This document shows positions 1 to 64,000 of a stretch of 64,000 bases of DNA, piece by piece. This DNA is from Mannheimia haemolytica (lineage in GTDB: Bacteria; Pseudomonadota; Gammaproteobacteria; Enterobacterales; Pasteurellaceae). The translations under genes and the position numbers were made by a program. The stretch lies in contig NZ_SMAC01000013.1 in the NCBI RefSeq assembly GCF_004342115.1, positions 1 through 64,000 of the forward strand, in the 5' to 3' direction. The notes beneath the pieces are model-generated. The model searched no databases and was not told the origin of the DNA. It saw only the letters and a program-made list of their open reading frames with translations. Position 1 is the stretch's first letter; each line of letters begins with the position of its first letter.

Positions 1-20
1 CGGATTTGGGTGGAAAAGAA

Positions 21-171
21 TTTAAGCTCAAATTAATCTGACAGACACGGTAATTTAAAACGGGGGACTGTCAGATTAGGTTTGATCTTCTACAAAGCAT
101 TTAAGCTCAAATTAATCTGACAGGCACTATAATTTTAAACGGGAACTGTCAGATTAGGTTTGATCTTCTAC
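21..171. repeat. Tandem pair of ~73 bp hairpin-containing repeats
   Basis: Two nearly identical copies lie head to tail at 21-93 and 100-171. Both start TTTAAGCTCAAATTAATCTG and end TTTGATCTTCTAC. Each contains an 11-bp inverted repeat, TAATCTGACAG facing CTGTCAGATTA, that could form a hairpin. The few differences lie mainly in the loop. The right end of the second copy coincides with the premature stop of the truncated gene at 168-377, so the element probably replaced the 3' end of that gene. It could be an insertion-sequence end or a small non-autonomous element. No transposase is visible, and the left side continues outside the window. Confidence 0.75.
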
Positions 172-377
172 ACATAAATATCAACTTCACCTTCCCATTT
201 TAAAATATCTTGCATTAACTTCCACGCTAACTCGTGTGTAATCTCAAAACTCTGGATAATTCCTTTTTTAATTACATCAATGTCGGTATCAGCGTATTTT
301 TCTGCTTCTGCTTGAAGGTAACTTACTGATTTTTGATAGTTATCAAACCGCTGTTTCCAGCGAATATCTCTATTCAT
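168..377 (-). pseudogene. 3'-truncated HI0074-family (nucleotidyltransferase substrate-binding/HEPN-like) gene
   Basis: The 69-residue product begins MNRDIRWKQRFDNYQKSV and contains SFEITHELAWKLMQDIL, the typical first helices of HI0074-family proteins, which normally run to about 140 residues. The second half, which would carry the R-x4-H HEPN motif, is missing. The reading frame stops exactly where the tandem hairpin repeat begins. It starts one base after the nqrM stop codon, so it is probably transcribed with the nqr operon. No nucleotidyltransferase partner follows inside the window. An intact relative lies at 2006-2440. It is probably a remnant without function, but a short folded product cannot be excluded. 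Confidence 0.65.
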
Positions 378-378
378 A

Positions 379-624
379 TTATTTCACTTCATAAAATTGT
401 GGCTCTTTATTAAAACGTGCCACTTCTTCAGGGTCGGCTGTGCCGTCTGCGATTTTAGATTTTAGGTTATCGCAAGGTTCTTCGCAGTCGCACATTTTTT
501 TCATACCTAAAGCGGTGATACCGCCACAGCTTCCTTTGATGGTTTTGCCTTTCACGATAAAACCAATCGACATCGCAAAAATTACGGCTACAAAAAAGCC
601 AAAGGTTAATAATACAGTTTCCAT
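379..624 (-). CDS. nqrM: NqrM, Na+-NQR maturation protein
   Basis: This 81-residue protein has one N-terminal membrane segment (about residues 3-24) followed by a short Cys-rich tail with CGG near residue 33 and CDCEEPC near 45-51. That layout is typical of the NqrM (DUF539) family. In Vibrio, NqrM is needed to mature Na+-NQR and is thought to deliver iron to the intramembrane Cys site formed by NqrD and NqrE. Here it follows apbE directly (12 bp gap), as in many nqr operons. The ATG is preceded by GGAGTG. Length and cysteine pattern look complete. The identification is confident; the iron-delivery role is from family knowledge. Confidence 0.92.
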   Translation of the reverse strand: METVLLTFGFFVAVIFAMSIGFIVKGKTIKGSCGGITALGMKKMCDCEEPCDNLKSKIADGTADPEEVARFNKEPQFYEVK

Positions 625-636
625 TTTTCACTCCAA

Positions 637-1671
637 CTATTGTGATTGAATAAGTTTGCTAAATTCGCTCGACATTTGTGTCTCAAATTTATCGCCGTTT
701 TTAACAATTAAAAAAATAGCTAATTTTTCACGCTCTGCCACTGCTAATGCTTTTTCCGCTCCTAAAACAAATAAACCGGTTGATAAGCCGTCTGCCGTCA
801 TTGTAGTTGGGGCAAATACGGTGATAGAGGCTAAATTATGGTTTACCGGACGTAACTGTTTTGGGTCGATAATATGTGAAAGACGGTTGCCTTTTTCATC
901 TTCAAAATAATTACGATAATTGCCCGAAGTTGCCATCGCCAAATTGTGCAACGGCACGGTAATTTGTGCGGCTTGACCTTGTGTCATTACCGGCTGCTCG
1001 ATTGCAATCCGCCAATCTAAGCCTTGTAAATTTTTTCCTTTGCCTCGTAATTCGCCACCAATTTCAACTAAATAGTTGCTCACACCTATAGTTTCAAGAT
1101 GCTCGGCTAATTTATCTACACCGAAACCCTTTGCAATAGACGATAAATCTAGATAAAGATTAGCTGCTGACTTGGTGAGCTTGGGTTTACTACTCATTTC
1201 AAGCAAAATTTTATCAATGCCGACATAAGCAGAACGCTCTGCAATTTGTTCATCAGACGGCACTTTATTTAAGCGTTTATCCGGCCCGAAGCCCCACAAG
1301 TTCACCAATGGACCAACGGTTACATCTAAAGCCCCTTCGGTTACTTTATTTAAACGGATTGCCTCTTGTACCACTTTTGCAAAATCCTGCGAAATTTCGA
1401 CCGCTTGATTTGCCTGCTTTGCTTGATTAAAACGGCTAATTTCCGAATCTTGTTGGTAGGTGGACATCTGATTATTCACCTCAATCAATAAGCCATCCAG
1501 CTCATTTTTCATTTTTTCAGGCGAAATCAAATTCTCCACTTCACCATTATCAATATATTTTACGGTGTAAGTCGTTCCCATGGTTTTGCCTGACAGCGTA
1601 ATTTGCTCAGGGGCTTTTTCACAAGCACTTAAAGTAAAAAAAGCAATTAAAAGAAGAAAAAATTTTTTCAT
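637..1671 (-). CDS. apbE: ApbE, FAD:protein FMN transferase (lipoprotein)
   Basis: ApbE covalently attaches FMN from FAD to threonines of target flavoproteins; here the obvious targets are NqrB and NqrC, encoded upstream. The N-terminus MKKFFLLLIAFFTLSAC is a lipoprotein signal with its lipobox cysteine at residue 17, placing the enzyme at the periplasmic face of the inner membrane. The family motifs SGKTMGTTYTVKY, LDLSSIAKGFGVD, GGELRGKG and ATSGNYRNYF are present. The frame extends three codons upstream to a GTG, but the ATG at 1671 gives the standard signal peptide. Length (344 residues) is normal. It is separated from nqrF by the nucleotidyltransferase/HEPN pair but on the same strand. 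Confidence 0.95.
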   Translation of the reverse strand: MKKFFLLLIAFFTLSACEKAPEQITLSGKTMGTTYTVKYIDNGEVENLISPEKMKNELDGLLIEVNNQMSTYQQDSEISRFNQAKQANQAVEISQDFAKVVQEAIRLNKVTEGALDVTVGPLVNLWGFGPDKRLNKVPSDEQIAERSAYVGIDKILLEMSSKPKLTKSAANLYLDLSSIAKGFGVDKLAEHLETIGVSNYLVEIGGELRGKGKNLQGLDWRIAIEQPVMTQGQAAQITVPLHNLAMATSGNYRNYFEDEKGNRLSHIIDPKQLRPVNHNLASITVFAPTTMTADGLSTGLFVLGAEKALAVAEREKLAIFLIVKNGDKFETQMSSEFSKLIQSQ

Positions 1672-1719
1672 TGGTGTCACAAAAGTTAAAAATTGGGGAA
1701 ATTATAGCATATTTAGCGA

Positions 1720-2013
1720 TTAAATAAGCACTTCATATCGCTGTAAAATAATTTGTTTAAACGATTCGTTGCAACTTGCCCAGTCAATCAGATCTACTGT
1801 GAAAGGTAGGTCAGAATCCGTAAACGCAAGCTCTAACTCTGTTTGTTGCCGAATTGTGAGCGGTTGTTTGGTGATTAATGCTAAATCAAGATCCGAATAA
1901 GCTTTGGCTGTGCCTTTAATGCGAGAGCCAAAAACCCAAACGGGTGTATCAGGCAAGTATTTTTTGAAAATATCCAACACCTGTTGGCGTTGTGACTCAG
2001 TTAAATCAATCAT
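1720..2013 (-). CDS. MNT-type nucleotidyltransferase (HI0073 family)
   Basis: This 97-residue minimal nucleotidyltransferase has the signature GSRIKGTAKAYSDLDLAL around residues 30-47 (GS followed by D-x-D, the metal- and nucleotide-binding motif) and a later acidic position in TVDLIDW. It begins inside the 3' end of the preceding HI0074-like gene (8 bp overlap), so the two are translated together. Proteins of this type (HI0073/HI0074, MNT/HEPN) form complexes. In studied systems the MNT partner acts as antitoxin, AMPylating or otherwise neutralising a HEPN ribonuclease. That activity is inferred here. The pair interrupts the nqrF-apbE junction. Confidence 0.85.
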   Translation of the reverse strand: MIDLTESQRQQVLDIFKKYLPDTPVWVFGSRIKGTAKAYSDLDLALITKQPLTIRQQTELELAFTDSDLPFTVDLIDWASCNESFKQIILQRYEVLI

Positions 2014-2440
2014 AGCTATTGCGTTTTTGGAGCTGTTTAACTAAAAAATACGTACTTTCCAGAAAGTTTGAAATTCCGTTATAAACCTGCTGTGCTTTAT
2101 TTTGATCATAAGTATGCGAAGTAATATTTCGCATTTTGCGATAATCCAGCCAAACTTCCGGTGATTCAATCAGCCCATATTGAGCAGCCATTCGCAAAAT
2201 ATCACGGAACTCGGTGCTATCAATATCAGTGTCATTTGACTCAATGTTTTTGAGCTGACGCTTGAGCATTTTTATCGACAATTCGTAAACAAATTCAAAT
2301 TTTTGGATTGCTCCTGCAATCAAAGTGTCTTGAATAATTGCTTCTTGCCGGTTAAACCACGCTTGATTCTCAAGGCTGACAATCGTTTTCTCAAGGGAAT
2401 TGAAGGCATTTTCAAGTGCCGTAATATCCAGTTGTTCCAT
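2006..2440 (-). CDS. HI0074-family HEPN-like partner of the nucleotidyltransferase
   Basis: The 144-residue helical protein belongs to the HI0074 (nucleotidyltransferase substrate-binding) family. Near its C-terminus it has RKMRNITSHTYD, in which R-N-I-T-S-H matches the R-x4-6-H motif of HEPN ribonucleases. An upstream GTG in frame adds seven residues, but the ATG at 2440 has a good AAGGGG ribosome site seven bases before it, so I start there. It overlaps the downstream nucleotidyltransferase gene by 8 bp, the usual toxin-antitoxin-like coupling. It could be an RNase toxin or simply the substrate-binding half of the enzyme. The sequence does not settle which. Confidence 0.8.
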   Translation of the reverse strand: MEQLDITALENAFNSLEKTIVSLENQAWFNRQEAIIQDTLIAGAIQKFEFVYELSIKMLKRQLKNIESNDTDIDSTEFRDILRMAAQYGLIESPEVWLDYRKMRNITSHTYDQNKAQQVYNGISNFLESTYFLVKQLQKRNSYD

Positions 2441-2499
2441 TTGCTTCCCCTTAAAATTCACATTATTAAATTACCAAAACTTAATAATATAAATTAAAT

Positions 2500-2531
2500 C
2501 AAGCGGTCAATTTTGCAAATTTGACCGCTTG
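2500..2531. terminator. Inverted pair of uptake sequences after nqrF
   Basis: CAAGCGGTCAA (2500-2510) faces TTGACCGCTTG (2521-2531), with TTT/AAA extending the stem. It lies between nqrF and the HEPN-like gene, so it could end or attenuate the nqrA-F transcript before the maturation genes. Paired uptake sequences acting as terminators are known in Pasteurellaceae. Function here is inferred. Confidence 0.55.
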
Positions 2532-2551
2532 TAGTCAGAAGTTAAGGTTTA

Positions 2552-3781
2552 TCAACCACCAAAGTCATCTAATAAGATGTTTTCGTCTTCTACGCCTAAA
2601 CTCTTCAGCATACCGATTACCGCAGCATTCATCACCGGTGGACCACACATATAGTATTCGCAGTCTTCAGGTGCTTCGTGGTTTTTGAGGTAGTTCTCAT
2701 AAAGCACGTTATGAATAAAGCCACGGAAGTAATCTTCTCTGTCGCCCGGTAATGGATCAGAAAGTGCCACATACCATTTGAAGTTATCGTTTTCTGCTTG
2801 AAGACCATCAAAATCTTCCACATAGAACATTTCACGCTCAGAACGAGCACCATACCAGAATGACATTTTACGTTTAGATTTTAAACGTTTTAATTGGTCG
2901 AAGATATGTGAACGCATTGGTGCCATACCTGCACCACCACCGATAAAGACCATTTCCGCATCGGTATCTTTAGCGAAGAACTCACCGAATGGACCTGAAA
3001 TTGTTACTTTATCACCCGGTTTTAATGACCAAATGTAGGAAGACATTTGACCCGGCGGTACGTCCGGATTGCGTGGTGGAGGTGTAGCAATACGCACGTT
3101 AAGCATAATAATGCCTTTCTCTTCCGGATATGAAGCCATTGAGTATGCACGAATAATATGCTCGTCCACTTTTGAAGTATAACGCCATAAGTCAAATTTA
3201 TCCCAGTCTTCGTGGTACTCTTTTGGAATATCGAAGTCTTTATAATGAACGGTATGAGGTTCAGCTTCAATTTGGATATAACCACCCGCACGGAACGGTA
3301 CTTCTTCGCCTTCAGGAATTTGAAGTTTAAGCTCTTTGATGAAGGTTGCTTTGTTATCGTTTGAGATAACGGTACATTCCCATTTTTTCACACCAAAGAT
3401 CTCTTCCGGAAGTTCAACGTCCATTGAAGATTTCACGTTTACCTGACAAGCTAAACGCCAGCCTTCTTTCGCTTCTTTCTTAGAAATGTGCGATAACTCA
3501 GTTGGAAGAATTTCACCACCGCCTGATTTCACTTGTACTTTACATTGACCGCAAGAGCCACCGCCCCCACAAGCTGACGAAACGAAAATCCCTTTACTTG
3601 CTAAAGCACCGAGTAATTTTCCACCAGCCGGTAGCGTAATGCCTTTTTCCGGATCGTTGTTGATTGAGATGGTAATATCACCTGAATCAACTAATTTTGA
3701 TTTAGCGAAAAGAATGATCACCGCAAGCACTAATACCAGAGCCGTAAATGCGATAATACCGAAAATAAAATTACTATCCAC
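2552..3781 (-). CDS. nqrF: NqrF, NADH-oxidising subunit of Na+-NQR
   Basis: NqrF takes electrons from NADH into the sodium-pumping NADH:quinone reductase. The 409-residue protein has an N-terminal membrane anchor (about 4-26) and a ferredoxin domain with the 2Fe-2S cysteines C71, C77, C80 ([10 protein letters not shown]) and C112. A ferredoxin-reductase domain follows, with the FAD motif RAYSMAS and the NADH-binding [11 protein letters not shown] and YYMCGPP. The start is GTG at 3781, preceded by AAGGAG six bases upstream, which fits the known NqrF N-terminus better than any ATG. It is the last structural gene of the operon, 10 bp after nqrE. All cofactor residues are intact. Confidence 0.97.
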
Positions 3782-3791
3782 GATATGCTCC

Positions 3792-4388
3792 TTATAATTG
3801 AATGCCTGAGAATGACATAAAGCCTAACGCCATTAAGCCTACCGTAATAAAGGTAATACCTAAACCACGTAAGCCTGCCGGCACGTCGGAATATTTCATT
3901 TTCTCGGTTAAACCTGCAAGGGCAACGATGGCTAACATCCAGCCTGTACCTGCACCTACGCCATAAACCACAGATTCTACAAAGTTATACTCACGTTGTA
4001 CCATAAACGATACACCACCAAAAATCGCACAGTTTACGGTGATAAGTGGTAAGAAGATACCTAATGCACTATAAAGTGCCGGGAAAAACTTGTCTAAAAT
4101 CATTTCCAGAATTTGAACAAGTGCCGCAATAACCCCGATGAAAGTGATAAAGTTTAAGAAGCTTAAATCCACACCTTCTACTAATGCACCCTCTTTTAAT
4201 ACGTGGGTATAAACTAATTGGTTAGCTGGAACTGCAATGCCAAGCACTACAATTACCGCAATACCTAAACCAAAAGCAGTTGAAACTTTCTTAGACACCG
4301 CAAGGAATGTACACATACCAAGGAAGAAAGAAAGTGCCATATTTTCAATAAATACGGACTTAACAAAGATACTCAGAAGATGTTCCAT
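3792..4388 (-). CDS. nqrE: NqrE, membrane subunit of Na+-NQR
   Basis: This 198-residue membrane protein has six predicted helices and belongs to the NqrE/RnfA family. Cysteines C26 and C120 sit at the positions that, with two cysteines of NqrD, hold the intramembrane iron centre in the Vibrio cholerae complex. NqrD and NqrE are inverted-topology homologues forming the core of the sodium pathway. The gene starts one base after nqrD ends and is followed 10 bp later by nqrF, so translation is probably coupled. Length is exactly typical. Confidence 0.97.
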
Positions 4389-4389
4389 C

Positions 4390-5016
4390 TTATTTCTCCA
4401 CTTGTTCCGGTTTCCACGTTCTAATCGCCCAGATCACAAATCCGATAATAAAGAACGCACTTGGTGCTAATAAGAATAAACCGTTTGCTTGATACCAACC
4501 GCCATTTTGAACAGTTTCAAGAATGGTGATACCGAAAATTTTACCTGAACCGATAAGTTCACGTAAAAAGGCAACGATAATTAACATTGCACCGTAGCCT
4601 AAACCGTTACCGATACCATCAACAAAACTTTCAACCGGGCCTGATTTCATCGCGAATGCTTCTGCACGCCCCATTACGATACAGTTGGTAATAATAAGGC
4701 CTACGAATACCGATAATTGTTTTGACAGATCGTAAGCATAAGCGCGTAAGATTTGGTCAACCAAAATTACTAATGATGCAATAATCGCCATTTGCACAAT
4801 GATACGGATACTATTTGGAATATAGTTACGAATCATTGAAATGAACATACTTGAGAATGCAGTAACTAAACTTACCGCAATCGCCATTACTACTGCTGTT
4901 TGTAATTGAGTCGTTACCGCTAACGCAGAACAAATACCTAAGATCTGTAATGCGATCGGGTTGTTATCGACAATTGGCGATAACAATAATTTTTTAAGAT
5001 TGTTATTGTCTGCCAT
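4390..5016 (-). CDS. nqrD: NqrD, membrane subunit of Na+-NQR
   Basis: The 208-residue protein has six membrane segments and belongs to the NqrD/RnfE family. C29 and C112 are the conserved cysteines pairing with NqrE C26 and C120 at the intramembrane iron centre. Its ATG overlaps the nqrC stop codon by one base (TAATG), indicating coupled translation. The motif [10 protein letters not shown] following C112 is typical of the family. No unusual feature is seen. Confidence 0.97.
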
Positions 5017-5789
5017 TAGTTAGCTCCTGCCGCTGCTTTAAATTTTGCTAAATATGGACCAAAACCATTTTGACCAAACCAGTATTTGAATGAACCATCA
5101 ACACCGTTCGAGGTTAATGTTGCACCAGATAAACCATCAACACCGTGATCTTTATCTGCAGATGCCCCTTTACCCACTCTTAACGCAACTTGGTTTTGCT
5201 CGTTATACAGTTTTTTACCTACAAAGTTTTTCTGCCAGTTCGGGTTTACAATTTCGCCACCTAAGCCTGCCGTTTCACCTTGTTCATAGTAAGTAATACC
5301 GTTAACGGTATTTGCATCAGGTTGTACCGCAACGAAACCGTACATAATTGACCATAAGCCGTTACCGTGCATTGGTAATACTACTTGAGTCGTTTTGCCA
5401 GATTCATCTTTTACTAAATAAACTTCAGCATATTTAGCACGCGTTTTGATATTCGCCTTATCATCTTCAGGTGCGATAACTACATTTTGAGCAGGATCTT
5501 TAGCTGCTGCACGAGCATCAAAACCGGTTACACCCTCAACGTAATCACCTGTTGCTAAATCGACAATTTTCGGCTCAATAAATTTGGTATAGGTTTCTTG
5601 CACATTGGTATCTTTTTGCAATAAACCGGCCGCTTGTAAGATGTTTTTCTGTTTATCAAGTTGTTTCTGAATATCTTGTGTTGGTTTAAGCATTACTGCC
5701 GCACCTGCCACAATCAAAGAACAAATTAAACTTAATAAAACTACAACGGTTAGCGTTCCGCCAACGCTATCTTTATTAAATTTAGCCAT
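5016..5789 (-). CDS. nqrC: NqrC, covalent-FMN subunit of Na+-NQR
   Basis: NqrC (257 residues) has one N-terminal membrane segment (about 11-33) and a periplasmic FMN-binding domain. The flavinylation motif [10 protein letters not shown] places the FMN-carrying threonine at T224, the substrate of ApbE. It overlaps nqrB by 8 bp at its start and nqrD by one base at its end. It shuttles electrons between the iron centre of NqrD/E and the flavin of NqrB. Length and motif are normal. Confidence 0.97.
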
Positions 5790-7017
5790 TGTTTGCTACC
5801 CTCGCTAATCTGCGTTTGATATTCCCTTGAACTACTAAATAGTCAAAGATTGGAGCAAATAAGTTAGCAAATAAGATCGCTAACATCATACCTTCAGGGT
5901 ATGCTGGGTTTACCACACGGATTAATACACACATAAAGCCGATTAAGATACCGTATGCCCATTTACCTTTGTTGGTAAATGCAGCTGATACCGGGTCGGT
6001 TGCCATAAAGAACATACCGATCGCAAAACCGCCTAATACTAAATGCCAATGCCAAGGCATAGAGAATAATGGGTTGGTATCAGAACCGATTACATTAAAT
6101 AATGTCGCAGTTGCCGCCATACCAATCATTACGCCGGCAATAATTCGCCAAGAAGCAATTCGGGCAAATACAATGATTGCAGCACCAATAATCAACATTA
6201 AGGTAGAGGTCTCGCCGATAGAACCCGGAATATTACCTAAGAACGCATCCATCCAAGTAATGGTTTCACCGGTTGCAACGTGCTGTAATGCACCTTGACC
6301 ACCAACTGCCCATTGAGAAAGTGCAGTTGCACCTGAGAAGCCGTCTGCGGCAACCCATACTGCATCACCTGAAATTTGACCCGGGTAAGCAAAGAACAAG
6401 AAAGCACGACCGGCTAACGCAGGGTTCATAAAGTTTTTACCCACGCCACCGAACACTTCTTTTGCGACCACAACACCAAAGGTAGTTGCAAGGGCTGCTT
6501 GCCATAACGGTAATGTTGGAGGAACAATTAATGCTAGTAAGATAGAGGTTACAAAGAAACCTTCGTTGATCTCGTGCTTACGCACCATTGCAAACACCAC
6601 TTCCCAGAAACCACCCACTGCAAATACTGTTAAGTAGATTGGTAGGAAATAGGTTGCCCCCAGCAACATTTTAGTTCCCCAGCCTGCATCAGCTACAGAG
6701 CCTAAACTATCGGCTAAGCTGTAGTGCCAGTTGTTAGCAACTAAATCCGTTAATGTTCCCATTTTGAGTGCCGCTAGAATACCCTGTGCACCAACATTGT
6801 ACATTCCGTAGAACATCGCAGGGAATAACGCTAACCATACAATTAACATCATACGCTTAGAGTCAATCGCATCACGCACGTGAGCATCTTTACGAGTGAC
6901 CGTACCCGGTGTATAGAAAATCGTATAGGCAGCTTCAAATAGCGTGTACCATTTCTCATACTTTCCACCTTTATGGAAAGCGGGTTCCATTTTTTCAAAA
7001 AGATTTTTCAAACCCAT
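5782..7017 (-). CDS. nqrB: NqrB, covalent-FMN membrane subunit of Na+-NQR
   Basis: NqrB (411 residues) is the largest membrane subunit, with about ten hydrophobic segments. It carries a covalent FMN at the threonine of [10 protein letters not shown] (T231 here), and in the family it also holds riboflavin and contributes the sodium channel. The motif [20 protein letters not shown] is characteristic of NqrB/RnfD proteins. It lies 2 bp after nqrA and overlaps nqrC. ApbE, encoded downstream in the same direction, is the expected modifying enzyme. Confidence 0.97.
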
Positions 7018-7019
7018 TT

Positions 7020-8378
7020 TTAACCGTCCTTCTCGATCTTATCTAACGCTTGACGTAATAATGGTCCCCAGTTGTTTTTACCGGAACACACAAAAGTACA
7101 TAACGCTAAATCTTCTTCGTCTAACTCTAAGCAGCCTAAAGCTTGAGCGGAGTCTGTATCTCCAGCTGCTAAATCACGCAATAAGAGTGTTGGAATGATA
7201 TCCAACGGCATTACACGCTCATAAGCCCCTGTTGGTACCATTGCACGCTCACTACCGTGAACTGCTGTTGTGAAGTTAAATAATTTCTTCGCAAAATGCC
7301 CTAAAGTAGTACGCGTAATTGAATACTTATCAGAGTAAGGAGCAATCATACCGAAGAACGCTTTCTCACGCCCTTCTAATAAAGCAGACACTTGTAATGC
7401 GTAACGACCTAAATAGTCGTGTACTCCCGTTGCGATAGCACCACTTAACACAGAACCTGAAATGACACGGTTTTCACCCGCATTTAATTCGTTGGCTGTT
7501 AATTGTGAAAGATTCGCCCCTAAACGAGTACGCACCAAACGTGGATTTTTCACTTGTGGCCCGGCTAATGCGACTACACGGTCAGTAAATAGCTCACCGG
7601 TCGTAAATAATTTACCGATAGCAATTACATCTTGGTAATTTAAATACCAAACTTGTTTAGTTGCACCTACCGGGTCAATAAAGTGAATATGCGTACCAGA
7701 AAGACCTGCAGGGTGCGGACCTTTAAAGCGGTTAGTTTCCACATTATTGATCTGACGGCTTTGTGCCGCATTTAAAATATTTGAGTCTGCACTGCCACAG
7801 AGATGAATCACTTTTTTACTTTCAAATAAACGACTTAATACAGTTAAGCCATCAAAGAAAGCTTGTTGGTGTTCTGCAATAATCACTTCCGGATTTGCTG
7901 CAAGTGGATTGGTATCCATCGCATTGACAAAAATAGAGGAAGGTTCTGCATCTAATGCAGGCACTTTGCTAAACGGACGTGTACGGAAAGCCGTCCATAA
8001 GCCTGACTCTACAAGGTTTTGTTTTACTTGCTCTGAAGTTAATGAAGCTAATTGGCTGGCTTCATAACGAGCAAAGGTAATTTGCTCATCACCCTCAACT
8101 TTAATTACTACCGATTGAAGAACACGCTTCTCGCCACGGTTAATTGCCGTTACGGTACCACTTGCAGGGGCAGTAAATACCACGCCCGGATTCTTTTTAT
8201 CTTCAAAAAGAACCTGACCTTTCTTTACTACATCGCCTTCACGCACTTTCATTGAAGGACGCATACCCACATATTCTTCACCAAGCATAGCAACTTCAGT
8301 AACGGTATTACCGTTATGGATTACTTGCTCAGGTTTTCCCGCAATCGGAAGATCTAAGCCTTTTTTGATTGTAATCAT
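7020..8378 (-). CDS. nqrA: NqrA, cytoplasmic subunit of Na+-NQR
   Basis: NqrA (452 residues) is the soluble subunit docked on the cytoplasmic side of NqrB and implicated in quinone binding. The N-terminal [18 protein letters not shown] and the following barrel-sandwich region (about 30-100) are typical, as is the [19 protein letters not shown] segment near 220-240. It has no membrane helix. It is the first gene of the operon. A hairpin (GATTGCG/CGCAATC, 8416-8433) lies in its leader. The operon promoter should lie in the 446 bp shared with divergent nfuA. Confidence 0.97.
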
Positions 8379-8824
8379 ATTGTTTGCACTACTTTTCTTT
8401 TGGGTTAAAAAATATGATTGCGCTAACGCAATCGCTTCTATTGAGCCGCAGCTTTACTTAAAAATAAACAATGGTCCCCCACCTATTTTTAAAAGCCACA
8501 TTAAGTTCTCAAATCTGTGATCAACCTTTATCTTTTCTTAACAAAAGGTTAACTAAAAATAATCTTCTTATTTTACCTAAAAAGCTCCCCTTCTGGCTAG
8601 GAAAACCCCCTATTTTTTGCATATTCCCGCGGTAAAATTTGAAATAAATCAAGATTTCAATTCCCTCTTAACATAAATTAACCATAATTAGTTAATCCAA
8701 TTTCCCTTCAAGCGGTTAAATTTTATTAACAATTTGCAAAAATTTTTTTAGCTAGGCAATTTTGAAATTCAGGCGTAAAATAGTTGATAAATTTTGTAAA
8801 ATATTAAAAAACAGGATAATTTAA
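8379..8824. promoter_or_regulatory. Divergent nqrA/nfuA promoter region with an FNR-like site
   Basis: This AT-rich 446 bp gap has no gene on either strand. TTGAAATAAATCAA at 8639-8652 matches the FNR box TTGAT-N4-ATCAA except for one base, which would suit oxygen control of a respiratory complex. A perfect hairpin occupies 8416-8433 in the nqrA leader. TAAAAT-like -10 candidates lie just before nfuA. A lone uptake-like sequence occurs near 8709. No experimental start is known. The regulatory reading is inference. Confidence 0.4.
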
Positions 8825-9421
8825 ATGGAAGAACAAACCATTCATATTTCAATATCAGATGCAGCACAAGCCCATTTTGCCAGACTATTAGAACAGCAAG
8901 AAGAGGGAACTAATATCCGTATTTTTGTGGTCAATCCCGGCACACCGGGGGCAGAATGCGGTGTCTCTTACTGCCCACCCAATGCAGTTGAAGAGACGGA
9001 TACCGAATTTAAATTTAACAGTTTCTCTGCATTTGTCGATGATATTAGCTTACCGTTTTTAGACGAAGCGGAAATTGATTATGTAACCGACCCAATGGGT
9101 TCACAACTTACCCTCAAAGCCCCTAACGCCAAAATGCGTAAAGTGGCTGATGATGCACCGTTTATCGAGCGTTTAGATTATGTGATTCAAACCCAAGTCA
9201 ATCCACAACTTGCCAGCCACGGCGGTAAAGTGACCTTAATTGAAATCACCGAAGATAAATATGCCGTGCTACAATTCGGCGGTGGTTGTAACGGTTGCTC
9301 AATGGTGGATGTGACCTTAAAAGAGGGAATTGAGAAACAGCTTCTGGCAATGTTCCCTGATGAATTAGTTGGTGTGAAAGATATTACCGAACACCAACAC
9401 GGTGAACATTCTTACTATTAA
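8825..9421 (+). CDS. nfuA: NfuA, Fe-S cluster carrier protein
   Basis: NfuA (198 residues) delivers Fe-S clusters to target proteins, especially under iron or oxidative stress. It has an N-terminal degenerate A-type domain (about 5-100; [12 protein letters not shown] near 39-50) and a C-terminal Nfu domain with the cluster-binding C155-N-G-C158 in [10 protein letters not shown]. It is monocistronic, divergent from the nqr operon, and ends at a strong terminator. Length matches Escherichia coli NfuA. Nothing unusual is seen. Confidence 0.96.
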
Positions 9422-9430
9422 AAATACTAA

Positions 9431-9458
9431 AAGGGATAAATCATTTGATTTATCCCTT
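9431..9458 (+). terminator. nfuA terminator
   Basis: AAGGGATAAATCA (9431-9443) pairs perfectly with TGATTTATCCCTT (9446-9458), then a T-rich run. It starts 10 bp after the nfuA stop codon. Confidence 0.8.
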
Positions 9459-9474
9459 TCTTATAATTAATGAG

Positions 9475-9579
9475 CAAGCGGTCAAATTTACTCGCTTTCG
9501 CTCGCACTTCGTGCCATCAGCAAAGCCGATGTTCAAACGCAAGCGTTTGTACAAAAAAATGAGTAAATTCGACCGCTTG
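9475..9579. repeat. Three-hairpin repeat (copy A) nested inside an uptake-sequence stem
   Basis: CAAGCGGTCAAATTTACTC (9475-9493) faces GAGTAAATTCGACCGCTTG (9561-9579), making a long stem at the pyrG 3' end. Its loop holds copy A of the three-hairpin repeat (9491-9552): GCAC-TTC-GTGC, then ATCAGC-AAA-GCCGAT (one mismatch), then CAAACGC-AA-GCGTTTG, with GTTCAAA joining hairpins two and three. Copies B and C lie at 35714-35775 and 37044-37100. The outer stem probably terminates pyrG. Confidence 0.75.
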
Positions 9580-9589
9580 TTAAGTTTGA

Positions 9590-11275
<1,686 letters not shown>

Positions 11276-11490
11276 TTACTTCGTAAAAAAGAAACTATCA
11301 GGACGGGAAAGTAGTTTACATCAAATTACATTTTTTTGCTAATGGAAAATCGGCAAGCAGTCAGATTAATTCTTTTTTCAATAATGCCGACTAATCTTAA
11401 TTAATACACTATTATTTGCGATAGATCAGAATTAACCTACATGTTTATAGATATCATAATACCTGTTTTTCTAATACTGGAGACGATACA

Positions 11491-12540
11491 ATGAAAATCA
11501 AAAAATTACTACTGCCAACTCTGTTAAGCATTGCTACTATGCCAATTCAAGCAGCCGACCTACCTAATATTACAATTCTTGCAACTGGAGGGACAATTGC
11601 CGGTAGCCAAAAAAATACGGCAACCTCAGCTTATCAAGCTGGGCAGCTAAATATTGAAACACTCATAGAAGCCGTCCCGGATATTAAAAAATTAGCAAAT
11701 ATCAAAGGAGAACAAATCGTTAAAATCGGATCTCAGGATATGTCTGATGAAGTATGGCTAAAACTGGCAAAAGCAATTAATCAACAATGCCCAAACACAG
11801 ATGGCTTCGTTATTACGCACGGCACAGACACTATGGAGGAAACCGTATACTTCCTTGATATGACTGTAAAATGCGAAAAACCCGTAGTATTAGTGGGGGC
11901 CATGCGACCAGCAACTGAAAAAAGTGCCGACGGCGTATTAAATTTATATAACTCAGTTGTTGTCGCCAAAGATTCTAAATCTAGTGGCAAAGGGGTGTTG
12001 GTTGCAATGAATGATATTGTATTGGGCGCTCGCGATGTTACAAAAACCAGTACTACATCAGTGCAAACATTTAACTCACCAAACTTTGGCGCACTAGGCT
12101 ATATCCATAATAGCAAAGTTGATTATGAGCGCTCTCCTGAAAGTAAACACACCGTAAACACCCCTTTCAAAGTAGATGAATTAACGGAATTGCCAAAAGT
12201 CGGCATTATTTATGCTTATTCAAATATGCCAACCGAACCGCTTCAAGCATTATTAGATGCGAGTTATCAAGGCATCGTGGTTGCAGGAGTTGGCAATGGC
12301 AATATGAATGCGGCTAATTTGGCTTTACTTGAAGAAGCAGCTAAAAAAGGAATTACCGTGGTTCGCTCGTCTCGAGTGCCAACCGGATATACTACCCGAG
12401 ATGCAGAAATTGATGATAGCAAGTATGGTTTTATTGCTTCCGGCACATTAAATCCTCAAAAAGCTCGAGTATTACTGCAGCTCGCCTTAACACAAACAAA
12501 TGATATAAAAACTATTCAACAATATTTTGAAGATTTCTAA
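11491..12540 (+). CDS. ansB: Periplasmic type II L-asparaginase
   Basis: This enzyme hydrolyses asparagine to aspartate in the periplasm. Residues 1-22 are a signal peptide ending near IQAA. The active-site motif ATGGTIAGS gives the nucleophile T35, and the second motif THGTDTMEET gives the Thr-Asp pair. The mature start LPNITILATGGTIAG is nearly identical to E. coli AnsB. A GGAGACG ribosome site precedes the ATG. The upstream region (11228-11490) contains TTGCGATAGATCAG near 11416, a weak FNR-like sequence; E. coli ansB is FNR/CRP controlled, but this site is a poor match. Confidence 0.95.
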   Translation: MKIKKLLLPTLLSIATMPIQAADLPNITILATGGTIAGSQKNTATSAYQAGQLNIETLIEAVPDIKKLANIKGEQIVKIGSQDMSDEVWLKLAKAINQQCPNTDGFVITHGTDTMEETVYFLDMTVKCEKPVVLVGAMRPATEKSADGVLNLYNSVVVAKDSKSSGKGVLVAMNDIVLGARDVTKTSTTSVQTFNSPNFGALGYIHNSKVDYERSPESKHTVNTPFKVDELTELPKVGIIYAYSNMPTEPLQALLDASYQGIVVAGVGNGNMNAANLALLEEAAKKGITVVRSSRVPTGYTTRDAEIDDSKYGFIASGTLNPQKARVLLQLALTQTNDIKTIQQYFEDF

Positions 12541-12550
12541 AAAGTAAATA

Positions 12551-12596
12551 ACAAGCGGTCTATTTTGCAAAACAAATCACAAAATAGACCGCTTGT
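12551..12596. terminator. Bidirectional uptake-sequence-pair terminator (ansB / DUF3108 gene)
   Basis: ACAAGCGGTCTATTTTG (12551-12567) pairs perfectly over 17 bp with CAAAATAGACCGCTTGT (12580-12596). It lies between convergent genes. The pairing extends well beyond the uptake core, which supports a terminator role. Confidence 0.75.
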
Positions 12597-12613
12597 CTCA
12601 TTACTAATCTTTA

Positions 12614-13258
12614 TTATTTTACAAAGCTATCAAAAGTTAGCTCATAATTGTCGCCATCACGACTATAGGCGATATAGCGAGGGAATTTTTCACCTTCAAA
12701 TTTTTTCACCGTAATGTCTTTTTTATCACTGGTTCTAAACTTGTAGGTAATTTCTTGGTAGGTTTTGCCGCCTACTTTTACCTCTTTTTGGGCTTTGCGT
12801 AGCTGCACATTCGGTGTTGGGTAAAGTTTTTTACCGTTAGTAGTTTGAAAACTGCTCGGTAATTTATCGTAATAGCTCAACTGAAAGGCTGTGGTGAACA
12901 AATCATAAGTTGGCATAGTCAGCGCTTCTTCTTTTAGTGGCTCTTTCACTTTGCCATATTTTACCGTTTTAGAATCAATTTCTGCCATCGCATAAGTTTT
13001 GCCGTTACGGGTATCTCGGTAGCTCAACATATGAAATTGTTCGTTTTTTTCTGTTCCCTTCGCAGAAAAGACAATATTATATAAAGGCACATTAATTTTT
13101 GCCTGAATATTATATTGGCCACCACCGTTATTAAAGTTAATGTAGGCTGGCATTAAATAATTTGAGCTGTATTTCAACTTAAAATTCTCCGCACTGGCGT
13201 TTGAAATCAAGCCCAAAGTGACCACGATTACGCTCGCTAACTTCTGCCAAATTCTCAT
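12614..13258 (-). CDS. DUF3108-domain exported protein
   Basis: This 214-residue protein has an N-terminal signal peptide (MRIWQKLASVIVVTLGLISNASA, cut near residue 23) and a beta-rich DUF3108 body. Conserved patterns include NIVFSAKG, MLSYRDTRNGKTYAMAEID and YELTFDSFVK at the end. The molecular role of the family is unknown; it is probably periplasmic. It starts directly after cysB ends (no gap), so it is the last gene of a yjjG-cysB-DUF3108 unit. No link to sulfur metabolism is evident from its sequence. Confidence 0.85.
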   Translation of the reverse strand: MRIWQKLASVIVVTLGLISNASAENFKLKYSSNYLMPAYINFNNGGGQYNIQAKINVPLYNIVFSAKGTEKNEQFHMLSYRDTRNGKTYAMAEIDSKTVKYGKVKEPLKEEALTMPTYDLFTTAFQLSYYDKLPSSFQTTNGKKLYPTPNVQLRKAQKEVKVGGKTYQEITYKFRTSDKKDITVKKFEGEKFPRYIAYSRDGDNYELTFDSFVK

Positions 13259-14922
<1,664 letters not shown>

Positions 14923-14997
14923 AATATTCCTTTTTTAACTTAGATAACAAGCGGTCAAATTTTTCTAATTTTTCGCATACCGCTGATAAAGCCACGC

Positions 14998-15891
14998 TTA
15001 AGCACAACACTCTTTCATTTTTTGCTGAATCCACTCAACAAAAAATTGTACTTTCTGAACTTGGGCTGATTGCGAAGGATAGACAACATAGAACGATTTT
15101 TCATCAAACAATGTGGTTGGGAAAGGCTCTATTAAAGTACCTTTTTCAATTTCGTGCTGTGCCAACAACTGGTTGGCAATCGCAATGCCTTGTTGGTGCA
15201 TTGCAGCTTGAAGCACCATAAAAGTATGGCTAAAAATTGAGCCAGTTTCCGCATCTACTATATCTTCTATATGCAAATGTTCAACCATTCTTTTCCACTT
15301 ATTATGGGTGGAGGAATGTAATAAATGCTTACCTGCTAAATCCGCCGGTAAATGAATGGTATTTTGCGATAAATACTCAGGCGAAGCTAAAATAACAATA
15401 CGGGATTCCGTCAAACGGATAGATTCCAGACCTTGCCAATCCCCCTTACCATAATAAATAGCAACATCTGTTTCTTTACCTAATAATCCCTCATCTTGAT
15501 CAACACCCTTAATACGTACTTCCACTTCTGGATATTTTTCGTGGAAATCCGCCAAACGTGGGACTAACCAATGCATACCAAATGTTTGTGGTACGCTAAT
15601 AGTCAGAATTTGACGACTACTTTGCTGCCTAATTTTATCTGTTGCGAGAGCAATTTGTTCTAATAATGGCTGAACTTCATAGAAATATTGTGCGCCTAAC
15701 TCAGTTAATTCCAGCAAACGGTTACGGCGATGGAACAGGGAAGCACCTAAAAAATCTTCTAATAGTTTAATTTGGTGGCTCACTGCAGCTTGTGTGACGA
15801 AAAGATCTTCTGCCGCTTTAGTAAAATTTAAATGGCGTGCAGCAGATTCAAATGCTTTCAATGCATTGAGTGGTGGAAGTTTTTTGTTCAT
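14998..15891 (-). CDS. gcvA: GcvA, LysR-type regulator of glycine cleavage
   Basis: The 297-residue protein starts MNKKLPPLNALKAFESAARH and has the helix-turn-helix FTKAAEDLFVTQAAVSHQIK (about 23-42), close to E. coli GcvA. GcvA activates gcvTHP and the divergent small RNA gene gcvB. Here the gcvB gene lies directly upstream and divergent, as in enteric bacteria, which confirms the assignment. No gcvTHP operon is in the window. A lone uptake sequence at 14947-14956 lies downstream. Confidence 0.94.
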   Translation of the reverse strand: MNKKLPPLNALKAFESAARHLNFTKAAEDLFVTQAAVSHQIKLLEDFLGASLFHRRNRLLELTELGAQYFYEVQPLLEQIALATDKIRQQSSRQILTISVPQTFGMHWLVPRLADFHEKYPEVEVRIKGVDQDEGLLGKETDVAIYYGKGDWQGLESIRLTESRIVILASPEYLSQNTIHLPADLAGKHLLHSSTHNKWKRMVEHLHIEDIVDAETGSIFSHTFMVLQAAMHQQGIAIANQLLAQHEIEKGTLIEPFPTTLFDEKSFYVVYPSQSAQVQKVQFFVEWIQQKMKECCA

Positions 15892-15965
15892 AATTTTTCA
15901 ATCTAATAGATTACTAAACAAGCAACTCTATTATTTTTTCTGATAGTTTAAATAAAAAAAATTCG

Positions 15966-15995
15966 TTTGATGCTTGCAAATAGAAATAATAAAAT
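15966..15995 (+). promoter_or_regulatory. Putative gcvB promoter
   Basis: TTTGAT (15966-15971) and TAAAAT (15990-15995) are separated by 18 bp and would start transcription near 16001. The shared gcvA/gcvB gap should also contain GcvA sites, which I cannot place reliably. Confidence 0.45.
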
Positions 15996-16000
15996 ATCCG

Positions 16001-16172
16001 CATACTTAGATGGATAGTTTAGAATTTATTTCTATTCCTAAATTTTAAGTATGATGTTGTGTTTGCATATTGGTCTAGGAAACTAGACTAGAGTAACGAA
16101 AGTTACTTGTTTCACTTCCTGTATATTTTGAACCGTATTGGTTTATAACCGCCCACTTTGGGCGGTTTTTTT
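16001..16172 (+). ncRNA. gcvB: GcvB small regulatory RNA
   Basis: GcvB is an Hfq-dependent RNA that represses many amino-acid and peptide transporter mRNAs. The diagnostic G/U-rich R1 region GATGTTGTGTTTGCATATTG lies near 16052-16071, followed by TGGTCTAGGAAACTAGACTA (a hairpin). Next come AGTAACGAAAGTTACT and TTTCACTTCCTGTATATTTT, all matching the order of the enteric RNA. It ends at ACCGCCC-ACTTT-GGGCGGT plus a T run (16148-16172). The position divergent from gcvA is the conserved one. The 5' end is estimated from a promoter-like sequence. At about 170 nt it is shorter than the 206-nt E. coli RNA, mainly in the 5' part. Confidence 0.9.
16148..16172 (+). terminator. gcvB intrinsic terminator
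   Basis: A seven-base-pair GC-rich stem (ACCGCCC/GGGCGGT) with a five-base loop is followed by a run of seven T residues broken only by C. Confidence 0.9.
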
Positions 16173-16336
16173 CTATGTAAAAAAACAGCACAAAACCTAG
16201 ATCGCATTCTATATTATTCGCTACCTTTATTCTAGCCTTTCTGCTTTTTTATTCTTTCACTTTAATCTATTATAAAAAGAGGTTTTATAGTATGCTAAAG
16301 CCTATTTTTCATTTGCAATAATTACCGAGAGTTCTT

Positions 16337-17374
16337 TTGAGTAAACCGAAATTAACCCATAACCAACAGCGTAGAATCCAATCTAACCATCATAAGCGTA
16401 TCAACAAAAAAGAGATTGAATGGCAAGATGAAATGTTAGGAGAAATGCAACAGGGCATCGTCGTTACTCGCCACGTTAAACACGCTGATGTTGAAACCGC
16501 AGAGGGGCAAATTTTCCGCTGTAATATCCGCCGTACATTGAAAAATGTAGTGGTGGGCGATCAGGTTTCTTGGCGTAAAGGTAGTGAGCAACTACAAGGG
16601 ATTAGTGGGGTCATTGAAGCCGTCTTCCCACGTAAAAATGAACTTACCCGCCCCGATTATTATGACGGTATTAAGGTGATGGCATCGAACATCGATCAAA
16701 TCATTATTGTATCAGCTGTGCTACCTACACTTTCGCTGAATATTATCGACCGTTATTTAGTGATTTGCGAAACGGCGAATATTCCTGCCTTAATCGTGCT
16801 AAACAAAATTGATTTATTAAACGAAAGCGAACGGCAAGCAGTTAAAGAGCAGCTCAAAATCTATGAAGAGATTGGCTATGAAACCCTATGTTTATCGGCT
16901 GATACGGGTGAAAATATGCAGGCGTTACACCAATATCTTGCTAAAGGTACGTCTATTTTTGTCGGACAATCCGGCGTGGGGAAATCCAGCCTAATTAACC
17001 AACTGTTACCTGAAGTCAATGCTCTCACTGGCTCAGTGAGCGATAACTCAGGGTTAGGTCAGCACACCACCACTGCCTCTCGCTTATACCATTTACCGCA
17101 AGGCGGACAGCTGATTGACTCGCCGGGCATTCGAGAATTTGGCTTATGGCATTTAGAACCTGAGCAAATCACCTTAGGCTATCGAGAATTTCAATCGGTT
17201 TTAGGCACGTGCAAATTCCGTGATTGCAAACACAAAACCGACCCGGGTTGTGCCTTAAGACAAGCGGTCGAAAATGGCGAAATTTCTGCAATTCGGTTTG
17301 AAAATTACCATCGCTTAATTGAAAGCCTGTCTGAAACCAAAAGCCAACGCCATTTCAGAAAAGAAGAAGTATAA
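16337..17374 (+). CDS. rsgA: RsgA, ribosome small-subunit-dependent GTPase
   Basis: RsgA is a GTPase that checks late 30S subunit assembly. The 345-residue protein has an N-terminal OB fold (about 35-110) and a circularly permuted GTPase domain: the NKID motif (VLNKIDLL) precedes the P loop GQSGVGKSS and then DSPGIREF. It ends with a zinc-binding [14 protein letters not shown]. It starts at TTG (16337), because the encoded [14 protein letters not shown] matches the family start and no nearby ATG does. It overlaps rnhB by one base. Confidence 0.95.
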
Positions 17375-17970
17375 TGAATGAATTTATTTACCCTAACGCC
17401 CGATTAATCGCCGGTGTTGACGAAGTCGGACGAGGACCTTTAGTCGGAGCGGTTGTGACCGCAGCCGTGATTTTAGATCCGAATAACCCGATTCAGGGCT
17501 TAACCGATTCCAAAAAATTATCCGAGAAAAAACGCCAAGCTTTGGCAGAAGAGATTAAAGCCAAGGCTCTGAGCTGGTCGCTAGGACGTGCCGAGCCGAC
17601 AGAAATTGATGAGCTGAATATTTTAAATGCGACAATGTTGGCAATGCAACGTGCGGTTGCCGGCTTGCATATTCAGCCGGATTTTGTGCTAATTGACGGC
17701 AATCGTCCGCCAAAACTGCCAATGCCGGCACAAGCGGTGGTGAAAGGAGACAGCTTAGTGGCTGAAATCAGTGCTGCTTCGATTATTGCCAAAGTCGCCC
17801 GAGATCAAGAAATGGACGAATTAGACCAACAATTTCCGCAATACGGCTTCGCACAGCACAAAGGCTACCCGACTAAACTCCATTTTGAAAAATTAGCAGA
17901 ATTTGGGGCAACACCTTATCATCGTAAGAGTTTTGCCCCTGTAAGAAAAGTATTAGGTTTAATCGATTAG
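17374..17970 (+). CDS. rnhB: RnhB, ribonuclease HII
   Basis: RNase HII removes ribonucleotides from DNA and RNA:DNA hybrids. The 198-residue protein has the catalytic [12 protein letters not shown] near residue 14 (Asp-Glu), [10 protein letters not shown] with the third acidic residue, and [15 protein letters not shown]. The ATG overlaps the rsgA stop (ATAATG). Length is typical. In E. coli rnhB sits in the lpxB cluster; here it is paired with rsgA and hinT. Confidence 0.96.
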
Positions 17971-17982
17971 AAGGAAAACACA

Positions 17983-18342
17983 ATGACTACAGAGTACCAA
18001 GAAACGATTTTCACCAAAATCATCAATAAAGAAATTCCGGCAAATATTGTCTATCAAGATGAACTTGTGACCGCATTTCGTGATATTGCTCCACAAGCAC
18101 CCACGCATATTTTGATTATTCCGAATAAATTTATTCCAACCGTCAATCACGTGAGTAATGAAGATGAATTAGCCCTAGGGCGTTTATTTACGGTGGCGGC
18201 AAAATTAGCCCAAGAAGAAGGCATTGCCGAAGAAGGCTATCGCTTAGTGATGAATTGTAATAAAAACGGCGGGCAGGAAGTGTTCCATATTCATATGCAC
18301 TTGTTAGGCGGACAAAAACTAGGACCTTTAGTGGCAAAATAA
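17983..18342 (+). CDS. hinT: HinT, purine nucleoside phosphoramidase (HIT family)
   Basis: The 119-residue HIT protein ends with the triad motif HIHMHLLGG (H-x-H-x-H) and has [16 protein letters not shown] in the N-terminal half. Members hydrolyse adenosine phosphoramidates and act on aminoacyl adenylates. It follows rnhB by 12 bp with an AAGGAAAA ribosome site, and is followed 2 bp later by the YcfL-like lipoprotein gene, the same hinT-ycfL order as in E. coli. Confidence 0.94.
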
Positions 18343-18344
18343 CT

Positions 18345-18716
18345 ATGCGTATTTCCTACTTTGCATTTGCAATTTTTTCGATTTTTTTGACCGCTTGTGG
18401 TAGCAAACCTGTCAGCTATTTACCAACCGGCTCAGAGCCTATTGTCAATATTGAGTCTGACATTGCTGAAAAGATAGAGCTGGAAACGAATAGCAAGCAA
18501 TTTAGCACCACAAATTTAACTGAATTTCCGCTTAATCTTACTTATAAATTATTTTGGTATAATAAAGATGGGGTAACACAATCCCATAACGGTATATCAG
18601 ATAGTATCGGCTGGCAACATCTATGGTTGCAACCTAAGCAAAAACAGACCATTGCACTCATTAAACCGACGGAAGAAAGCCATAATTACCGCCTCTATTT
18701 ACGAGGCGTAAAATAG
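18345..18716 (+). CDS. YcfL-family (DUF1425) lipoprotein
   Basis: This 123-residue protein has a lipoprotein signal, MRISYFAFAIFSIFLTAC, with the lipobox cysteine at residue 18. It is followed by a small beta-rich domain of the DUF1425/YcfL type (YKLFWYNKDGV; IGWQHLWLQPKQKQTI). The function is unknown. It is the last gene of the rsgA-rnhB-hinT unit and its context (hinT-ycfL) is conserved. In E. coli the next gene is lpoB, which is absent here. An uptake-like TTTTTGACCGCTTGTGG occurs inside its signal-peptide coding region. Confidence 0.8.
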   Translation: MRISYFAFAIFSIFLTACGSKPVSYLPTGSEPIVNIESDIAEKIELETNSKQFSTTNLTEFPLNLTYKLFWYNKDGVTQSHNGISDSIGWQHLWLQPKQKQTIALIKPTEESHNYRLYLRGVK

Positions 18717-18721
18717 CAAAA

Positions 18722-18748
18722 AAGCAGAGCCAACTGCTCTGCTTCTTT
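18722..18748. terminator. Bidirectional terminator
   Basis: AAGCAGAGC (18722-18730) pairs with GCTCTGCTT (18736-18744), with A-rich and T-rich flanks. It lies between convergent genes. Confidence 0.85.
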
Positions 18749-18750
18749 AT

Positions 18751-19380
18751 TTATTTCAAAAACGGGTTGGTCTGTTTTTCCCGCCCGATAGTTGTGTGTG
18801 GACCATGTCCCGGTATGATGATGAAATCATCATCTAAATCAAACATTTTTTCCCTGATCGTTTCCAATAACTGGCTATGGTTGCCTAAATAGAGATCTGT
18901 TCGACCTATGCTATTTTGGAATAAAACATCGCCACTAAAAGCAATACGATTGTCAAAATCAAAAAAACCGATATGACCCGGAGCATGACCCGGCAAATGT
19001 CGAACGGTATAGCTCAGCTCGCCGACTTCGACCCGATCACCTTCCTCCAACCAATGATCCGGCAAAAAGCCATTTACTGGTGGTAATCCAAATTGTTGGC
19101 ACATTTCCGGCAAACGTTCAAATAAAGGTTTATCTGCAAGATGCGAGCCGAAAACCTCTACTTGAAAATGCTCTCTCAACTTTTCCACCGCCATAATATG
19201 ATCTAAATGACCGTGCGTAATCAATAATTTCTGAACCTTAAGCTGCTGAGATTCAACAAATTGAATAATGCCTTCGGCATTATCGCCGCCATCAATAATA
19301 GCCGCATTCTTATTTTCGTCCCAAATCACCGTGCAATTTTGTTGAAATGGACTAACAGGAATAATTTGCAAATTAAACAT
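18751..19380 (-). CDS. gloC: GloC/YcbL-type hydroxyacylglutathione hydrolase
   Basis: The 209-residue metallo-beta-lactamase-fold hydrolase has the metal motif THGHLDHI (about 53-60), further ligands in HLPGHAPGHIGF and SGDVLF, and HGPHTTIG near the end. It corresponds to YcbL (type II glyoxalase GloC), which hydrolyses S-lactoylglutathione in methylglyoxal detoxification. It lies 16 bp after mepK and keeps the ldtD-mepK-gloC order of E. coli. Substrate is by homology. Confidence 0.88.
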   Translation of the reverse strand: MFNLQIIPVSPFQQNCTVIWDENKNAAIIDGGDNAEGIIQFVESQQLKVQKLLITHGHLDHIMAVEKLREHFQVEVFGSHLADKPLFERLPEMCQQFGLPPVNGFLPDHWLEEGDRVEVGELSYTVRHLPGHAPGHIGFFDFDNRIAFSGDVLFQNSIGRTDLYLGNHSQLLETIREKMFDLDDDFIIIPGHGPHTTIGREKQTNPFLK

Positions 19381-19396
19381 AAAATAAGACCGCTTG

Positions 19397-19951
19397 TTAG
19401 CCTCTCCAAGTGCGAACTGGGCCAGTATCTACGTGAACAAAGTTACTACGAGGATAATAACCTACGCCACCATTATTCAAGCTCTCAGCCGCTTGTTTTA
19501 CTTTATATAACGGCACACCTGATACTTGGAAATCTACTGCTTGCCCAAGAATATGGTAACTATGGCTGGCAACACCACGGCTTCTACGACGAAGTCTTGC
19601 ATTTGTTTGTGCGGAGCGATAGCCACTTAATACTAGGATTTCCGCATTATGGAAACCTAAACGGCGTTGTAATTGATTCAATTTGACAAATAATTTTGGA
19701 TCAATTGCTTTAACTTGATTGATATGACGATCCCGCATTAAATAGTTTAACTGGCTTAAATCGGTTTTATTTAATCCACCTGCACCAAATTTAGCAGTGT
19801 AAGTATCGCCTGTATTCACATTACGAAAACGTAACGCAGCTGGGGCAGGAGTAGAAAGCGCTGCCATTACTTGACCCGGCAGAAGGCTAGCCCCTAAAAC
19901 AAGTCCGCCGAGTGATAGCCACTTACGGCGTTGAACATTAATTTGTTTCAT
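19397..19951 (-). CDS. mepK: MepK/YcbK-type murein endopeptidase with Tat signal
   Basis: The 184-residue DUF882/M15-like protein has a twin-arginine signal, RRKWLSLGGLVLGASLLPG (about 8-26), so it is probably exported folded. The catalytic region includes LSGYRSAQTNARLRRRSRGVASHS and SYHILGQAVDFQVSG, with zinc ligands His and Asp, and FVHVDTG at the end. E. coli MepK cuts L,D-cross-links in peptidoglycan. Its neighbour ldtD makes those links, so the two act on the same bond. Confidence 0.88.
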   Translation of the reverse strand: MKQINVQRRKWLSLGGLVLGASLLPGQVMAALSTPAPAALRFRNVNTGDTYTAKFGAGGLNKTDLSQLNYLMRDRHINQVKAIDPKLFVKLNQLQRRLGFHNAEILVLSGYRSAQTNARLRRRSRGVASHSYHILGQAVDFQVSGVPLYKVKQAAESLNNGGVGYYPRSNFVHVDTGPVRTWRG

Positions 19952-20074
19952 TTTTTCCTCATAGGTTAGCTAATGATTTATAGAAAATCACTCACAAATG
20001 AGCGAATTTCTATACACCATACTTAAAGTAAAAATTTACAATCGTAAATTTATGTAAGCTATATTTTCAAAAAG

Positions 20075-20101
20075 TTCCAAGAAGATGATATCTTCTTGGA
20101 A
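20075..20101 (-). terminator. ldtD terminator
   Basis: TTCCAAGAAGAT (20075-20086) and ATCTTCTTGGAA (20090-20101) form a 12-bp stem. On the minus strand it is followed by CTTTTTG. It lies 20 bp after the ldtD stop. Confidence 0.8.
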
Positions 20102-20120
20102 TTTATCAGAAATAGCACGA

Positions 20121-21653
20121 TTAAATAATGCTCTTTAATTTTCCCCAATTCACAGAATGTTGTGGGATTTTGGCATCAAAGTTATAAATGTCCGGAAGGG
20201 TTTGCACTTTTCCACCTTCAACCCAAGCCGTCACATAATAGAGATAAACCGGGTTATCTGAACGAATCTGAGCCGAGGTCGTCTTCTTACTGCCTAAGAC
20301 TTGATTCTTTTTATCAGATCCCCAACCCGCTTCTTTTAATAAAATGGTTGCCAATTCATCAGATTTTTCTACACGGACACAACCAGAACTTAACGCACGC
20401 CCCGTTTTACCAAATAATCCTCTATTTGGCGTATCATGCAAATAAATTGCATCCGAACTTGGCATATTAAATTTATAACGTCCTAAAGCGCTATCATCAC
20501 CTGCTTTCTGGCGAATACGGTATGGTGAACTTTTAGCATTTAAATATTGTGACCAATTTACGCTACGCGGATTAATTTTATTGCCACTACTATCAAGAAT
20601 TTCGAAACTAGCACGATCTGCATAACCTGGGTCACGCGCTAGTTTAGGAATAATATCTTTAGTCATAATACTAGTCGGCACATTCCAAGGTGGATTCACT
20701 ACCACATTGCTCAGCTTACTATCCATTACCGGTGTACGGCGATCTTCTCGCCCAACAATCACTTTAGATTGAAGAGCTAAATTACCATCACGGAAATAAT
20801 ATAATTGATAGCTTGGGATATTCACAAAAATTCCATTGTTAAAACTTGGAATAATACGTAAACGTTGAGCATTGAGCGCTAATTTATAGAAAGAAGCCCC
20901 ATTACCGCCACCAGCTACCTCCGTAACAGCTTTACCTTTTTTGGCTTTAGGTGCTGAAGAGCCTCCTGCCATTGCCAATACTCTCTGTGCCGTATCACGA
21001 TATAAATGGTTTCTTGGAACAAGGTTTGTTACAAACTGCCCAGAATCGCCTTCCCTCACGGCATTAGTCCATTGGAAGATTTGCTCTGAAGAGGGCGATT
21101 TTGGTACATAACTGCCTAAGTTATATAACCAATTATTTGCATTTTTAAACACATTTTTGTTGTAATACAAATAATCTAAGAAGCCATCAGTTAATAAAAT
21201 ATCTCTACCTAAACCTTCCGGTTGATTTAAGATTTGCTGCAATGCCTTAGCTGATTTAGAGGATACCCCACTTACTGCAAATAATGCATATTCTTTCAAA
21301 AATGCTTTTTCTGCGGCTTTATCATTCCACATTGTCGCAAATTCACTGTCTAAATAAACCTTAGTTGTTGCTTGGCTCAGCAATAAGGCATTATTACCTA
21401 TTTCTTGCTTAATTCTTGCTTCCGCTTCTGCAAATTTTCTTGCTTGCTCTTGACGAATTTGTTCCTGTTCTAACGCATAATCGGCCTGTTTTACCAATTC
21501 TGCAGCACGAGCCTGCTGAGCTGCAAAACTTAATTGTGGTAAAATATTATCTTGTACAACAGGCTCAGAAGCCACCTGAGCAACTGTGGCTGTTTCAGCC
21601 AAAGCCATGCCAGAAAACGCCACCATAATAGGTAATAATTTAAAGGTTTTCAC
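20121..21653 (-). CDS. ldtD: LdtD/YcbB-type L,D-transpeptidase
   Basis: The 510-residue exported protein has a signal peptide (MKTFKLLPIMVAFSGMALA), a glutamine/glutamate-rich coiled segment (about 30-80), and a C-terminal YkuD domain. The catalytic signature is IYLHDTPNRGLFG...ALSSGCVRVE, with the conserved His and the nucleophilic Cys. It forms 3-3 cross-links in peptidoglycan and can bypass penicillin-binding proteins in E. coli. Upstream of mepK and gloC on the same strand, but with its own terminator. It is shorter than the 615-residue E. coli enzyme. Confidence 0.9.
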   Translation of the reverse strand: MKTFKLLPIMVAFSGMALAETATVAQVASEPVVQDNILPQLSFAAQQARAAELVKQADYALEQEQIRQEQARKFAEAEARIKQEIGNNALLLSQATTKVYLDSEFATMWNDKAAEKAFLKEYALFAVSGVSSKSAKALQQILNQPEGLGRDILLTDGFLDYLYYNKNVFKNANNWLYNLGSYVPKSPSSEQIFQWTNAVREGDSGQFVTNLVPRNHLYRDTAQRVLAMAGGSSAPKAKKGKAVTEVAGGGNGASFYKLALNAQRLRIIPSFNNGIFVNIPSYQLYYFRDGNLALQSKVIVGREDRRTPVMDSKLSNVVVNPPWNVPTSIMTKDIIPKLARDPGYADRASFEILDSSGNKINPRSVNWSQYLNAKSSPYRIRQKAGDDSALGRYKFNMPSSDAIYLHDTPNRGLFGKTGRALSSGCVRVEKSDELATILLKEAGWGSDKKNQVLGSKKTTSAQIRSDNPVYLYYVTAWVEGGKVQTLPDIYNFDAKIPQHSVNWGKLKSII

Positions 21654-21694
21654 CCACTCTTCCTCTTAATATTTGCAAATTTATAAAAAAATAA

Positions 21695-21717
21695 ACCGCT
21701 TAGCAGAGCTAAGCGGT
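21695..21717 (-). terminator. prc terminator
   Basis: ACCGCTTAGC-AGA-GCTAAGCGGT is a perfect 10-bp stem between the prc end and the ldtD start, followed on the minus strand by a T-rich stretch. Confidence 0.8.
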
Positions 21718-21743
21718 ACGTTATGTGCGCATTATAAACACAT

Positions 21744-23768
21744 TTATGATTTTTTATCAAATTCTGACCAATCAAGCATCATCTGTTCAGCTTCTTTTAA
21801 GAAAAAGTCCGGTGCTTCATAGTCTTTTGGTAAATCATCAATATCTTTTAATGCTTTTTTGCCTTCACGGGCAAAACGAGCATTAATATCTTTTAAGCGC
21901 TTGCTTTCATCTGCTTTATTTTCTTTCAGGCGTTCTTCTAAATTTAACGATAAAAACTTACGCTCATCACGTTCTTTTCGAATCGCAATATTCTCGTTTA
22001 ATACTATAAACTCTGGGTTTTTAGCAATACGCTCTTGATGTTTCGCTGTTAATGCAGCAACCGCGTTACGAGCATTCCCAGCCTCTTTATAATTAGCTGC
22101 TGGAATTTTATCCCAAGGAAGCGCATTATCTTCAAAACTTTCACCTGTTTTTGCAGCATTAATGATTTCCGGGAATTTAATATCCGCCTCAACCCCTTTT
22201 AGCTGGGTACTTCCACCATTGATACGGTAGAATTTTTGAATCGTATATTGGATAAAACCAAGAGGCTCTTGATCCAAATCATATACAAAATTCAATGAAC
22301 GGCTCTGTTGAACAGTTCCCTTACCAAAGGTTTGTTGCCCTACAATAATTGCACGGTTGTAATCTTGCATTGCCGCAGCGAAGATTTCAGAGGCTGAAGC
22401 ACTATGGCGATTAATCATCACCATCACTTTTCCATCATAAACTGATTTTGATTCTGGATCTTCGTGTACTTTGATACGATTGAATGCGTCTTGTACTTGC
22501 ACTACAGGCCCATCTTTAATAAATAAACCAGTTAATTCAATCACTTCAGTTAACGAACCACCACCGTTTTCACGTAAATCAATGATCAATCCTTCAACAT
22601 TTTTTTTCTCTATTTGAGTAAGTAATTTACGTACATCTGAAGTCAAACCGATATAAAAAGTAGGGATCTTAATTACCCCTACATTTTTTCCATCTACTTT
22701 TTCTACCGTTAATTTAGCAGCACTATCCTCAATACGAACTTTATCACGCACAAGGGTAATAATTTTAGTTTTTCCACCTTTTTCAGGCTCAATTTCTAAA
22801 CGAACTTTAGTGCCTTTTTTACCTTTGATTTTATCGACTACATTATCCAAACGCCAACCGATAACATCTTCAATCTCACCTCTCTCACCTTGACCTACAC
22901 CGACAATTTTATCGCCGACTACCAGCTTCTTACTTTTAGCGGCAGGGGCTCCTGGCACTAATGCTCTAATGCTGGTTACATCATCTTCTTGGGTTAGCGT
23001 TGCACCAATTCCTTCTAGCGACAGATTCATGCTCTCTTGGAACGCTTTTGCCGCACGAGGAGACAAATAGCTAGTGTGGGGATCGATCTCACGAGAGAAT
23101 GAATTTAAGTAAGTTTGTAAAATATCATCAGCCTTAACTTGAGTTAAACGCTTAATCGCAAAGTTATAACGTTTAGTGAGTGTTTTCTTAATTTCAAGCC
23201 ATTTTTTATCTTTAAGATATAAATTGATAATATCGTTTTTAACTCGCTGCTCCCAAAGTGTATTTGCCTCTTCTACACTTTTTGGAAATGCGGCCTTCTC
23301 ACGGTCAATCTCAATTTCATCATTCCCTTTTAAGTCAGGCTCTTTATCTAGTAAAGATAAGGCATAGCTATAACGCTCATAACGACGTTTAGACATTAAC
23401 TCATACATTGCAAATGCTGCATCTAATTTACCAGCATATAAATCATCATCTAATGTTGTAGCATATTTACTACGCATTTCATCAATATCGGCTTGAAGAA
23501 AAGTATTATGAGAAGGATCAAGCCAATCGACATAGCGGTTAAAAACCTTCCCTGCAAACTCATCATTCAGTTGAAATTTATGATAATGCGATTGAGTTAA
23601 TCGGGCTGTTACACGCTTGGTTGATAAGCTATGCTGCTCATTAGGTTTTGGCATCACAATCGCACTTTCTTTAATGTCCGGCTGAACGGCAAAAGCGTTT
23701 CCTATCATTAAACCTAGGGCTAGGGCAAAAATTTTATTTAATCTTGTTAATTTCATCTTCTTTTCCAA
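21744..23768 (-). CDS. prc: Prc/Tsp, periplasmic carboxy-terminal protease
   Basis: Prc degrades misfolded periplasmic proteins and processes penicillin-binding protein 3 and murein hydrolases. The 674-residue protein has a signal peptide (about 1-27), a PDZ domain (LSLEGIGATLTQEDD onward, about 250-330), and the S41 catalytic domain. The nucleophile serine lies in NRHSASASEIFAAAM and the lysine in QTFGKGTVQQSR. The C-terminal DUF3340 helical region is present. Its partner proQ is upstream, the same order as E. coli. FtsI, a known substrate class, is encoded at 57447. Confidence 0.95.
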   Translation of the reverse strand: MEKKMKLTRLNKIFALALGLMIGNAFAVQPDIKESAIVMPKPNEQHSLSTKRVTARLTQSHYHKFQLNDEFAGKVFNRYVDWLDPSHNTFLQADIDEMRSKYATTLDDDLYAGKLDAAFAMYELMSKRRYERYSYALSLLDKEPDLKGNDEIEIDREKAAFPKSVEEANTLWEQRVKNDIINLYLKDKKWLEIKKTLTKRYNFAIKRLTQVKADDILQTYLNSFSREIDPHTSYLSPRAAKAFQESMNLSLEGIGATLTQEDDVTSIRALVPGAPAAKSKKLVVGDKIVGVGQGERGEIEDVIGWRLDNVVDKIKGKKGTKVRLEIEPEKGGKTKIITLVRDKVRIEDSAAKLTVEKVDGKNVGVIKIPTFYIGLTSDVRKLLTQIEKKNVEGLIIDLRENGGGSLTEVIELTGLFIKDGPVVQVQDAFNRIKVHEDPESKSVYDGKVMVMINRHSASASEIFAAAMQDYNRAIIVGQQTFGKGTVQQSRSLNFVYDLDQEPLGFIQYTIQKFYRINGGSTQLKGVEADIKFPEIINAAKTGESFEDNALPWDKIPAANYKEAGNARNAVAALTAKHQERIAKNPEFIVLNENIAIRKERDERKFLSLNLEERLKENKADESKRLKDINARFAREGKKALKDIDDLPKDYEAPDFFLKEAEQMMLDWSEFDKKS

Positions 23769-23773
23769 ATAAT

Positions 23774-23819
23774 CAAGCGGTCATTTTTTTGCAAAATTTT
23801 ACTAAAATCCGACCGCTTG
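23774..23819 (-). terminator. Uptake-sequence pair between proQ and prc
   Basis: CAAGCGGTC (23774-23782) faces GACCGCTTG (23811-23819), with partial pairing inside the loop. It could attenuate proQ transcripts before prc. Confidence 0.5.
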
Positions 23820-23841
23820 TAAGCACAAAGCGACTTGAAAA

Positions 23842-24387
23842 CTATTTACGACCGAATTTATCTGCTAATGCAGCTAATTTTTCTTCTGAAGCTTTAGGTA
23901 AATTATCTATTGCTTTTTTCGCCTTAAATTCTGCACGCTTTTTCGCATTTTCTTCACGTGCTTTCTGTTTGAAGTACTCTTTACGTTGTGCTTTACGCTC
24001 TTGTGCTTTACGTTCTGCAACCACTTTCGCAGCAGCCAAAGCTTCTGCGGCGTGAGTAGCTTCGTCTTCTGTTACCACGCCAACTTCTTCACCCTGTAAG
24101 CCGACACGAGCAACATTAGCTTGGCTGGCAGCCAAGTAACGCCAAGAATTAGTGTAATTCCGCAATACTTGGCGCAATAACGTTTTACTGATTTTCTCAT
24201 CATCTTTTAATGCTTCAGCTAATTCCTGAAACAACCCAACTTTCAATGGTTTTACTTCACCTTCAAGCGTGAAACAAAGCGGAAATTTCTCCGCTAAATA
24301 AGCAATCACTTCCTTGGTACTTGGATTGGTTTTATTCTGAGTTTGTTCTACTTTTTGCTCAATTTGCTCTGACATAATAAGTCCCAT
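23842..24387 (-). CDS. proQ: ProQ, RNA chaperone
   Basis: ProQ binds structured small RNAs and mRNA 3' ends. The 181-residue protein has the N-terminal FinO/ProQ domain (about 22-125; [27 protein letters not shown] and [11 protein letters not shown]). A basic, Ala/Lys/Glu-rich tail follows. It is shorter than E. coli ProQ (232), lacking most of the C-terminal Tudor-like domain seen there. Alternative internal start at residue 5 (MSEQIEQ) is possible. It is upstream of prc on the same strand. Confidence 0.93.
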
Positions 24388-24702
24388 TTAATAAAAATCT
24401 AATAATTAGATAAGTGAAAATCTAACTGGATACTATATTTGATTTATAAGGCTTCGTCCATATAAATTCCACATTACGTTTACAAAAGAGATAGACTCTT
24501 TTTTCATTTGAATGTTCATAAAAGTATAAAAATGATTTGCTTAAAAAATGAATAAGTGGTGTAATGGCTCAAGCTGTTCGTGCGTTAATTAAAGTTGAAT
24601 CTTGTTAGTTATTTTCCTCAAGGCAAGTGATTGATAGATACGTCTGTAATATCCCGTTTAGCTATCTTTTATCACTTTTTGTATTTATATAAGGAAAATT
24701 TT
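24388..24702. promoter_or_regulatory. proQ / cold-shock gene intergenic region and csp leader
   Basis: The 315 bp hold no gene. A small hairpin with a T run (AAAAGAG-ATAGA-CTCTTTT, 24484-24502) could stop a short plus-strand transcript. The region 24600-24702 is probably the long 5' leader common to cspA-type mRNAs, which controls their cold induction. AAGGAAAA precedes the csp ATG. No specific promoter can be named with confidence. Confidence 0.35.
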
Positions 24703-24915
24703 ATGTCAGCAATTACCGGCACAGTAAAATGGTTCAACGCCACCAAAGGTTTTGGTTTTATCACCCCTGATCAAGGTGGCAAAGATGTATTCGTACACTT
24801 CTCTGCTATCGAAGCAAACGGCGGCTACCGCACATTAGAAGACGGTGCTAAAGTACAATTTGAAATCCAAGATTCAGAGCGTGGAGCTTCAGCCGTAAAC
24901 GTGAAAACAATCTAA
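24703..24915 (+). CDS. CspA-family cold-shock protein
   Basis: The 70-residue single-domain protein starts [20 protein letters not shown] and contains the RNA-binding motifs RNP1 (KGFGFITP) and RNP2 (DVFVHFSAI). The frame extends upstream to 24631, but those codons have no family match and the ATG at 24703 has the AAGGAAAA ribosome site. It is probably an RNA chaperone or antiterminator. Which E. coli paralogue it corresponds to (CspA, CspC, CspD) cannot be fixed. Confidence 0.95.
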
Positions 24916-24941
24916 TTTCAGCAAATTCAATGAATTTCGAT

Positions 24942-24970
24942 AAAAATGCCGACAACTTGTCGGCATTTTT
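24942..24970. terminator. csp terminator (bidirectional)
   Basis: AAAAATGCCGACA-ACT-TGTCGGCATTTTT is a perfect 13-bp stem between csp and the convergent transporter gene. Confidence 0.92.
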
Positions 24971-24974
24971 GCTA

Positions 24975-26129
24975 TCAATTAATCTGTACTTCAAACCTTT
25001 TCGGCACAATAAAAATGGCAGGTAGGGTAAAAATTGCCATCAACCAAAATGTCAGGCTTGGGGAATGTTGATAGACCATTCCGGCAATAAAGGTAAATAC
25101 TGCCATAAAAGCACAGCTTGCCAAGCCAAAATAGAGACCTTGTAATTTCGTCACACGCTCTGCCGATTGCATCGAAATATAGCGAATCATCGCAATATGA
25201 GCCGCCCCGAAGGTAATAGAATGTAGCATTTGCATTACAATAATCAGCACGATCTCTGTAGTACTACCCATTATTGCCCAACGAATCACTGCAAAAACGG
25301 CAGCTAAAATCATTAAATGGCTGATTTTCCACGATTTAAACAAGCGTTTAGAGACCAAAAAGAACAAAATTTCCGCCACCACCGCCAAGCCCCAAAACAG
25401 GCTAGTCATTGCGGTTGAAATACTGGCATTTGACCAATGAATGGTGCTGTAAGTGTAATAAGCGGCGTGCGAGGCTGAAATTAACGACACCGCGATCAAC
25501 ATTTTTAAGGTTTCCGGCTCTTTCAATAATTGGCGATAAGTTACGCTTGAAGTATTGGCTTTATTACCTTGTTCTTCAAACCCGACTTTGGGCGTAGCAA
25601 GCTGCCCTATTCCTAAAAAAACCAAGAAACCGATGATAATCCACACCACCGAATTTTCACCAAGCAAGCCGATAAGATAGCCGGCAGAAAGTGAGCCTAC
25701 CACAAACGCCATTGAGCCGAATAACCTTGCTCTGCCGTAATCCAGCCCGATCTGATGTTGCCAAATTGAGGCAATGCTATCGGCTATCGGCATTGCCCCC
25801 GAATTGAACATTTGAAACAACATTAACACCGGAAAAAGTAGCCAAATGAAATCCCCTGAAAACAGCAACGCCACCGCAGCCGCAATATTCAGCCAAGTTA
25901 AACTGCGGGCGGTGGGAATGAGTTGGCTCACGGTTTTTACCCGTTGTGAGGCAAGCATACTGCCGGCAAAGCGGAACAAATAGCCAACTGCGGCAAATAA
26001 GCCGATCATTTCAGTCGAATAGCCGTGATGTTTAAGCCACACTGGCAAAAACGGCAACAACACGCCATAGGCACAAAAAAAGCCAAAGTAATTAAATGCC
26101 GCCCATTGGAACGGGGAAACTTTCATCAT
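24975..26129 (-). CDS. HcaT-like major facilitator transporter
   Basis: The 384-residue protein has about 12 membrane segments and matches the 3-phenylpropionate transporter (HcaT/YfhS) family, for example YGVLLPFLPVWLKHHGYS, DYGRARLFGSMAFVVGS and SHAAYYTYSTIHW. The true substrate is uncertain, since no phenylpropionate pathway is nearby. The frame extends upstream inside proC, but the ATG at 26129 overlaps the proC stop (ATGA), so it is the probable start and translation is coupled to proC. A second ATG follows at once. Confidence 0.82.
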   Translation of the reverse strand: MMKVSPFQWAAFNYFGFFCAYGVLLPFLPVWLKHHGYSTEMIGLFAAVGYLFRFAGSMLASQRVKTVSQLIPTARSLTWLNIAAAVALLFSGDFIWLLFPVLMLFQMFNSGAMPIADSIASIWQHQIGLDYGRARLFGSMAFVVGSLSAGYLIGLLGENSVVWIIIGFLVFLGIGQLATPKVGFEEQGNKANTSSVTYRQLLKEPETLKMLIAVSLISASHAAYYTYSTIHWSNASISTAMTSLFWGLAVVAEILFFLVSKRLFKSWKISHLMILAAVFAVIRWAIMGSTTEIVLIIVMQMLHSITFGAAHIAMIRYISMQSAERVTKLQGLYFGLASCAFMAVFTFIAGMVYQHSPSLTFWLMAIFTLPAIFIVPKRFEVQIN

Positions 26130-26950
26130 AACGATTGCTCCATTTCTCTGGCTCGATGAATTGCCGCCCACATTGCATCATCAACGGTTTTAGCAAGATC
26201 GTGCTGCTCAAACACCTCAAGGGCTTTCGCCGTTGTGCCTCCCTTTGAGGTCACATTTTCCCGCAAGGTCGAAAGTGGCGTAGTCGGGTTCGCTTCCACC
26301 AATTTCGTCGCCCCCAATGCGACAGATTGTACAAGCGTTCTTGCGTCCTGCTCGGAAAAGCCCATTTGCACCGCACTTTGCTGCATTGCCTCCATAAAAC
26401 GGAAGAAATACGCCGGGCTTGAGCCGGTTATCGCAATAATGTGGTTGATTTGCTCCTCGGTTTCCACCCAGTAACATTTACCAACGGCTGACATCAACTG
26501 TTCGGCAAATTGGCAAGCGGTCGGATTTACCGATTTTTTTGCAAATAATCCGGTCATTCCTTCGCTGATTAAAGACGGGGTGTTTGGCATCGTGCGAATG
26601 ATATTTTTCGCACTCGGCAACAGCGTTTCCAAGCGTTGCACAGAAATACCTGCTGCTACTGAAATCACCCATTTGTTGGAAAAATCAACATCGGCAAACT
26701 CGGCACACACTTGTGCCATCATCTGTGGTTTTACCGCCAGCACGATCACGTCAGCCTGCTCTACCGCCTCACGATTTGCAAAATTTGTCGCAATTCCGAC
26801 CGCTTGTAACTCCTCTCGGCGAGCCAAATTACTTTTATTGCACGCAATGATTTGTTCGGCAGAATAACCGCTTTTTAATAAGCCTTGAATAATCGCATAC
26901 GCCATATTTCCGGTGCCGATAAAGGCAAGTTTTTTCTCGTTCATTCGCAA
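26126..26950 (-). CDS. proC: ProC, pyrroline-5-carboxylate reductase
   Basis: ProC makes proline from pyrroline-5-carboxylate using NAD(P)H. The 274-residue protein has the Rossmann motif FIGTGNMAYAIIQGLL (about 10-25), VLAVKPQMM, IRTMPNTPSLI, and the C-terminal signature NVTSKGGTTAKALEVF. It is upstream of and overlaps the HcaT-like gene. An in-frame ATG lies at residue 3. Length and motifs are normal. Confidence 0.95.
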   Translation of the reverse strand: MRMNEKKLAFIGTGNMAYAIIQGLLKSGYSAEQIIACNKSNLARREELQAVGIATNFANREAVEQADVIVLAVKPQMMAQVCAEFADVDFSNKWVISVAAGISVQRLETLLPSAKNIIRTMPNTPSLISEGMTGLFAKKSVNPTACQFAEQLMSAVGKCYWVETEEQINHIIAITGSSPAYFFRFMEAMQQSAVQMGFSEQDARTLVQSVALGATKLVEANPTTPLSTLRENVTSKGGTTAKALEVFEQHDLAKTVDDAMWAAIHRAREMEQSL

Positions 26951-27020
26951 ATTCTCTACTGTGTTGGGTTGGGGTCTGTTAAAATAACACTATTCTACAC
27001 CCGATAAAGGATATGCAAAA

Positions 27021-27929
27021 ATGGTTTGGTTCAAAAATGTGATGATCTATAAATTAACCGGCGAGCTGGCGTTGGAAAGCAATAGCCTTAACGAGTTACA
27101 GCAAGAAACCCGCTTTACCCCTTGCAGCCAGCACGATATGAGCAAATTCGGCTGGGCTACGCCACTTACCGGCTCGGATTTACTGCATTTCTCACAAGCG
27201 AACCAATTTTTGCTGATTTCACACAAAGAAGATAAATTATTACCTGCTAATGTGGTGAAAGCCGAAACCGAGCAACGCATTGCAGAACTGGAAGAAAAAG
27301 AGGCTCGTAAGCTGAAAAAAACCGAAAAACAAGCCGTGAAAGATCAGATCGTTTCTGCGTTATTGCCTCGAGCATTCAGCAAACATCAATTCACCGCTCT
27401 TTGGTTGGATTTAGATAATCAGTTGGTTTATGTGGATGCAGCCTCGAGCAAACGGGCGGAAGATACGCTGGCGTTACTGCGAAAAACACTTGGCTCGTTG
27501 CCGGTTGTGCCGATTTCCTTTACCCTACCGCCGGCAGAGGTAATGACGAATTGGATCGCCAAAGGGCATACGCCAAGTTGGTTGAATTTGTTGGAAGAGG
27601 CAGAACTGAAATCTTTCGATACCGACAGCATTATTCGCTGTAAACGCCAAGATTTAGAGACGGAAGAAATCGCCCGGCACTTGCAAGCGGGCAAATTTAT
27701 CACAAAACTTGCGATTGAATGGGAAGGGCATTTCAATTGCGTGTTAAATGAAGACGCCACGCTTTCACGCCTGAAGTTTGCCGATGAAGTGCGAGAGAAA
27801 AATGACGATATTCTCAAAGAAGATGTGGCTCAACGCTTTGATGCCGATTTCTTATTAATGACCGAAGAGCTGAAACTTTTCACCGAAAAAATGATTGCCG
27901 AATTTGGCGGAATTAAATCCAGAATTTAG
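27021..27929 (+). CDS. rdgC: RdgC, recombination-associated protein
   Basis: RdgC is a ring-forming DNA-binding protein that limits RecA activity. The 302-residue protein begins MVWFKNVMIYKLTGE, typical for the family, and is colinear with E. coli RdgC (303 residues), including a Lys/Glu-rich helical segment near 90-110. It is divergent from proC, with a 70 bp gap, and followed 20 bp later by yqaB. Confidence 0.95.
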   Translation: MVWFKNVMIYKLTGELALESNSLNELQQETRFTPCSQHDMSKFGWATPLTGSDLLHFSQANQFLLISHKEDKLLPANVVKAETEQRIAELEEKEARKLKKTEKQAVKDQIVSALLPRAFSKHQFTALWLDLDNQLVYVDAASSKRAEDTLALLRKTLGSLPVVPISFTLPPAEVMTNWIAKGHTPSWLNLLEEAELKSFDTDSIIRCKRQDLETEEIARHLQAGKFITKLAIEWEGHFNCVLNEDATLSRLKFADEVREKNDDILKEDVAQRFDADFLLMTEELKLFTEKMIAEFGGIKSRI

Positions 27930-27949
27930 AAAAAAATTTAAGGAAAGCA

Positions 27950-28555
27950 ATGTTAGATCAAACCATTATCGACCAATATGACGCCTTGATTTTTGATATG
28001 GACGGCACATTAATTGACACGATGCCAAGCCACGCCAAGGCGTGGGAAAAGGTGGGCGAAGTGTTAGGCTACCCAATCAATCCAAAGCCAATGTACGAAC
28101 TGAGTGGCTCAACCACTTTTGTGATTGCCCGAGAAATAATGCAACGCTCCAATATCCCCGAGCATTATTTTGAGCAAGTGGTACAACTAAAACGGGAATT
28201 TGGGATTGAAATGGTGTTAGCCAATGCCACTCTGTTGCCTGCCTTTGAGATTATTAAAGCTAACGTTGGCAAAAAACCAATGGCAATCGGCACAGGCTCA
28301 CACCGTGCAATGGTGGAATTATTAGACCAAAAATTTAACTTACGTCAATATGTTTCGGTTATTGTAGATTCTGATGATGTAAGCAACCATAAGCCAGCCC
28401 CTGAAACCTTTTTAAAATGTGCGGAAAAACTTGGCATTGCCCCACACCGCTGTTTGGTGTTTGAAGATGCCGATTTAGGCGTGCAAGCCGCCCTCAACGG
28501 CAATATGAACGTGTTTGATGTACGTACGAATACGATAACTCACTCAACCCGTTAA
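27950..28555 (+). CDS. yqaB: YqaB-type HAD sugar phosphatase
   Basis: The 201-residue HAD protein has motif I FDMDGTLIDTMPSH, motif II in AIGTGSH, the motif III lysine in NHKPAPETF, and motif IV in VFEDADLGVQAA. It aligns along its length with E. coli YqaB (fructose-1-phosphatase/6-phosphogluconate phosphatase activity). Substrate is therefore only by homology. It follows rdgC and precedes the membrane protein gene by 15 bp. Confidence 0.85.
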   Translation: MLDQTIIDQYDALIFDMDGTLIDTMPSHAKAWEKVGEVLGYPINPKPMYELSGSTTFVIAREIMQRSNIPEHYFEQVVQLKREFGIEMVLANATLLPAFEIIKANVGKKPMAIGTGSHRAMVELLDQKFNLRQYVSVIVDSDDVSNHKPAPETFLKCAEKLGIAPHRCLVFEDADLGVQAALNGNMNVFDVRTNTITHSTR

Positions 28556-28570
28556 AAATGATAGGTTTAT

Positions 28571-29362
28571 ATGAAAACAGAGTGGATTAAACATTTAATT
28601 CAACAATTAACCACGCTTTCCAAAGCCATCGAAAACTACTTTACCAGCGGTTCATTTGGGGTGAAATTCTACCTTTTTCTAATGCACCCTTGTTTTCGTA
28701 AAAGCTGTGCCTTTTTGATTTTTATTATTGGTATGGTTTCAAGTTTTAGCGGGCTATTTTATTTGGTGGCGGAACACATCACGATTTTATTTAGCGAAAG
28801 ATCGCTCACCACTTACTTCCACCATAGCACCCTTGAATTGATGATTCCAGTCGGCACAATGATAGATGAAAAAATCAGCGAATTATCACCACTTTCGGTG
28901 GTAATGCGTTCAATGTTTGTGCTACAAGCAGTCGTTTTTTTCTTTATTTATGCAATCGGCATCACCCACATTGCTCACAACAAATTGCGGGTCATCGGCT
29001 TATTGCTTTCGCTATGCTTTGCGATTGGCTGCTCACTAGTTGCCGGTATTCAGCCAAGCAGTCGTGGCGAATTCGGCATTTACAATTTAGGGGCAAGCAT
29101 TACGTTTTTAATCGGCAATTTAACGCTGATCATCGCAGGCTTCGATCTCTACCACCCTTCAATGCAATTTTTTAAACGCTTTAGCATTGGTGCGGGCGTT
29201 ATCGGGGCAATCTGTATTTTAATCACGATTTTCCTACCAACCCTGTTTAGCCCGTTAATTGAACGAGCAGGTATTTATACCATTATGCTGTGGGAAATTT
29301 TAGCCGGTTTTGCCATCATTAAACGCCTGTTGAAATTGCCCTCATTCAGACAACAAGGATAA
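28571..29362 (+). CDS. DUF998-like membrane protein
   Basis: I do not recognise this 263-residue protein with certainty. It has about six hydrophobic segments (near 45-70, 115-135, 142-162, 172-193, 205-227 and 232-252). The region SLVAGIQPSSRGEFGIYNLGAS with the following long hydrophobic stretch resembles DUF998 proteins. The first 45 residues are soluble and basic. It lies 15 bp after yqaB and 3 bp before argE, so it is co-transcribed with argE. No function can be inferred from the context. Confidence 0.7.
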   Translation: MKTEWIKHLIQQLTTLSKAIENYFTSGSFGVKFYLFLMHPCFRKSCAFLIFIIGMVSSFSGLFYLVAEHITILFSERSLTTYFHHSTLELMIPVGTMIDEKISELSPLSVVMRSMFVLQAVVFFFIYAIGITHIAHNKLRVIGLLLSLCFAIGCSLVAGIQPSSRGEFGIYNLGASITFLIGNLTLIIAGFDLYHPSMQFFKRFSIGAGVIGAICILITIFLPTLFSPLIERAGIYTIMLWEILAGFAIIKRLLKLPSFRQQG

Positions 29363-29365
29363 CCA

Positions 29366-30508
29366 ATGAAACAGATTTCCTTTATTCAACGCTATGCTCA
29401 ACTGATTGAGCTACCGACCATTTCCAGCCTTGTTGCCGAAGAAGATTTATCGAACCGCCGTTTGATTGAATTGCTCGCCACTTGGCTGGCAGATTTCGGC
29501 TTTAAAACCGAGATTTTAGCGGTAGAAGGTAGCCATAATAAATACAATTTACTTGCGACCTATGGCGAGGGTGAGGGCGGTTTATTATTGGCAGGGCATA
29601 CCGACACCGTGCCGTTTGATGAAGGAAAATGGCGCTTCAATCCATTCCAATTAACCGAAAAAGCAGGCAAACTCTACGGCTTAGGCACGGCAGATATGAA
29701 AGGCTTTTTCGCCTTTGTGGTGGAGGTTGTGAGCCAACTCGACCTAACCCAAATCAAAAAGCCGATTCGCATTCTTGCCACCGCTGATGAAGAAACCACA
29801 ATGCTGGGGGCAAGAACCTTTGCTCAGCACAGCCACATTCGCCCCGATTGTGCGATTATTGGCGAGCCGACCTCGCTCAAACCGATTCGAGCCCACAAAG
29901 GGCATATTGGCGAATCGGTTCGCATTACCGGCAGAAGCGGACACTCCAGCGACCCCGCCAAAGGCATTAATGCGATTGAATTAATGCACCAATCTATCGG
30001 TTATTTAATGAAAATGCGTGATGAACTGCGAGAGAAATACCACAATCCGCTGTTCCAAGTCACCCACCCGACAATGAACTTCGGCAATATTCACGGCGGC
30101 GATGCCATTAACCGCATTTGTGCCTGTTGCGAATTGCAATTTGATATGCGACCACTACCGAATATGGCGGTGCAAGATTTGTATGCAATGGTAAACGAGC
30201 ATTTAAAACCGATGCTGGAACAATATGGCGATTTAATTGAAATCCGCCATTTACACGATGGAATTCCGGGCTACGAATGCGAACACTCGGCACAAATCGT
30301 GCAAGTGGTTGAAAAGCTACTGGGCGAAAAATGCGATGCCGTCAATTACTGCACTGAAGCCCCATTCATTCAACAACTCTGCCCAACGCTGGTACTAGGC
30401 CCCGGCTCCATTGAACAAGCCCACCAGCCCGATGAGTTTTTGGAAATGAAATATATCGAACCGACAAAAGAGTTATTGACTAAATTGATTTATCATTTTT
30501 GTGGATAA
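29366..30508 (+). CDS. argE: ArgE, acetylornithine deacetylase
   Basis: ArgE hydrolyses N-acetylornithine to ornithine in arginine synthesis. The 380-residue M20 metallopeptidase-fold enzyme has metal ligands in [36 protein letters not shown] and GEPTSL, and the dimerisation domain about residues 180-290. It ends with the His ligand region near [13 protein letters not shown]. The gene ends a rdgC-yqaB-DUF998-argE run. No other arg genes are nearby. Confidence 0.94.
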
Positions 30509-30519
30509 ATCAACAGAAA

Positions 30520-30575
30520 CAAGCGCTCATTTTCGCCATACTTTTTGCAAAAGAATCGGCAAAAATGACCGCTTG
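30520..30575. terminator. Uptake-sequence pair after argE with one mutated core
   Basis: CAAGCGCTCATTTT (30520-30533) faces AAAAATGACCGCTTG (30561-30575). The left copy reads AAGCGCTC instead of AAGCGGTC, leaving one mismatch in the stem. Its position suits an argE terminator. Confidence 0.55.
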
Positions 30576-30654
30576 ATATTTAGTATTGAGTGACCTATAA
30601 ACTTCCATACTTCATCATTGATTTAAGGAGATTCTGTTAGATAGGTATTAATCT

Positions 30655-30942
30655 CTAGCTAGGTCTTGGATACAAACGGCGAGAATGAATTATAGTAATA
30701 ATATATACTTTTTCTAGGTGTATCTCATAGACAATACGATAATTGCGGCAGAATGTTTCTAATGTGCCATCTTCTCTACGTCGCCCTATTGTAGGCATAA
30801 ATGCAATGAGATCGAGTTTATTTTGTAATTGTTCCCAAAGTGAAACTACGCTCAACCAATGCCCTGTATAATCTTCTACCGACTGTAAAATCTCAATGAC
30901 ATTAGACCTTGCGGTAAGTGACAGCTCCCAAGATTTAGGCAT
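30655..30942 (-). CDS. ParE/RelE-family toxin
   Basis: The 95-residue protein starts MPKSWELSLTARSNVIEIL and shows the ParE/RelE pattern: an N-terminal helix pair, FMPTIGRRRED in the middle, and RNYRIVYEI and IIHSRRLYP at the end. The frame extends 20 codons upstream into the antitoxin gene, but the ATG at 30942 has a GAGG ribosome site and gives the family start. It overlaps the antitoxin gene by 8 bp. Whether it acts on gyrase (ParE) or mRNA (RelE) cannot be told; ParE-like spacing is slightly favoured. Confidence 0.82.
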   Translation of the reverse strand: MPKSWELSLTARSNVIEILQSVEDYTGHWLSVVSLWEQLQNKLDLIAFMPTIGRRREDGTLETFCRNYRIVYEIHLEKVYIITIIHSRRLYPRPS

Positions 30943-31126
30943 AATTAACCTCAAACAAATTTTCATTTTCTCGTAATTGCTGACGTTTCTGCATATCCGC
31001 AAATAAATGATTTAATTCGTTATTGATTTGTTCTTTGGTAAAGGTTTCTCCTCGAGCTATTGCTTCTTGACCAGCTTTAATTTGCTCTGCAAGAAACTCA
31101 TCATATCCTTGTTCTTTGAATAGCAT
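30935..31126 (-). CDS. Antitoxin of the ParE/RelE pair
   Basis: The 63-residue protein MLFKEQGYDEFLAEQIKAGQ is acidic and helical, with KAGQEAIARGETFTKEQINNEL typical of short antitoxins that wrap the toxin with their C-terminal half. The frame starts earlier at 31198, but the ATG at 31126 has an AAGGAG site seven bases upstream. It precedes and overlaps the toxin gene, the standard antitoxin-first order. The DNA-binding fold is unclear; the N-terminus is too short for a full ribbon-helix-helix plus linker to be obvious. Confidence 0.75.
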   Translation of the reverse strand: MLFKEQGYDEFLAEQIKAGQEAIARGETFTKEQINNELNHLFADMQKRQQLRENENLFEVNYA

Positions 31127-31333
31127 ATTCTGCTCCTTTGATTTGTGTCTTGATTCCACTATGTTCAAGACATAGTTTAAGTTTAAATCTACGCTCAAAG
31201 CAATGAAGAGTCAAGGGAATCCTTATGTTGATAGGGTGTGCATATTTTTCGAGTCAAATGAATTAAAAATCATCATTACGATCATCCACTCATAGATTTT
31301 ATCTTCCTATCTAAGGTCATCTTCTTATATCAA

Positions 31334-31380
31334 ACAAGCGGTCTAAATTTGCAAAAAAATGACAAATTTAGACCGCTTGT
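31334..31380 (-). terminator. dolP terminator (paired uptake sequences)
   Basis: ACAAGCGGTCTAAATTTG (31334-31351) pairs perfectly over 18 bp with CAAATTTAGACCGCTTGT (31363-31380), 36 bp after the dolP stop. The gap 31127-31333 shows nothing further. Confidence 0.75.
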
Positions 31381-31415
31381 GAGTTACAAAAATATAAACT
31401 AATTGAGCTTATCAA

Positions 31416-32006
31416 TTACTGCGCATAACTAAATACTTTCACCACTTTGGTTACTCCACCTACATTGCGAGCGGCTTCGGCGGCGGCATCAGCTTGGTTT
31501 TGGCTGACTTTGCCCATTAAAAACACTTCGCCGTTTTCGGTGACGACTTTCACTTCGGTGGCTTTTACCTCGCCATTTACTAACAGTTTGGATTTCACTT
31601 GGGTGGTAATCCAGCTGTCTTGTGTAATCTGTCCAAAGCCGATTTTTTCGCCTTGGCGGATTTCGTTGTAAATTTCCGTCACGCCCTCCGCCCCAGCAGC
31701 GAGGTTTTTCGCATTTTCCACTACGTCCATACTTGGTGCTTGCCCGATTAATAACACTTTGCCGTTGTAAGCCACCACGTTAATTCGGGCTTCTTGTTTG
31801 ATTTGCTCGTCTTTATTAATGTTGTAAGCGACTTTTTCTTCTAAAATTTCATCATCAACTTGCGTGCCGGTGGTGCGTGGGTCTGTCGCCACTTTAGTTG
31901 CAACCGCCACAGAAGTCACCACCGCCGTGGTGATACAACCTTGTAAAGAGATAAAACCTAATACTAATAGGCTGCCCTTTAATAGTTTATTTGCTAATTT
32001 GTTCAT
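31416..32006 (-). CDS. dolP: DolP/YraP, outer-membrane BON-domain lipoprotein
   Basis: The 196-residue lipoprotein (lipobox cysteine C24 in SLQGC) has two BON domains at about 50-115 and 125-192, each with the pattern of I/V-x-V-x2-x-N/E-G-x-V-x-L-x-G. E. coli DolP marks sites of outer-membrane damage and interacts with the BAM complex and amidase activation. It is the last gene of lpoA-yraN-diaA-dolP, the same order as in E. coli, 9 bp after diaA. Confidence 0.92.
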   Translation of the reverse strand: MNKLANKLLKGSLLVLGFISLQGCITTAVVTSVAVATKVATDPRTTGTQVDDEILEEKVAYNINKDEQIKQEARINVVAYNGKVLLIGQAPSMDVVENAKNLAAGAEGVTEIYNEIRQGEKIGFGQITQDSWITTQVKSKLLVNGEVKATEVKVVTENGEVFLMGKVSQNQADAAAEAARNVGGVTKVVKVFSYAQ

Positions 32007-32015
32007 AATCTCTCC

Positions 32016-32600
32016 TTACGAAAATAGTAAATGGTCGATAAGTTCACATAATAAATTCACATAAAAATGATGGCTTTCAATCACCCTCAGTTGATTGGTG
32101 GAAGGGGCTGAAATTTCAATATCACTTTCATCTAATAAGCCGAGTGTGTGGTCGTTATTACTGCCTGTTAAAGCAATAATATCTAAATCTAAATGTTGAT
32201 TTTTCGCCGTATGAATAGCTTGCAATATACATTCTTCATTACCCACAGGCGAAAAAACAATGAAGAGATCACCCTCTTTTGCAACCGCCTGCAACTGTTT
32301 TTTATAAACAGCCTCTAACTCGTTATCTTGTGCCACAACTCCTGCCAATACACCGCTTAATTGCAGTTGTACGGCAGCAAAACTCGGTCTTGCCAGTTCA
32401 TAACGGTGAAGTAAGTGGCTGACCAATAATTCGGCATTACCGTAAGAGCGACCGTGTCCGCAGACGATAACTTTATCGCCACGCAACAAACAGGCAACAA
32501 TGCGGTTTGCCGCTTCACTTAATTTAGCCGGCAATAGCTCAGCGGCGGAAATTTGGGTTTGAATACTTTCGGTAAATCTATCTTGGATTTTATTTAACAT
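32016..32600 (-). CDS. diaA: DiaA, DnaA initiator-associating SIS protein
   Basis: The 194-residue protein has one SIS domain: CGHGRSYGNAELLVSHLLHRYE near 47-68 and FSPVGNEECILQAIHTAK near 113-130, with ALTGSNNDHTLGLLDESD following. It aligns with E. coli DiaA (YraO), which binds DnaA and promotes its assembly at oriC. GmhA, a close relative, is unlikely given the operon. It lies 5 bp after yraN. Confidence 0.9.
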   Translation of the reverse strand: MLNKIQDRFTESIQTQISAAELLPAKLSEAANRIVACLLRGDKVIVCGHGRSYGNAELLVSHLLHRYELARPSFAAVQLQLSGVLAGVVAQDNELEAVYKKQLQAVAKEGDLFIVFSPVGNEECILQAIHTAKNQHLDLDIIALTGSNNDHTLGLLDESDIEISAPSTNQLRVIESHHFYVNLLCELIDHLLFS

Positions 32601-32605
32601 TCTTT

Positions 32606-32977
32606 CTAACCTAAAAAGTTAGGAATCCACACAGGCGTTTGGTTTCCTTCAAAAGCAACCACATCAAAACGGCAATTTGCAGTTTCTAAACTTTGGTTTT
32701 GTTTAAGCAACCACATATTAGCGGCATTTTGCCATTTTTGTTGCTTGCGGTAATCAATACTCTCAACGGCTGAACCGAAGCGGTTGCTTTTACGCTGGCG
32801 AACTTCTACAAACACAACGGTTTGTCCGTCTTGCATAATCAGATCCAGTTCGCCACCTTTAAATGCTTGGTTAGCGGCAACAAAACGAAGCCCTTGCTGT
32901 TCTAAAAACACTCGGGCTTTTTGTTCATAAAACGAGCCTTGTTCCCGTTTATTAATAAGCTTGTTGAATAGCTCCAT
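32606..32977 (-). CDS. yraN: YraN-family (UPF0102) nuclease-fold protein
   Basis: The 123-residue protein begins [19 protein letters not shown] and has the restriction-endonuclease-like core [24 protein letters not shown] (D...E-x-K-like arrangement). Its function is unknown; Holliday-junction-resolvase-like folds are proposed for the family. A longer frame starts at TTG (33010), but the ATG at 32977 matches the family. The gene starts inside the end of lpoA (26 bp overlap), as in enteric genomes. Confidence 0.85.
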
Positions 32978-34673
32978 TGCGATATTGCATCCAAGATAAA
33001 CTACGTTCAATATTACAATGTTGTCCGGCTTTTAACTCACCGGTTAAACCTGAAATTTTGTAGCCCGGAATATGGCGGAATTCATTGAATTTGGTTGCCA
33101 ATGACCACGCATCAGCCCCCATTGCGTATAAACGCATCATTGAGAAATCGCTATTGGCTAAATTCTCGGCTTTTTTATATTCACTAGAACTTTGATCAGC
33201 TAACAGTGGCACTTCACTAAATTTTACCCCTTCCATTGAAGTGTAAAAATCAATGCCGTTATTTGGCGAATTACTGCGAGATGAGGTATAGATCGCTAAA
33301 CGATCTTTTAAGGTTGAGCTATCAATACCTTGTTTAATTTCTAATACTTGCTCGGCATTCCCCAAAATATATAAAGCTGCTTTGCTCACACCTGCATTTT
33401 GAATAGCGGCAACGGCATCAAGCGGTTGATTGTAGTAACGCACATCAGCATCGCTATTGGTAAGCTGACGCCAGCGTTTGGCAAAGGCTTCTGCCGAGCG
33501 GTTGCCGTAGTCATCTTGAGGGGCCGCAACGATAGCGACACTATTACCGTCTTGATAAATTTTTTCCGCCCCTGATTGTGCCTCAGATTCAGGAGATAAA
33601 CCGTAGTAACACACCTGAGCAATATTACGCACATTTTCAGTGGCATTCAGTGCCAAAATATTCACGTTTTGGATTTCTGGGCTAAGTAGCATTTCATCAA
33701 CACGAGATTTGAGCAATGGCCCGACAATCACATTTGCCCCTTGCTGTTTTGCCTGTGAAATTAAGGAATTAACATCAGATGAATCGGTATCAAAAGTTTG
33801 CACTGCGGTTGAGTCATCAGCCTTAGCATCATTAAAACCACGCTTGATAATATCACCCAAAATTTTTGCATCACCACTTAGAGGCAATAGCAATGCGACA
33901 CTGTTTAACTGGGTTTGTTGGAAATTACTCACCCCTTGTAATTCCGTTGGCATTACGGCAACCGCACTATGGCTCGGGTATTGGGCTTTCCAATTATTAA
34001 TTGCTTGTGGCATTTGTGCCGGTGTCGTCACATTTTGATTATAGATATTAATTAATGCCAACCAACCAGCAAGCTCCATCTCACCCGCTTCAGGCACAGT
34101 TTTTTCCAGCATTCCTCGATTTGCATCACGCAAGGTTTGCCAAATAATATCGTTATTTTCTTGGCGTTCACGGTTCATTTTATAGAAATTGTTAAGTTGC
34201 GATCTTGCACGCACAATGCCAATCACATCTTTCTGATTGGCAGCAATACGGGCTTGGGTTTGAATATAACGCAAACGCTGTGCCGAACTTAATAGCGGAT
34301 CTTGAATGGCTTTTAATTGGCTTGTTGCTTGCTCGTTTTTCCCTTGTAAGGCGGCAAGCTGGGCGGAAACCAAGGCATACTCTAACTTTTGCACCTCGTT
34401 CATCTCTGCGGTCAGAATTTCACTAAAGGTATTTTGAGCCTCATATTCCTTATTTTCATCAATTAATTTGCGTACAGCTAAAAGTTGATACGAAATTTTA
34501 TCTTCCGCTTCTTTGGTTTGATCTGCTTTATTAATATAGAATTCCGAGCTTGAATAGGCTTCATTTTTAATGGATTCGGTGACAGGATTTACCGATGTAC
34601 AGGCAGAAATGAATAATGCAATCGCCGTTGGCACCAATGCTTTTTTCATTGTATGGTTTAAAATAGTTGCCAT
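32952..34673 (-). CDS. lpoA: LpoA, outer-membrane activator of PBP1A
   Basis: LpoA stimulates the peptidoglycan synthase PBP1A from the outer membrane. The 573-residue lipoprotein has its lipobox cysteine at about C25 (ALFISAC), an N-terminal helical tetratricopeptide-like domain (about 30-250), and a C-terminal periplasmic-binding-protein-like domain ([22 protein letters not shown] onward, about 260-560). The ATG at 34673 has a GAGGAT site. It is divergent from rsmI across 73 bp, as in E. coli. Confidence 0.93.
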
Positions 34674-34746
34674 TGTCAGATCCTCAATAGAATATAATGT
34701 GCTAAATTTAATGTGAAATCTTACTTATCAAACGAGCTAAAAGCAA

Positions 34747-35619
34747 ATGAAAAACAGACAAAATTCATCTGAAATCAACCCAAATTACGGAATTTTATAT
34801 ATTGTTGCCACCCCCATCGGCAATTTAGGCGATATTACCCAACGAGCGTTAGATACCCTTTCCTCTGTCGATTTAGTCGCCGCCGAAGACACCCGCCACA
34901 GCGGTTTATTGCTGAGCCATTACGGTATTAAAAAACCGTTTTTTGCCTTGCACGACCATAACGAACAGCAGAAAGCGGTCGTTTTAGTCGAAAAATTAGC
35001 AAAAGGGGAAAATATTGCGTTAATTTCCGATGCCGGAACGCCACTGATTAGCGACCCGGGCTTTCATCTTGTCCGTCATTGCCGCCAAGCCGGGGTAAAA
35101 GTTGTGCCGATCCCCGGGGCTTGTGCCGCTGTTACTGCCTTATGTGCTTCAGGCATAGCTTCAGACCGTTTTTGTTTTGAAGGGTTCTTACCGGCAAAAA
35201 CAAAATCCCGTTGCGATAAACTTACCGAGCTTGAAAACGAGCCTCGCACACTGATTTTTTATGAATCCACCCACCGTATTTTAGACACTCTTGCCGATAT
35301 GCAGACTGTTTTTGGCGAAGATCGCTATGTGGTAATGGCGCGTGAAATCACGAAAACGTGGGAAACCATTTATGGAGATCAACTGGGTAACTTAATTGAA
35401 TGGCTAAATGAGGATAGCAACCGAATTAAAGGCGAAATTGTTCTGGTGGTTGAAGGTAAACCGCAAAGTAGTGAGGAAGCCTTTTCCAGCCAAGCGATCA
35501 AATTACTGACATTACTCTGCCAAGAACTCCCGCTTAAAAAAGCCGCTGCCATTGTGGCAGAAACCTTCGGCTATAAGAAAAATGCCCTGTATCAATATGG
35601 ATTGGAGCATTTTGAGTAA
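34747..35619 (+). CDS. rsmI: RsmI, 16S rRNA 2'-O-methyltransferase
   Basis: RsmI methylates the ribose of C1402 in 16S rRNA; the base methylation at the same nucleotide is made by RsmH, encoded at 56175. The 290-residue tetrapyrrole-methylase-fold protein has [39 protein letters not shown] and [14 protein letters not shown]. It is divergent from lpoA. Length is normal. Confidence 0.95.
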
Positions 35620-35660
35620 CATACAAGCGGTCAGATTTTGTGAGTTTTTTGCAGATTGGC

Positions 35661-35775
35661 ACTCCCCTCTCTCTGAAAAATGTTTCTGAACGAAACATTT
35701 CCCGGTCTCAATACTCGCTACGCTCGCTCCTTCGGAGCCGTTGGCAAAGCCAACGTTCAAATGTAAACATTTGTC
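35661..35775. repeat. Intergenic repeat cluster with three-hairpin repeat (copy B)
   Basis: A partial opposite-oriented copy of the CTCTCCCTGA-type repeat (35663-35678) is followed by AAATGTTT-CTGAACG-AAACATTT. Copy B of the three-hairpin repeat then occupies 35714-35775: GCTCC-TTC-GGAGC, GTTGGC-AAA-GCCAAC, CAAATGT-AA-ACATTTG, with CGTTCAAA joining hairpins two and three. A lone uptake sequence lies at 35624-35633. The region separates convergent rsmI and the transporter gene. Confidence 0.75.
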
Positions 35776-35810
35776 CCATAAGGGGAGAGAGCTAAATTAT
35801 TCGCTTGTCG

Positions 35811-35876
35811 ACCCCTCTCCACTCGTGGGAGAGGGACAGATTCTTCTTCGTTCAGAAGAAAAATCAGGGAGAGGGG
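35811..35876. repeat. Dispersed two-hairpin repeat, copy 1
   Basis: The 66-bp segment reads CCCCTCTCC-ACTCGT-GGGAGAGGG, then TTCTTC-TTCGTTCA-GAAGAA, then ATCAGGGAGAGGG. It is nearly identical to 42551-42615. Its end overlaps the last codons and stop of the minus-strand transporter gene. Confidence 0.8.
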
Positions 35877-37030
35877 GAAGTTTCTCGCACTAAATTCCGA
35901 TAAGCATACGCCATAATCGCAAACATCAACAGCAAGTAAAGCGGTAATAATTGAATGCTGATAGCATTAGCAATAAAGCCGAAAATCGGTGGCAATAACA
36001 GGACGCCGATATAGGCACTTGCCATTTGCACGCCGATCACCGATTGAGATTTGTCCTCGCCGAAAAACGCAGGGGTCGAATGAATTAAGCACGGGAAAAT
36101 CGGGGCACAACCTAGCCCGATAATAATTAAACTTGCCAGCGTAACATATTTGCCTAACGGCAAGCACAGTATCGCAATGCCGACTAAGATCAAGGCTGAA
36201 CCAAGTTTAATCATTTGTCTGTTGCTAAATTTAAGCGTCAAGAAGCCACTTACGCCTCTGCCAACGGTAACGCCGATAAAGAAAATACTGCCGAACGCAG
36301 CCGCTTGTTCTAAGCCGACATCTTTAACCATTACAAAATAGCTACTCGCCCACAGTCCGGCGGTTTGTTCTACGCCACAATAGCCAAAAAAAGCTAAAAT
36401 GCCATATTTCACGCCCGGAATTTTTAGCGTTTCTTTTAAGCTCATCGGTTTTGCCGAATGGTTGATTTCAGCGGTAATCTGCTTGCGTAATTTCCAAAAA
36501 GGCAGTGAGCAAAACAGCATTAGCGTTAGCCCGATTTGTAACATTGAAATGGTGAAATAGCCTGCCTCCCAGCCTCGCCCTTGCAATAAGGCGTAGCCTA
36601 AAATGTGCGGCCCGATAGAAGCTCCAACGCCCCACATACAATGCAGCCAGCTCATATGGCGGCTTGCGTAGTGAACTGCTACATAGTTATTCAACGCCGC
36701 ATCAACCGCTCCAGCCCCTAAGCCGTAAGGAATTGCCCATAAACATAAGATCCAGAAAGCATCACTGATTGAAAAGCCCCACAATGCTAAAGCCGTTAAG
36801 GCAACGCTGATGACCATTACTTTGCCTGTGCCGAGATGGTAGGTCAGTTTGTCCGACATTAAGCTAGAGGTAATAGTGCCAATCGACATAATCATCGAGA
36901 CCACACCGGCATAGGAAAGCGGAACAGCAAGCTGTTGGTGCATTGACGGCCACGCCGAGCCTAAAATTGCATCAGGCAACCCAAGGCTGATAAAAGAGAG
37001 ATAAATAATAGCGAGTAGGAGGTTAGTCAT
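35864..37030 (-). CDS. Major facilitator superfamily transporter, substrate unknown
   Basis: The 388-residue protein has about 12 membrane segments. The start MTNLLLAIIYLSFISLGLPDAILGSAWP and the later LHCMWGVGASIGPHILGYALL resemble fucose-permease-like major facilitators. I cannot name a substrate. The last residues SPSP and stop are read from a dispersed repeat (35811-35876), so its original C-terminus may have been replaced. It is flanked on both sides by inverted copies of the three-hairpin repeat (35714-35775 and 37044-37100), which hints at past movement as a block. It has no operon partner. Confidence 0.8.
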   Translation of the reverse strand: MTNLLLAIIYLSFISLGLPDAILGSAWPSMHQQLAVPLSYAGVVSMIMSIGTITSSLMSDKLTYHLGTGKVMVISVALTALALWGFSISDAFWILCLWAIPYGLGAGAVDAALNNYVAVHYASRHMSWLHCMWGVGASIGPHILGYALLQGRGWEAGYFTISMLQIGLTLMLFCSLPFWKLRKQITAEINHSAKPMSLKETLKIPGVKYGILAFFGYCGVEQTAGLWASSYFVMVKDVGLEQAAAFGSIFFIGVTVGRGVSGFLTLKFSNRQMIKLGSALILVGIAILCLPLGKYVTLASLIIIGLGCAPIFPCLIHSTPAFFGEDKSQSVIGVQMASAYIGVLLLPPIFGFIANAISIQLLPLYLLLMFAIMAYAYRNLVRETSPSP

Positions 37031-37043
37031 AGCTTACAATCGG

Positions 37044-37121
37044 TCACAAAAAGCATCGCTTTTTGAACGTTGGCTCTGCCAACGGGAGCGAAGCTGTGAA
37101 CAATCCTTACAAGGATTGTGA
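37044..37121. repeat. Three-hairpin repeat (copy C, opposite orientation) plus an extra hairpin
   Basis: Read on the plus strand in reverse order: CAAAAAGC-ATC-GCTTTTTG (37047-37065), GTTGGC-TCT-GCCAAC (37069-37083), AGC-GAA-GCT (37087-37095). The TGAACG linker equals CGTTCA of copies A and B reversed. An extra hairpin ACAATCCTT-AC-AAGGATTGT (about 37100-37120) follows. Confidence 0.75.
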
Positions 37122-37151
37122 ATAATTTTTGATAAATTTTTTGTAAAAAAA

Positions 37152-37174
37152 TGGCTTAAGGAGACCTTAAGCCA
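37152..37174 (-). terminator. putP terminator
   Basis: TGGCTTAAGG-AGA-CCTTAAGCCA is a perfect 10-bp stem followed on the minus strand by a T run. It lies 8 bp after the putP stop. Confidence 0.9.
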
Positions 37175-37181
37175 AATTTTA

Positions 37182-38696
37182 TTATTTCACTTCTGCCAAA
37201 TAGGCCTTATTAGCACGGTCAAAGGTGTCTAATACGGCTTTGCTTGGCATTGGCGTGATAAGTGATACCACAATGATCATTAGGGTAGCAGCAATAAAGC
37301 CCGGGATCATCGAGTAAATTTCCGGTAAGGCGAGCTTAAGTGTAATATCGCCCCAAAAATGCACGATTAACGCACCGGTCAGCATTCCGGCAATCGCCCC
37401 AAAACCGTTCATACGTTTCCAGAATAGTGAAAGCAATACCACAGGCCCAAATGCCGAGCCGAAACCTGCCCACGCATTACGCACTAAGCCAAATACTTTG
37501 CTGTCCGGGTCTTGGGCAATATAAATAGCTAATGCTGCCACCGCAAGCACCATCAAGCGGCTTAACCAAACCAGTTCTTTATCGGAGGCTTGAGGGCGTA
37601 AAATGCCTTTGTATAAATCTTCGGTAATCGCACTTGAACAAATCAGTAATTGAGCGGAAAGGGTACTCATTACCGCAGCAAGAATGGCAGATAATAAAAT
37701 GCCGGCTACCCAAGGGTTAAATAACAATTTAGCTAATTCAATGAAAATTTGTTCCGGATTTTTGCTGATATTGCCGACTTGCTCCGGGTGTCCGAAGAAA
37801 TATGCCATACCAAAATAACCAATACCGATTGCACCTAATAAGCAAATCACCATCCAAGTCATACTGATACGGCGTGCATTTTCAAGAGACTTCACACTTT
37901 CTGCCGCCATAAAACGCACCACAATATGCGGTTGTCCGAAATAACCCAGCCCCCACGCCATTAAGCTGATAATGCCTAATACGCTGGTGCCGGTGAAAAT
38001 GTCGTTGTAGTCTTTTTGTGCCATCTCGCCTGCACGATCAATTAAGGCTTGCATTTCATCAAAACCACCTAAGTTATACATCACAAAAAACGGGGTAAGA
38101 ATCAGGGCAAAAACCATTAATGAAGCTTGAATAGTATCCGTCCAACTTACTGCTAAGAAACCACCAATAAAGGTGTAAAGAATGGTAGCAACAGCCCCAT
38201 ACCAAATTGCTTGGTGGTAAGGTAAGCCAAATAAGTTTTCAAATACTCTCGCACCGGCCACGACGCCCGATGCACAGTAAATTGCAAAAAAGAGTAAAAA
38301 AATGACCGCTGATAAAATCTTAATTAAACGGGTTTTATCGCCAAAACGATTGTGGAAGTATTCGGGTAAGGTTAAGGCATCGCCACTGTGTTCCGTGTGA
38401 GAGCGTAATCTGCCTGCGACTAATTTCCAGTTTAAATAAGCACCGATAGTTAAACCGATAGCAATCCAGCCTTCTATCAAACCGCCTGCATAAACGGCTC
38501 CGGGTAATCCCATCAGCAACCAGCCGGACATATCTGATGCACCGGCAGAAAGTGCGGTCACAAAGCTACCTAAACGGCGACCGCCTAAAATATAGTCTGA
38601 AAGGTTATTGGTAACACGATAGGCAATAAAGCCGATGGCAATCATTCCTAGAATATAGACAACAAACATAATTGTTGTTGGATCAAGACCAAACAT
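37182..38696 (-). CDS. putP: PutP, sodium/proline symporter
   Basis: The 504-residue sodium:solute symporter has about 13 membrane segments and starts MFGLDPTTIMFVVYILGMIA. Conserved segments include LGGRRLGSFVTALSAGASDMSGWLLMGLPGA (sodium and proline site region) and GWGLGYFGQPHI-like LMAWGLGYFGQPHI. Length matches E. coli PutP (502). The frame extends 26 codons upstream, but the ATG at 38696 has a GAGGAT site and the family start. The IclR regulator upstream is on the same strand, 93 bp away, and could control it. No putA is present. Confidence 0.92.
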   Translation of the reverse strand: MFGLDPTTIMFVVYILGMIAIGFIAYRVTNNLSDYILGGRRLGSFVTALSAGASDMSGWLLMGLPGAVYAGGLIEGWIAIGLTIGAYLNWKLVAGRLRSHTEHSGDALTLPEYFHNRFGDKTRLIKILSAVIFLLFFAIYCASGVVAGARVFENLFGLPYHQAIWYGAVATILYTFIGGFLAVSWTDTIQASLMVFALILTPFFVMYNLGGFDEMQALIDRAGEMAQKDYNDIFTGTSVLGIISLMAWGLGYFGQPHIVVRFMAAESVKSLENARRISMTWMVICLLGAIGIGYFGMAYFFGHPEQVGNISKNPEQIFIELAKLLFNPWVAGILLSAILAAVMSTLSAQLLICSSAITEDLYKGILRPQASDKELVWLSRLMVLAVAALAIYIAQDPDSKVFGLVRNAWAGFGSAFGPVVLLSLFWKRMNGFGAIAGMLTGALIVHFWGDITLKLALPEIYSMIPGFIAATLMIIVVSLITPMPSKAVLDTFDRANKAYLAEVK

Positions 38697-38789
38697 TATT
38701 AATGAATCCTCAAGATTTCTTATTGTATAAAGATTAAAGTGAGTAAAGGGTAAAAGATTACCTGAAATAATCAAAATGGCAACACAAAA

Positions 38790-39578
38790 TTACCGTCCGC
38801 CCAGCTCAGCTGAAATTTTTTCTGCTGTTTCTTGAATAGCCGGTAGTAGATTTTCCCGCCCCAGCTGATTTAAACGAGCAGTTGAAAGCGAAACAGAAAT
38901 CGCATAATGGACTTTTTGTTGGTGATCAAAAATCGGGCAAGCAATACAAGAAACCCCTAATTCATTTTCTTCGTTATCCATTGCAAAACCTTGACGGCGA
39001 ATGGTTTCCAGCTCGGTTTGCATTCCGTCAATCGTGGTGATGGTATTGACCGTCAGTTTTTGAATGATGTCCGATTTAGTCTGCCAATATTGTGGAATGT
39101 AATCTGCCGAACCATAAGCAAGAAACAGTTTTCCCATTCCCGAGCAATAGAGTTGCATTTGTTGCCCGATATAGGCTCGGGTACGCATCATTCCGGTGGT
39201 AGCTTCTAATTTATTGATTAAAATAGCGTGATCGTTTTCCCGCATCGCAAAATTTACCGTCTCGCCTAAGGTTAAATTTAGGGCTTCTAAATGTGGGGCG
39301 GCAATATGCAAAATGTTAATCGAACTTAAGGCTCGCTGCCCGATTGCCAAACATTTGGTGGTTAAACGATAACTGCCCGCAGTCGGTGCAGGGCGGACGT
39401 AGCCCTCTTGTTGTAAGCCTTGTAGCAGACGGTGAACCGTGCTTTTGTTCAGCCCCGAAAGCTCGGCTAAATGGGCAAGCGGACAGCCGTTTGGGAATTT
39501 CGCTAACAATTCCAATAGTGTTAAGCCACGAATTAAACTTTGATTTCCACTCGATTCCTTTTCTTTCTTTGCATTCAT
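38790..39578 (-). CDS. IclR-family transcriptional regulator
   Basis: The 262-residue protein has an N-terminal winged helix (LIRGLTLLELLAKF; LSGLNKSTVHRLLQGLQQEG, about 40-62) and a C-terminal IclR effector domain (about 90-255; YCSGMGKLFLAY; GFAMDNEENELGVSCIACPIF). The ATG at 39578 overlaps the fau stop codon (ATGA), so it is translated together with fau. The frame to 39620 is not used. The target and effector are unknown; the adjacent putP gene is a candidate. Confidence 0.85.
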   Translation of the reverse strand: MNAKKEKESSGNQSLIRGLTLLELLAKFPNGCPLAHLAELSGLNKSTVHRLLQGLQQEGYVRPAPTAGSYRLTTKCLAIGQRALSSINILHIAAPHLEALNLTLGETVNFAMRENDHAILINKLEATTGMMRTRAYIGQQMQLYCSGMGKLFLAYGSADYIPQYWQTKSDIIQKLTVNTITTIDGMQTELETIRRQGFAMDNEENELGVSCIACPIFDHQQKVHYAISVSLSTARLNQLGRENLLPAIQETAEKISAELGGR

Positions 39579-40153
39579 TTGGCTGCTCCCAAAATAATAT
39601 GATCTAACGGCATATCCCAACTCTCAATCGGTAATTGTTCGACTTGCTGACATTCGTGTGCCAAACCGACACTAATCAGATGAGGTGCTTGAGCAAGGGT
39701 TCTATCATAAAAGCCACCTCCCATTCCCAGCCGATTTCCGGCTTTATCACAAGCAACAAGTGGGGTAAAAATCATCTCTAATTCTTGCAACGGAAGGATA
39801 TTTCTAACATCTAATATCGGCTCTTGAATCCCCAAGCGGTTAAATTTTAGAATAGTTTTGCAATTGTAATTTACAAACAATAATTGACCGCTTGTAAAAG
39901 GGTGCAACAGCGGCAGATACAGCTTTTTGCCCTGTTGAAGTAATTGTTCCATTAAAGGAATAGGAGAAATTTCACCGTTAAAAGGCAAATAAAAGGCAAT
40001 ATGTGAGGCTTGGTAAGATTCAATCAATGAAAGAGCTTGAGGAATAATGGATTCGGCTGCTTGAGTTTGCTGACCGGCAGTTAAACTTTGCCGTTTAAGC
40101 CGCATTGATTGCCGTAATTGGCTACGAAGATCGGTTAAAGATGATTGATTCAT
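39575..40153 (-). CDS. fau: 5-formyltetrahydrofolate cyclo-ligase
   Basis: The 192-residue YgfA/Fau protein converts 5-formyl-THF to 5,10-methenyl-THF. It has the N-terminal RQSMRLKRQSLT, SHIAFYLPFNGEISP, and the ATP-site signature RLGMGGGFYDRTLA. It lies directly after the 6S RNA gene, the conserved ssrS-ygfA arrangement in which the two are co-transcribed in E. coli. Its end overlaps the IclR gene. Confidence 0.94.
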   Translation of the reverse strand: MNQSSLTDLRSQLRQSMRLKRQSLTAGQQTQAAESIIPQALSLIESYQASHIAFYLPFNGEISPIPLMEQLLQQGKKLYLPLLHPFTSGQLLFVNYNCKTILKFNRLGIQEPILDVRNILPLQELEMIFTPLVACDKAGNRLGMGGGFYDRTLAQAPHLISVGLAHECQQVEQLPIESWDMPLDHIILGAAK

Positions 40154-40155
40154 AT

Positions 40156-40343
40156 AAAGACCCGAGATGCCGCTACCAGTAATGGTCCTTGAACCAGTCG
40201 GTTCAAGGGAGTCAAACTTAACTGCTTTTAGGCTTCTTACTCCTAATTAAATTAGGGTAAGCTTGCTCACCAGCGTTAGATGTCCAACTCAAAGTTTCAA
40301 ATTATCGGCTCAGGGACGTAACTCGTAACGCACACCCCAGGCA
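40156..40343 (-). ncRNA. ssrS: 6S RNA
   Basis: 6S RNA binds sigma-70 RNA polymerase in stationary phase by mimicking an open promoter. On the minus strand this segment reads GTCCCTGAGCCGATAATTTG (5' half), then GGTGAGCAAGCTTACCC. The 3' half has CTTGAACCGACTGGTTCAAG and GCGGCATCTCGGGTC, matching the E. coli RNA in order. The ends CCTGGG and CTCGGG can pair to close the rod. Its position between zapA and fau is the conserved one. Ends are estimated; length is about 188 nt. Confidence 0.92.
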
Positions 40344-40450
40344 AGACTTATAGTAACGGAATTTGATGATTTTTCCTAGTATTTAATCCCACAAAATGCA
40401 AATTCTCAATCTTTTTGGCTCTATTCCTAATCAATTCGATTAAAAATTAC

Positions 40451-40741
40451 CTAATTGGATTGAAATTTGCCAAGCGAATTATCTAACTGCTCAATACAAG
40501 CCACCAACACATTTTTATTTTCTGCATTTTGGCGTTGGGCTTGCTCCAGTTCATAATTTAAATTCAGTGCCACAATCGCTAACACTTTTTCAAGCTGAAT
40601 AATGCCGGACTGCTCTTTCAATACCGCCACACGCTCTTCCAAACGCTGTGCTGAAGCCAGTAAATGCTCTTGCTGTTCAACAGGGCATTGCAAGCGTAAA
40701 ACCTGCCCAAAAATCTGTAGTTCGATATTATTTGCCGACAT
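40451..40741 (-). CDS. zapA: ZapA, FtsZ-associated cell-division protein
   Basis: The 96-residue protein starts MSANNIELQIFGQVLRLQCP and has the ZapA pattern of an N-terminal FtsZ-binding domain with LLASAQRLEERVAVLKEQ, then a C-terminal coiled coil (about 55-95). The longer frame to 40852 is not supported; the ATG at 40741 has a GAGGAT site. It is divergent from the YgfB gene (78 bp), as in E. coli, and upstream of ssrS and fau. Confidence 0.92.
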   Translation of the reverse strand: MSANNIELQIFGQVLRLQCPVEQQEHLLASAQRLEERVAVLKEQSGIIQLEKVLAIVALNLNYELEQAQRQNAENKNVLVACIEQLDNSLGKFQSN

Positions 40742-40819
40742 AAATACGAAATCCTCACTTAATCGCAAAATTTTTGCTATATTATGCCATTCTTTAGCAA
40801 AATCACAAATAATCCCATT

Positions 40820-41377
40820 ATGGCTATCACAGATTCCCAACAATTTAAACAACTGGTATCACAATTACAAATTGATGATACACCGGCAGAGTTTCACGGT
40901 TTTTTATGCGGTTTAATTGCCGGCGGTATTCAAGATGAGTCTTGGAAAACCCTCACCTACCAATTTACCAATGACGGACACGCATTTTCCATCGAGCCGT
41001 TAAACACTTTAACCGATTTTTATCAGCAATTAAGTGAAAGCTTTTCAGAAGCCAACACGCTGTTTAGCCTTTGGTTGCCACAAAACGAAGAAGATGGTTT
41101 TGCCTTAGCTGATGGTATCTCCGAATGGACAAACAGTTTCTTACTTGGACTTGGCGTTGCTCAACCTAAATTACAACAAGAAACCGATGAGGTTGGCGAG
41201 GCAATCGATGATTTAGATGAAATCGCCAAACTAGGCTACAGTGACGATGATAATAACGAGGAACTACTGGAGGCTGGCGAAGAAGTGTTGGAATATCTGC
41301 GAGTTTTAGCCTTATTCTTGCACAGCCATTTTGCTTTAGGCGTGCCGAAAACCGAAGAAAAGCCACCATTACACTAA
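40820..41377 (+). CDS. ygfB: YgfB-family (UPF0149) protein
   Basis: The 185-residue protein starts MAITDSQQFKQLVSQLQ and shows the family core AEFHGFLCGLIAGG and LFSLWLPQNEEDGFALADGISEWTNSFLLGLG, with an acidic segment DLDEIAKLGYSDDDNNEELLE. Function in this group is not established; YgfB regulates a transcription factor in Pseudomonas. The frame upstream of 40820 crosses the shared promoter and is not used. Divergent from zapA, conserved arrangement. Confidence 0.9.
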   Translation: MAITDSQQFKQLVSQLQIDDTPAEFHGFLCGLIAGGIQDESWKTLTYQFTNDGHAFSIEPLNTLTDFYQQLSESFSEANTLFSLWLPQNEEDGFALADGISEWTNSFLLGLGVAQPKLQQETDEVGEAIDDLDEIAKLGYSDDDNNEELLEAGEEVLEYLRVLALFLHSHFALGVPKTEEKPPLH

Positions 41378-41429
41378 TGAATAAATACAAGCGGTTCAAT
41401 TTCATCTCTATTTTGCAAATATATTATGC

Positions 41430-41451
41430 GGGGCGAAAAATATTTCGCCCC
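41430..41451. repeat. GC-rich hairpin in the hemE leader
   Basis: GGGGCGAAA-AATA-TTTCGCCCC is a perfect 9-bp stem between ygfB and hemE, flanked by GC on one side and TACC on the other. It could terminate ygfB or belong to a dispersed repeat class. There is no long T run. Confidence 0.5.
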
Positions 41452-41474
41452 TACCAAAATCAAAGGAAAAACCA

Positions 41475-42539
41475 ATGTCAGAATTAAAAAACGATCGCTA
41501 TTTAAAAGCGTTATTGCGTGAACCTGTGGATATGACCCCGGTCTGGATGATGCGTCAAGCCGGGCGTTATTTGCCGGAATATAAAGCCACCCGAGCAGAA
41601 GCCGGCGATTTTATGTCACTCTGCCGTAACGCTGATTTAGCGTGTGAAGTCACCTTACAACCGCTACGCCGTTATGAACTCGATGCAGCTATCCTATTTT
41701 CCGATATTTTAACTGTGCCTGATGCAATGGGATTAGGTTTAAGTTTTGGTGCAGGTGAAGGCCCTAAATTTGCCCGCCCGGTGGCAAGCCTCAATGATGT
41801 CAATCAGCTACCGATTCCTGATCCGGAAGACGAGTTGCAATATGTAATGAATGCGGTGCGTACCATTCGCCGAGAATTGAAAGGCGAAGTGCCACTAATT
41901 GGTTTTTCTGGCAGCCCTTGGACACTCGCCACCTATATGGTGGAAGGTGGTTCAAGCAAAGCATTTACCAAAATCAAAAAAATGCTTTACGCTGAGCCTC
42001 ACATTCTACACAAATTGCTGGACAAGTTAGCTGACAGTGTCATCTTATACTTAAATGCCCAAATCAAAGCCGGTGCTCAAGCGGTGATGGTATTCGACAC
42101 TTGGGGCGGTGTATTGGCTCACGAGGATTACAAAGCCTTCTCATTACACTATATGCACAAAATTGTGGACGGCTTAATTCGAGAAAATGAAGGACGTAAA
42201 GTGCCTGTTACCCTATTCACCAAAGGCGGAGGCTTATGGTTAGAAGCGATTGCAGAAACGGGCTGCGATGCCGTTGGGCTAGATTGGACAGTCGATATTG
42301 CCGATGCTCGCCGCCGTATTGGCGACAAAGTTGCGTTGCAAGGCAATATGGATCCAAGCGTGCTGTATGCAAGCCCTGAACGAATCGAACAAGAAGTAAA
42401 AAACATTCTTGCCGGCTTCGGCAACGGCAGCGGACACGTCTTTAATCTTGGACACGGCATTCATTTAGATGTGCCGGTGGAAAGCCCGAAAGTGTTTGTT
42501 GATGCGATTCACAACTACTCGAAGCAGTATCATAAATAA
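41475..42539 (+). CDS. hemE: HemE, uroporphyrinogen decarboxylase
   Basis: HemE makes coproporphyrinogen III in haem synthesis. The 354-residue protein has the N-terminal signature [15 protein letters not shown], the catalytic aspartate in [33 protein letters not shown], and the C-terminal [13 protein letters not shown]. The ATG has an AAAGGAAAA site. A dispersed repeat starts 11 bp after the stop codon. Length is normal. Confidence 0.96.
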
Positions 42540-42550
42540 TGGATAAAATG

Positions 42551-42615
42551 CCCTCTCTCCTTGTGGGAGAGGGACAGATTTTTCTTTGTTCAGAAGAAAA
42601 ATCAGGGAGAGGGGC
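42551..42615. repeat. Dispersed two-hairpin repeat, copy 2
   Basis: CCCTCTCTCC-TTGT-GGGAGAGGG, then TTTTCT-TTGTTC-AGAAGAAAA, then ATCAGGGAGAGGGG, nearly identical to 35811-35876. A lone uptake sequence follows at 42616-42624 and a partial reverse copy at 42653-42670. Confidence 0.8.
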
Positions 42616-42685
42616 AAGCGGTCATTTTTATACAGAATTTTGCAAAATCGTTCCCTTCTCTCTGAAAAATAAAGAAGGAAATACA

Positions 42686-43276
42686 ATGAGAAACCCGATT
42701 CATAAACGCATGGAACATTTCGAGCCTTGGCAAAACACCACATTTATGGCGTGCCTATGCGAAAGAATGTACCCCAACTATCAGCTTTTTTGTGAAGTAA
42801 CCGAACAGCCTGAAAAAGCTAAGGTATTCCAAAATATTTTAAATTTAGTCTGGGAATATTTAACCATAAAAGGGGCAAAAATTAATTTCGATAACCAACT
42901 GGAAAAATTAGAAGAAATCATTCCTGATGTGAACGAATATGCGTTTTTTGGTGTCTTACCTGCACAGGAAGCTTGCGAAGCCCTTTCTGAACTTCTTCAC
43001 AGTATTATCGCTGGTTCAACCCTTGAACAAGCAATCCGCATCAGCCAAATTTCATTAGGCACAGTTGCCAGCTATTTGGAAATGCAACAAGATAAAGAAC
43101 TGAACGAGCAAGAGCTAAAGAATTCTGAAGAAATTCAAGAAGAACTGGACGTACAGTGGCAAATATACCGCTTGCTAAACGAATGTGAAAAACGTGATCT
43201 TGATCTCATTTTTGAACTTAAAGATGAAATCAGAAGCAGCGGGATTAGTAATATCGGGTTAAATATTAACCAATAG
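42686..43276 (+). CDS. YjaG-family (DUF416) protein
   Basis: The 196-residue protein starts MRNPIHKRMEHFEPWQN and matches the DUF416/YjaG family (FMACLCERMYPNY; WEYL; PDVNEYAFFGVLPAQEACEALSELL). It is acidic and helical, with unknown function. The frame extends upstream to 42539 through the dispersed repeat, but the ATG at 42686 has an AAGAAGGAA site and gives the family start. It lies upstream of hupA, as yjaG does in E. coli. Confidence 0.88.
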   Translation: MRNPIHKRMEHFEPWQNTTFMACLCERMYPNYQLFCEVTEQPEKAKVFQNILNLVWEYLTIKGAKINFDNQLEKLEEIIPDVNEYAFFGVLPAQEACEALSELLHSIIAGSTLEQAIRISQISLGTVASYLEMQQDKELNEQELKNSEEIQEELDVQWQIYRLLNECEKRDLDLIFELKDEIRSSGISNIGLNINQ

Positions 43277-43411
43277 CATTGATATTTGCAAAATCTTGCT
43301 TAATAATACTTTGAGAAATCTTAACTTTGAATTAAGCTATCGCAAGGTTTCAATAACTTCTCAGACGTTTTACGTCATTTATTAAAAACACATATCTTAG
43401 AGGATAAAACT

Positions 43412-43684
43412 ATGAACAAAACTGAGTTAATCGATGCTATCGCCGCTGGTGCAAACTTAACCAAGAAAGATGCTAAAGCAGCATTAGAAGCAACTCTTGA
43501 TGCAATCTCTGCAAGCTTAAAAGCAGGCGACGCTGTTCAATTAATCGGCTTCGGTACTTTTAAAGTAAATGAGCGTAAAGCACGTACTGGTCGTAACCCA
43601 AAAACTGGTGAAGAGATCAAAATTGCAGCAGCTAAAGTACCTGCATTCGTTTCAGGTAAAGCATTAAAAGATTTAGTAAAATAA
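43412..43684 (+). CDS. hupA: HU nucleoid protein, alpha type
   Basis: The 90-residue protein [20 protein letters not shown] has the HU/IHF signature [24 protein letters not shown] with the DNA-binding arm (about 46-76). It binds and bends DNA without sequence preference. The upstream yjaG-like gene supports hupA rather than hupB. The 135-bp leader and the strong terminator suggest an independent, strongly expressed gene. AGAGGAT precedes the ATG. Confidence 0.95.
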
Positions 43685-43704
43685 TTCTTTAAAGATATAA
43701 AAAT

Positions 43705-43735
43705 AAAGCCTGGATTATAATCCAGGCTTTATTTT
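43705..43735. terminator. hupA terminator (bidirectional)
   Basis: AAAGCCTGGATTA (43705-43717) is followed by its perfect inverse (43718-43730), then ATTTTT. It also serves the convergent lipoprotein gene. Confidence 0.92.
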
Positions 43736-43772
43736 TAGCGTGTTTCGATAGCTACAGAGAAACTAAAAAGCA

Positions 43773-44333
43773 CTATTTGCTTTCAATCGCTTTTTTCATT
43801 TCTTCAACTTTTGTTTCTGTCTCAACTTTCACTTCTGCTGCCTTCTCAGCTACTGCCTTTTTAGCTTCTTCTGCTTTATCTGCTGTTGCTTGAGTCGCAT
43901 CACTTGCTGCTGCTTTTAGTTCTTCCACTTTAGCTTCAGTTGTGGCTTTTAACTCAGCAGCTTTCTCTGCTACTGCCTTTTTTGCCTCTTCTGTTTTATC
44001 TGTTGTTGCTTGAGCTGCATCATTTGCTGCTGCTTTTAGTTCTTCCACTTTAGCTTCAGTTGTGGTTTTTAACTCAGTGGCTTTCTCTGCCACTGCCTTT
44101 TTTGCCTCTTCTGTTTTATCTGCTGTTGCTTGAGCTGCATCATTTGCTGCCGCTTTCAACTCTTCAACCTTCGCTTCAGTAGCCGATTTAACTTCTGCAG
44201 CTTTTTCAGCTACAGCTTCTTTTACTTCAACCGCTTTGTCTGTAGTTGATTGCGCGGCTTCTTTTGCCTGATCACAAGCAGCAAGTGCCATAGTTGTACC
44301 TAACACTAATAATGATAAAAATGATTTTTTCAT
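43773..44333 (-). CDS. Repeat lipoprotein of 40-residue amphipathic helices
   Basis: The 186-residue protein has a lipoprotein signal (MKKSFLSLLVLGTTMALAAC, C20) and then only Ala/Lys/Glu-rich helical repeats. The unit is 40 residues (EELKAAANDAAQATADKTEE and AKKAVAEKA.ELK.TTEAKV), present about three and a half times. The DNA repeat is therefore about 120 bp and nearly identical between copies, so the length may vary by recombination. It resembles late-embryogenesis-abundant or apolipoprotein-like helices. It has no named homologue that I recognise. It is probably anchored in the outer or inner membrane facing the periplasm. Confidence 0.85.
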   Translation of the reverse strand: MKKSFLSLLVLGTTMALAACDQAKEAAQSTTDKAVEVKEAVAEKAAEVKSATEAKVEELKAAANDAAQATADKTEEAKKAVAEKATELKTTTEAKVEELKAAANDAAQATTDKTEEAKKAVAEKAAELKATTEAKVEELKAAASDATQATADKAEEAKKAVAEKAAEVKVETETKVEEMKKAIESK

Positions 44334-44360
44334 ACCGAGTTCCTTAAATAAACTAAAAAT

Positions 44361-44385
44361 AACGCACTTTGTAATAAAGTGCGTT
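44361..44385. terminator. Hairpin between rne and the repeat lipoprotein gene
   Basis: AACGCACTTT (44361-44370) pairs with AAAGTGCGTT (44376-44385). It sits 28 bp upstream of the lipoprotein ATG, so it could be a second rne terminator or part of the lipoprotein mRNA leader. Confidence 0.5.
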
Positions 44386-44430
44386 TACTTAGGCAGAAAA
44401 ATTGATAGAAAGTTCATACTTTGATAAAAA

Positions 44431-44460
44431 AATGCCTATTAGTTATAACTAATAGGCATT
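44431..44460 (-). terminator. rne terminator
   Basis: AATGCCTATTAGTTA is followed by its exact inverse, giving a 30-bp perfect palindrome, then a T run on the minus strand. It lies 18 bp after the rne stop. Confidence 0.9.
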
Positions 44461-44478
44461 TAAACCAATTAATTGTAC

Positions 44479-47421
44479 TTAACCATTGGTTGAACGAGGC
44501 GCTGACTGCACTTGGCTCACTGCGCTGGTATATCCGCCAAACCCTTTGCCATAGAAATAGTATTTAGAGTTTTGCCATTGGCTAATTTCGACTACTTCAA
44601 GCTTGTCACTTGGTGCAGAAGCAATGGTCATAGCGGCTTGGGTATGCTCAACACGAGAGAATGTACCTAATCTGCCGTTAAATCGATAATCGCTTTCGTA
44701 AGTTGATTTTGGCACTTCAATCGGGTTAGTAACCTCTTCCACAATCGCTGGTGCAACCGTTGCTTGCGATTGGAATTTACTGACTCGCTCATTTTTCTCT
44801 TTAACTAAATCACGTTCAGAATGCTGAGCAACAACACTACCAAATGGAGCAATATGCTCTTTTACCTCTACTGGTTTTACGTCTTCAGAAGCAACTTTTT
44901 CTTCTTTCGGTTTGGAAAGCTGTTCTTGCTTCTCCTTAACCAAATCACGGTTAGTTGCTTGTGCTACAAAGCCACCTAGCGGACTAACTGTATGAAGCTT
45001 CTTCTCTTCTGATTTTTTCTCTGTCTCAACAAGCTGATTTTCTTGCTGTTCAAGCATTTGATCAACAGATAAGAATGATGCTTTTTCCTCTACTTTGACA
45101 GTAGAGGTAACCTGAACCCAAACTTTACCGCTGGCAAGCTCCGGCGAAGCAACCGCTGATGTCAGAGGCATAGGCGAAGCTATTTGATTACGTTGATTAT
45201 CACGACGACGTTGATTACCCACACGCAAATGGCGAGGTAAACGGCGTTGGCGGTTATTTTCACGTCCTTCGTTCGTTGTTTCTACCACAGGAACTGTTTC
45301 AACCGGCAACTCTTGAGTTGCAAGCGGTTGAATTTGCTGATTTTTTTGCACATTTTCAACTTGCTTCGCAACGGTTTCTTCAACTGCTGGCGTGAGGTTT
45401 TCTGCTTCCACGTCTTGTGTTTCAACACGCACTTTTTTGCGTAGGTCGCGACGTTGGCGGCGTTCGGTTTGAACCTCACGAGAGTTGCTACGACTCTCTT
45501 GCTCGGTTACGCCGGAAACTTCTTCCACTACCGCTCGGCGTGCTTTTTTCTCGCTACGCACCGGTTTTTCTTCCGCCGGAGTAGCTTGCGCTTGCACGGT
45601 TTTACGCTCTTGGTTTTCCGCTTTGGTATTGCGGTTCGGGCGTTCACGGCGTTGGCGACGATCACGCTGGTTGCGTGCTTTCGGCTTCGGTTTTTCTTCC
45701 ACTTTTTCTTCGCTAAACCAGCCTTTAATGGTCGCAATTAAGCGGCTTAATAGCGATGGTTTTGGTGGTTCGGTAGGTGTTGGCGAAGGTTGGAGATTCA
45801 GCTCCGAGCTTTGTAACACAGACTCTACCGTAATCACCGGCTCGTTACGGGTAACCAGCACATCTTCTTGATGGTGATGATGTGGGTGTTCTTCCTCATT
45901 GCGAGCTTCATAATGCTTGGTTAAATCGTAGCTTAACGTTGGGGTAATTTCATTTTCACGCAGGCGATATACGCTGAAATGCGGTGTTTCCATACTTTCA
46001 GACGGTACTACAACAATTTGTACATCGTGGCGTTTTTCAATGCTGGAAATCGCTTTACGTTTTTCATTGAGTAAGTAGCTGGCGATTTGCACCGGCACAA
46101 TGGTGTGAACCTGTGCAGTGTTTTCTTTGATTGCCTCTTCTTCTAATAAACGTAAAATTGACAGTGCGATTGATTCATTATCACGTACTTTACCCGTTCC
46201 CTGACAGCGAGGGCAGATATGCGATGAAGCCTCACTTAATGATGGGCTTAAACGCTGACGGCTCATTTCTAACAAACCGAAACGGGAAATACGGGCAAAT
46301 TGGATTCTCGCACGGTCTTGGCGGGTTGCCTCACGAATACGGTTTTCCACTTCGCGTTGGTGGCGAACCGGCGTCATATCGATAAAGTCGATCACAATCA
46401 AACCGCCTAAGTCACGTAAACGTAACTGACGAGCAATTTCATCGGCTGCCTCTAAGTTAGTATTGAGTGCAGTTTCTTCAATATCGCCACCACGGGTCGA
46501 GCGTGAAGAGTTAATATCAATCGCGGTTAAGGCTTCTGTGACATCAATGACGATAGAGCCACCGGAAGGTAAACGCACTTCACGTTGGAACGCCGATTCG
46601 ATTTGCGATTCAATTTGATAGTGGCTGAATAGTGGTACTTCGCCTTCGTATAATTTCACACGGTTGATGAAATCCGGGCGAACAAGGCGAATGTGGTTTT
46701 TGGCTTTCTCGAACACTTTTTTGTTGTCGATTAAGATTTCGCCAATATCACGGCGTAGATAGTCACGAATTGCACGCACAATCACGTCACTTTCTTGGTG
46801 AATTAAGAACGGAGCAGGGCGAGATTCCGCCGCTTTTTTAATCGCTTCCCAGTGGTGTAACAAGACTTTTAAGTCCCATTGTAACTCTTCCGGCGATTTG
46901 CCGACACCGGCGGTACGCACGATTAAGCCGACATCTTCCGGCACATCTAAGCAGTCTAATGCCTCTTTGAGTTCTAAACGCTCATCGCCTTCAATACGGC
47001 GGGAAATACCACCGGCACGAGGGTTGTTCGGCATTAAAACTAAGTAACTGCCCGCAAGCGAAATAAAAGTGGTTAAGGCAGCCCCTTTGTTGCCACGCTC
47101 TTCTTTGCTGACTTGAACAATCACTTCTTGCCCTTCTTGAATAATATCTTTGATATTCGGGCGACCGTTAAACACATAGTCTGACGGGAAGTATTCTCGG
47201 GAAATTTCTTTTAAAGGTAGGAAGCCGTGGCGTTCTGCACCGTAATCTACGAATGCAGCTTCAAGGCTTGGTTCGACACGGGTAATTTTACCCTTGTAGA
47301 TATTGGATTTTTTCTGTTCGTGACCCGGGCTTTCAATGTCCAAGTCAAATAAGCGTTGCCCATCAACGAGGGCAACACGCAACTCTTCTTTTTGAGTTGC
47401 ATTGATTAACATTCTTTTCAT
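44479..47421 (-). CDS. rne: RNase E
   Basis: RNase E starts mRNA decay and matures rRNA and tRNA. The 980-residue protein has an N-terminal S1 domain (about 35-120), a 5'-sensor and the catalytic region [23 protein letters not shown] and VIDFIDM. The zinc link is CPRCQGTG near 405. From about 520 it is an unstructured basic scaffold ([17 protein letters not shown]). The end (about 928-963) keeps AAMT..AP, W and F.G-K-G, resembling the PNPase-binding tip of E. coli RNase E. A 27-residue motif is duplicated at 811-838 and 856-882. Confidence 0.96.
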
Positions 47422-47877
47422 TGTGTTTTCTCATTATTTTGTTTTTGTCTTACACGGTCATTTTGACCCATTAATAAGGGAATGGATTTAATGTCTATCT
47501 CACGACTGTCTTCATTCCCGATAGTGCATTGATGGTTGTCTTACGTTTACTTTGTCTTGTCTTAAAGAAACTGCAAAATCAATCACTTAAGGCTTGTTTA
47601 TCTCTATTACAAGCGGTTATTTTTGCTTTATTTTTTGCAATTTTCTATTGCTTTTTCAAGCCAAAAATAACGAGTCATTATCGCATTTTAACCCTGAAAA
47701 AGGCAAGGTAATTGTTGTATGGTAGCTGTTATTTGTTGTGGAGATGAATATAATGAAAATGAATGGGGTGATAAGGAAAAATAATGAGATTTAGTGTGAG
47801 TGCTGGAGATAAGCGTGAAATCCAAGCGGTTAAATTTGCAAAAAAAGAGCTAAATTTAACCGCTTGTAAAGCGAATA
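47422..47877. promoter_or_regulatory. rne upstream region and long leader
   Basis: These 456 bp contain no convincing gene. Most is probably the promoter and 5' leader of rne, which in E. coli is about 360 nt and mediates autoregulation. GGTCATTTTGACC (47457-47469) is a small hairpin near the rne start. A plus-strand frame at 47529-47711 has no ribosome site or family match. The far end (47823-47866) is a terminator for the hydrolase gene. Confidence 0.4.
47823..47866 (-). terminator. Terminator of the hydrolase gene (paired uptake-like sequences)
   Basis: CAAGCGGTTAAATTT (47823-47837) pairs perfectly with AAATTTAACCGCTTG (47852-47866). Both copies carry the GGTTAA variant, so the pairing is kept. 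Confidence 0.75.
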
Positions 47878-48723
47878 TTATGCTTTTGCCGTCATTTTTT
47901 TCACTGCTTCTTCAGTGGTCCAGAGGTCATTTGCGATAATACGGTAGTTGGTTAATGCTGCAAGGTAGCCGTCACCTTCAGGAATACGAGGCCCTGCGGT
48001 TGCATCTTTCACCACTGTTACTTCAAAACCTTGTTCGATTAATTCACGCAAGTGTGAATCAATACATAAGTTGGCAGCCATACCGGCTAAAATTACTTGG
48101 TCGATTTTACGTTTGCGTAATTGCAGCACTAAGTCATTGGTTTCCGGTCCAAAGATTTTGTGTGGAGAGGCGATCACTGTTTTGCCATCAAAAATATATG
48201 GCTTGTACTCAGGCATAAAGTCTGCACCTGAATTTTCAAAGCCTTCCATGGTGTATTGACCTTTTCTTGCAAACATTCCGCTGTCGTGCATAAAGTGTTC
48301 GCCCGGTGAACCAAATTCCCATTTGTGATCGGTTGGGTAATAGTAGTGTGACGAAACAAAGGTTGGCATATCTACTGCTTTTGCTGCTTTAAATAAACTT
48401 TCAATATTCGCTACCGTGTTGTTCTCTTTTATTGAATCACCTAACACGCCCCACATCACGCCTTTCGGGCTTAGGAAATCAATTTGTGGATCAACTACCA
48501 CTAATGCCACACGTTTTGGATCAATAGTCATTCCATGGCGTTTTAAACCGTATTGTTCCGGCTCGGCATAAGGTGATTTTTCTGCACTGGCTTGTTTTGC
48601 ATTTGCTGTTGATGCAATACCTAATGCACCTAATACACTGGCTGCCATTGCAATACGAGAGCCGTGGTTAAGGGCTTGACGGCGTTCTTGGTTGATTTCT
48701 TCAAATTGTTCCTGTGACATCAT
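47878..48723 (-). CDS. Isochorismatase-family hydrolase with probable Tat signal
   Basis: The 281-residue protein has a hydrolase domain (about 65-270) with the family triad: Asp in LVVVDPQIDFLS, Lys in ASPHKIFGPE and Cys in AGMAANLCIDSHL. The N-terminus carries ERRQALNHG and then AMAASVLGALGIASTANA, which looks like a twin-arginine signal, so it may be exported folded. Most relatives are cytoplasmic amidases such as nicotinamidase. The substrate is unknown. A divergent AraC-type gene 126 bp upstream may regulate it. An alternative start at the second ATG is possible. Confidence 0.82.
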   Translation of the reverse strand: MMSQEQFEEINQERRQALNHGSRIAMAASVLGALGIASTANAKQASAEKSPYAEPEQYGLKRHGMTIDPKRVALVVVDPQIDFLSPKGVMWGVLGDSIKENNTVANIESLFKAAKAVDMPTFVSSHYYYPTDHKWEFGSPGEHFMHDSGMFARKGQYTMEGFENSGADFMPEYKPYIFDGKTVIASPHKIFGPETNDLVLQLRKRKIDQVILAGMAANLCIDSHLRELIEQGFEVTVVKDATAGPRIPEGDGYLAALTNYRIIANDLWTTEEAVKKMTAKA

Positions 48724-48849
48724 TTTATCCTCATTAATAGATATACAAATTGTAATGATAACTTGCGTTACCGAACGGGTTGCTATTATAATGACTCCCT
48801 TCCGCTTGTTTTAACCGTTCGTCTCAATTGTTTACCCAAGGAGCTTAAT

Positions 48850-49674
48850 GTGGATAGTTTGACTCATCTTTTTACCCAATTTCAGTTTCGTACGGACTTA
48901 TTTCATCTAGGTCAGTTGTGCCAAATCGGGACTTTTAATGAAGAGAATAAAGGCTATTTACATTTTGTTCGCCAAGGACGTTTTATTTTAAATCAGGCTG
49001 CTGAACGCCCGATTACGATTGAACGCCCAGCGATTATTTTTTCACCGACCAATATTTTGCACAGTTTGCACCCGTTAGATGATAGTGGGTTAGATATCTT
49101 CTGCATTAATTTTGATTTTGGCAAAGGGATTCGCAACCCATTAACGCATACCTTGCACAATATTGTGATCTTAGAGTTGGCACAGTATCCGGAATTGGGG
49201 GTATTAGCCGATCAAATTTTTAGTGAAGTAAATCAGAAAGGGTGTGGTTATCAGGCAATGATCCACCATTTATGTGCCTATTTTACCTTGAAGGTTGCTC
49301 GTCAATGTTTAGAAAAAGGGTATATTCAAACAGGTTTGTTAAAAGGCTTGGCAGATAAGCAACTGGGGAAAGTGCTGTTAGCTATTCACAGTGCACCGGA
49401 ACGAGATTGGAATGTAGAGGAGTTGGCAAATGTGGCATTAATGTCTCGCTCACGCTTTGCTGCTTATTTTAAACAAATTATGGGGGTTTCACCGATGGAT
49501 TATCTCACTAACTGGCGAGTAGCGGTTGCCCAGCATTTATTACAAAAAGGGATACCGGTAGCATTGGTGGCAGAGCAAGTCGGTTATAGCCATAATGCTG
49601 CTCTCAGCCGTGTCTTTATGCGGGAATTAGGGCTTTCGCCTACCGAGTGGTTAGCTCAAAATAAAGAATCGTAA
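48850..49674 (+). CDS. AraC-family transcriptional regulator
   Basis: The 274-residue protein has an N-terminal cupin-like sensor (about 10-130) and a C-terminal pair of helix-turn-helix motifs: WNVEELANVALMSRSRFAAYF and VPVALVAEQVGYSHNAALSR-like IPVALVAEQVGYSHN, then GLSPTEW. I start at GTG 48850, which has AAGGAG seven bases upstream; the frame to 48763 lacks a site. It is divergent from the exported hydrolase gene and probably controls it. The effector is unknown. Confidence 0.85.
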   Translation: MDSLTHLFTQFQFRTDLFHLGQLCQIGTFNEENKGYLHFVRQGRFILNQAAERPITIERPAIIFSPTNILHSLHPLDDSGLDIFCINFDFGKGIRNPLTHTLHNIVILELAQYPELGVLADQIFSEVNQKGCGYQAMIHHLCAYFTLKVARQCLEKGYIQTGLLKGLADKQLGKVLLAIHSAPERDWNVEELANVALMSRSRFAAYFKQIMGVSPMDYLTNWRVAVAQHLLQKGIPVALVAEQVGYSHNAALSRVFMRELGLSPTEWLAQNKES

Positions 49675-49715
49675 CCTGATTGGCAATAAAGAGCAGAATG
49701 GTAAAAATATCAGAA

Positions 49716-49751
49716 ATTTAACCGCTTGTTATGTTGCACAAGCGGTTAAAT
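49716..49751. terminator. Bidirectional terminator of paired uptake-like sequences
   Basis: ATTTAACCGCTTGT (49716-49729) pairs perfectly with ACAAGCGGTTAAAT (49738-49751). It separates the convergent AraC and ubiD genes. Confidence 0.75.
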
Positions 49752-49757
49752 GTTGCC

Positions 49758-51230
49758 TTAAATGCCAAGAGAATCCCAAATTTCATCAATGCGTTTCACC
49801 ACATTGTCATCTTTTTTGATTGGCGTTCCCCACTCTCTTGAGGTTTCACCCGCCCATTTATTGGTGGCATCAATCCCCATTTTTGAGCCAAGTCCGGCAA
49901 TCGGTGAGGCAAAATCCAGATAGTCAATAGGGGTATTTTCGATGAGTGTGGTATCTCGTGCCGGATCGCACCTAGTAGTAATCGCCCAAATCACGTCTTT
50001 CCAATCTCGGGCATTCACATCATCATCGCACACAATCACAAACTTGGTGTACATAAATTGACGTAGGAACGACCAAACCCCCATCATCACCCGTTTGGCG
50101 TGTCCGGCATATTGTTTTTTCATTGTCACCACCGCTAAACGGTAAGAACAGCCTTCAGGTGGCAAGTAGAAATCGACAATTTCCGGAAACTGTTTTTGCA
50201 AAATCGGAATAAAGACTTCGTTTAACGCCTCGCCTAACACTGCCGGTTCATCAGGTGGTCTGCCGGTGTAAGTGGAGTGATAAATCGCATCTTTTCGCAT
50301 AGTAATATGGGTAACGGTAAATACCGGAAAATACTCTTGCTCGTTGTAGTAGCCGGTGTGATCGCCATAAGGGCCTTCCAATGCGGTTTCTTCCAGATCG
50401 ATATAGCCCTCCAGCACAATTTCGCTACTTGCCGGCACTTCTAACTCATTGGAAATAGATTTGACCACTTCGGTTTTATGCCCTCGCAACAGCCCTGCGA
50501 ACGCATATTCCGAAAGCGTATCCGGCACAGGGGTGACTGCCGCTAAAATAGTGGCTGGATCTGCACCAATCGCAACCGACACCGGAAACGGTTTACCCGG
50601 GTTTTCGGCTTTCCACTCTTGGAAGTCCAACGCACCACCACGGTGGGAAAGCCAACGCATAATCAGTTTGTTTTTGCCGATAAGTTGCTGACGATAAATG
50701 CCTAAATTCTGGCGTTTTTTGTAAGGCCCTTGCGTAATCGTCAGCCCCCAAGTGACCAGCGGAGCGACATCACCCGGCCAACAGTGCATAATCGGTAATT
50801 TGTAGAGATCAACCTCATCACCCGAAATCACCACTTGCTGACAATCGGCTTTGCTCAGTACCTTAGGCGGCATATTTAAAATTTGCTTCCATTGTGGCAG
50901 TTGCCCGATCAAATCTTTAAACCCTTTCGGTGGTTCAGGCTCTTTTAAAAAGGCAAGTAACTTGCCCAGCTCACGCAGAGCTTTGGTATCTTCTTGCCCC
51001 ATTCCCAGAGCTACCCGTTTGGGCGTGCCGAATAAATTACACAACACCGACATTTGATAGCCTTTCGGGTTTTCAAACAGTAATGCCGGCCCGCCTTTGC
51101 GTAAGGTGCGGTCGGCGATTTCTGTCATTTCTAAATAAGGATCGATTTCTTGCTGAATACGGACTAATTCACCCTGAGACTCAAGGAAATCGAGAAATTC
51201 ACGGAGATTTTTATACTTCATAGCGGTCAT
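49758..51230 (-). CDS. ubiD: UbiD, 4-hydroxy-3-polyprenylbenzoate decarboxylase
   Basis: UbiD decarboxylates the ubiquinone precursor using prenylated FMN. The 490-residue protein is colinear with E. coli UbiD, from [13 protein letters not shown] to the end, with [44 protein letters not shown] and [20 protein letters not shown]. The start matches the MDAMKYN start of the E. coli enzyme. The cofactor enzyme UbiX is not in the window. No operon partner is seen. Confidence 0.95.
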
Positions 51231-51357
51231 ATTTTTCGATTTTTTTGCAAGTATATAGAAAAACGTAAATGAAAAATACCCATAAAAAATTTATAGAAAT
51301 TTTGTTTTATTTTGTTAGAATAGCTCGGTTCAAATTAAATGCCATAAGGGGAATTTT

Positions 51358-52332
51358 ATGTTTAAAAGAACATTAATCGGTCTAGCCGTGTTAGGTGCAA
51401 GTGTTGCTCAAGCGGATGTATTAACCAGTATTAAGCCTTTAGGCTTTATTGCCAGTGCCATTACCGAAGGGGTAACTGAAACTAAAGTATTATTACCGGT
51501 AACTGCCTCTCCACACGATTACAGCTTAAAACCTTCAGATGTGACTCAATTACAATCTGCTCAATTAGTGGTTTGGGTGGGTGACGGCTTGGAAGGCTTT
51601 TTAGAAAAAAGTATTGAAAAACTGCCGAAAGAAAAAGTATTAACCCTTGAAGATGTTGATGCGATTGATGATATTGTCGATAAAGCAAGCAAAAAAGAAG
51701 ATAAAGACGATGATCACGATCATAAACATGAACATAAGCACGAACACAAGCACGAGCATAAACACGAAGGGCATAATCACGAAGGACATAACCACGATCA
51801 TCACGGACATAGCCACGATGAAGATTGGCATATTTGGCTCTCAAGCGAGGCAAGTGAGCTGGCAGCAGAGCAAATTGCGGCACGTTTAAGCGAACAAATG
51901 CCTGAACACAAAGCGAAAATTGCGGAAAATCTTGCAAAATTTAAAGCAAATTTAACCGCTAAAAAAGCCGAAATTGCGAAACAATTAGAGCCGGTAAAAG
52001 CCAAAGGTTACTACACATTCCACGATGCTTACGGCTATTTTGAAAGAGAATATGGTTTAAATTCATTGGGTTCATTTACCATTAACCCAACTGTTGCCCC
52101 GGGTGCAAAAACACTTACAGCAATCAAGAAAAACATTGCGAAAAACAAAGCACAATGTTTATTTGCCGAGCCGCAATTTACGCCGAAAGTAATTGAAACC
52201 TTAGCAAAAGAAACTAAAGTAAATGTTGGCCAATTAGACCCACTCGGTGCAAAAGTTCAGTTAAGTGCGACTGCTTACCCTGAATTTTTACAAGTTTTGG
52301 CTGACGAATTTAGCCAATGTTTAACAAAATAA
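51358..52332 (+). CDS. znuA: ZnuA, periplasmic zinc-binding protein
   Basis: ZnuA captures zinc for the ZnuBC importer. The 324-residue protein has a signal peptide (about 1-19), the first zinc histidine in PVTASPHDYSLKPSD, and a long charged loop at about 117-158 with repeats of KHEH and GHNH. The other histidines lie near YYTFHDAYGYFE. The His-rich loop is typical of ZnuA but is repetitive at DNA level. znuBC is not adjacent, as in H. influenzae. It is divergent from ubiD. Confidence 0.95.
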   Translation: MFKRTLIGLAVLGASVAQADVLTSIKPLGFIASAITEGVTETKVLLPVTASPHDYSLKPSDVTQLQSAQLVVWVGDGLEGFLEKSIEKLPKEKVLTLEDVDAIDDIVDKASKKEDKDDDHDHKHEHKHEHKHEHKHEGHNHEGHNHDHHGHSHDEDWHIWLSSEASELAAEQIAARLSEQMPEHKAKIAENLAKFKANLTAKKAEIAKQLEPVKAKGYYTFHDAYGYFEREYGLNSLGSFTINPTVAPGAKTLTAIKKNIAKNKAQCLFAEPQFTPKVIETLAKETKVNVGQLDPLGAKVQLSATAYPEFLQVLADEFSQCLTK

Positions 52333-52336
52333 GTTA

Positions 52337-52370
52337 AAAATCCCCCATTTAAATATAAATGGGGGATTTT
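52337..52370. terminator. znuA terminator (bidirectional)
   Basis: AAAATCCCCCATTT (52337-52350) pairs with AAATGGGGGATTTT (52357-52370) between convergent znuA and yjdM. Confidence 0.92.
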
Positions 52371-52383
52371 GCGATTACATCAC

Positions 52384-52704
52384 TTAAGCTTTTTTTAAGA
52401 ATTCTGATTTCAACATAATTTTACCGCAATCGACATTATGGTCACCTTGAGCTAAACGGATTCCTTTGAATTTTGTACCTTTTTTCAGTACTTCAGACGA
52501 GCCTTTTAATTTTAAATCTTTGATTAATAATACATCGTCCCCGTCAGATAATAAATTGCCATTACTGTCTTTTACAATTAGCACATCATCATCTTGATCC
52601 GTTTCTTCGCCCGTCCATTCATACGCACAATCCGGGCAAACAAATTGAATTGAGTCGTGGTAAGTATTTTCGCTTTTACATTCAGGGCAGGTTGGGTAAA
52701 TCAT
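52384..52704 (-). CDS. yjdM: YjdM/PhnA-family zinc-ribbon protein
   Basis: The 106-residue protein has an N-terminal zinc ribbon, [21 protein letters not shown] (C-x2-C...C-x2-C, about 6-26), and a C-terminal PhnA domain with [22 protein letters not shown]. It was once thought to take part in phosphonate use, but this is not supported; the role is unknown. It lies beside znuA, though a functional link is only a guess. Length is typical. Confidence 0.93.
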
Positions 52705-52844
52705 TTTAATTCCTCAAATTAATAAAGAACCAGATTATATACCGAAATCCAGCAAAACGCTAAGCGGTCATATTTTGCCGATTTTTTACCAATCGAGCTA
52801 AAAGTCAGTTAGAATAGCCTTAATTACACAAAAAGGAGGATACT

Positions 52845-55208
52845 ATGATAGTCGATCCGAATTATCAGCAAGAATTAGAAAAATACGAAAATCCGGTACC
52901 AAGCCGAGAGTTTATTTTAAATACAATTCGTGAACATAACGCCCCAATGAGCCGTGATGAATTATTGTCGGCTTTTCATATTGACGATGAAGAACGAATG
53001 GAAGGCATTCGCCGCCGTCTGCGTGCAATGGAAAATGACGGTGAATTGGTGTTCACCAAAGGCAAACGCTATGCGTTGCCGGAAAAGATGGATTTAATCA
53101 AAGGTACAGTTATCGGCCATCGTGACGGTTACGGTTTTTTGCAAGTGGAAGGACACGAAAAAGGGGCGACTAAAAGCGAAGATTGGTTTATTCCCAACGC
53201 CCAAATGGTAAAGGTAATGCACGGTGACTTTGTGCTGGCACAACCAAACGGCACAGACCGCAGAGGTCGGAAAGAAGTCCGCATTGTGCGAGTGTTGGAG
53301 GCCCGTAAGAAACAGATTGTCGGGCGTTTTTTCCTTGAAAGCGGTATCGGTTTTGTTGTGCCTGATGACAGCCGCGTTAACCAAGATATTCTCATTCCGG
53401 ATGAACACCGTATGGGGGCGAGAATGGGGCAAGTTGTGGTGGTGGAATTACAGGAAAGAAAAGCGAGTTTTAGCCGCCCGGTGGGAATCATTACTGAAAT
53501 TCTAGGCGATAATTTAGCGCCGGGAATGGAAATTGAAATTGCCCTACGCAATCACGATATTCCGCACATTTGGCCGGAAGGGGTAGAAAAACAAATCCGC
53601 CAATTTAGTAGCGAAGAAGTGCCGGAAGAAGCCAAGCAAGGGCGGGTGGATTTGCGAGATCTGCCACTGATTACCATTGACGGCGAAGATGCCCGAGATT
53701 TCGATGATGCTGTATTTGCCAAAAAAGAGGGCAACGGCTGGCGGTTATGGGTGGCGATTGCCGATGTAAGTTATTATGTTCGCCCAAAAACCGCATTAGA
53801 TTTGGAAGCCCTAAATCGTGGTAACTCGGTCTATTTCCCGAATCGGGTTGTGCCAATGTTGCCGGAAGTGCTTTCCAATGGCTTGTGTTCACTCAATCCA
53901 CAGGTTGACAGGCTCTGCTTGGTGGCGGAAATGTCGGTTTCCAGCAAAGGGGAATTACAAGATTATCAATTCTACGAAGCGGTAATGAACTCTCACGCCC
54001 GTTTAACTTACACTAAAGTGTGGAAAATGTTGGAAGGTGATGAAGCCTTGCGTGAACGCTATGCTCCATTAGTGCCGCATATTGAAGAACTCTATGCAAT
54101 GTTCCAAACCTTAATGAAAGCTCGCCATAAACGAGGGGCGATTGAATTTGAAACCATTGAAAATCAATTTATTTTCAATCCGCAAGGGCGAATTGAGCGA
54201 ATTGAGCCGTTAATCCGCAACGATGCTCATAAATTGATTGAAGAATGTATGATTTTAGCCAATATTGCTGCCGCTCGTTTTGTGGAAAAAGCGAACGAAC
54301 CGGCGTTATATCGGATTCACGATAAGCCGAGTGAAGAAAAATTGCTCAGTTTTAAATCCTTTGTGCGTGAGTGTGGCTTAACCTGGGACGTAGGCTTAGA
54401 TCCAACCCCAAAAGATTACGGTGTACTACTGGAGCAAATTGCCGAACGTGCCGATAAAGAGTTGATTCAAACGATGTTGCTCCGCTCGCTGAAACAAGCA
54501 GTGTATGCGGCGGATAATATCGGGCATTTCGGCTTGGCATTAACCGAATATGCTCATTTTACCTCGCCGATTCGCCGTTACCCGGATTTACTGTTACACC
54601 GTGCAATTAAATATCTGATCGAAAAAGGCAAAGGCAACACTCGCTACTATACCGATGGCGGTGGTTATCACTACAAGTTAGATGATATGGACGAATTCGG
54701 CGATAAATGTTCTGCCACCGAACGCCGAGCTGATGAGGCAACCCGAGAAGTGGCAGATTGGCTGAAATGCGAATTTATGCAAGATCATCTTGGCGAAGAG
54801 TTTGATGGCGTGATTTCGAGTGTTACCGGCTTTGGCTTATTTGTAAAACTCAATGAGCTTTTAATTGACGGATTGGTTCATATTTCAACGCTGGATAATG
54901 ATTATTACCACTATGATGCGGACCGACAACGTTTAATCGGTGGCAGTGGGATCATCTATCGTTTAGGCGATGCAGTTAGAGTAAAAGTAATCAATGTGAA
55001 TTTAGACGAGAAAAAAATTGATTTTGAGTTACTCACCGGTAATAAGAAAACCGGCAAAACCGCCAAGAAAAAAGCAAAAGCGACAGAGGTTCCTGTTTTC
55101 AAAGAGCCTAAAACGGTAAAAAAAGCCAAAAAAGTCGCTGAGAAAAAACCGGCAAAATCTGCAAAAAAACGGACAAAAACGACCGCTAGTAAATCAAGGA
55201 AAAAATAG
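52845..55208 (+). CDS. rnr: RNase R
   Basis: RNase R is a 3'-5' exoribonuclease that degrades structured RNA. The 787-residue protein has an N-terminal helix-turn-helix region, two cold-shock domains (about 75-230), the RNB catalytic domain with [15 protein letters not shown], and an S1 domain (about 640-725). A lysine-rich tail from about 730 is typical. The ATG has an AAAGGAGG site. A small membrane protein gene follows 3 bp later. Confidence 0.96.
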
Positions 55209-55211
55209 CAA

Positions 55212-55478
55212 ATGGATTACAAAAAACAAATTTTATTCAGCCTTTTATTTGCTTTAGTAATTGCAATAATAAGCTATTTTTTGTTTACCTATATCCCGTT
55301 TGATTGTAGCGATCTGAGCAAACTCAACGATTCACAACGTTTAGAGTGCCGAACTGCCGAAGTTCTGGGCGTTTATTACTGGCTGCCGCACACTACCACG
55401 CTGTTTTTCGGCTCGGTGTTATTATATTGGGCGGTTTATGGCATGATTTCATTAGTGCAAGCAGTGCTCAAACGCTAA
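55212..55478 (+). CDS. Small two-helix membrane protein
   Basis: I do not recognise this 88-residue protein. It has two hydrophobic segments (about 7-28 and 60-85), with a middle loop containing two cysteines (FDCSDLSKL; RLECRTAE). The ATG lies 3 bp after the rnr stop, so it is probably translated from the rnr mRNA. The cysteines in the loop could form a disulfide if it faces the periplasm. No function can be given. Confidence 0.7.
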   Translation: MDYKKQILFSLLFALVIAIISYFLFTYIPFDCSDLSKLNDSQRLECRTAEVLGVYYWLPHTTTLFFGSVLLYWAVYGMISLVQAVLKR

Positions 55479-55537
55479 CAAGCGGTTTTGTTTTTGCAAA
55501 AAGTTGCAAATCTCATCTGAATAATCCTTCCAAGATC

Positions 55538-55565
55538 AAAGGTCTATCAAAAAAGATAGACCTTT
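55538..55565 (+). terminator. Terminator before the mra promoter
   Basis: AAAGGTCTATC (55538-55548) pairs with GATAGACCTTT (55555-55565), followed by ATTG. It insulates the division cluster from rnr. Confidence 0.8.
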
Positions 55566-55589
55566 ATTGTGTAAATAAACTAAAACTCC

Positions 55590-55618
55590 TTGATAGATGT
55601 ATCACATATCTATAAAAT
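55590..55618 (+). promoter_or_regulatory. Putative mraZ promoter
   Basis: TTGATA (55590-55595) and TAAAAT (55613-55618) are separated by 17 bp, a good sigma-70 arrangement, just upstream of the MraZ operator repeats. Confidence 0.65.
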
Positions 55619-55630
55619 TCCAGCAATTAA

Positions 55631-55656
55631 GTGGGAAAAAGTGGTAAATTGTGGAA
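55631..55656 (+). promoter_or_regulatory. MraZ operator: three direct repeats
   Basis: GTGGGAAAAA, GTGGTAAATT and GTGGAACTTT start at 55631, 55641 and 55651. The TGGGA/TGGTA/TGGAA cores are spaced by 5 bp, the pattern bound by MraZ in E. coli and other bacteria. They lie between the putative -10 and mraZ, so MraZ would repress its own operon. Confidence 0.8.
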
Positions 55657-55700
55657 CTTTTCCTTAAATTTAACCTCATTTAAAAAGGTAAATCAGTAAA

Positions 55701-56159
55701 ATGTTTCGTGGTGCAAGTTCAATCAGCATTGATAGCAAAGGGCGGATCGCTATTCCGACCCGTTATCGTGCCGAGCTATTGGAAAAACATCACGGGATCT
55801 TAGTTTGCACTGTGGATATCCGCCAGCCTTGTTTGTTGCTTTACCCACTTCACGAATGGGAAATGGTTGAACAGAAATTGTTGGCACTATCTAATTTTGA
55901 CCCTGTTCAACGCCGTATTCAGCGAGTAATGCAAGGCTTTGCTACCGAATGTGAAATGGATTCGGCAGGGCGAATACTGCTTAGCCCTACACTTCGCCAA
56001 CACGCACAATTAGAGCAACAAATTATGCTGGTTGGACAATTAAACAAATTTGAAATTTGGCAAGATAAACAATGGCAAGCACAAATTGCCGAAGATCTTG
56101 CTTTTGGCAGTTCGGCAGAAATTTTAGACTGCGAAGCATTGAAAAACCTGTCTCTCTAG
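55701..56159 (+). CDS. mraZ: MraZ, transcriptional repressor of the division cluster
   Basis: The 152-residue protein has two AbrB-like SpoVT folds (about 1-60 and 78-140), each with the D-x-x-x-R motif: [15 protein letters not shown] and [15 protein letters not shown]. It binds direct TGGGN repeats in its own promoter, found here at 55631-55656. It is the first gene of mraZ-rsmH-ftsL-ftsI-murE. Length is normal. Confidence 0.96.
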
Positions 56160-56174
56160 TAATTGGAAATTGAG

Positions 56175-57113
56175 ATGAGCGAGAACCCAAAACATATTAC
56201 AGTATTATTGCACGAAGCGGTTGACGGCTTGGCAATTAAGCCTAACGGTATCTATATTGACGGTACTTTCGGGCGTGGCGGGCATTCTCGCTTGATTTTA
56301 TCCAAACTGGGCGAAAATGGGCGATTAATCGCAACTGATCGTGACCCACGAGCGATAGCCGAAGCTCAAACGATTAGTGACCCTCGTTTTCAAATTGAAC
56401 ATACGGCATTTTCTGCCATTCCCGAACTGTGTGAACGAATGGGGTTGGTGGGCAAAATTGACGGTATTTTATTGGATTTAGGTGTGTCTTCCCCGCAGCT
56501 TGACGAAGCCGAACGAGGCTTTAGTTTTATGCGTGACGGGCCGCTTGATATGCGAATGGATACCACCAAAGGCTTATCGGCAGCCGAGTGGCTTGCCCAA
56601 GTTTCGGCAGAAGATTTAGCTTGGGTATTGAAAGAATTTGGCGAAGAGCGTTTTGCCAAACGGATTGCACAAGCGGTCGTTTCTTACAATAAATCTGCAA
56701 ATGAAAAAATCAGCCGCACTTTGCAGCTTGCGCAAATTATTGCGGATGCGGTGCCGTTTAAAGATAAGCATAAACACCCTGCAACCCGTTCGTTCCAAGC
56801 AATTCGCATTTTTATCAATAGTGAATTAGACGAGCTGGAAAAAGCTTTAAATTCCGCATTAACGGTGTTAGCCCCTGAAGGGCGTTTGTCGATTATCAGC
56901 TTTCATTCTCTAGAAGACCGAATGGTGAAACAGTTTGTGCGTAAGCATAGTAAAGGAATGGACGTACCCCGTGGTTTACCGATTTTAGAAGCAGAGCTAA
57001 CCAAAAATATTCCGCTGAAAACCATTGGCAAAGCGATTATGCCGAGCGAAGCCGAAATTGAAGCAAATGCCCGCTCACGCAGTGCGGTATTGCGGATTGC
57101 CGAAAAACGCTAA
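56175..57113 (+). CDS. rsmH: RsmH/MraW, 16S rRNA m4C1402 methyltransferase
   Basis: RsmH methylates N4 of C1402 in 16S rRNA; RsmI (34747) methylates the same nucleotide's ribose. The 312-residue protein has [13 protein letters not shown], the SAM motif [27 protein letters not shown], and [14 protein letters not shown]. The ATG at 56175 fits the family; an upstream TTG in frame does not. It follows mraZ by 15 bp. Confidence 0.95.
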
Positions 57114-57131
57114 CAGTAAATAGGGAAGAAT

Positions 57132-57443
57132 ATGTCGAACGAACGTTATCCGTTACATCAAATCATCATTGATGATATCTTTAGCCATAACAAAGTGGCT
57201 CTTTTATTGTTGATTGGTGTAGTGATTTCAGCAGTGGCTACGATTTGGATAACCCACCAGACTCGTTTATCGGTGAGCGAACAAGGGCAACTGATTCAAG
57301 CAAACCAAAAGTTGGAAAGCCAATATACTAATCTGCAATTAGAAGAAAACAGCAGAAGCAGTCGGGCAAGAGTTGATGCCGCCGCTAAATCGTTCGGATT
57401 ACAGCCGATTAAAAAAGAGCAAGAAATTATTTTAGTTGAATAA
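57132..57443 (+). CDS. ftsL: FtsL, cell-division protein
   Basis: The 103-residue bitopic protein has a short cytoplasmic start, one membrane segment (about 20-42), and a periplasmic leucine-zipper-like coiled coil (about 48-85). This is the FtsL layout; it acts in the FtsQLB complex that activates FtsWI. It lies between rsmH and ftsI, the conserved position. Sequence is poorly conserved, so the assignment rests on context and topology as much as on sequence. Confidence 0.9.
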   Translation: MSNERYPLHQIIIDDIFSHNKVALLLLIGVVISAVATIWITHQTRLSVSEQGQLIQANQKLESQYTNLQLEENSRSSRARVDAAAKSFGLQPIKKEQEIILVE

Positions 57444-57446
57444 AAA

Positions 57447-59507
57447 ATGGTTAAATCAGTTAAATTAAAACGTAAGCAAGAAGCTCCTGTCGCAAAAGCA
57501 GAGCCTCAACAAGCAGAAGGTAAAAAAACACCGAGTTTTTTACCTACTCGCTTTAGAGTGGTTGTGTTTTTTATGCTATTAATGGTTGGTGGCTTACTAG
57601 CACAAACCGCCTATATTCAGCTTTTTGACTCTGAAAGATTAATTAAAGAGGCTAATAACCGCTCACTTCGTACTAAAGAACTCCAATTTACCCGTGGACG
57701 TATTTTAGATCGTAGCGGGCGTTTTCTCTCTATTAGTGTGCCAATGTACTCATTAACACTTGACCCGAGAGAATACTTTGATACTAAGCTGCGTCGTTCT
57801 AACGAAAGCTGGCGTGCCTTAGCGATTGAAATGGAAACATCAAAAGGTAAAATTGAGGCAAACGTTAATAAATTTATTGAAAAGAAAAATTTTTCAAAAG
57901 AAAAAGTAGATTTTGATCCACGTTCTATTTTAAATACTAAAAGTGAAGGTTATTGGACTCAGCTTGCCCAAGTTACAGGTTTGGATTACAACAGTTTAAT
58001 AGAAAAAGTACGGAATAACCCTAGCTCGGTTTTTTTACGTTTAGATAACGAAAATTTAGTAAGAGAACGCCAGAAATTCCAAGCGTTAAGCAAAGAAATC
58101 GGCCGTTCCTATAATGACATAATGGACGAGCTTTATAGCAAAAACCGCCAGCGATTCCTTTACTTATCCCGTCATCAATCTGAAGCGATCAGCGAATATG
58201 CAAAAGAACTAGATATTGATGCATTAGTGATTAAAGTCGAATCACGCCGTTTTTACCCGCTGGCAGAAGAATCTTCACAGTTGATCGGTTTTACTGATAA
58301 AGATGATATGCACGGTTTGGAAGGGCTGGAGCGTAGTTTTGATTCCTTACTTATCGGCAAAAACGGTAAACAAATTATCCGAAAAGATGCCAAAGGCAAT
58401 ATTGTGGAAAATATCCGTTCGGAGAAACAGTACGATCCGCAAGATGTTATGTTAAGCATTGATGAAGAATTGCAGTCTATGGTGTACGGTGAAATCAAAA
58501 AAGCGGTACAGGAAAATAATGCGGAATCAGGCACTGCGGTTTTGGTTGATGTGCAAACCGGCGAAATTTTGGCAATGGCAAATGCCCCTTCATTCAACCC
58601 AAACAAACGGGATAGTTTTAAACCTGAATTAATGCGTAACCGTGCTATTACCGACACTTTTGAACCGGGTTCAACGGTGAAACCTTTTACCGTATTAACC
58701 GCATTACAAAATGGGGTAACTTATCGTGATGAAGTTATTGGCACTCGCCCATTTGTCGTCAATGGACACACAATTAAAGACGTTGCTCCAAGGGACAGCC
58801 TTACGCTTACCGGCATCTTGCAAAAATCCAGTAACATCGGGGTCAGTAAATTAGCTCTCAGAATGCCGGCAAATGCGTTAGTGGATACTTACACGAAAGT
58901 CGGTTTCGGTAAAGACACCGGTTTAGGCTTGGGTGAACAACGAGGTACGAACGGTGATCGCAAACGCTGGGCGGATATTGAACGTGCTACCCTTTCCTAT
59001 GGATACGGTTTAAATGTGACCCCATTACAACTTGCCCGTGCTTATGCGACTTTAGGAAGTTTCGGGCTGTATCGCCCACTTTCGATTACCAAGGTCGATC
59101 CGCCGGTGATTGGCGAACGGGTGCTACCGGAAAAAACCACCCGAGATGTCGTGCATATGATGGAAAGCGTTGCGGCTAAAGGCGAAGGCGGACACCGTGC
59201 AGCGGTGGACGGCTACCGTGTAGCCATCAAAACCGGTACAGCACGCAAATTAGAAAAAGGCAAATATGTTGAAAAATATATTGCTTATACCGCAGGGCTT
59301 GCCCCGGCAAGCGATCCTCGCTTTGCATTAGTGGTATTAATCAACGAACCTAAAGCAGGCAACTATTATGGTGGCTTTGTTTCTGCACCACTGTTCTCAC
59401 GCATTATGGGTTACACCTTAAAACAACGTAATATTAAGCCGGATAACTTAACGGAAAATACCCAAAGTGCCGTGCGTGAAATTAAATTAGAACGCCCTAT
59501 CAATTAA
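57447..59507 (+). CDS. ftsI: FtsI (PBP3), septal peptidoglycan transpeptidase
   Basis: FtsI cross-links septal peptidoglycan. The 686-residue protein has one membrane segment (about 35-55), a pedestal domain with [13 protein letters not shown], and a transpeptidase domain with EPGSTVKPF (nucleophile Ser), [10 protein letters not shown] and KTGTARK. It is longer than the 588-residue E. coli enzyme, with extra length mainly in the N-terminal part at about 110-235 (a charged insert rich in Lys, Asn and Arg). It ends 8 bp before murE. Confidence 0.95.
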
Positions 59508-59515
59508 GGTTAGCT

Positions 59516-61006
59516 ATGAAACGTTTACTCCCTTTTCTGACAGAACTTGATGCTTGGGTGGAAGAACTCACCGAGCTAAAACAAATGACACTTGATAGTC
59601 GCCAAGTTCAAGCCGGTGATCTCTTTGTTGCTTTAAAAGGACATCAAGTCGATGGCAGAAAATTTATTCCGAATGCGATAGAACAAGGAGCAGCAATTAT
59701 TTTGGCTGAGGCTGATGAAGATCAGCCGGAAGCTGAGCTTGATTCAAAATTTGCAAAATTTAATCTAGATCGTACCGCTTGTTGCAAGGTTGTTTCAGTA
59801 CCGAATTTGCCAAAATTGCTATCTGAAATTGCAGGGGCTTTTTACCATAACCCGTCACACAAGCTGACTTTAGCAGGCATTACCGGTACGAACGGTAAAA
59901 CGACTACCGCTCAATTATTGGCACAATGGCATAATTTATTGGGTGGAAAATCGGCAGTTATGGGTACTATCGGCAACGGTTTGTACGGACAAGTGCAAGA
60001 AGCGGTAAATACCACCGGCTCCGCCATTGAAATTCAGCGTAATCTTGCCAACTTTGTTGAACTTGGCGCGGATTTTTGTGCGATGGAAGTCAGCTCTCAC
60101 GGTTTGGCTCAATTTAGAGCGGAAGCCTTAGATTTTGATTTGGCGATCTTTACGAATTTAAGCCGAGATCATCTCGATTACCACAACACGATGGAAGAGT
60201 ATGCCCAAGCCAAATTCCGTCTCTTCAACGAATTAAGCACTAAAGCTCAGGTGATTAACGCCGATGATGAAATCGGGCGTGAATGGCTGACACAATTACC
60301 GAATGCGGTTGCGGTAAGTACTGATCCGGAGTTTGATAGCAATCATCGCTTTGTCAAAGCCACGGCAGTGAAATTTACCCTGCAAGGGGCAAGCATTGCG
60401 TTTAAATCAAGCTGGGGAAATGGAGAATTACATAGCCGTTTAATCGGGGCTTTCAATGTAAATAATCTGCTTACCGCCTTTGCCGGACTTTTAGCTCTTG
60501 GCTTTGATATTCAAGATCTGATTAAAACTTCACCGAATTTAGTTGGCGTAGCAGGCAGAATGGAATGTATCACCGCTCCAAATAAACCAATGGTGATTGT
60601 GGACTATGCTCACACCCCGGATGCTCTCGAAAAAGCCCTACAAGCGGCTCGTTTACATTGCGAAGGCGAACTTTGGTGCATTTTCGGCTGTGGCGGCGAC
60701 CGTGACGCCGGCAAACGCCCATTAATGGCGACGATTGCCGAGAAATTAACCGATAAAGTGATTGCTACAGACGACAACCCTCGCACCGAAGATAATCAAA
60801 AGATTATGGCAGATATTGTGAAAGGTTTTAGTAAACCCCAACAAATTATCCACAATCGTGAAGAGGCAATTAAAACCGCCATTGAGCAAGCTAAAGCCAC
60901 AGATGTGATTCTAATCGCAGGCAAAGGTCACGAAAATTATCAGATTATTGGCACAGAGAAGTTACATTTTTCGGATCAGGAAACGGCAAGGAAATATCTG
61001 TTTTAA
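59516..61006 (+). CDS. murE: MurE, UDP-MurNAc-tripeptide synthetase
   Basis: MurE adds meso-diaminopimelate to the peptidoglycan precursor. The 496-residue ligase has the ATP loop [17 protein letters not shown], and the DNPR motif ([10 protein letters not shown]) that selects diaminopimelate over lysine. [11 protein letters not shown] and [13 protein letters not shown] are also present. It is followed not by murF directly but by a ~410 bp palindromic repeat starting at its stop codon. Confidence 0.96.
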
Positions 61007-61420
61007 TGTCACTTTCTTTGCTTCGCCAAAGAAAGTAACCAAAGAAAGGCGACCCTACTTCACCGCTGTCTTCGCTTGGTTTGAATTTGCTTAACGAAAA
61101 AATTCCAAACTCGCCGCTTCGCTGCTCAAACAAGGAATTTTTCCTACAAATTCAAAGTCGCTCAGGCGGTTCAGAAGGGAACCCGGCAGAGCATCATTTT
61201 GCAAAATTTTTCAAAAAAATCACCGCTTGTATGGTCGGATCGGGTTCCCTTCTGAGTTGCCCGAACGACTTGAAATTTTTAGGAAAATAACCCGAGCGAG
61301 AGCGAAGCGAACATCAGGGTTATTTTTCGTTAAGAAAATTTCAACCAAGTGAGGATAGCAACGAAGCAGGGTGTGCTTTCTTTTGGTTACTTTTCTTTGC
61401 ACAAGCAAAGAAAAGTGACA
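61007..61420. repeat. ~410 bp imperfect palindrome between murE and murF
   Basis: TGTCACTTTCTTTGCTTCGC (61007) at the left matches the reverse complement of the right end at 61420 (CACAAGCAAAGAAAAGTGACA). The arms, about 61007-61185 and 61238-61420, keep the same order of blocks: CAAAGAAA(G)TAACC(AAA), a CTTGGTT(T)GAA block, TTAACGAAAAA, TTCAAGTCG-like and AGAAGGGAACCCG. The centre holds an uptake-like ACCGCTTGT. Frames inside have no family match. It looks like two inverted copies of one repetitive element. Confidence 0.8.
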
Positions 61421-61472
61421 GTGACAAATACAAAATGCTCGTAATTAATTTTATAAAGAAAAAGATAAATCA

Positions 61473-62867
61473 ATGATAAAACTAACCACCCAACAAATCG
61501 CTGAAATCCTAAATGCCAAATTGATCGGCAATGGCGAAACTGTGGTAGAAACCACCAGCACCGACACCCGACAAGCGGTTGAAAACGGCTTATTTTTTGC
61601 ATTAAAGGGCGAGAACTTTGATGCTCATCACTATCTTCAAAATGCAGTCGCACAAGGTTGTGTAGCGGTTGTGGTTGAGCGTGAGTGTGAAATTGATGTA
61701 CCACAACTTGTGGTGGCAGATACCCGTTTGGCATTGGGGGAATTGGCGAAATGGTTAAAAGCTAAGCTGAACCCGAAAACGGTAGCGATGACAGGTTCTT
61801 CCGGCAAAACAACCGTCAAAGAGATGACGGCAAAAATTCTGCAAAAAATGACCGCTTGCGAACAGGAAGTGCTTTATACTTTTGGTAACTTAAACAATGA
61901 CTTAGGTGTACCGATGACCTTGCTTCGCTTAACCGAACAGCATAAATATGCGGTCATTGAGCTGGGGGCAAATCATATCGGTGAAATCGCTTATACCACC
62001 GCTATCGCTCAGCCTGATGCCTGCTTGGTGAATAATGTGGCTGCGGCGCATTTAGAGGGGTTTGGTTCATTAGCAGGCGTGGCACAAGCCAAGGGCGAAA
62101 TTTATCGTGGCTTGAAAGAAAATGGCAAAGCGATTGTCAATTTAGCTTTTTATTATCCGCAATGGCAAAAAGAGATTGACTCACGGGAAATGCAATCTTT
62201 CTCTTATATCGGGTCAGATTCGGATTCTTACGCAGATTACTGGGCGGAAGATGTAGAACTGCATTTAAGCGGTTCACGCTTTACGCTACATACCCCACAG
62301 GGCGAAATTGCTATTGATCTGCCTTATTTGGGCAAACATAACGTGAGCAATGCCTTAGCGGCAACTTCGCTGGCGATGTCTGTTGGGGCAACGCTAGAAG
62401 CAGTTAAGGCAGGGCTTGAGCAGCGTTCAATGGTAAAAGGGCGTTTGTATCCGGTGCAAATTAACGACCACTGTTTGTTTATTGATGACTCTTACAACGC
62501 CAATGTGGATTCAATGAAATCGGCGATTTCTGTTTTGGAAAATTATCCGGCTTATCGTATTTTTGCAGTGGGTGATATGGCGGAATTGGGTGAAGAAAGT
62601 AGCAAATGCCACCAAGAAGTAGCGGATTTTGCCAAAAATGCAGCATTAGATTTAATCGTGAGCTTTGGAAAAGAAAGTGCGGTAATCAGCCAACAGGCAG
62701 AACATCATTTTACCGATAAACAGCAAATGGTTGATTTCCTACTGCCGATTATTTTGCAAAAAATCGAACAAAAACAACCGCTTGTATTATTAGCAAAAGG
62801 CTCTCGTAGCCAGAAAATGGAAACCGTGATTTCCGAATTGTGTAAACCGTTTAACCTAAATTTCTAA
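61473..62867 (+). CDS. murF: MurF, UDP-MurNAc-pentapeptide synthetase
   Basis: MurF adds D-Ala-D-Ala to the muropeptide precursor. The 464-residue ligase has the ATP motif VAMTGSSGKTTVKEMTAKIL, VIELGANHIGEIAYT, VNNVAAAHLEGFGS, and IDDSYNANVDSMKSAI. It keeps the murE-murF-mraY order despite the repeat before it. An AAAGATAAATCA stretch precedes the ATG, with only a weak ribosome site. Length is normal. Confidence 0.95.
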   Translation: MIKLTTQQIAEILNAKLIGNGETVVETTSTDTRQAVENGLFFALKGENFDAHHYLQNAVAQGCVAVVVERECEIDVPQLVVADTRLALGELAKWLKAKLNPKTVAMTGSSGKTTVKEMTAKILQKMTACEQEVLYTFGNLNNDLGVPMTLLRLTEQHKYAVIELGANHIGEIAYTTAIAQPDACLVNNVAAAHLEGFGSLAGVAQAKGEIYRGLKENGKAIVNLAFYYPQWQKEIDSREMQSFSYIGSDSDSYADYWAEDVELHLSGSRFTLHTPQGEIAIDLPYLGKHNVSNALAATSLAMSVGATLEAVKAGLEQRSMVKGRLYPVQINDHCLFIDDSYNANVDSMKSAISVLENYPAYRIFAVGDMAELGEESSKCHQEVADFAKNAALDLIVSFGKESAVISQQAEHHFTDKQQMVDFLLPIILQKIEQKQPLVLLAKGSRSQKMETVISELCKPFNLNF

Positions 62868-62887
62868 TTATTTTTAAGGACTAAGCA

Positions 62888-63970
62888 ATGTTAGTTTGGC
62901 TTGCAGAACTATTGGTTCAATATAACACAGCGTTTAACGTTGTCTCTTATATTACTTTCCGTGCCATTATGGCATTATTAACTGCAATGGGAATCGGGCT
63001 TTGGATCGGGCCGAAAGTAATTCGCCGTTTGCAGATCTTAAAATTTGGTCAGGAAGTGCGTAATGACGGACCGGAAAGCCATTTCAAAAAACGTGGTACG
63101 CCAACAATGGGCGGAGTGATGATTCTCGCAGCGATTGGGGTGAGTACATTGCTTTGGGCAGATCTGCGTAATTCCTATGTTTGGTTCACGCTGTTTGTGC
63201 TATTTGGCTACGGTGCAGTGGGCTTTGTTGATGATTATCGTAAGATCTCTCGTAAAAATACCGATGGTTTGATTGCCCGTTGGAAATATTTTTGGTTATC
63301 TGCTATCGCATTAGTGGCGGTGTTTGGTATGTATGCGGTGGGTAAAGATACCGCTGCAACACAATTAGTCGTGCCGTTTTTTAAAGATGTGATGCCGCAA
63401 CTCGGTTTATTTTATATTGTGTTATCCTATTTCGTGATTGTCGGCACCAGTAATGCGGTAAACCTAACGGACGGCTTAGACGGGCTTGCGATTGTGCCAA
63501 CTATTATGGTCGCATCTGCCTTTGCGTTAATTGCGTGGGCAACCGGTAACTTTAATTTTGCACAATATTTACATATTCCTTTTATTCCAAATGCCGGTGA
63601 ATTGGTTATTTTATGTACTGCGATTGTGGGAGCAGGTTTAGGGTTCTTATGGTATAACACCTACCCTGCACAGGTGTTTATGGGCGATGTTGGCTCACTT
63701 TCGCTCGGCGGTGCATTAGGCGTGATTGCAGTATTAGTTCGCCAAGAATTATTATTGGTGGTAATGGGCGGTGTATTTGTGGTTGAAGCCCTCTCGGTGA
63801 TTTTACAAGTAGGTTCATACAAATTACGCCAAAAACGTATTTTCCGAATGGCTCCAATTCACCACCATTTTGAACTCAAAGGCTGGCCTGAACCACGGGT
63901 TATCGTGCGTTTCTGGATTATCACGCTAATGCTGGTTTTAGTCGGCTTAGTAACATTGAAATTACGTTAA
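62888..63970 (+). CDS. mraY: MraY, phospho-MurNAc-pentapeptide translocase
   Basis: MraY makes lipid I on the inner membrane. The 360-residue protein has ten membrane segments, [49 protein letters not shown] (catalytic Asp) and [14 protein letters not shown] (His motif). It is complete and follows murF by 20 bp. The next gene (murD expected) begins beyond the window; only 30 bp remain. Confidence 0.97.
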
Positions 63971-64000
63971 TTGATTGAATAAGGTGCATTGAGATAATGT

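Follow-up and report, generated by a model that had tools for sequence, protein, structure and literature searches.

A dispersed multi-hairpin repeat associated with DNA uptake sequences in Mannheimia haemolytica and its relatives

The window under study, a 64,000-nucleotide stretch of Mannheimia haemolytica DNA (positions 1 to 64,000 of contig NZ_SMAC01000013.1), contains three copies of a repeat composed of a row of hairpins (Table 1), each located where a preliminary description of the sequence had placed it (9491, 35714 and 37044) and each confirmed as lying between the ORFs of a mechanically generated list, as that description had also claimed. The commonest form of the repeat, read on strand B, is ACAAA-hairpin A-AA-hairpin B-hairpin C-GA-hairpin D-GA(G/A)TA. 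The layout previously proposed for all three copies stands in so far as they have a common row of hairpins, but copy 3 points the other way from copies 1 and 2, with the layout inverted; similarly, the three hairpins originally counted are present, but copy 3 has a fourth long hairpin (D), which in copies 1 and 2 is reduced to a 2-bp stem at most. The proposed linker GTTCAAA between hairpins 2 and 3 had to be abandoned, the linker there consisting of two bases with the remaining letters paired, and hairpin 2 of copy 1 contains one non-Watson-Crick pair. Folding as single-stranded DNA (ssDNA) compared with shuffled sequences gave z values of -2.1, -4.1 and -6.0 for copies 1, 2 and 3 respectively, the modest value for copy 1 being that of a sequence whose MFE belongs to a competing structure. 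A covariance model of the element core (R1: 54 positions and eight seed rows, one of them mistyped), seeded with copies elsewhere in the same genome and in related genomes and with no window copy among the rows, gave exactly three matches in the window at E <= 0.01. The composite palindromic repeat that carries copy 2, the ends of which are approximate, also occurs around three other loci of the same genome (L006-L008).

Table 1. Coordinates of the repeat copies, the associated uptake sequence (USS) parts and other features of the window.
Feature	Position	Strand	Details
Terminator-like hairpin preceding copy 1	9430-9459		Separate from the element
USS core GCAAGCGGT, one flank of copy 1	9474..9482	+	One mismatch to ACAAGCGGT
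Element copy 1 (short form)	9489..9550	-	RF02902 33.7 bits; R1 45.2 bits (match 9502-9550, -)
Copy 1, mini-hairpin D	9494-9501
Copy 1, hairpin C	9504-9514
Copy 1, hairpin B	9515-9531
Copy 1, hairpin A	9534-9549
USS core ACAAGCGGT, other flank of copy 1	9572..9580	-
USS core near copy 2 composite	35623..35631	+
Composite palindromic repeat carrying copy 2	35662..35791	.	CTCTC-type arms
Element copy 2 (short form)	35712..35774	-	RF02902 53.1 bits; R1 65.7 bits (match 35724-35774, -)
Second palindromic repeat, adjoining copy 2	35814-35880		CCCTCTCC...GGGAGAGGG with TTCGTTCAGAA hairpin; shares arms with the copy 2 composite; >12 further matches in relative G006 alone
USS core left of copy 3, ACAATCGGT	37036..37044	+	One mismatch; ACAAGCGGT at the element-free site of G006
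Element copy 3 (long form)	37046..37124	+	Hairpins A-B-C-D, ends ACAAA...GAATA; RF02902 85 bits; R1 68.2 bits (match 37046-37099, +)
Copy 3, long hairpin D	37100-37119
A/T-rich part of the copy 3 USS	37125..37150	+	Split from its core by copy 3
nqrA-II motif (Rfam)	8375-8552	-	Looks ordinary
GcvB (Rfam)	16000-16174	+	Looks ordinary
6S RNA (Rfam)	40155-40346	-	Looks ordinary

Contrary to the earlier statement that no name was known for the repeat, the family is present in Rfam as RF02902 (AaHKsRNA22, 'Aggregatibacter sRNA 22', classed as an sRNA), with copies 2 and 3 above its gathering cut-off of 39.8 bits and copy 1 below it. The printed RF02902 consensus (guGCgGuc|ACaaaa) opens with 'guGCgGucACaaaacgC', and thus with the closing part of AAGTGCGGT, the uptake core of Haemophilus type. 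A search of CC-licensed papers for the string AaHKsRNA returned one paper, concerned with RF02898, another family of the same series. Further copies, predicted by the preliminary description, were duly recovered by covariance-model searches: the Rfam model gave 12 matches in the window's own genome, 10-17 in each of six congeners, and at least one in 23 of 61 genomes searched, while R1 matched 86 of 140 family genomes (54 having none) with up to 41 matches per genome, and 47 in the genome G464 when searched alone. Samples drawn more widely, each including the window's own genome, yielded R1 carriers in 24 of 369 genomes from the class and 20 of 299 from the phylum, the individual matches outside the family being weak (18.7-42.8 bits, and up to 50.9 in the phylum sample). 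A pattern search supplemented by inspection by eye identified as carriers two strains of Aggregatibacter actinomycetemcomitans, A. kilianii, Haemophilus parainfluenzae, Cricetibacter osteomyelitidis and one Xanthomonadales MAG. The working copy list comprised 137 of the 146 Rfam-model matches, nine in G015, G018, G020, G026 and G030 being omitted. Both the ACAAA and GA(G/A)TA ends were present in 75 of the 94 copies from the window's genus; most copies in G464 end in GCATAA. Two loci in G464 (L305 and L309) are head-to-tail double copies in which the second begins at the end of the first, a partial copy was recorded at G004:1350416 (L219), and at L263 (G441:C1:1927701 and 1927926) the element was judged by eye to lie within an apparent tandem-repeated coding region, recurring with the coding repeat every 225 bp directly after AAGTGCGGTTG, where it may be translated in frame.

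The proposal that the stems covary across copies was borne out. In an alignment of 96 distinct rows, 17 of 20 pairs exhibited double changes and 95.9% of cells paired; there were 299 double-change cells compared with 95.9 +/- 7.9 after shuffling (none of 500 shuffles being as high), and slid controls all fell far below the true alignment, values to be read with the proviso that the alignment was fitted to the structure model, which favours covariation. The set derived from 98 sources, with L119-L130 and most copies from G006 omitted as near duplicates, and MAFFT alignments containing mixed hairpin A lengths (A2, A3) were discarded as their stems were out of register. This strong covariation upholds the earlier claim of a structured repeat with covarying stems, but covariation alone proves neither RNA nor single-strand selection: templated palindrome correction or the swapping of whole hairpins could also keep the stems paired. 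Little of the signal was RNA-specific, and the reading implied by the Rfam entry, namely a family of small regulatory RNA genes that are transcribed and whose stems are kept by selection on the RNA, can be weighed against the same data. Its credentials are the Rfam listing with two of the three window copies above the cut-off, the covariation itself, an excess of G.T over A.C cells (79 to 43 with every pair counted), and the greater stability of strand B as RNA in 83 of 94 copies; however, the G.T excess shrinks to 43 versus 35 without the one pair 137-152, and the strand asymmetry persists with DNA parameters (73 of 94). Promoter-like sites numbered none in the region of copy 1 (0.6 expected) and one near copies 2 and 3 (2.6 expected), and no clear bias in orientation relative to neighbouring genes was detected (40 versus 32 of 72 tandem contexts). 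Together with the dispersal of 10 or more matches through each congener genome, and a presence and absence that differ between close relatives, these results weaken the case for a plain sRNA family to the point where it must be considered very unlikely. The hairpin C loop was GAA or GTA in 84 of the 121 copies parsed out of 137, 16 having been missed by the regular expression and some of the parsed hairpins being wrong. C-GNA-G loops are unusually stable in DNA and would suit a single-stranded DNA element.

Comparison of orthologous sites confirmed that, for each of the window copies, one or more relatives lack the element and have a USS or USS pair in its place. The element-free site for copy 3 was located in G006, where the flanking anchors are 98% identical, and in G001-G005, with a USS present in all six; the G006 sequence at this point is ACAAGCGGTTACA-TTTCTCAAATTTTTTGCAAA, an extended and intact USS, the two parts of which are separated by the element in the window's genome (G000). 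Equivalent data for copy 1 indicated that the two cores on its flanks constitute an inverted USS pair, found alone in G006, G001 and G004, while in G002, G003 and G005 the two flanking genes are separated by other sequence. Copy 2 plus its outer palindrome is present in G006 and absent from G004, which has a USS pair at the orthologous site. Two loci filled in other congeners gave a similar picture: at L133, occupied in G005, the empty sites of G000, G001, G004 and G006 have a USS core and that of G003 has a core containing two mismatches; at L122, occupied in G004, a USS core is present at the empty sites of G000, G005 and G006, no USS core being present at the site in G001 and the G003 site being too diverged for comparison. 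The flanks keep the letters specific to each locus as far as a few bases before the junction, and empty and filled sites differed by no target duplication beyond one ambiguous A, a 1-base duplication being indistinguishable from none.

The statement in the preliminary description that the repeat is 'not an uptake sequence' is literally true, the USS core 9-mer being absent from within the element and lying outside its ends, but incomplete, as 62 of the 94 copies in the window's genus (seven genomes) abut an inward-facing ACAAGCGGT core (at most one mismatch) within 12 bp of one end; an outward-facing core within 15 bp was recorded for none of the 94. When copies were clustered by both flanks into independent loci, 40 of 66 across the seven genomes were at a USS with near-fixed spacing, the tallies of copies, loci, subtypes and classes each having been made with slightly different distance windows. 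The same criterion applied to control positions elsewhere in these loci, outside ORFs, succeeded in 1.6% of 29,510 tests. Of the 26 genus loci that fail the USS criterion, four have degenerate cores, and many of the non-USS copies lie in or beside other palindromic repeats. Cores beside hairpin A are separated from the element by exactly 1 bp in 28 of 31 cases, and those at the opposite end by 6-7 bp in 27 of 31. Relative to the native USS consensus of the window (26 exact cores: ACAAGCGGTc.aATTTt...aataTTTTGCAAA), these arrangements define two classes, U1 in which the element lies between the USS core and the first A/T tract, and U2 in which it lies between both A/T tracts in reverse orientation. 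Class follows subtype, as counted in copies rather than independent loci: the form with an 'ACAATCC' hairpin D (n = 34) contributed 28 U1 plus five degenerate U1 sites; the 'ACAAAATT' form was U2 in nine of 11 cases; and the short form (n = 35) gave 18 U2, 8 + 2 in other palindromes, seven other and no U1, with 14 genus copies fitting no subtype form. Exact cores were recorded at 15 of 31 U1 sites and 23 of 31 U2 sites (Fisher p 0.067).

Scores on a USS profile for the window's genus were 12.7 for native USSs (66 sites), -6.9 for U1 cores followed by the element and 4.0 for the same sites with the element removed (31 each). Insertion therefore breaks the USS motif in this genus, and mimicry of the motif by the element is not general. 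A different outcome was obtained with G464, the sole Haemophilus-dialect genome in the mimicry test, where 40 of 47 matches directly follow AAGTGCGGT as scored by script (39 with a 1-base gap) and two more do so by eye. Nine of these matches are identical over the 54-base core and their upstream flanks look unrelated by eye. The core plus hairpin A at 31 sites in G464 scored 14.8 on the native USS tract profile, compared with 11.3 for native USSs (61 sites, leave-one-out, at least one degenerate element copy having been counted as native) and -14.4 for random sequence. Hairpin A of this genome thus fits the A/T-tract profile, the distal half of the uptake motif, and it is these distal tracts only, and in G464, that the element itself matches.

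Another possibility is that the element is a selected bidirectional terminator or 3'-end stabiliser, found at USS pairs as they are already terminators. Copy 1 does lie between convergent genes, the long hairpin D of copy 3 is terminator-like by score, and stem-loop families containing uptake sequences have been suggested as terminators (PMC2267715). Nonetheless, a crude ORF test placed only 10 of the 94 genus copies between convergent genes, near-identical copies are found at unrelated loci, a separate terminator-like hairpin precedes copy 1, and at 22 of the 31 U1 sites a second, inverted core is lacking within ~60 bp; this explanation is considered very unlikely.

Amongst genera other than that of the window, 16 of 42 copies meet the USS rule, comprising eight Haemophilus-type U1 sites, five of Actinobacillus type and three at DUSs; the 26 failures include two L046 copies beside AAGTGCGGT that were missed by the script, and many of them were seen by eye to lie beside a hairpin of another repeat. 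The three DUS-associated copies are in Cricetibacter (G024), each flanked by an inverted pair of Neisseria-type uptake sequences (ATGCCGTCTGA...TTCAGACGGCAT), with a one-base variant in one case. The stretch of contig C6 of that genome in which they lie (L053, L054) contains 21 Neisseria-type DUSs (GCCGTCTGA) in 26 kb plus 11 Haemophilus-type USSs. A scan for copies behind CTGACAAA, aimed at the Neisseria DUS, found 11 stretches with no Neisseria among them; three were from Cricetibacter osteomyelitidis, and L200, L204 and L206 appear to be matches by chance. Outside the family, 22 of 36 weak matches (of 37 in all) have a tRNA-like 5' flank, 19 corresponding to the T-loop and three to the tRNA-Ser D-loop, labels that derive from the 5' flank alone; tRNA genes were present in 12 of 24 scanned loci, including an overlapping pair. 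Related hairpin elements are seen at T-loop or D-loop positions in tRNA-like stretches at L172, L179, L180, L196, L198 and others, with an intact gene for a tRNA of the same kind close to some of these sites. Eleven IMG/VR stretches also carry copies, flanked by Haemophilus-type USSs or by another palindrome, and judging by these sequences are provisionally taken for host or prophage-region DNA; blastn searches with copy 1 in one phage collection and with copy 3 in one plasmid collection gave no match, leaving a phage or plasmid origin without support.

The copies are therefore dispersed, polymorphic between close relatives and precisely inserted, with a target preference tied to subtype. We consider it probable that they constitute a non-autonomous mobile DNA element of ~60-90 bp, with three or four abutting hairpins and a preference for USS targets, that moves as folded single-stranded DNA. 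Movement would depend either on a trans-acting enzyme or on the single-stranded DNA step of natural transformation, the position of the target would be set by the subtype sequence, and proximity to a USS may aid the spread of the element because linked DNA is preferentially taken up. In the one Haemophilus-dialect genome, hairpin A appears to replace the USS A/T tracts, so that the USS motif would be kept in sequence. A more elaborate scheme, which we advance tentatively and consider on balance unlikely, would make the element a parasite of natural transformation that has evolved precise insertion at the boundary of core and A/T tract, where its first hairpin replaces the tracts, the uptake signal of the host still works and the element is carried into other cells; the same fold family would have switched its target to the tRNA loops of other Gammaproteobacteria and, in a single genome of the Pasteurellaceae, to pairs of Neisseria-type DUSs.

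Most weight is placed on the non-autonomous single-strand element, the main rival to which is USS-guided ectopic recombination during transformation, whereby an incoming single-stranded copy embedded in a USS would anneal through core and A/T tract and loop the element in without any transposase. Such a process would account for the exact position within the USS, for the missing target duplication, and for the same register in both USS dialects. However, the flank letters at the junctions are those of the empty site, so that conversion tracts would have to be very short, and 9-12 bp of homology is little; neither the weak relatives in tRNA-like loops outside the family nor the three G024 copies between Neisseria-type DUSs are readily accommodated, and the explanation is considered improbable, if not greatly so.

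With respect to the enzyme that a non-autonomous single-strand element would require, the leading guess is an HUH/Y1-type single-strand transposase, but no mobilising gene was found, and Y1_Tnp gave no match in the element carriers G012, G023 and G035. By hand tally, Y1_Tnp matches were present in 19 of 22 element-bearing and seven of 15 element-free family genomes (Fisher p 0.025), those three carriers being the exceptions, and G000 has three such genes. This association, plus the palindromic and mostly intergenic nature of the copies and the lack of a long target duplication, would also be expected of a REP/BIME-type element moved by a RAYT transposase. Against this, no GTAG or CGTC tag was seen by eye at the palindrome foot among the copies listed and, within the seven Y1_Tnp neighbourhoods inspected, the genes at L013-L015 and L221-L223 are flanked by their own, different palindromes, while at L220 an element copy lies about 1.1 kb from the Y1_Tnp gene without flanking it. 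Membership of the RAYT/REP group is weakened by the missing tag and by the other palindromes at most of the Y1_Tnp genes inspected, and is accordingly regarded as decidedly improbable. The palindromes at L221-L223 are arranged in rows of several (CCTAGGACG.., CAGTCGC.., GAGCTAC..), another multi-hairpin layout.

To our knowledge, no mobile element has been described for which uptake sequences are the preferred and position-exact target, and none targeting USSs was found in a literature search that covered CC-licensed papers, with the papers on intergenic dyad sequences (IDSs) outside that coverage. If the preferred reading is correct, transposition is linked to natural transformation; the insertions serve as a natural experiment revealing the parts of a USS that matter, with cores kept or lost and tracts either displaced or substituted; and a correction is due to the database entry that lists the repeats as sRNA genes. 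The existence of two subtypes with two target positions in one motif makes target choice testable.

MITEs of the ERIC and NEMIS/Correia type are short, non-coding, dispersed and foldable, properties shared by the present element; nevertheless, membership of that group is weakened by the lack of terminal inverted repeats, the ends of the element being different (ACAAA... and ...GA(G/A)TA), and by the lack of any target-site duplication of at least 2 bp between empty and filled sites. IS200/IS605-type single-strand elements insert 3' of one fixed short sequence without duplication; in the present element the position is near-fixed within a subtype (the core followed by one base) but not across subtypes or for palindrome-embedded copies, and the candidate link to a Y1 HUH transposase of that type is the association with three exceptions described above. 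The GTAGGGTGGG... REPs of H. influenzae and H. parasuis (PMC2817692) resemble the element in being short, palindromic and presumed non-autonomous, but it differs from REP/BIME repeats in having no GTAG tag, a different sequence, a row of three or four hairpins and a location in the USS, and in not flanking the Y1_Tnp genes inspected. Hin-1, Pam-1 and Nem-4, stem-loop families of H. influenzae, P. multocida and N. meningitidis respectively, contain uptake sequences (PMC2267715), and as compared by description they consist of the uptake oligonucleotide repeated rather than of an element inserted into it. The IDSs of Haemophilus influenzae, described in a later source (PMC4144887, which names Read & Farley 1997 and Read et al. 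2000) as intergenic elements said to be important for gene-locus mobility, are likewise intergenic elements of a Pasteurellaceae species; the possibility that they are the same element is the main risk to novelty. The closest known relative is RF02902 itself, which belongs to the same sequence family but is filed as an sRNA gene, as opposed to the dispersed, polymorphic and often USS-inserted repeat encountered here in many genera.
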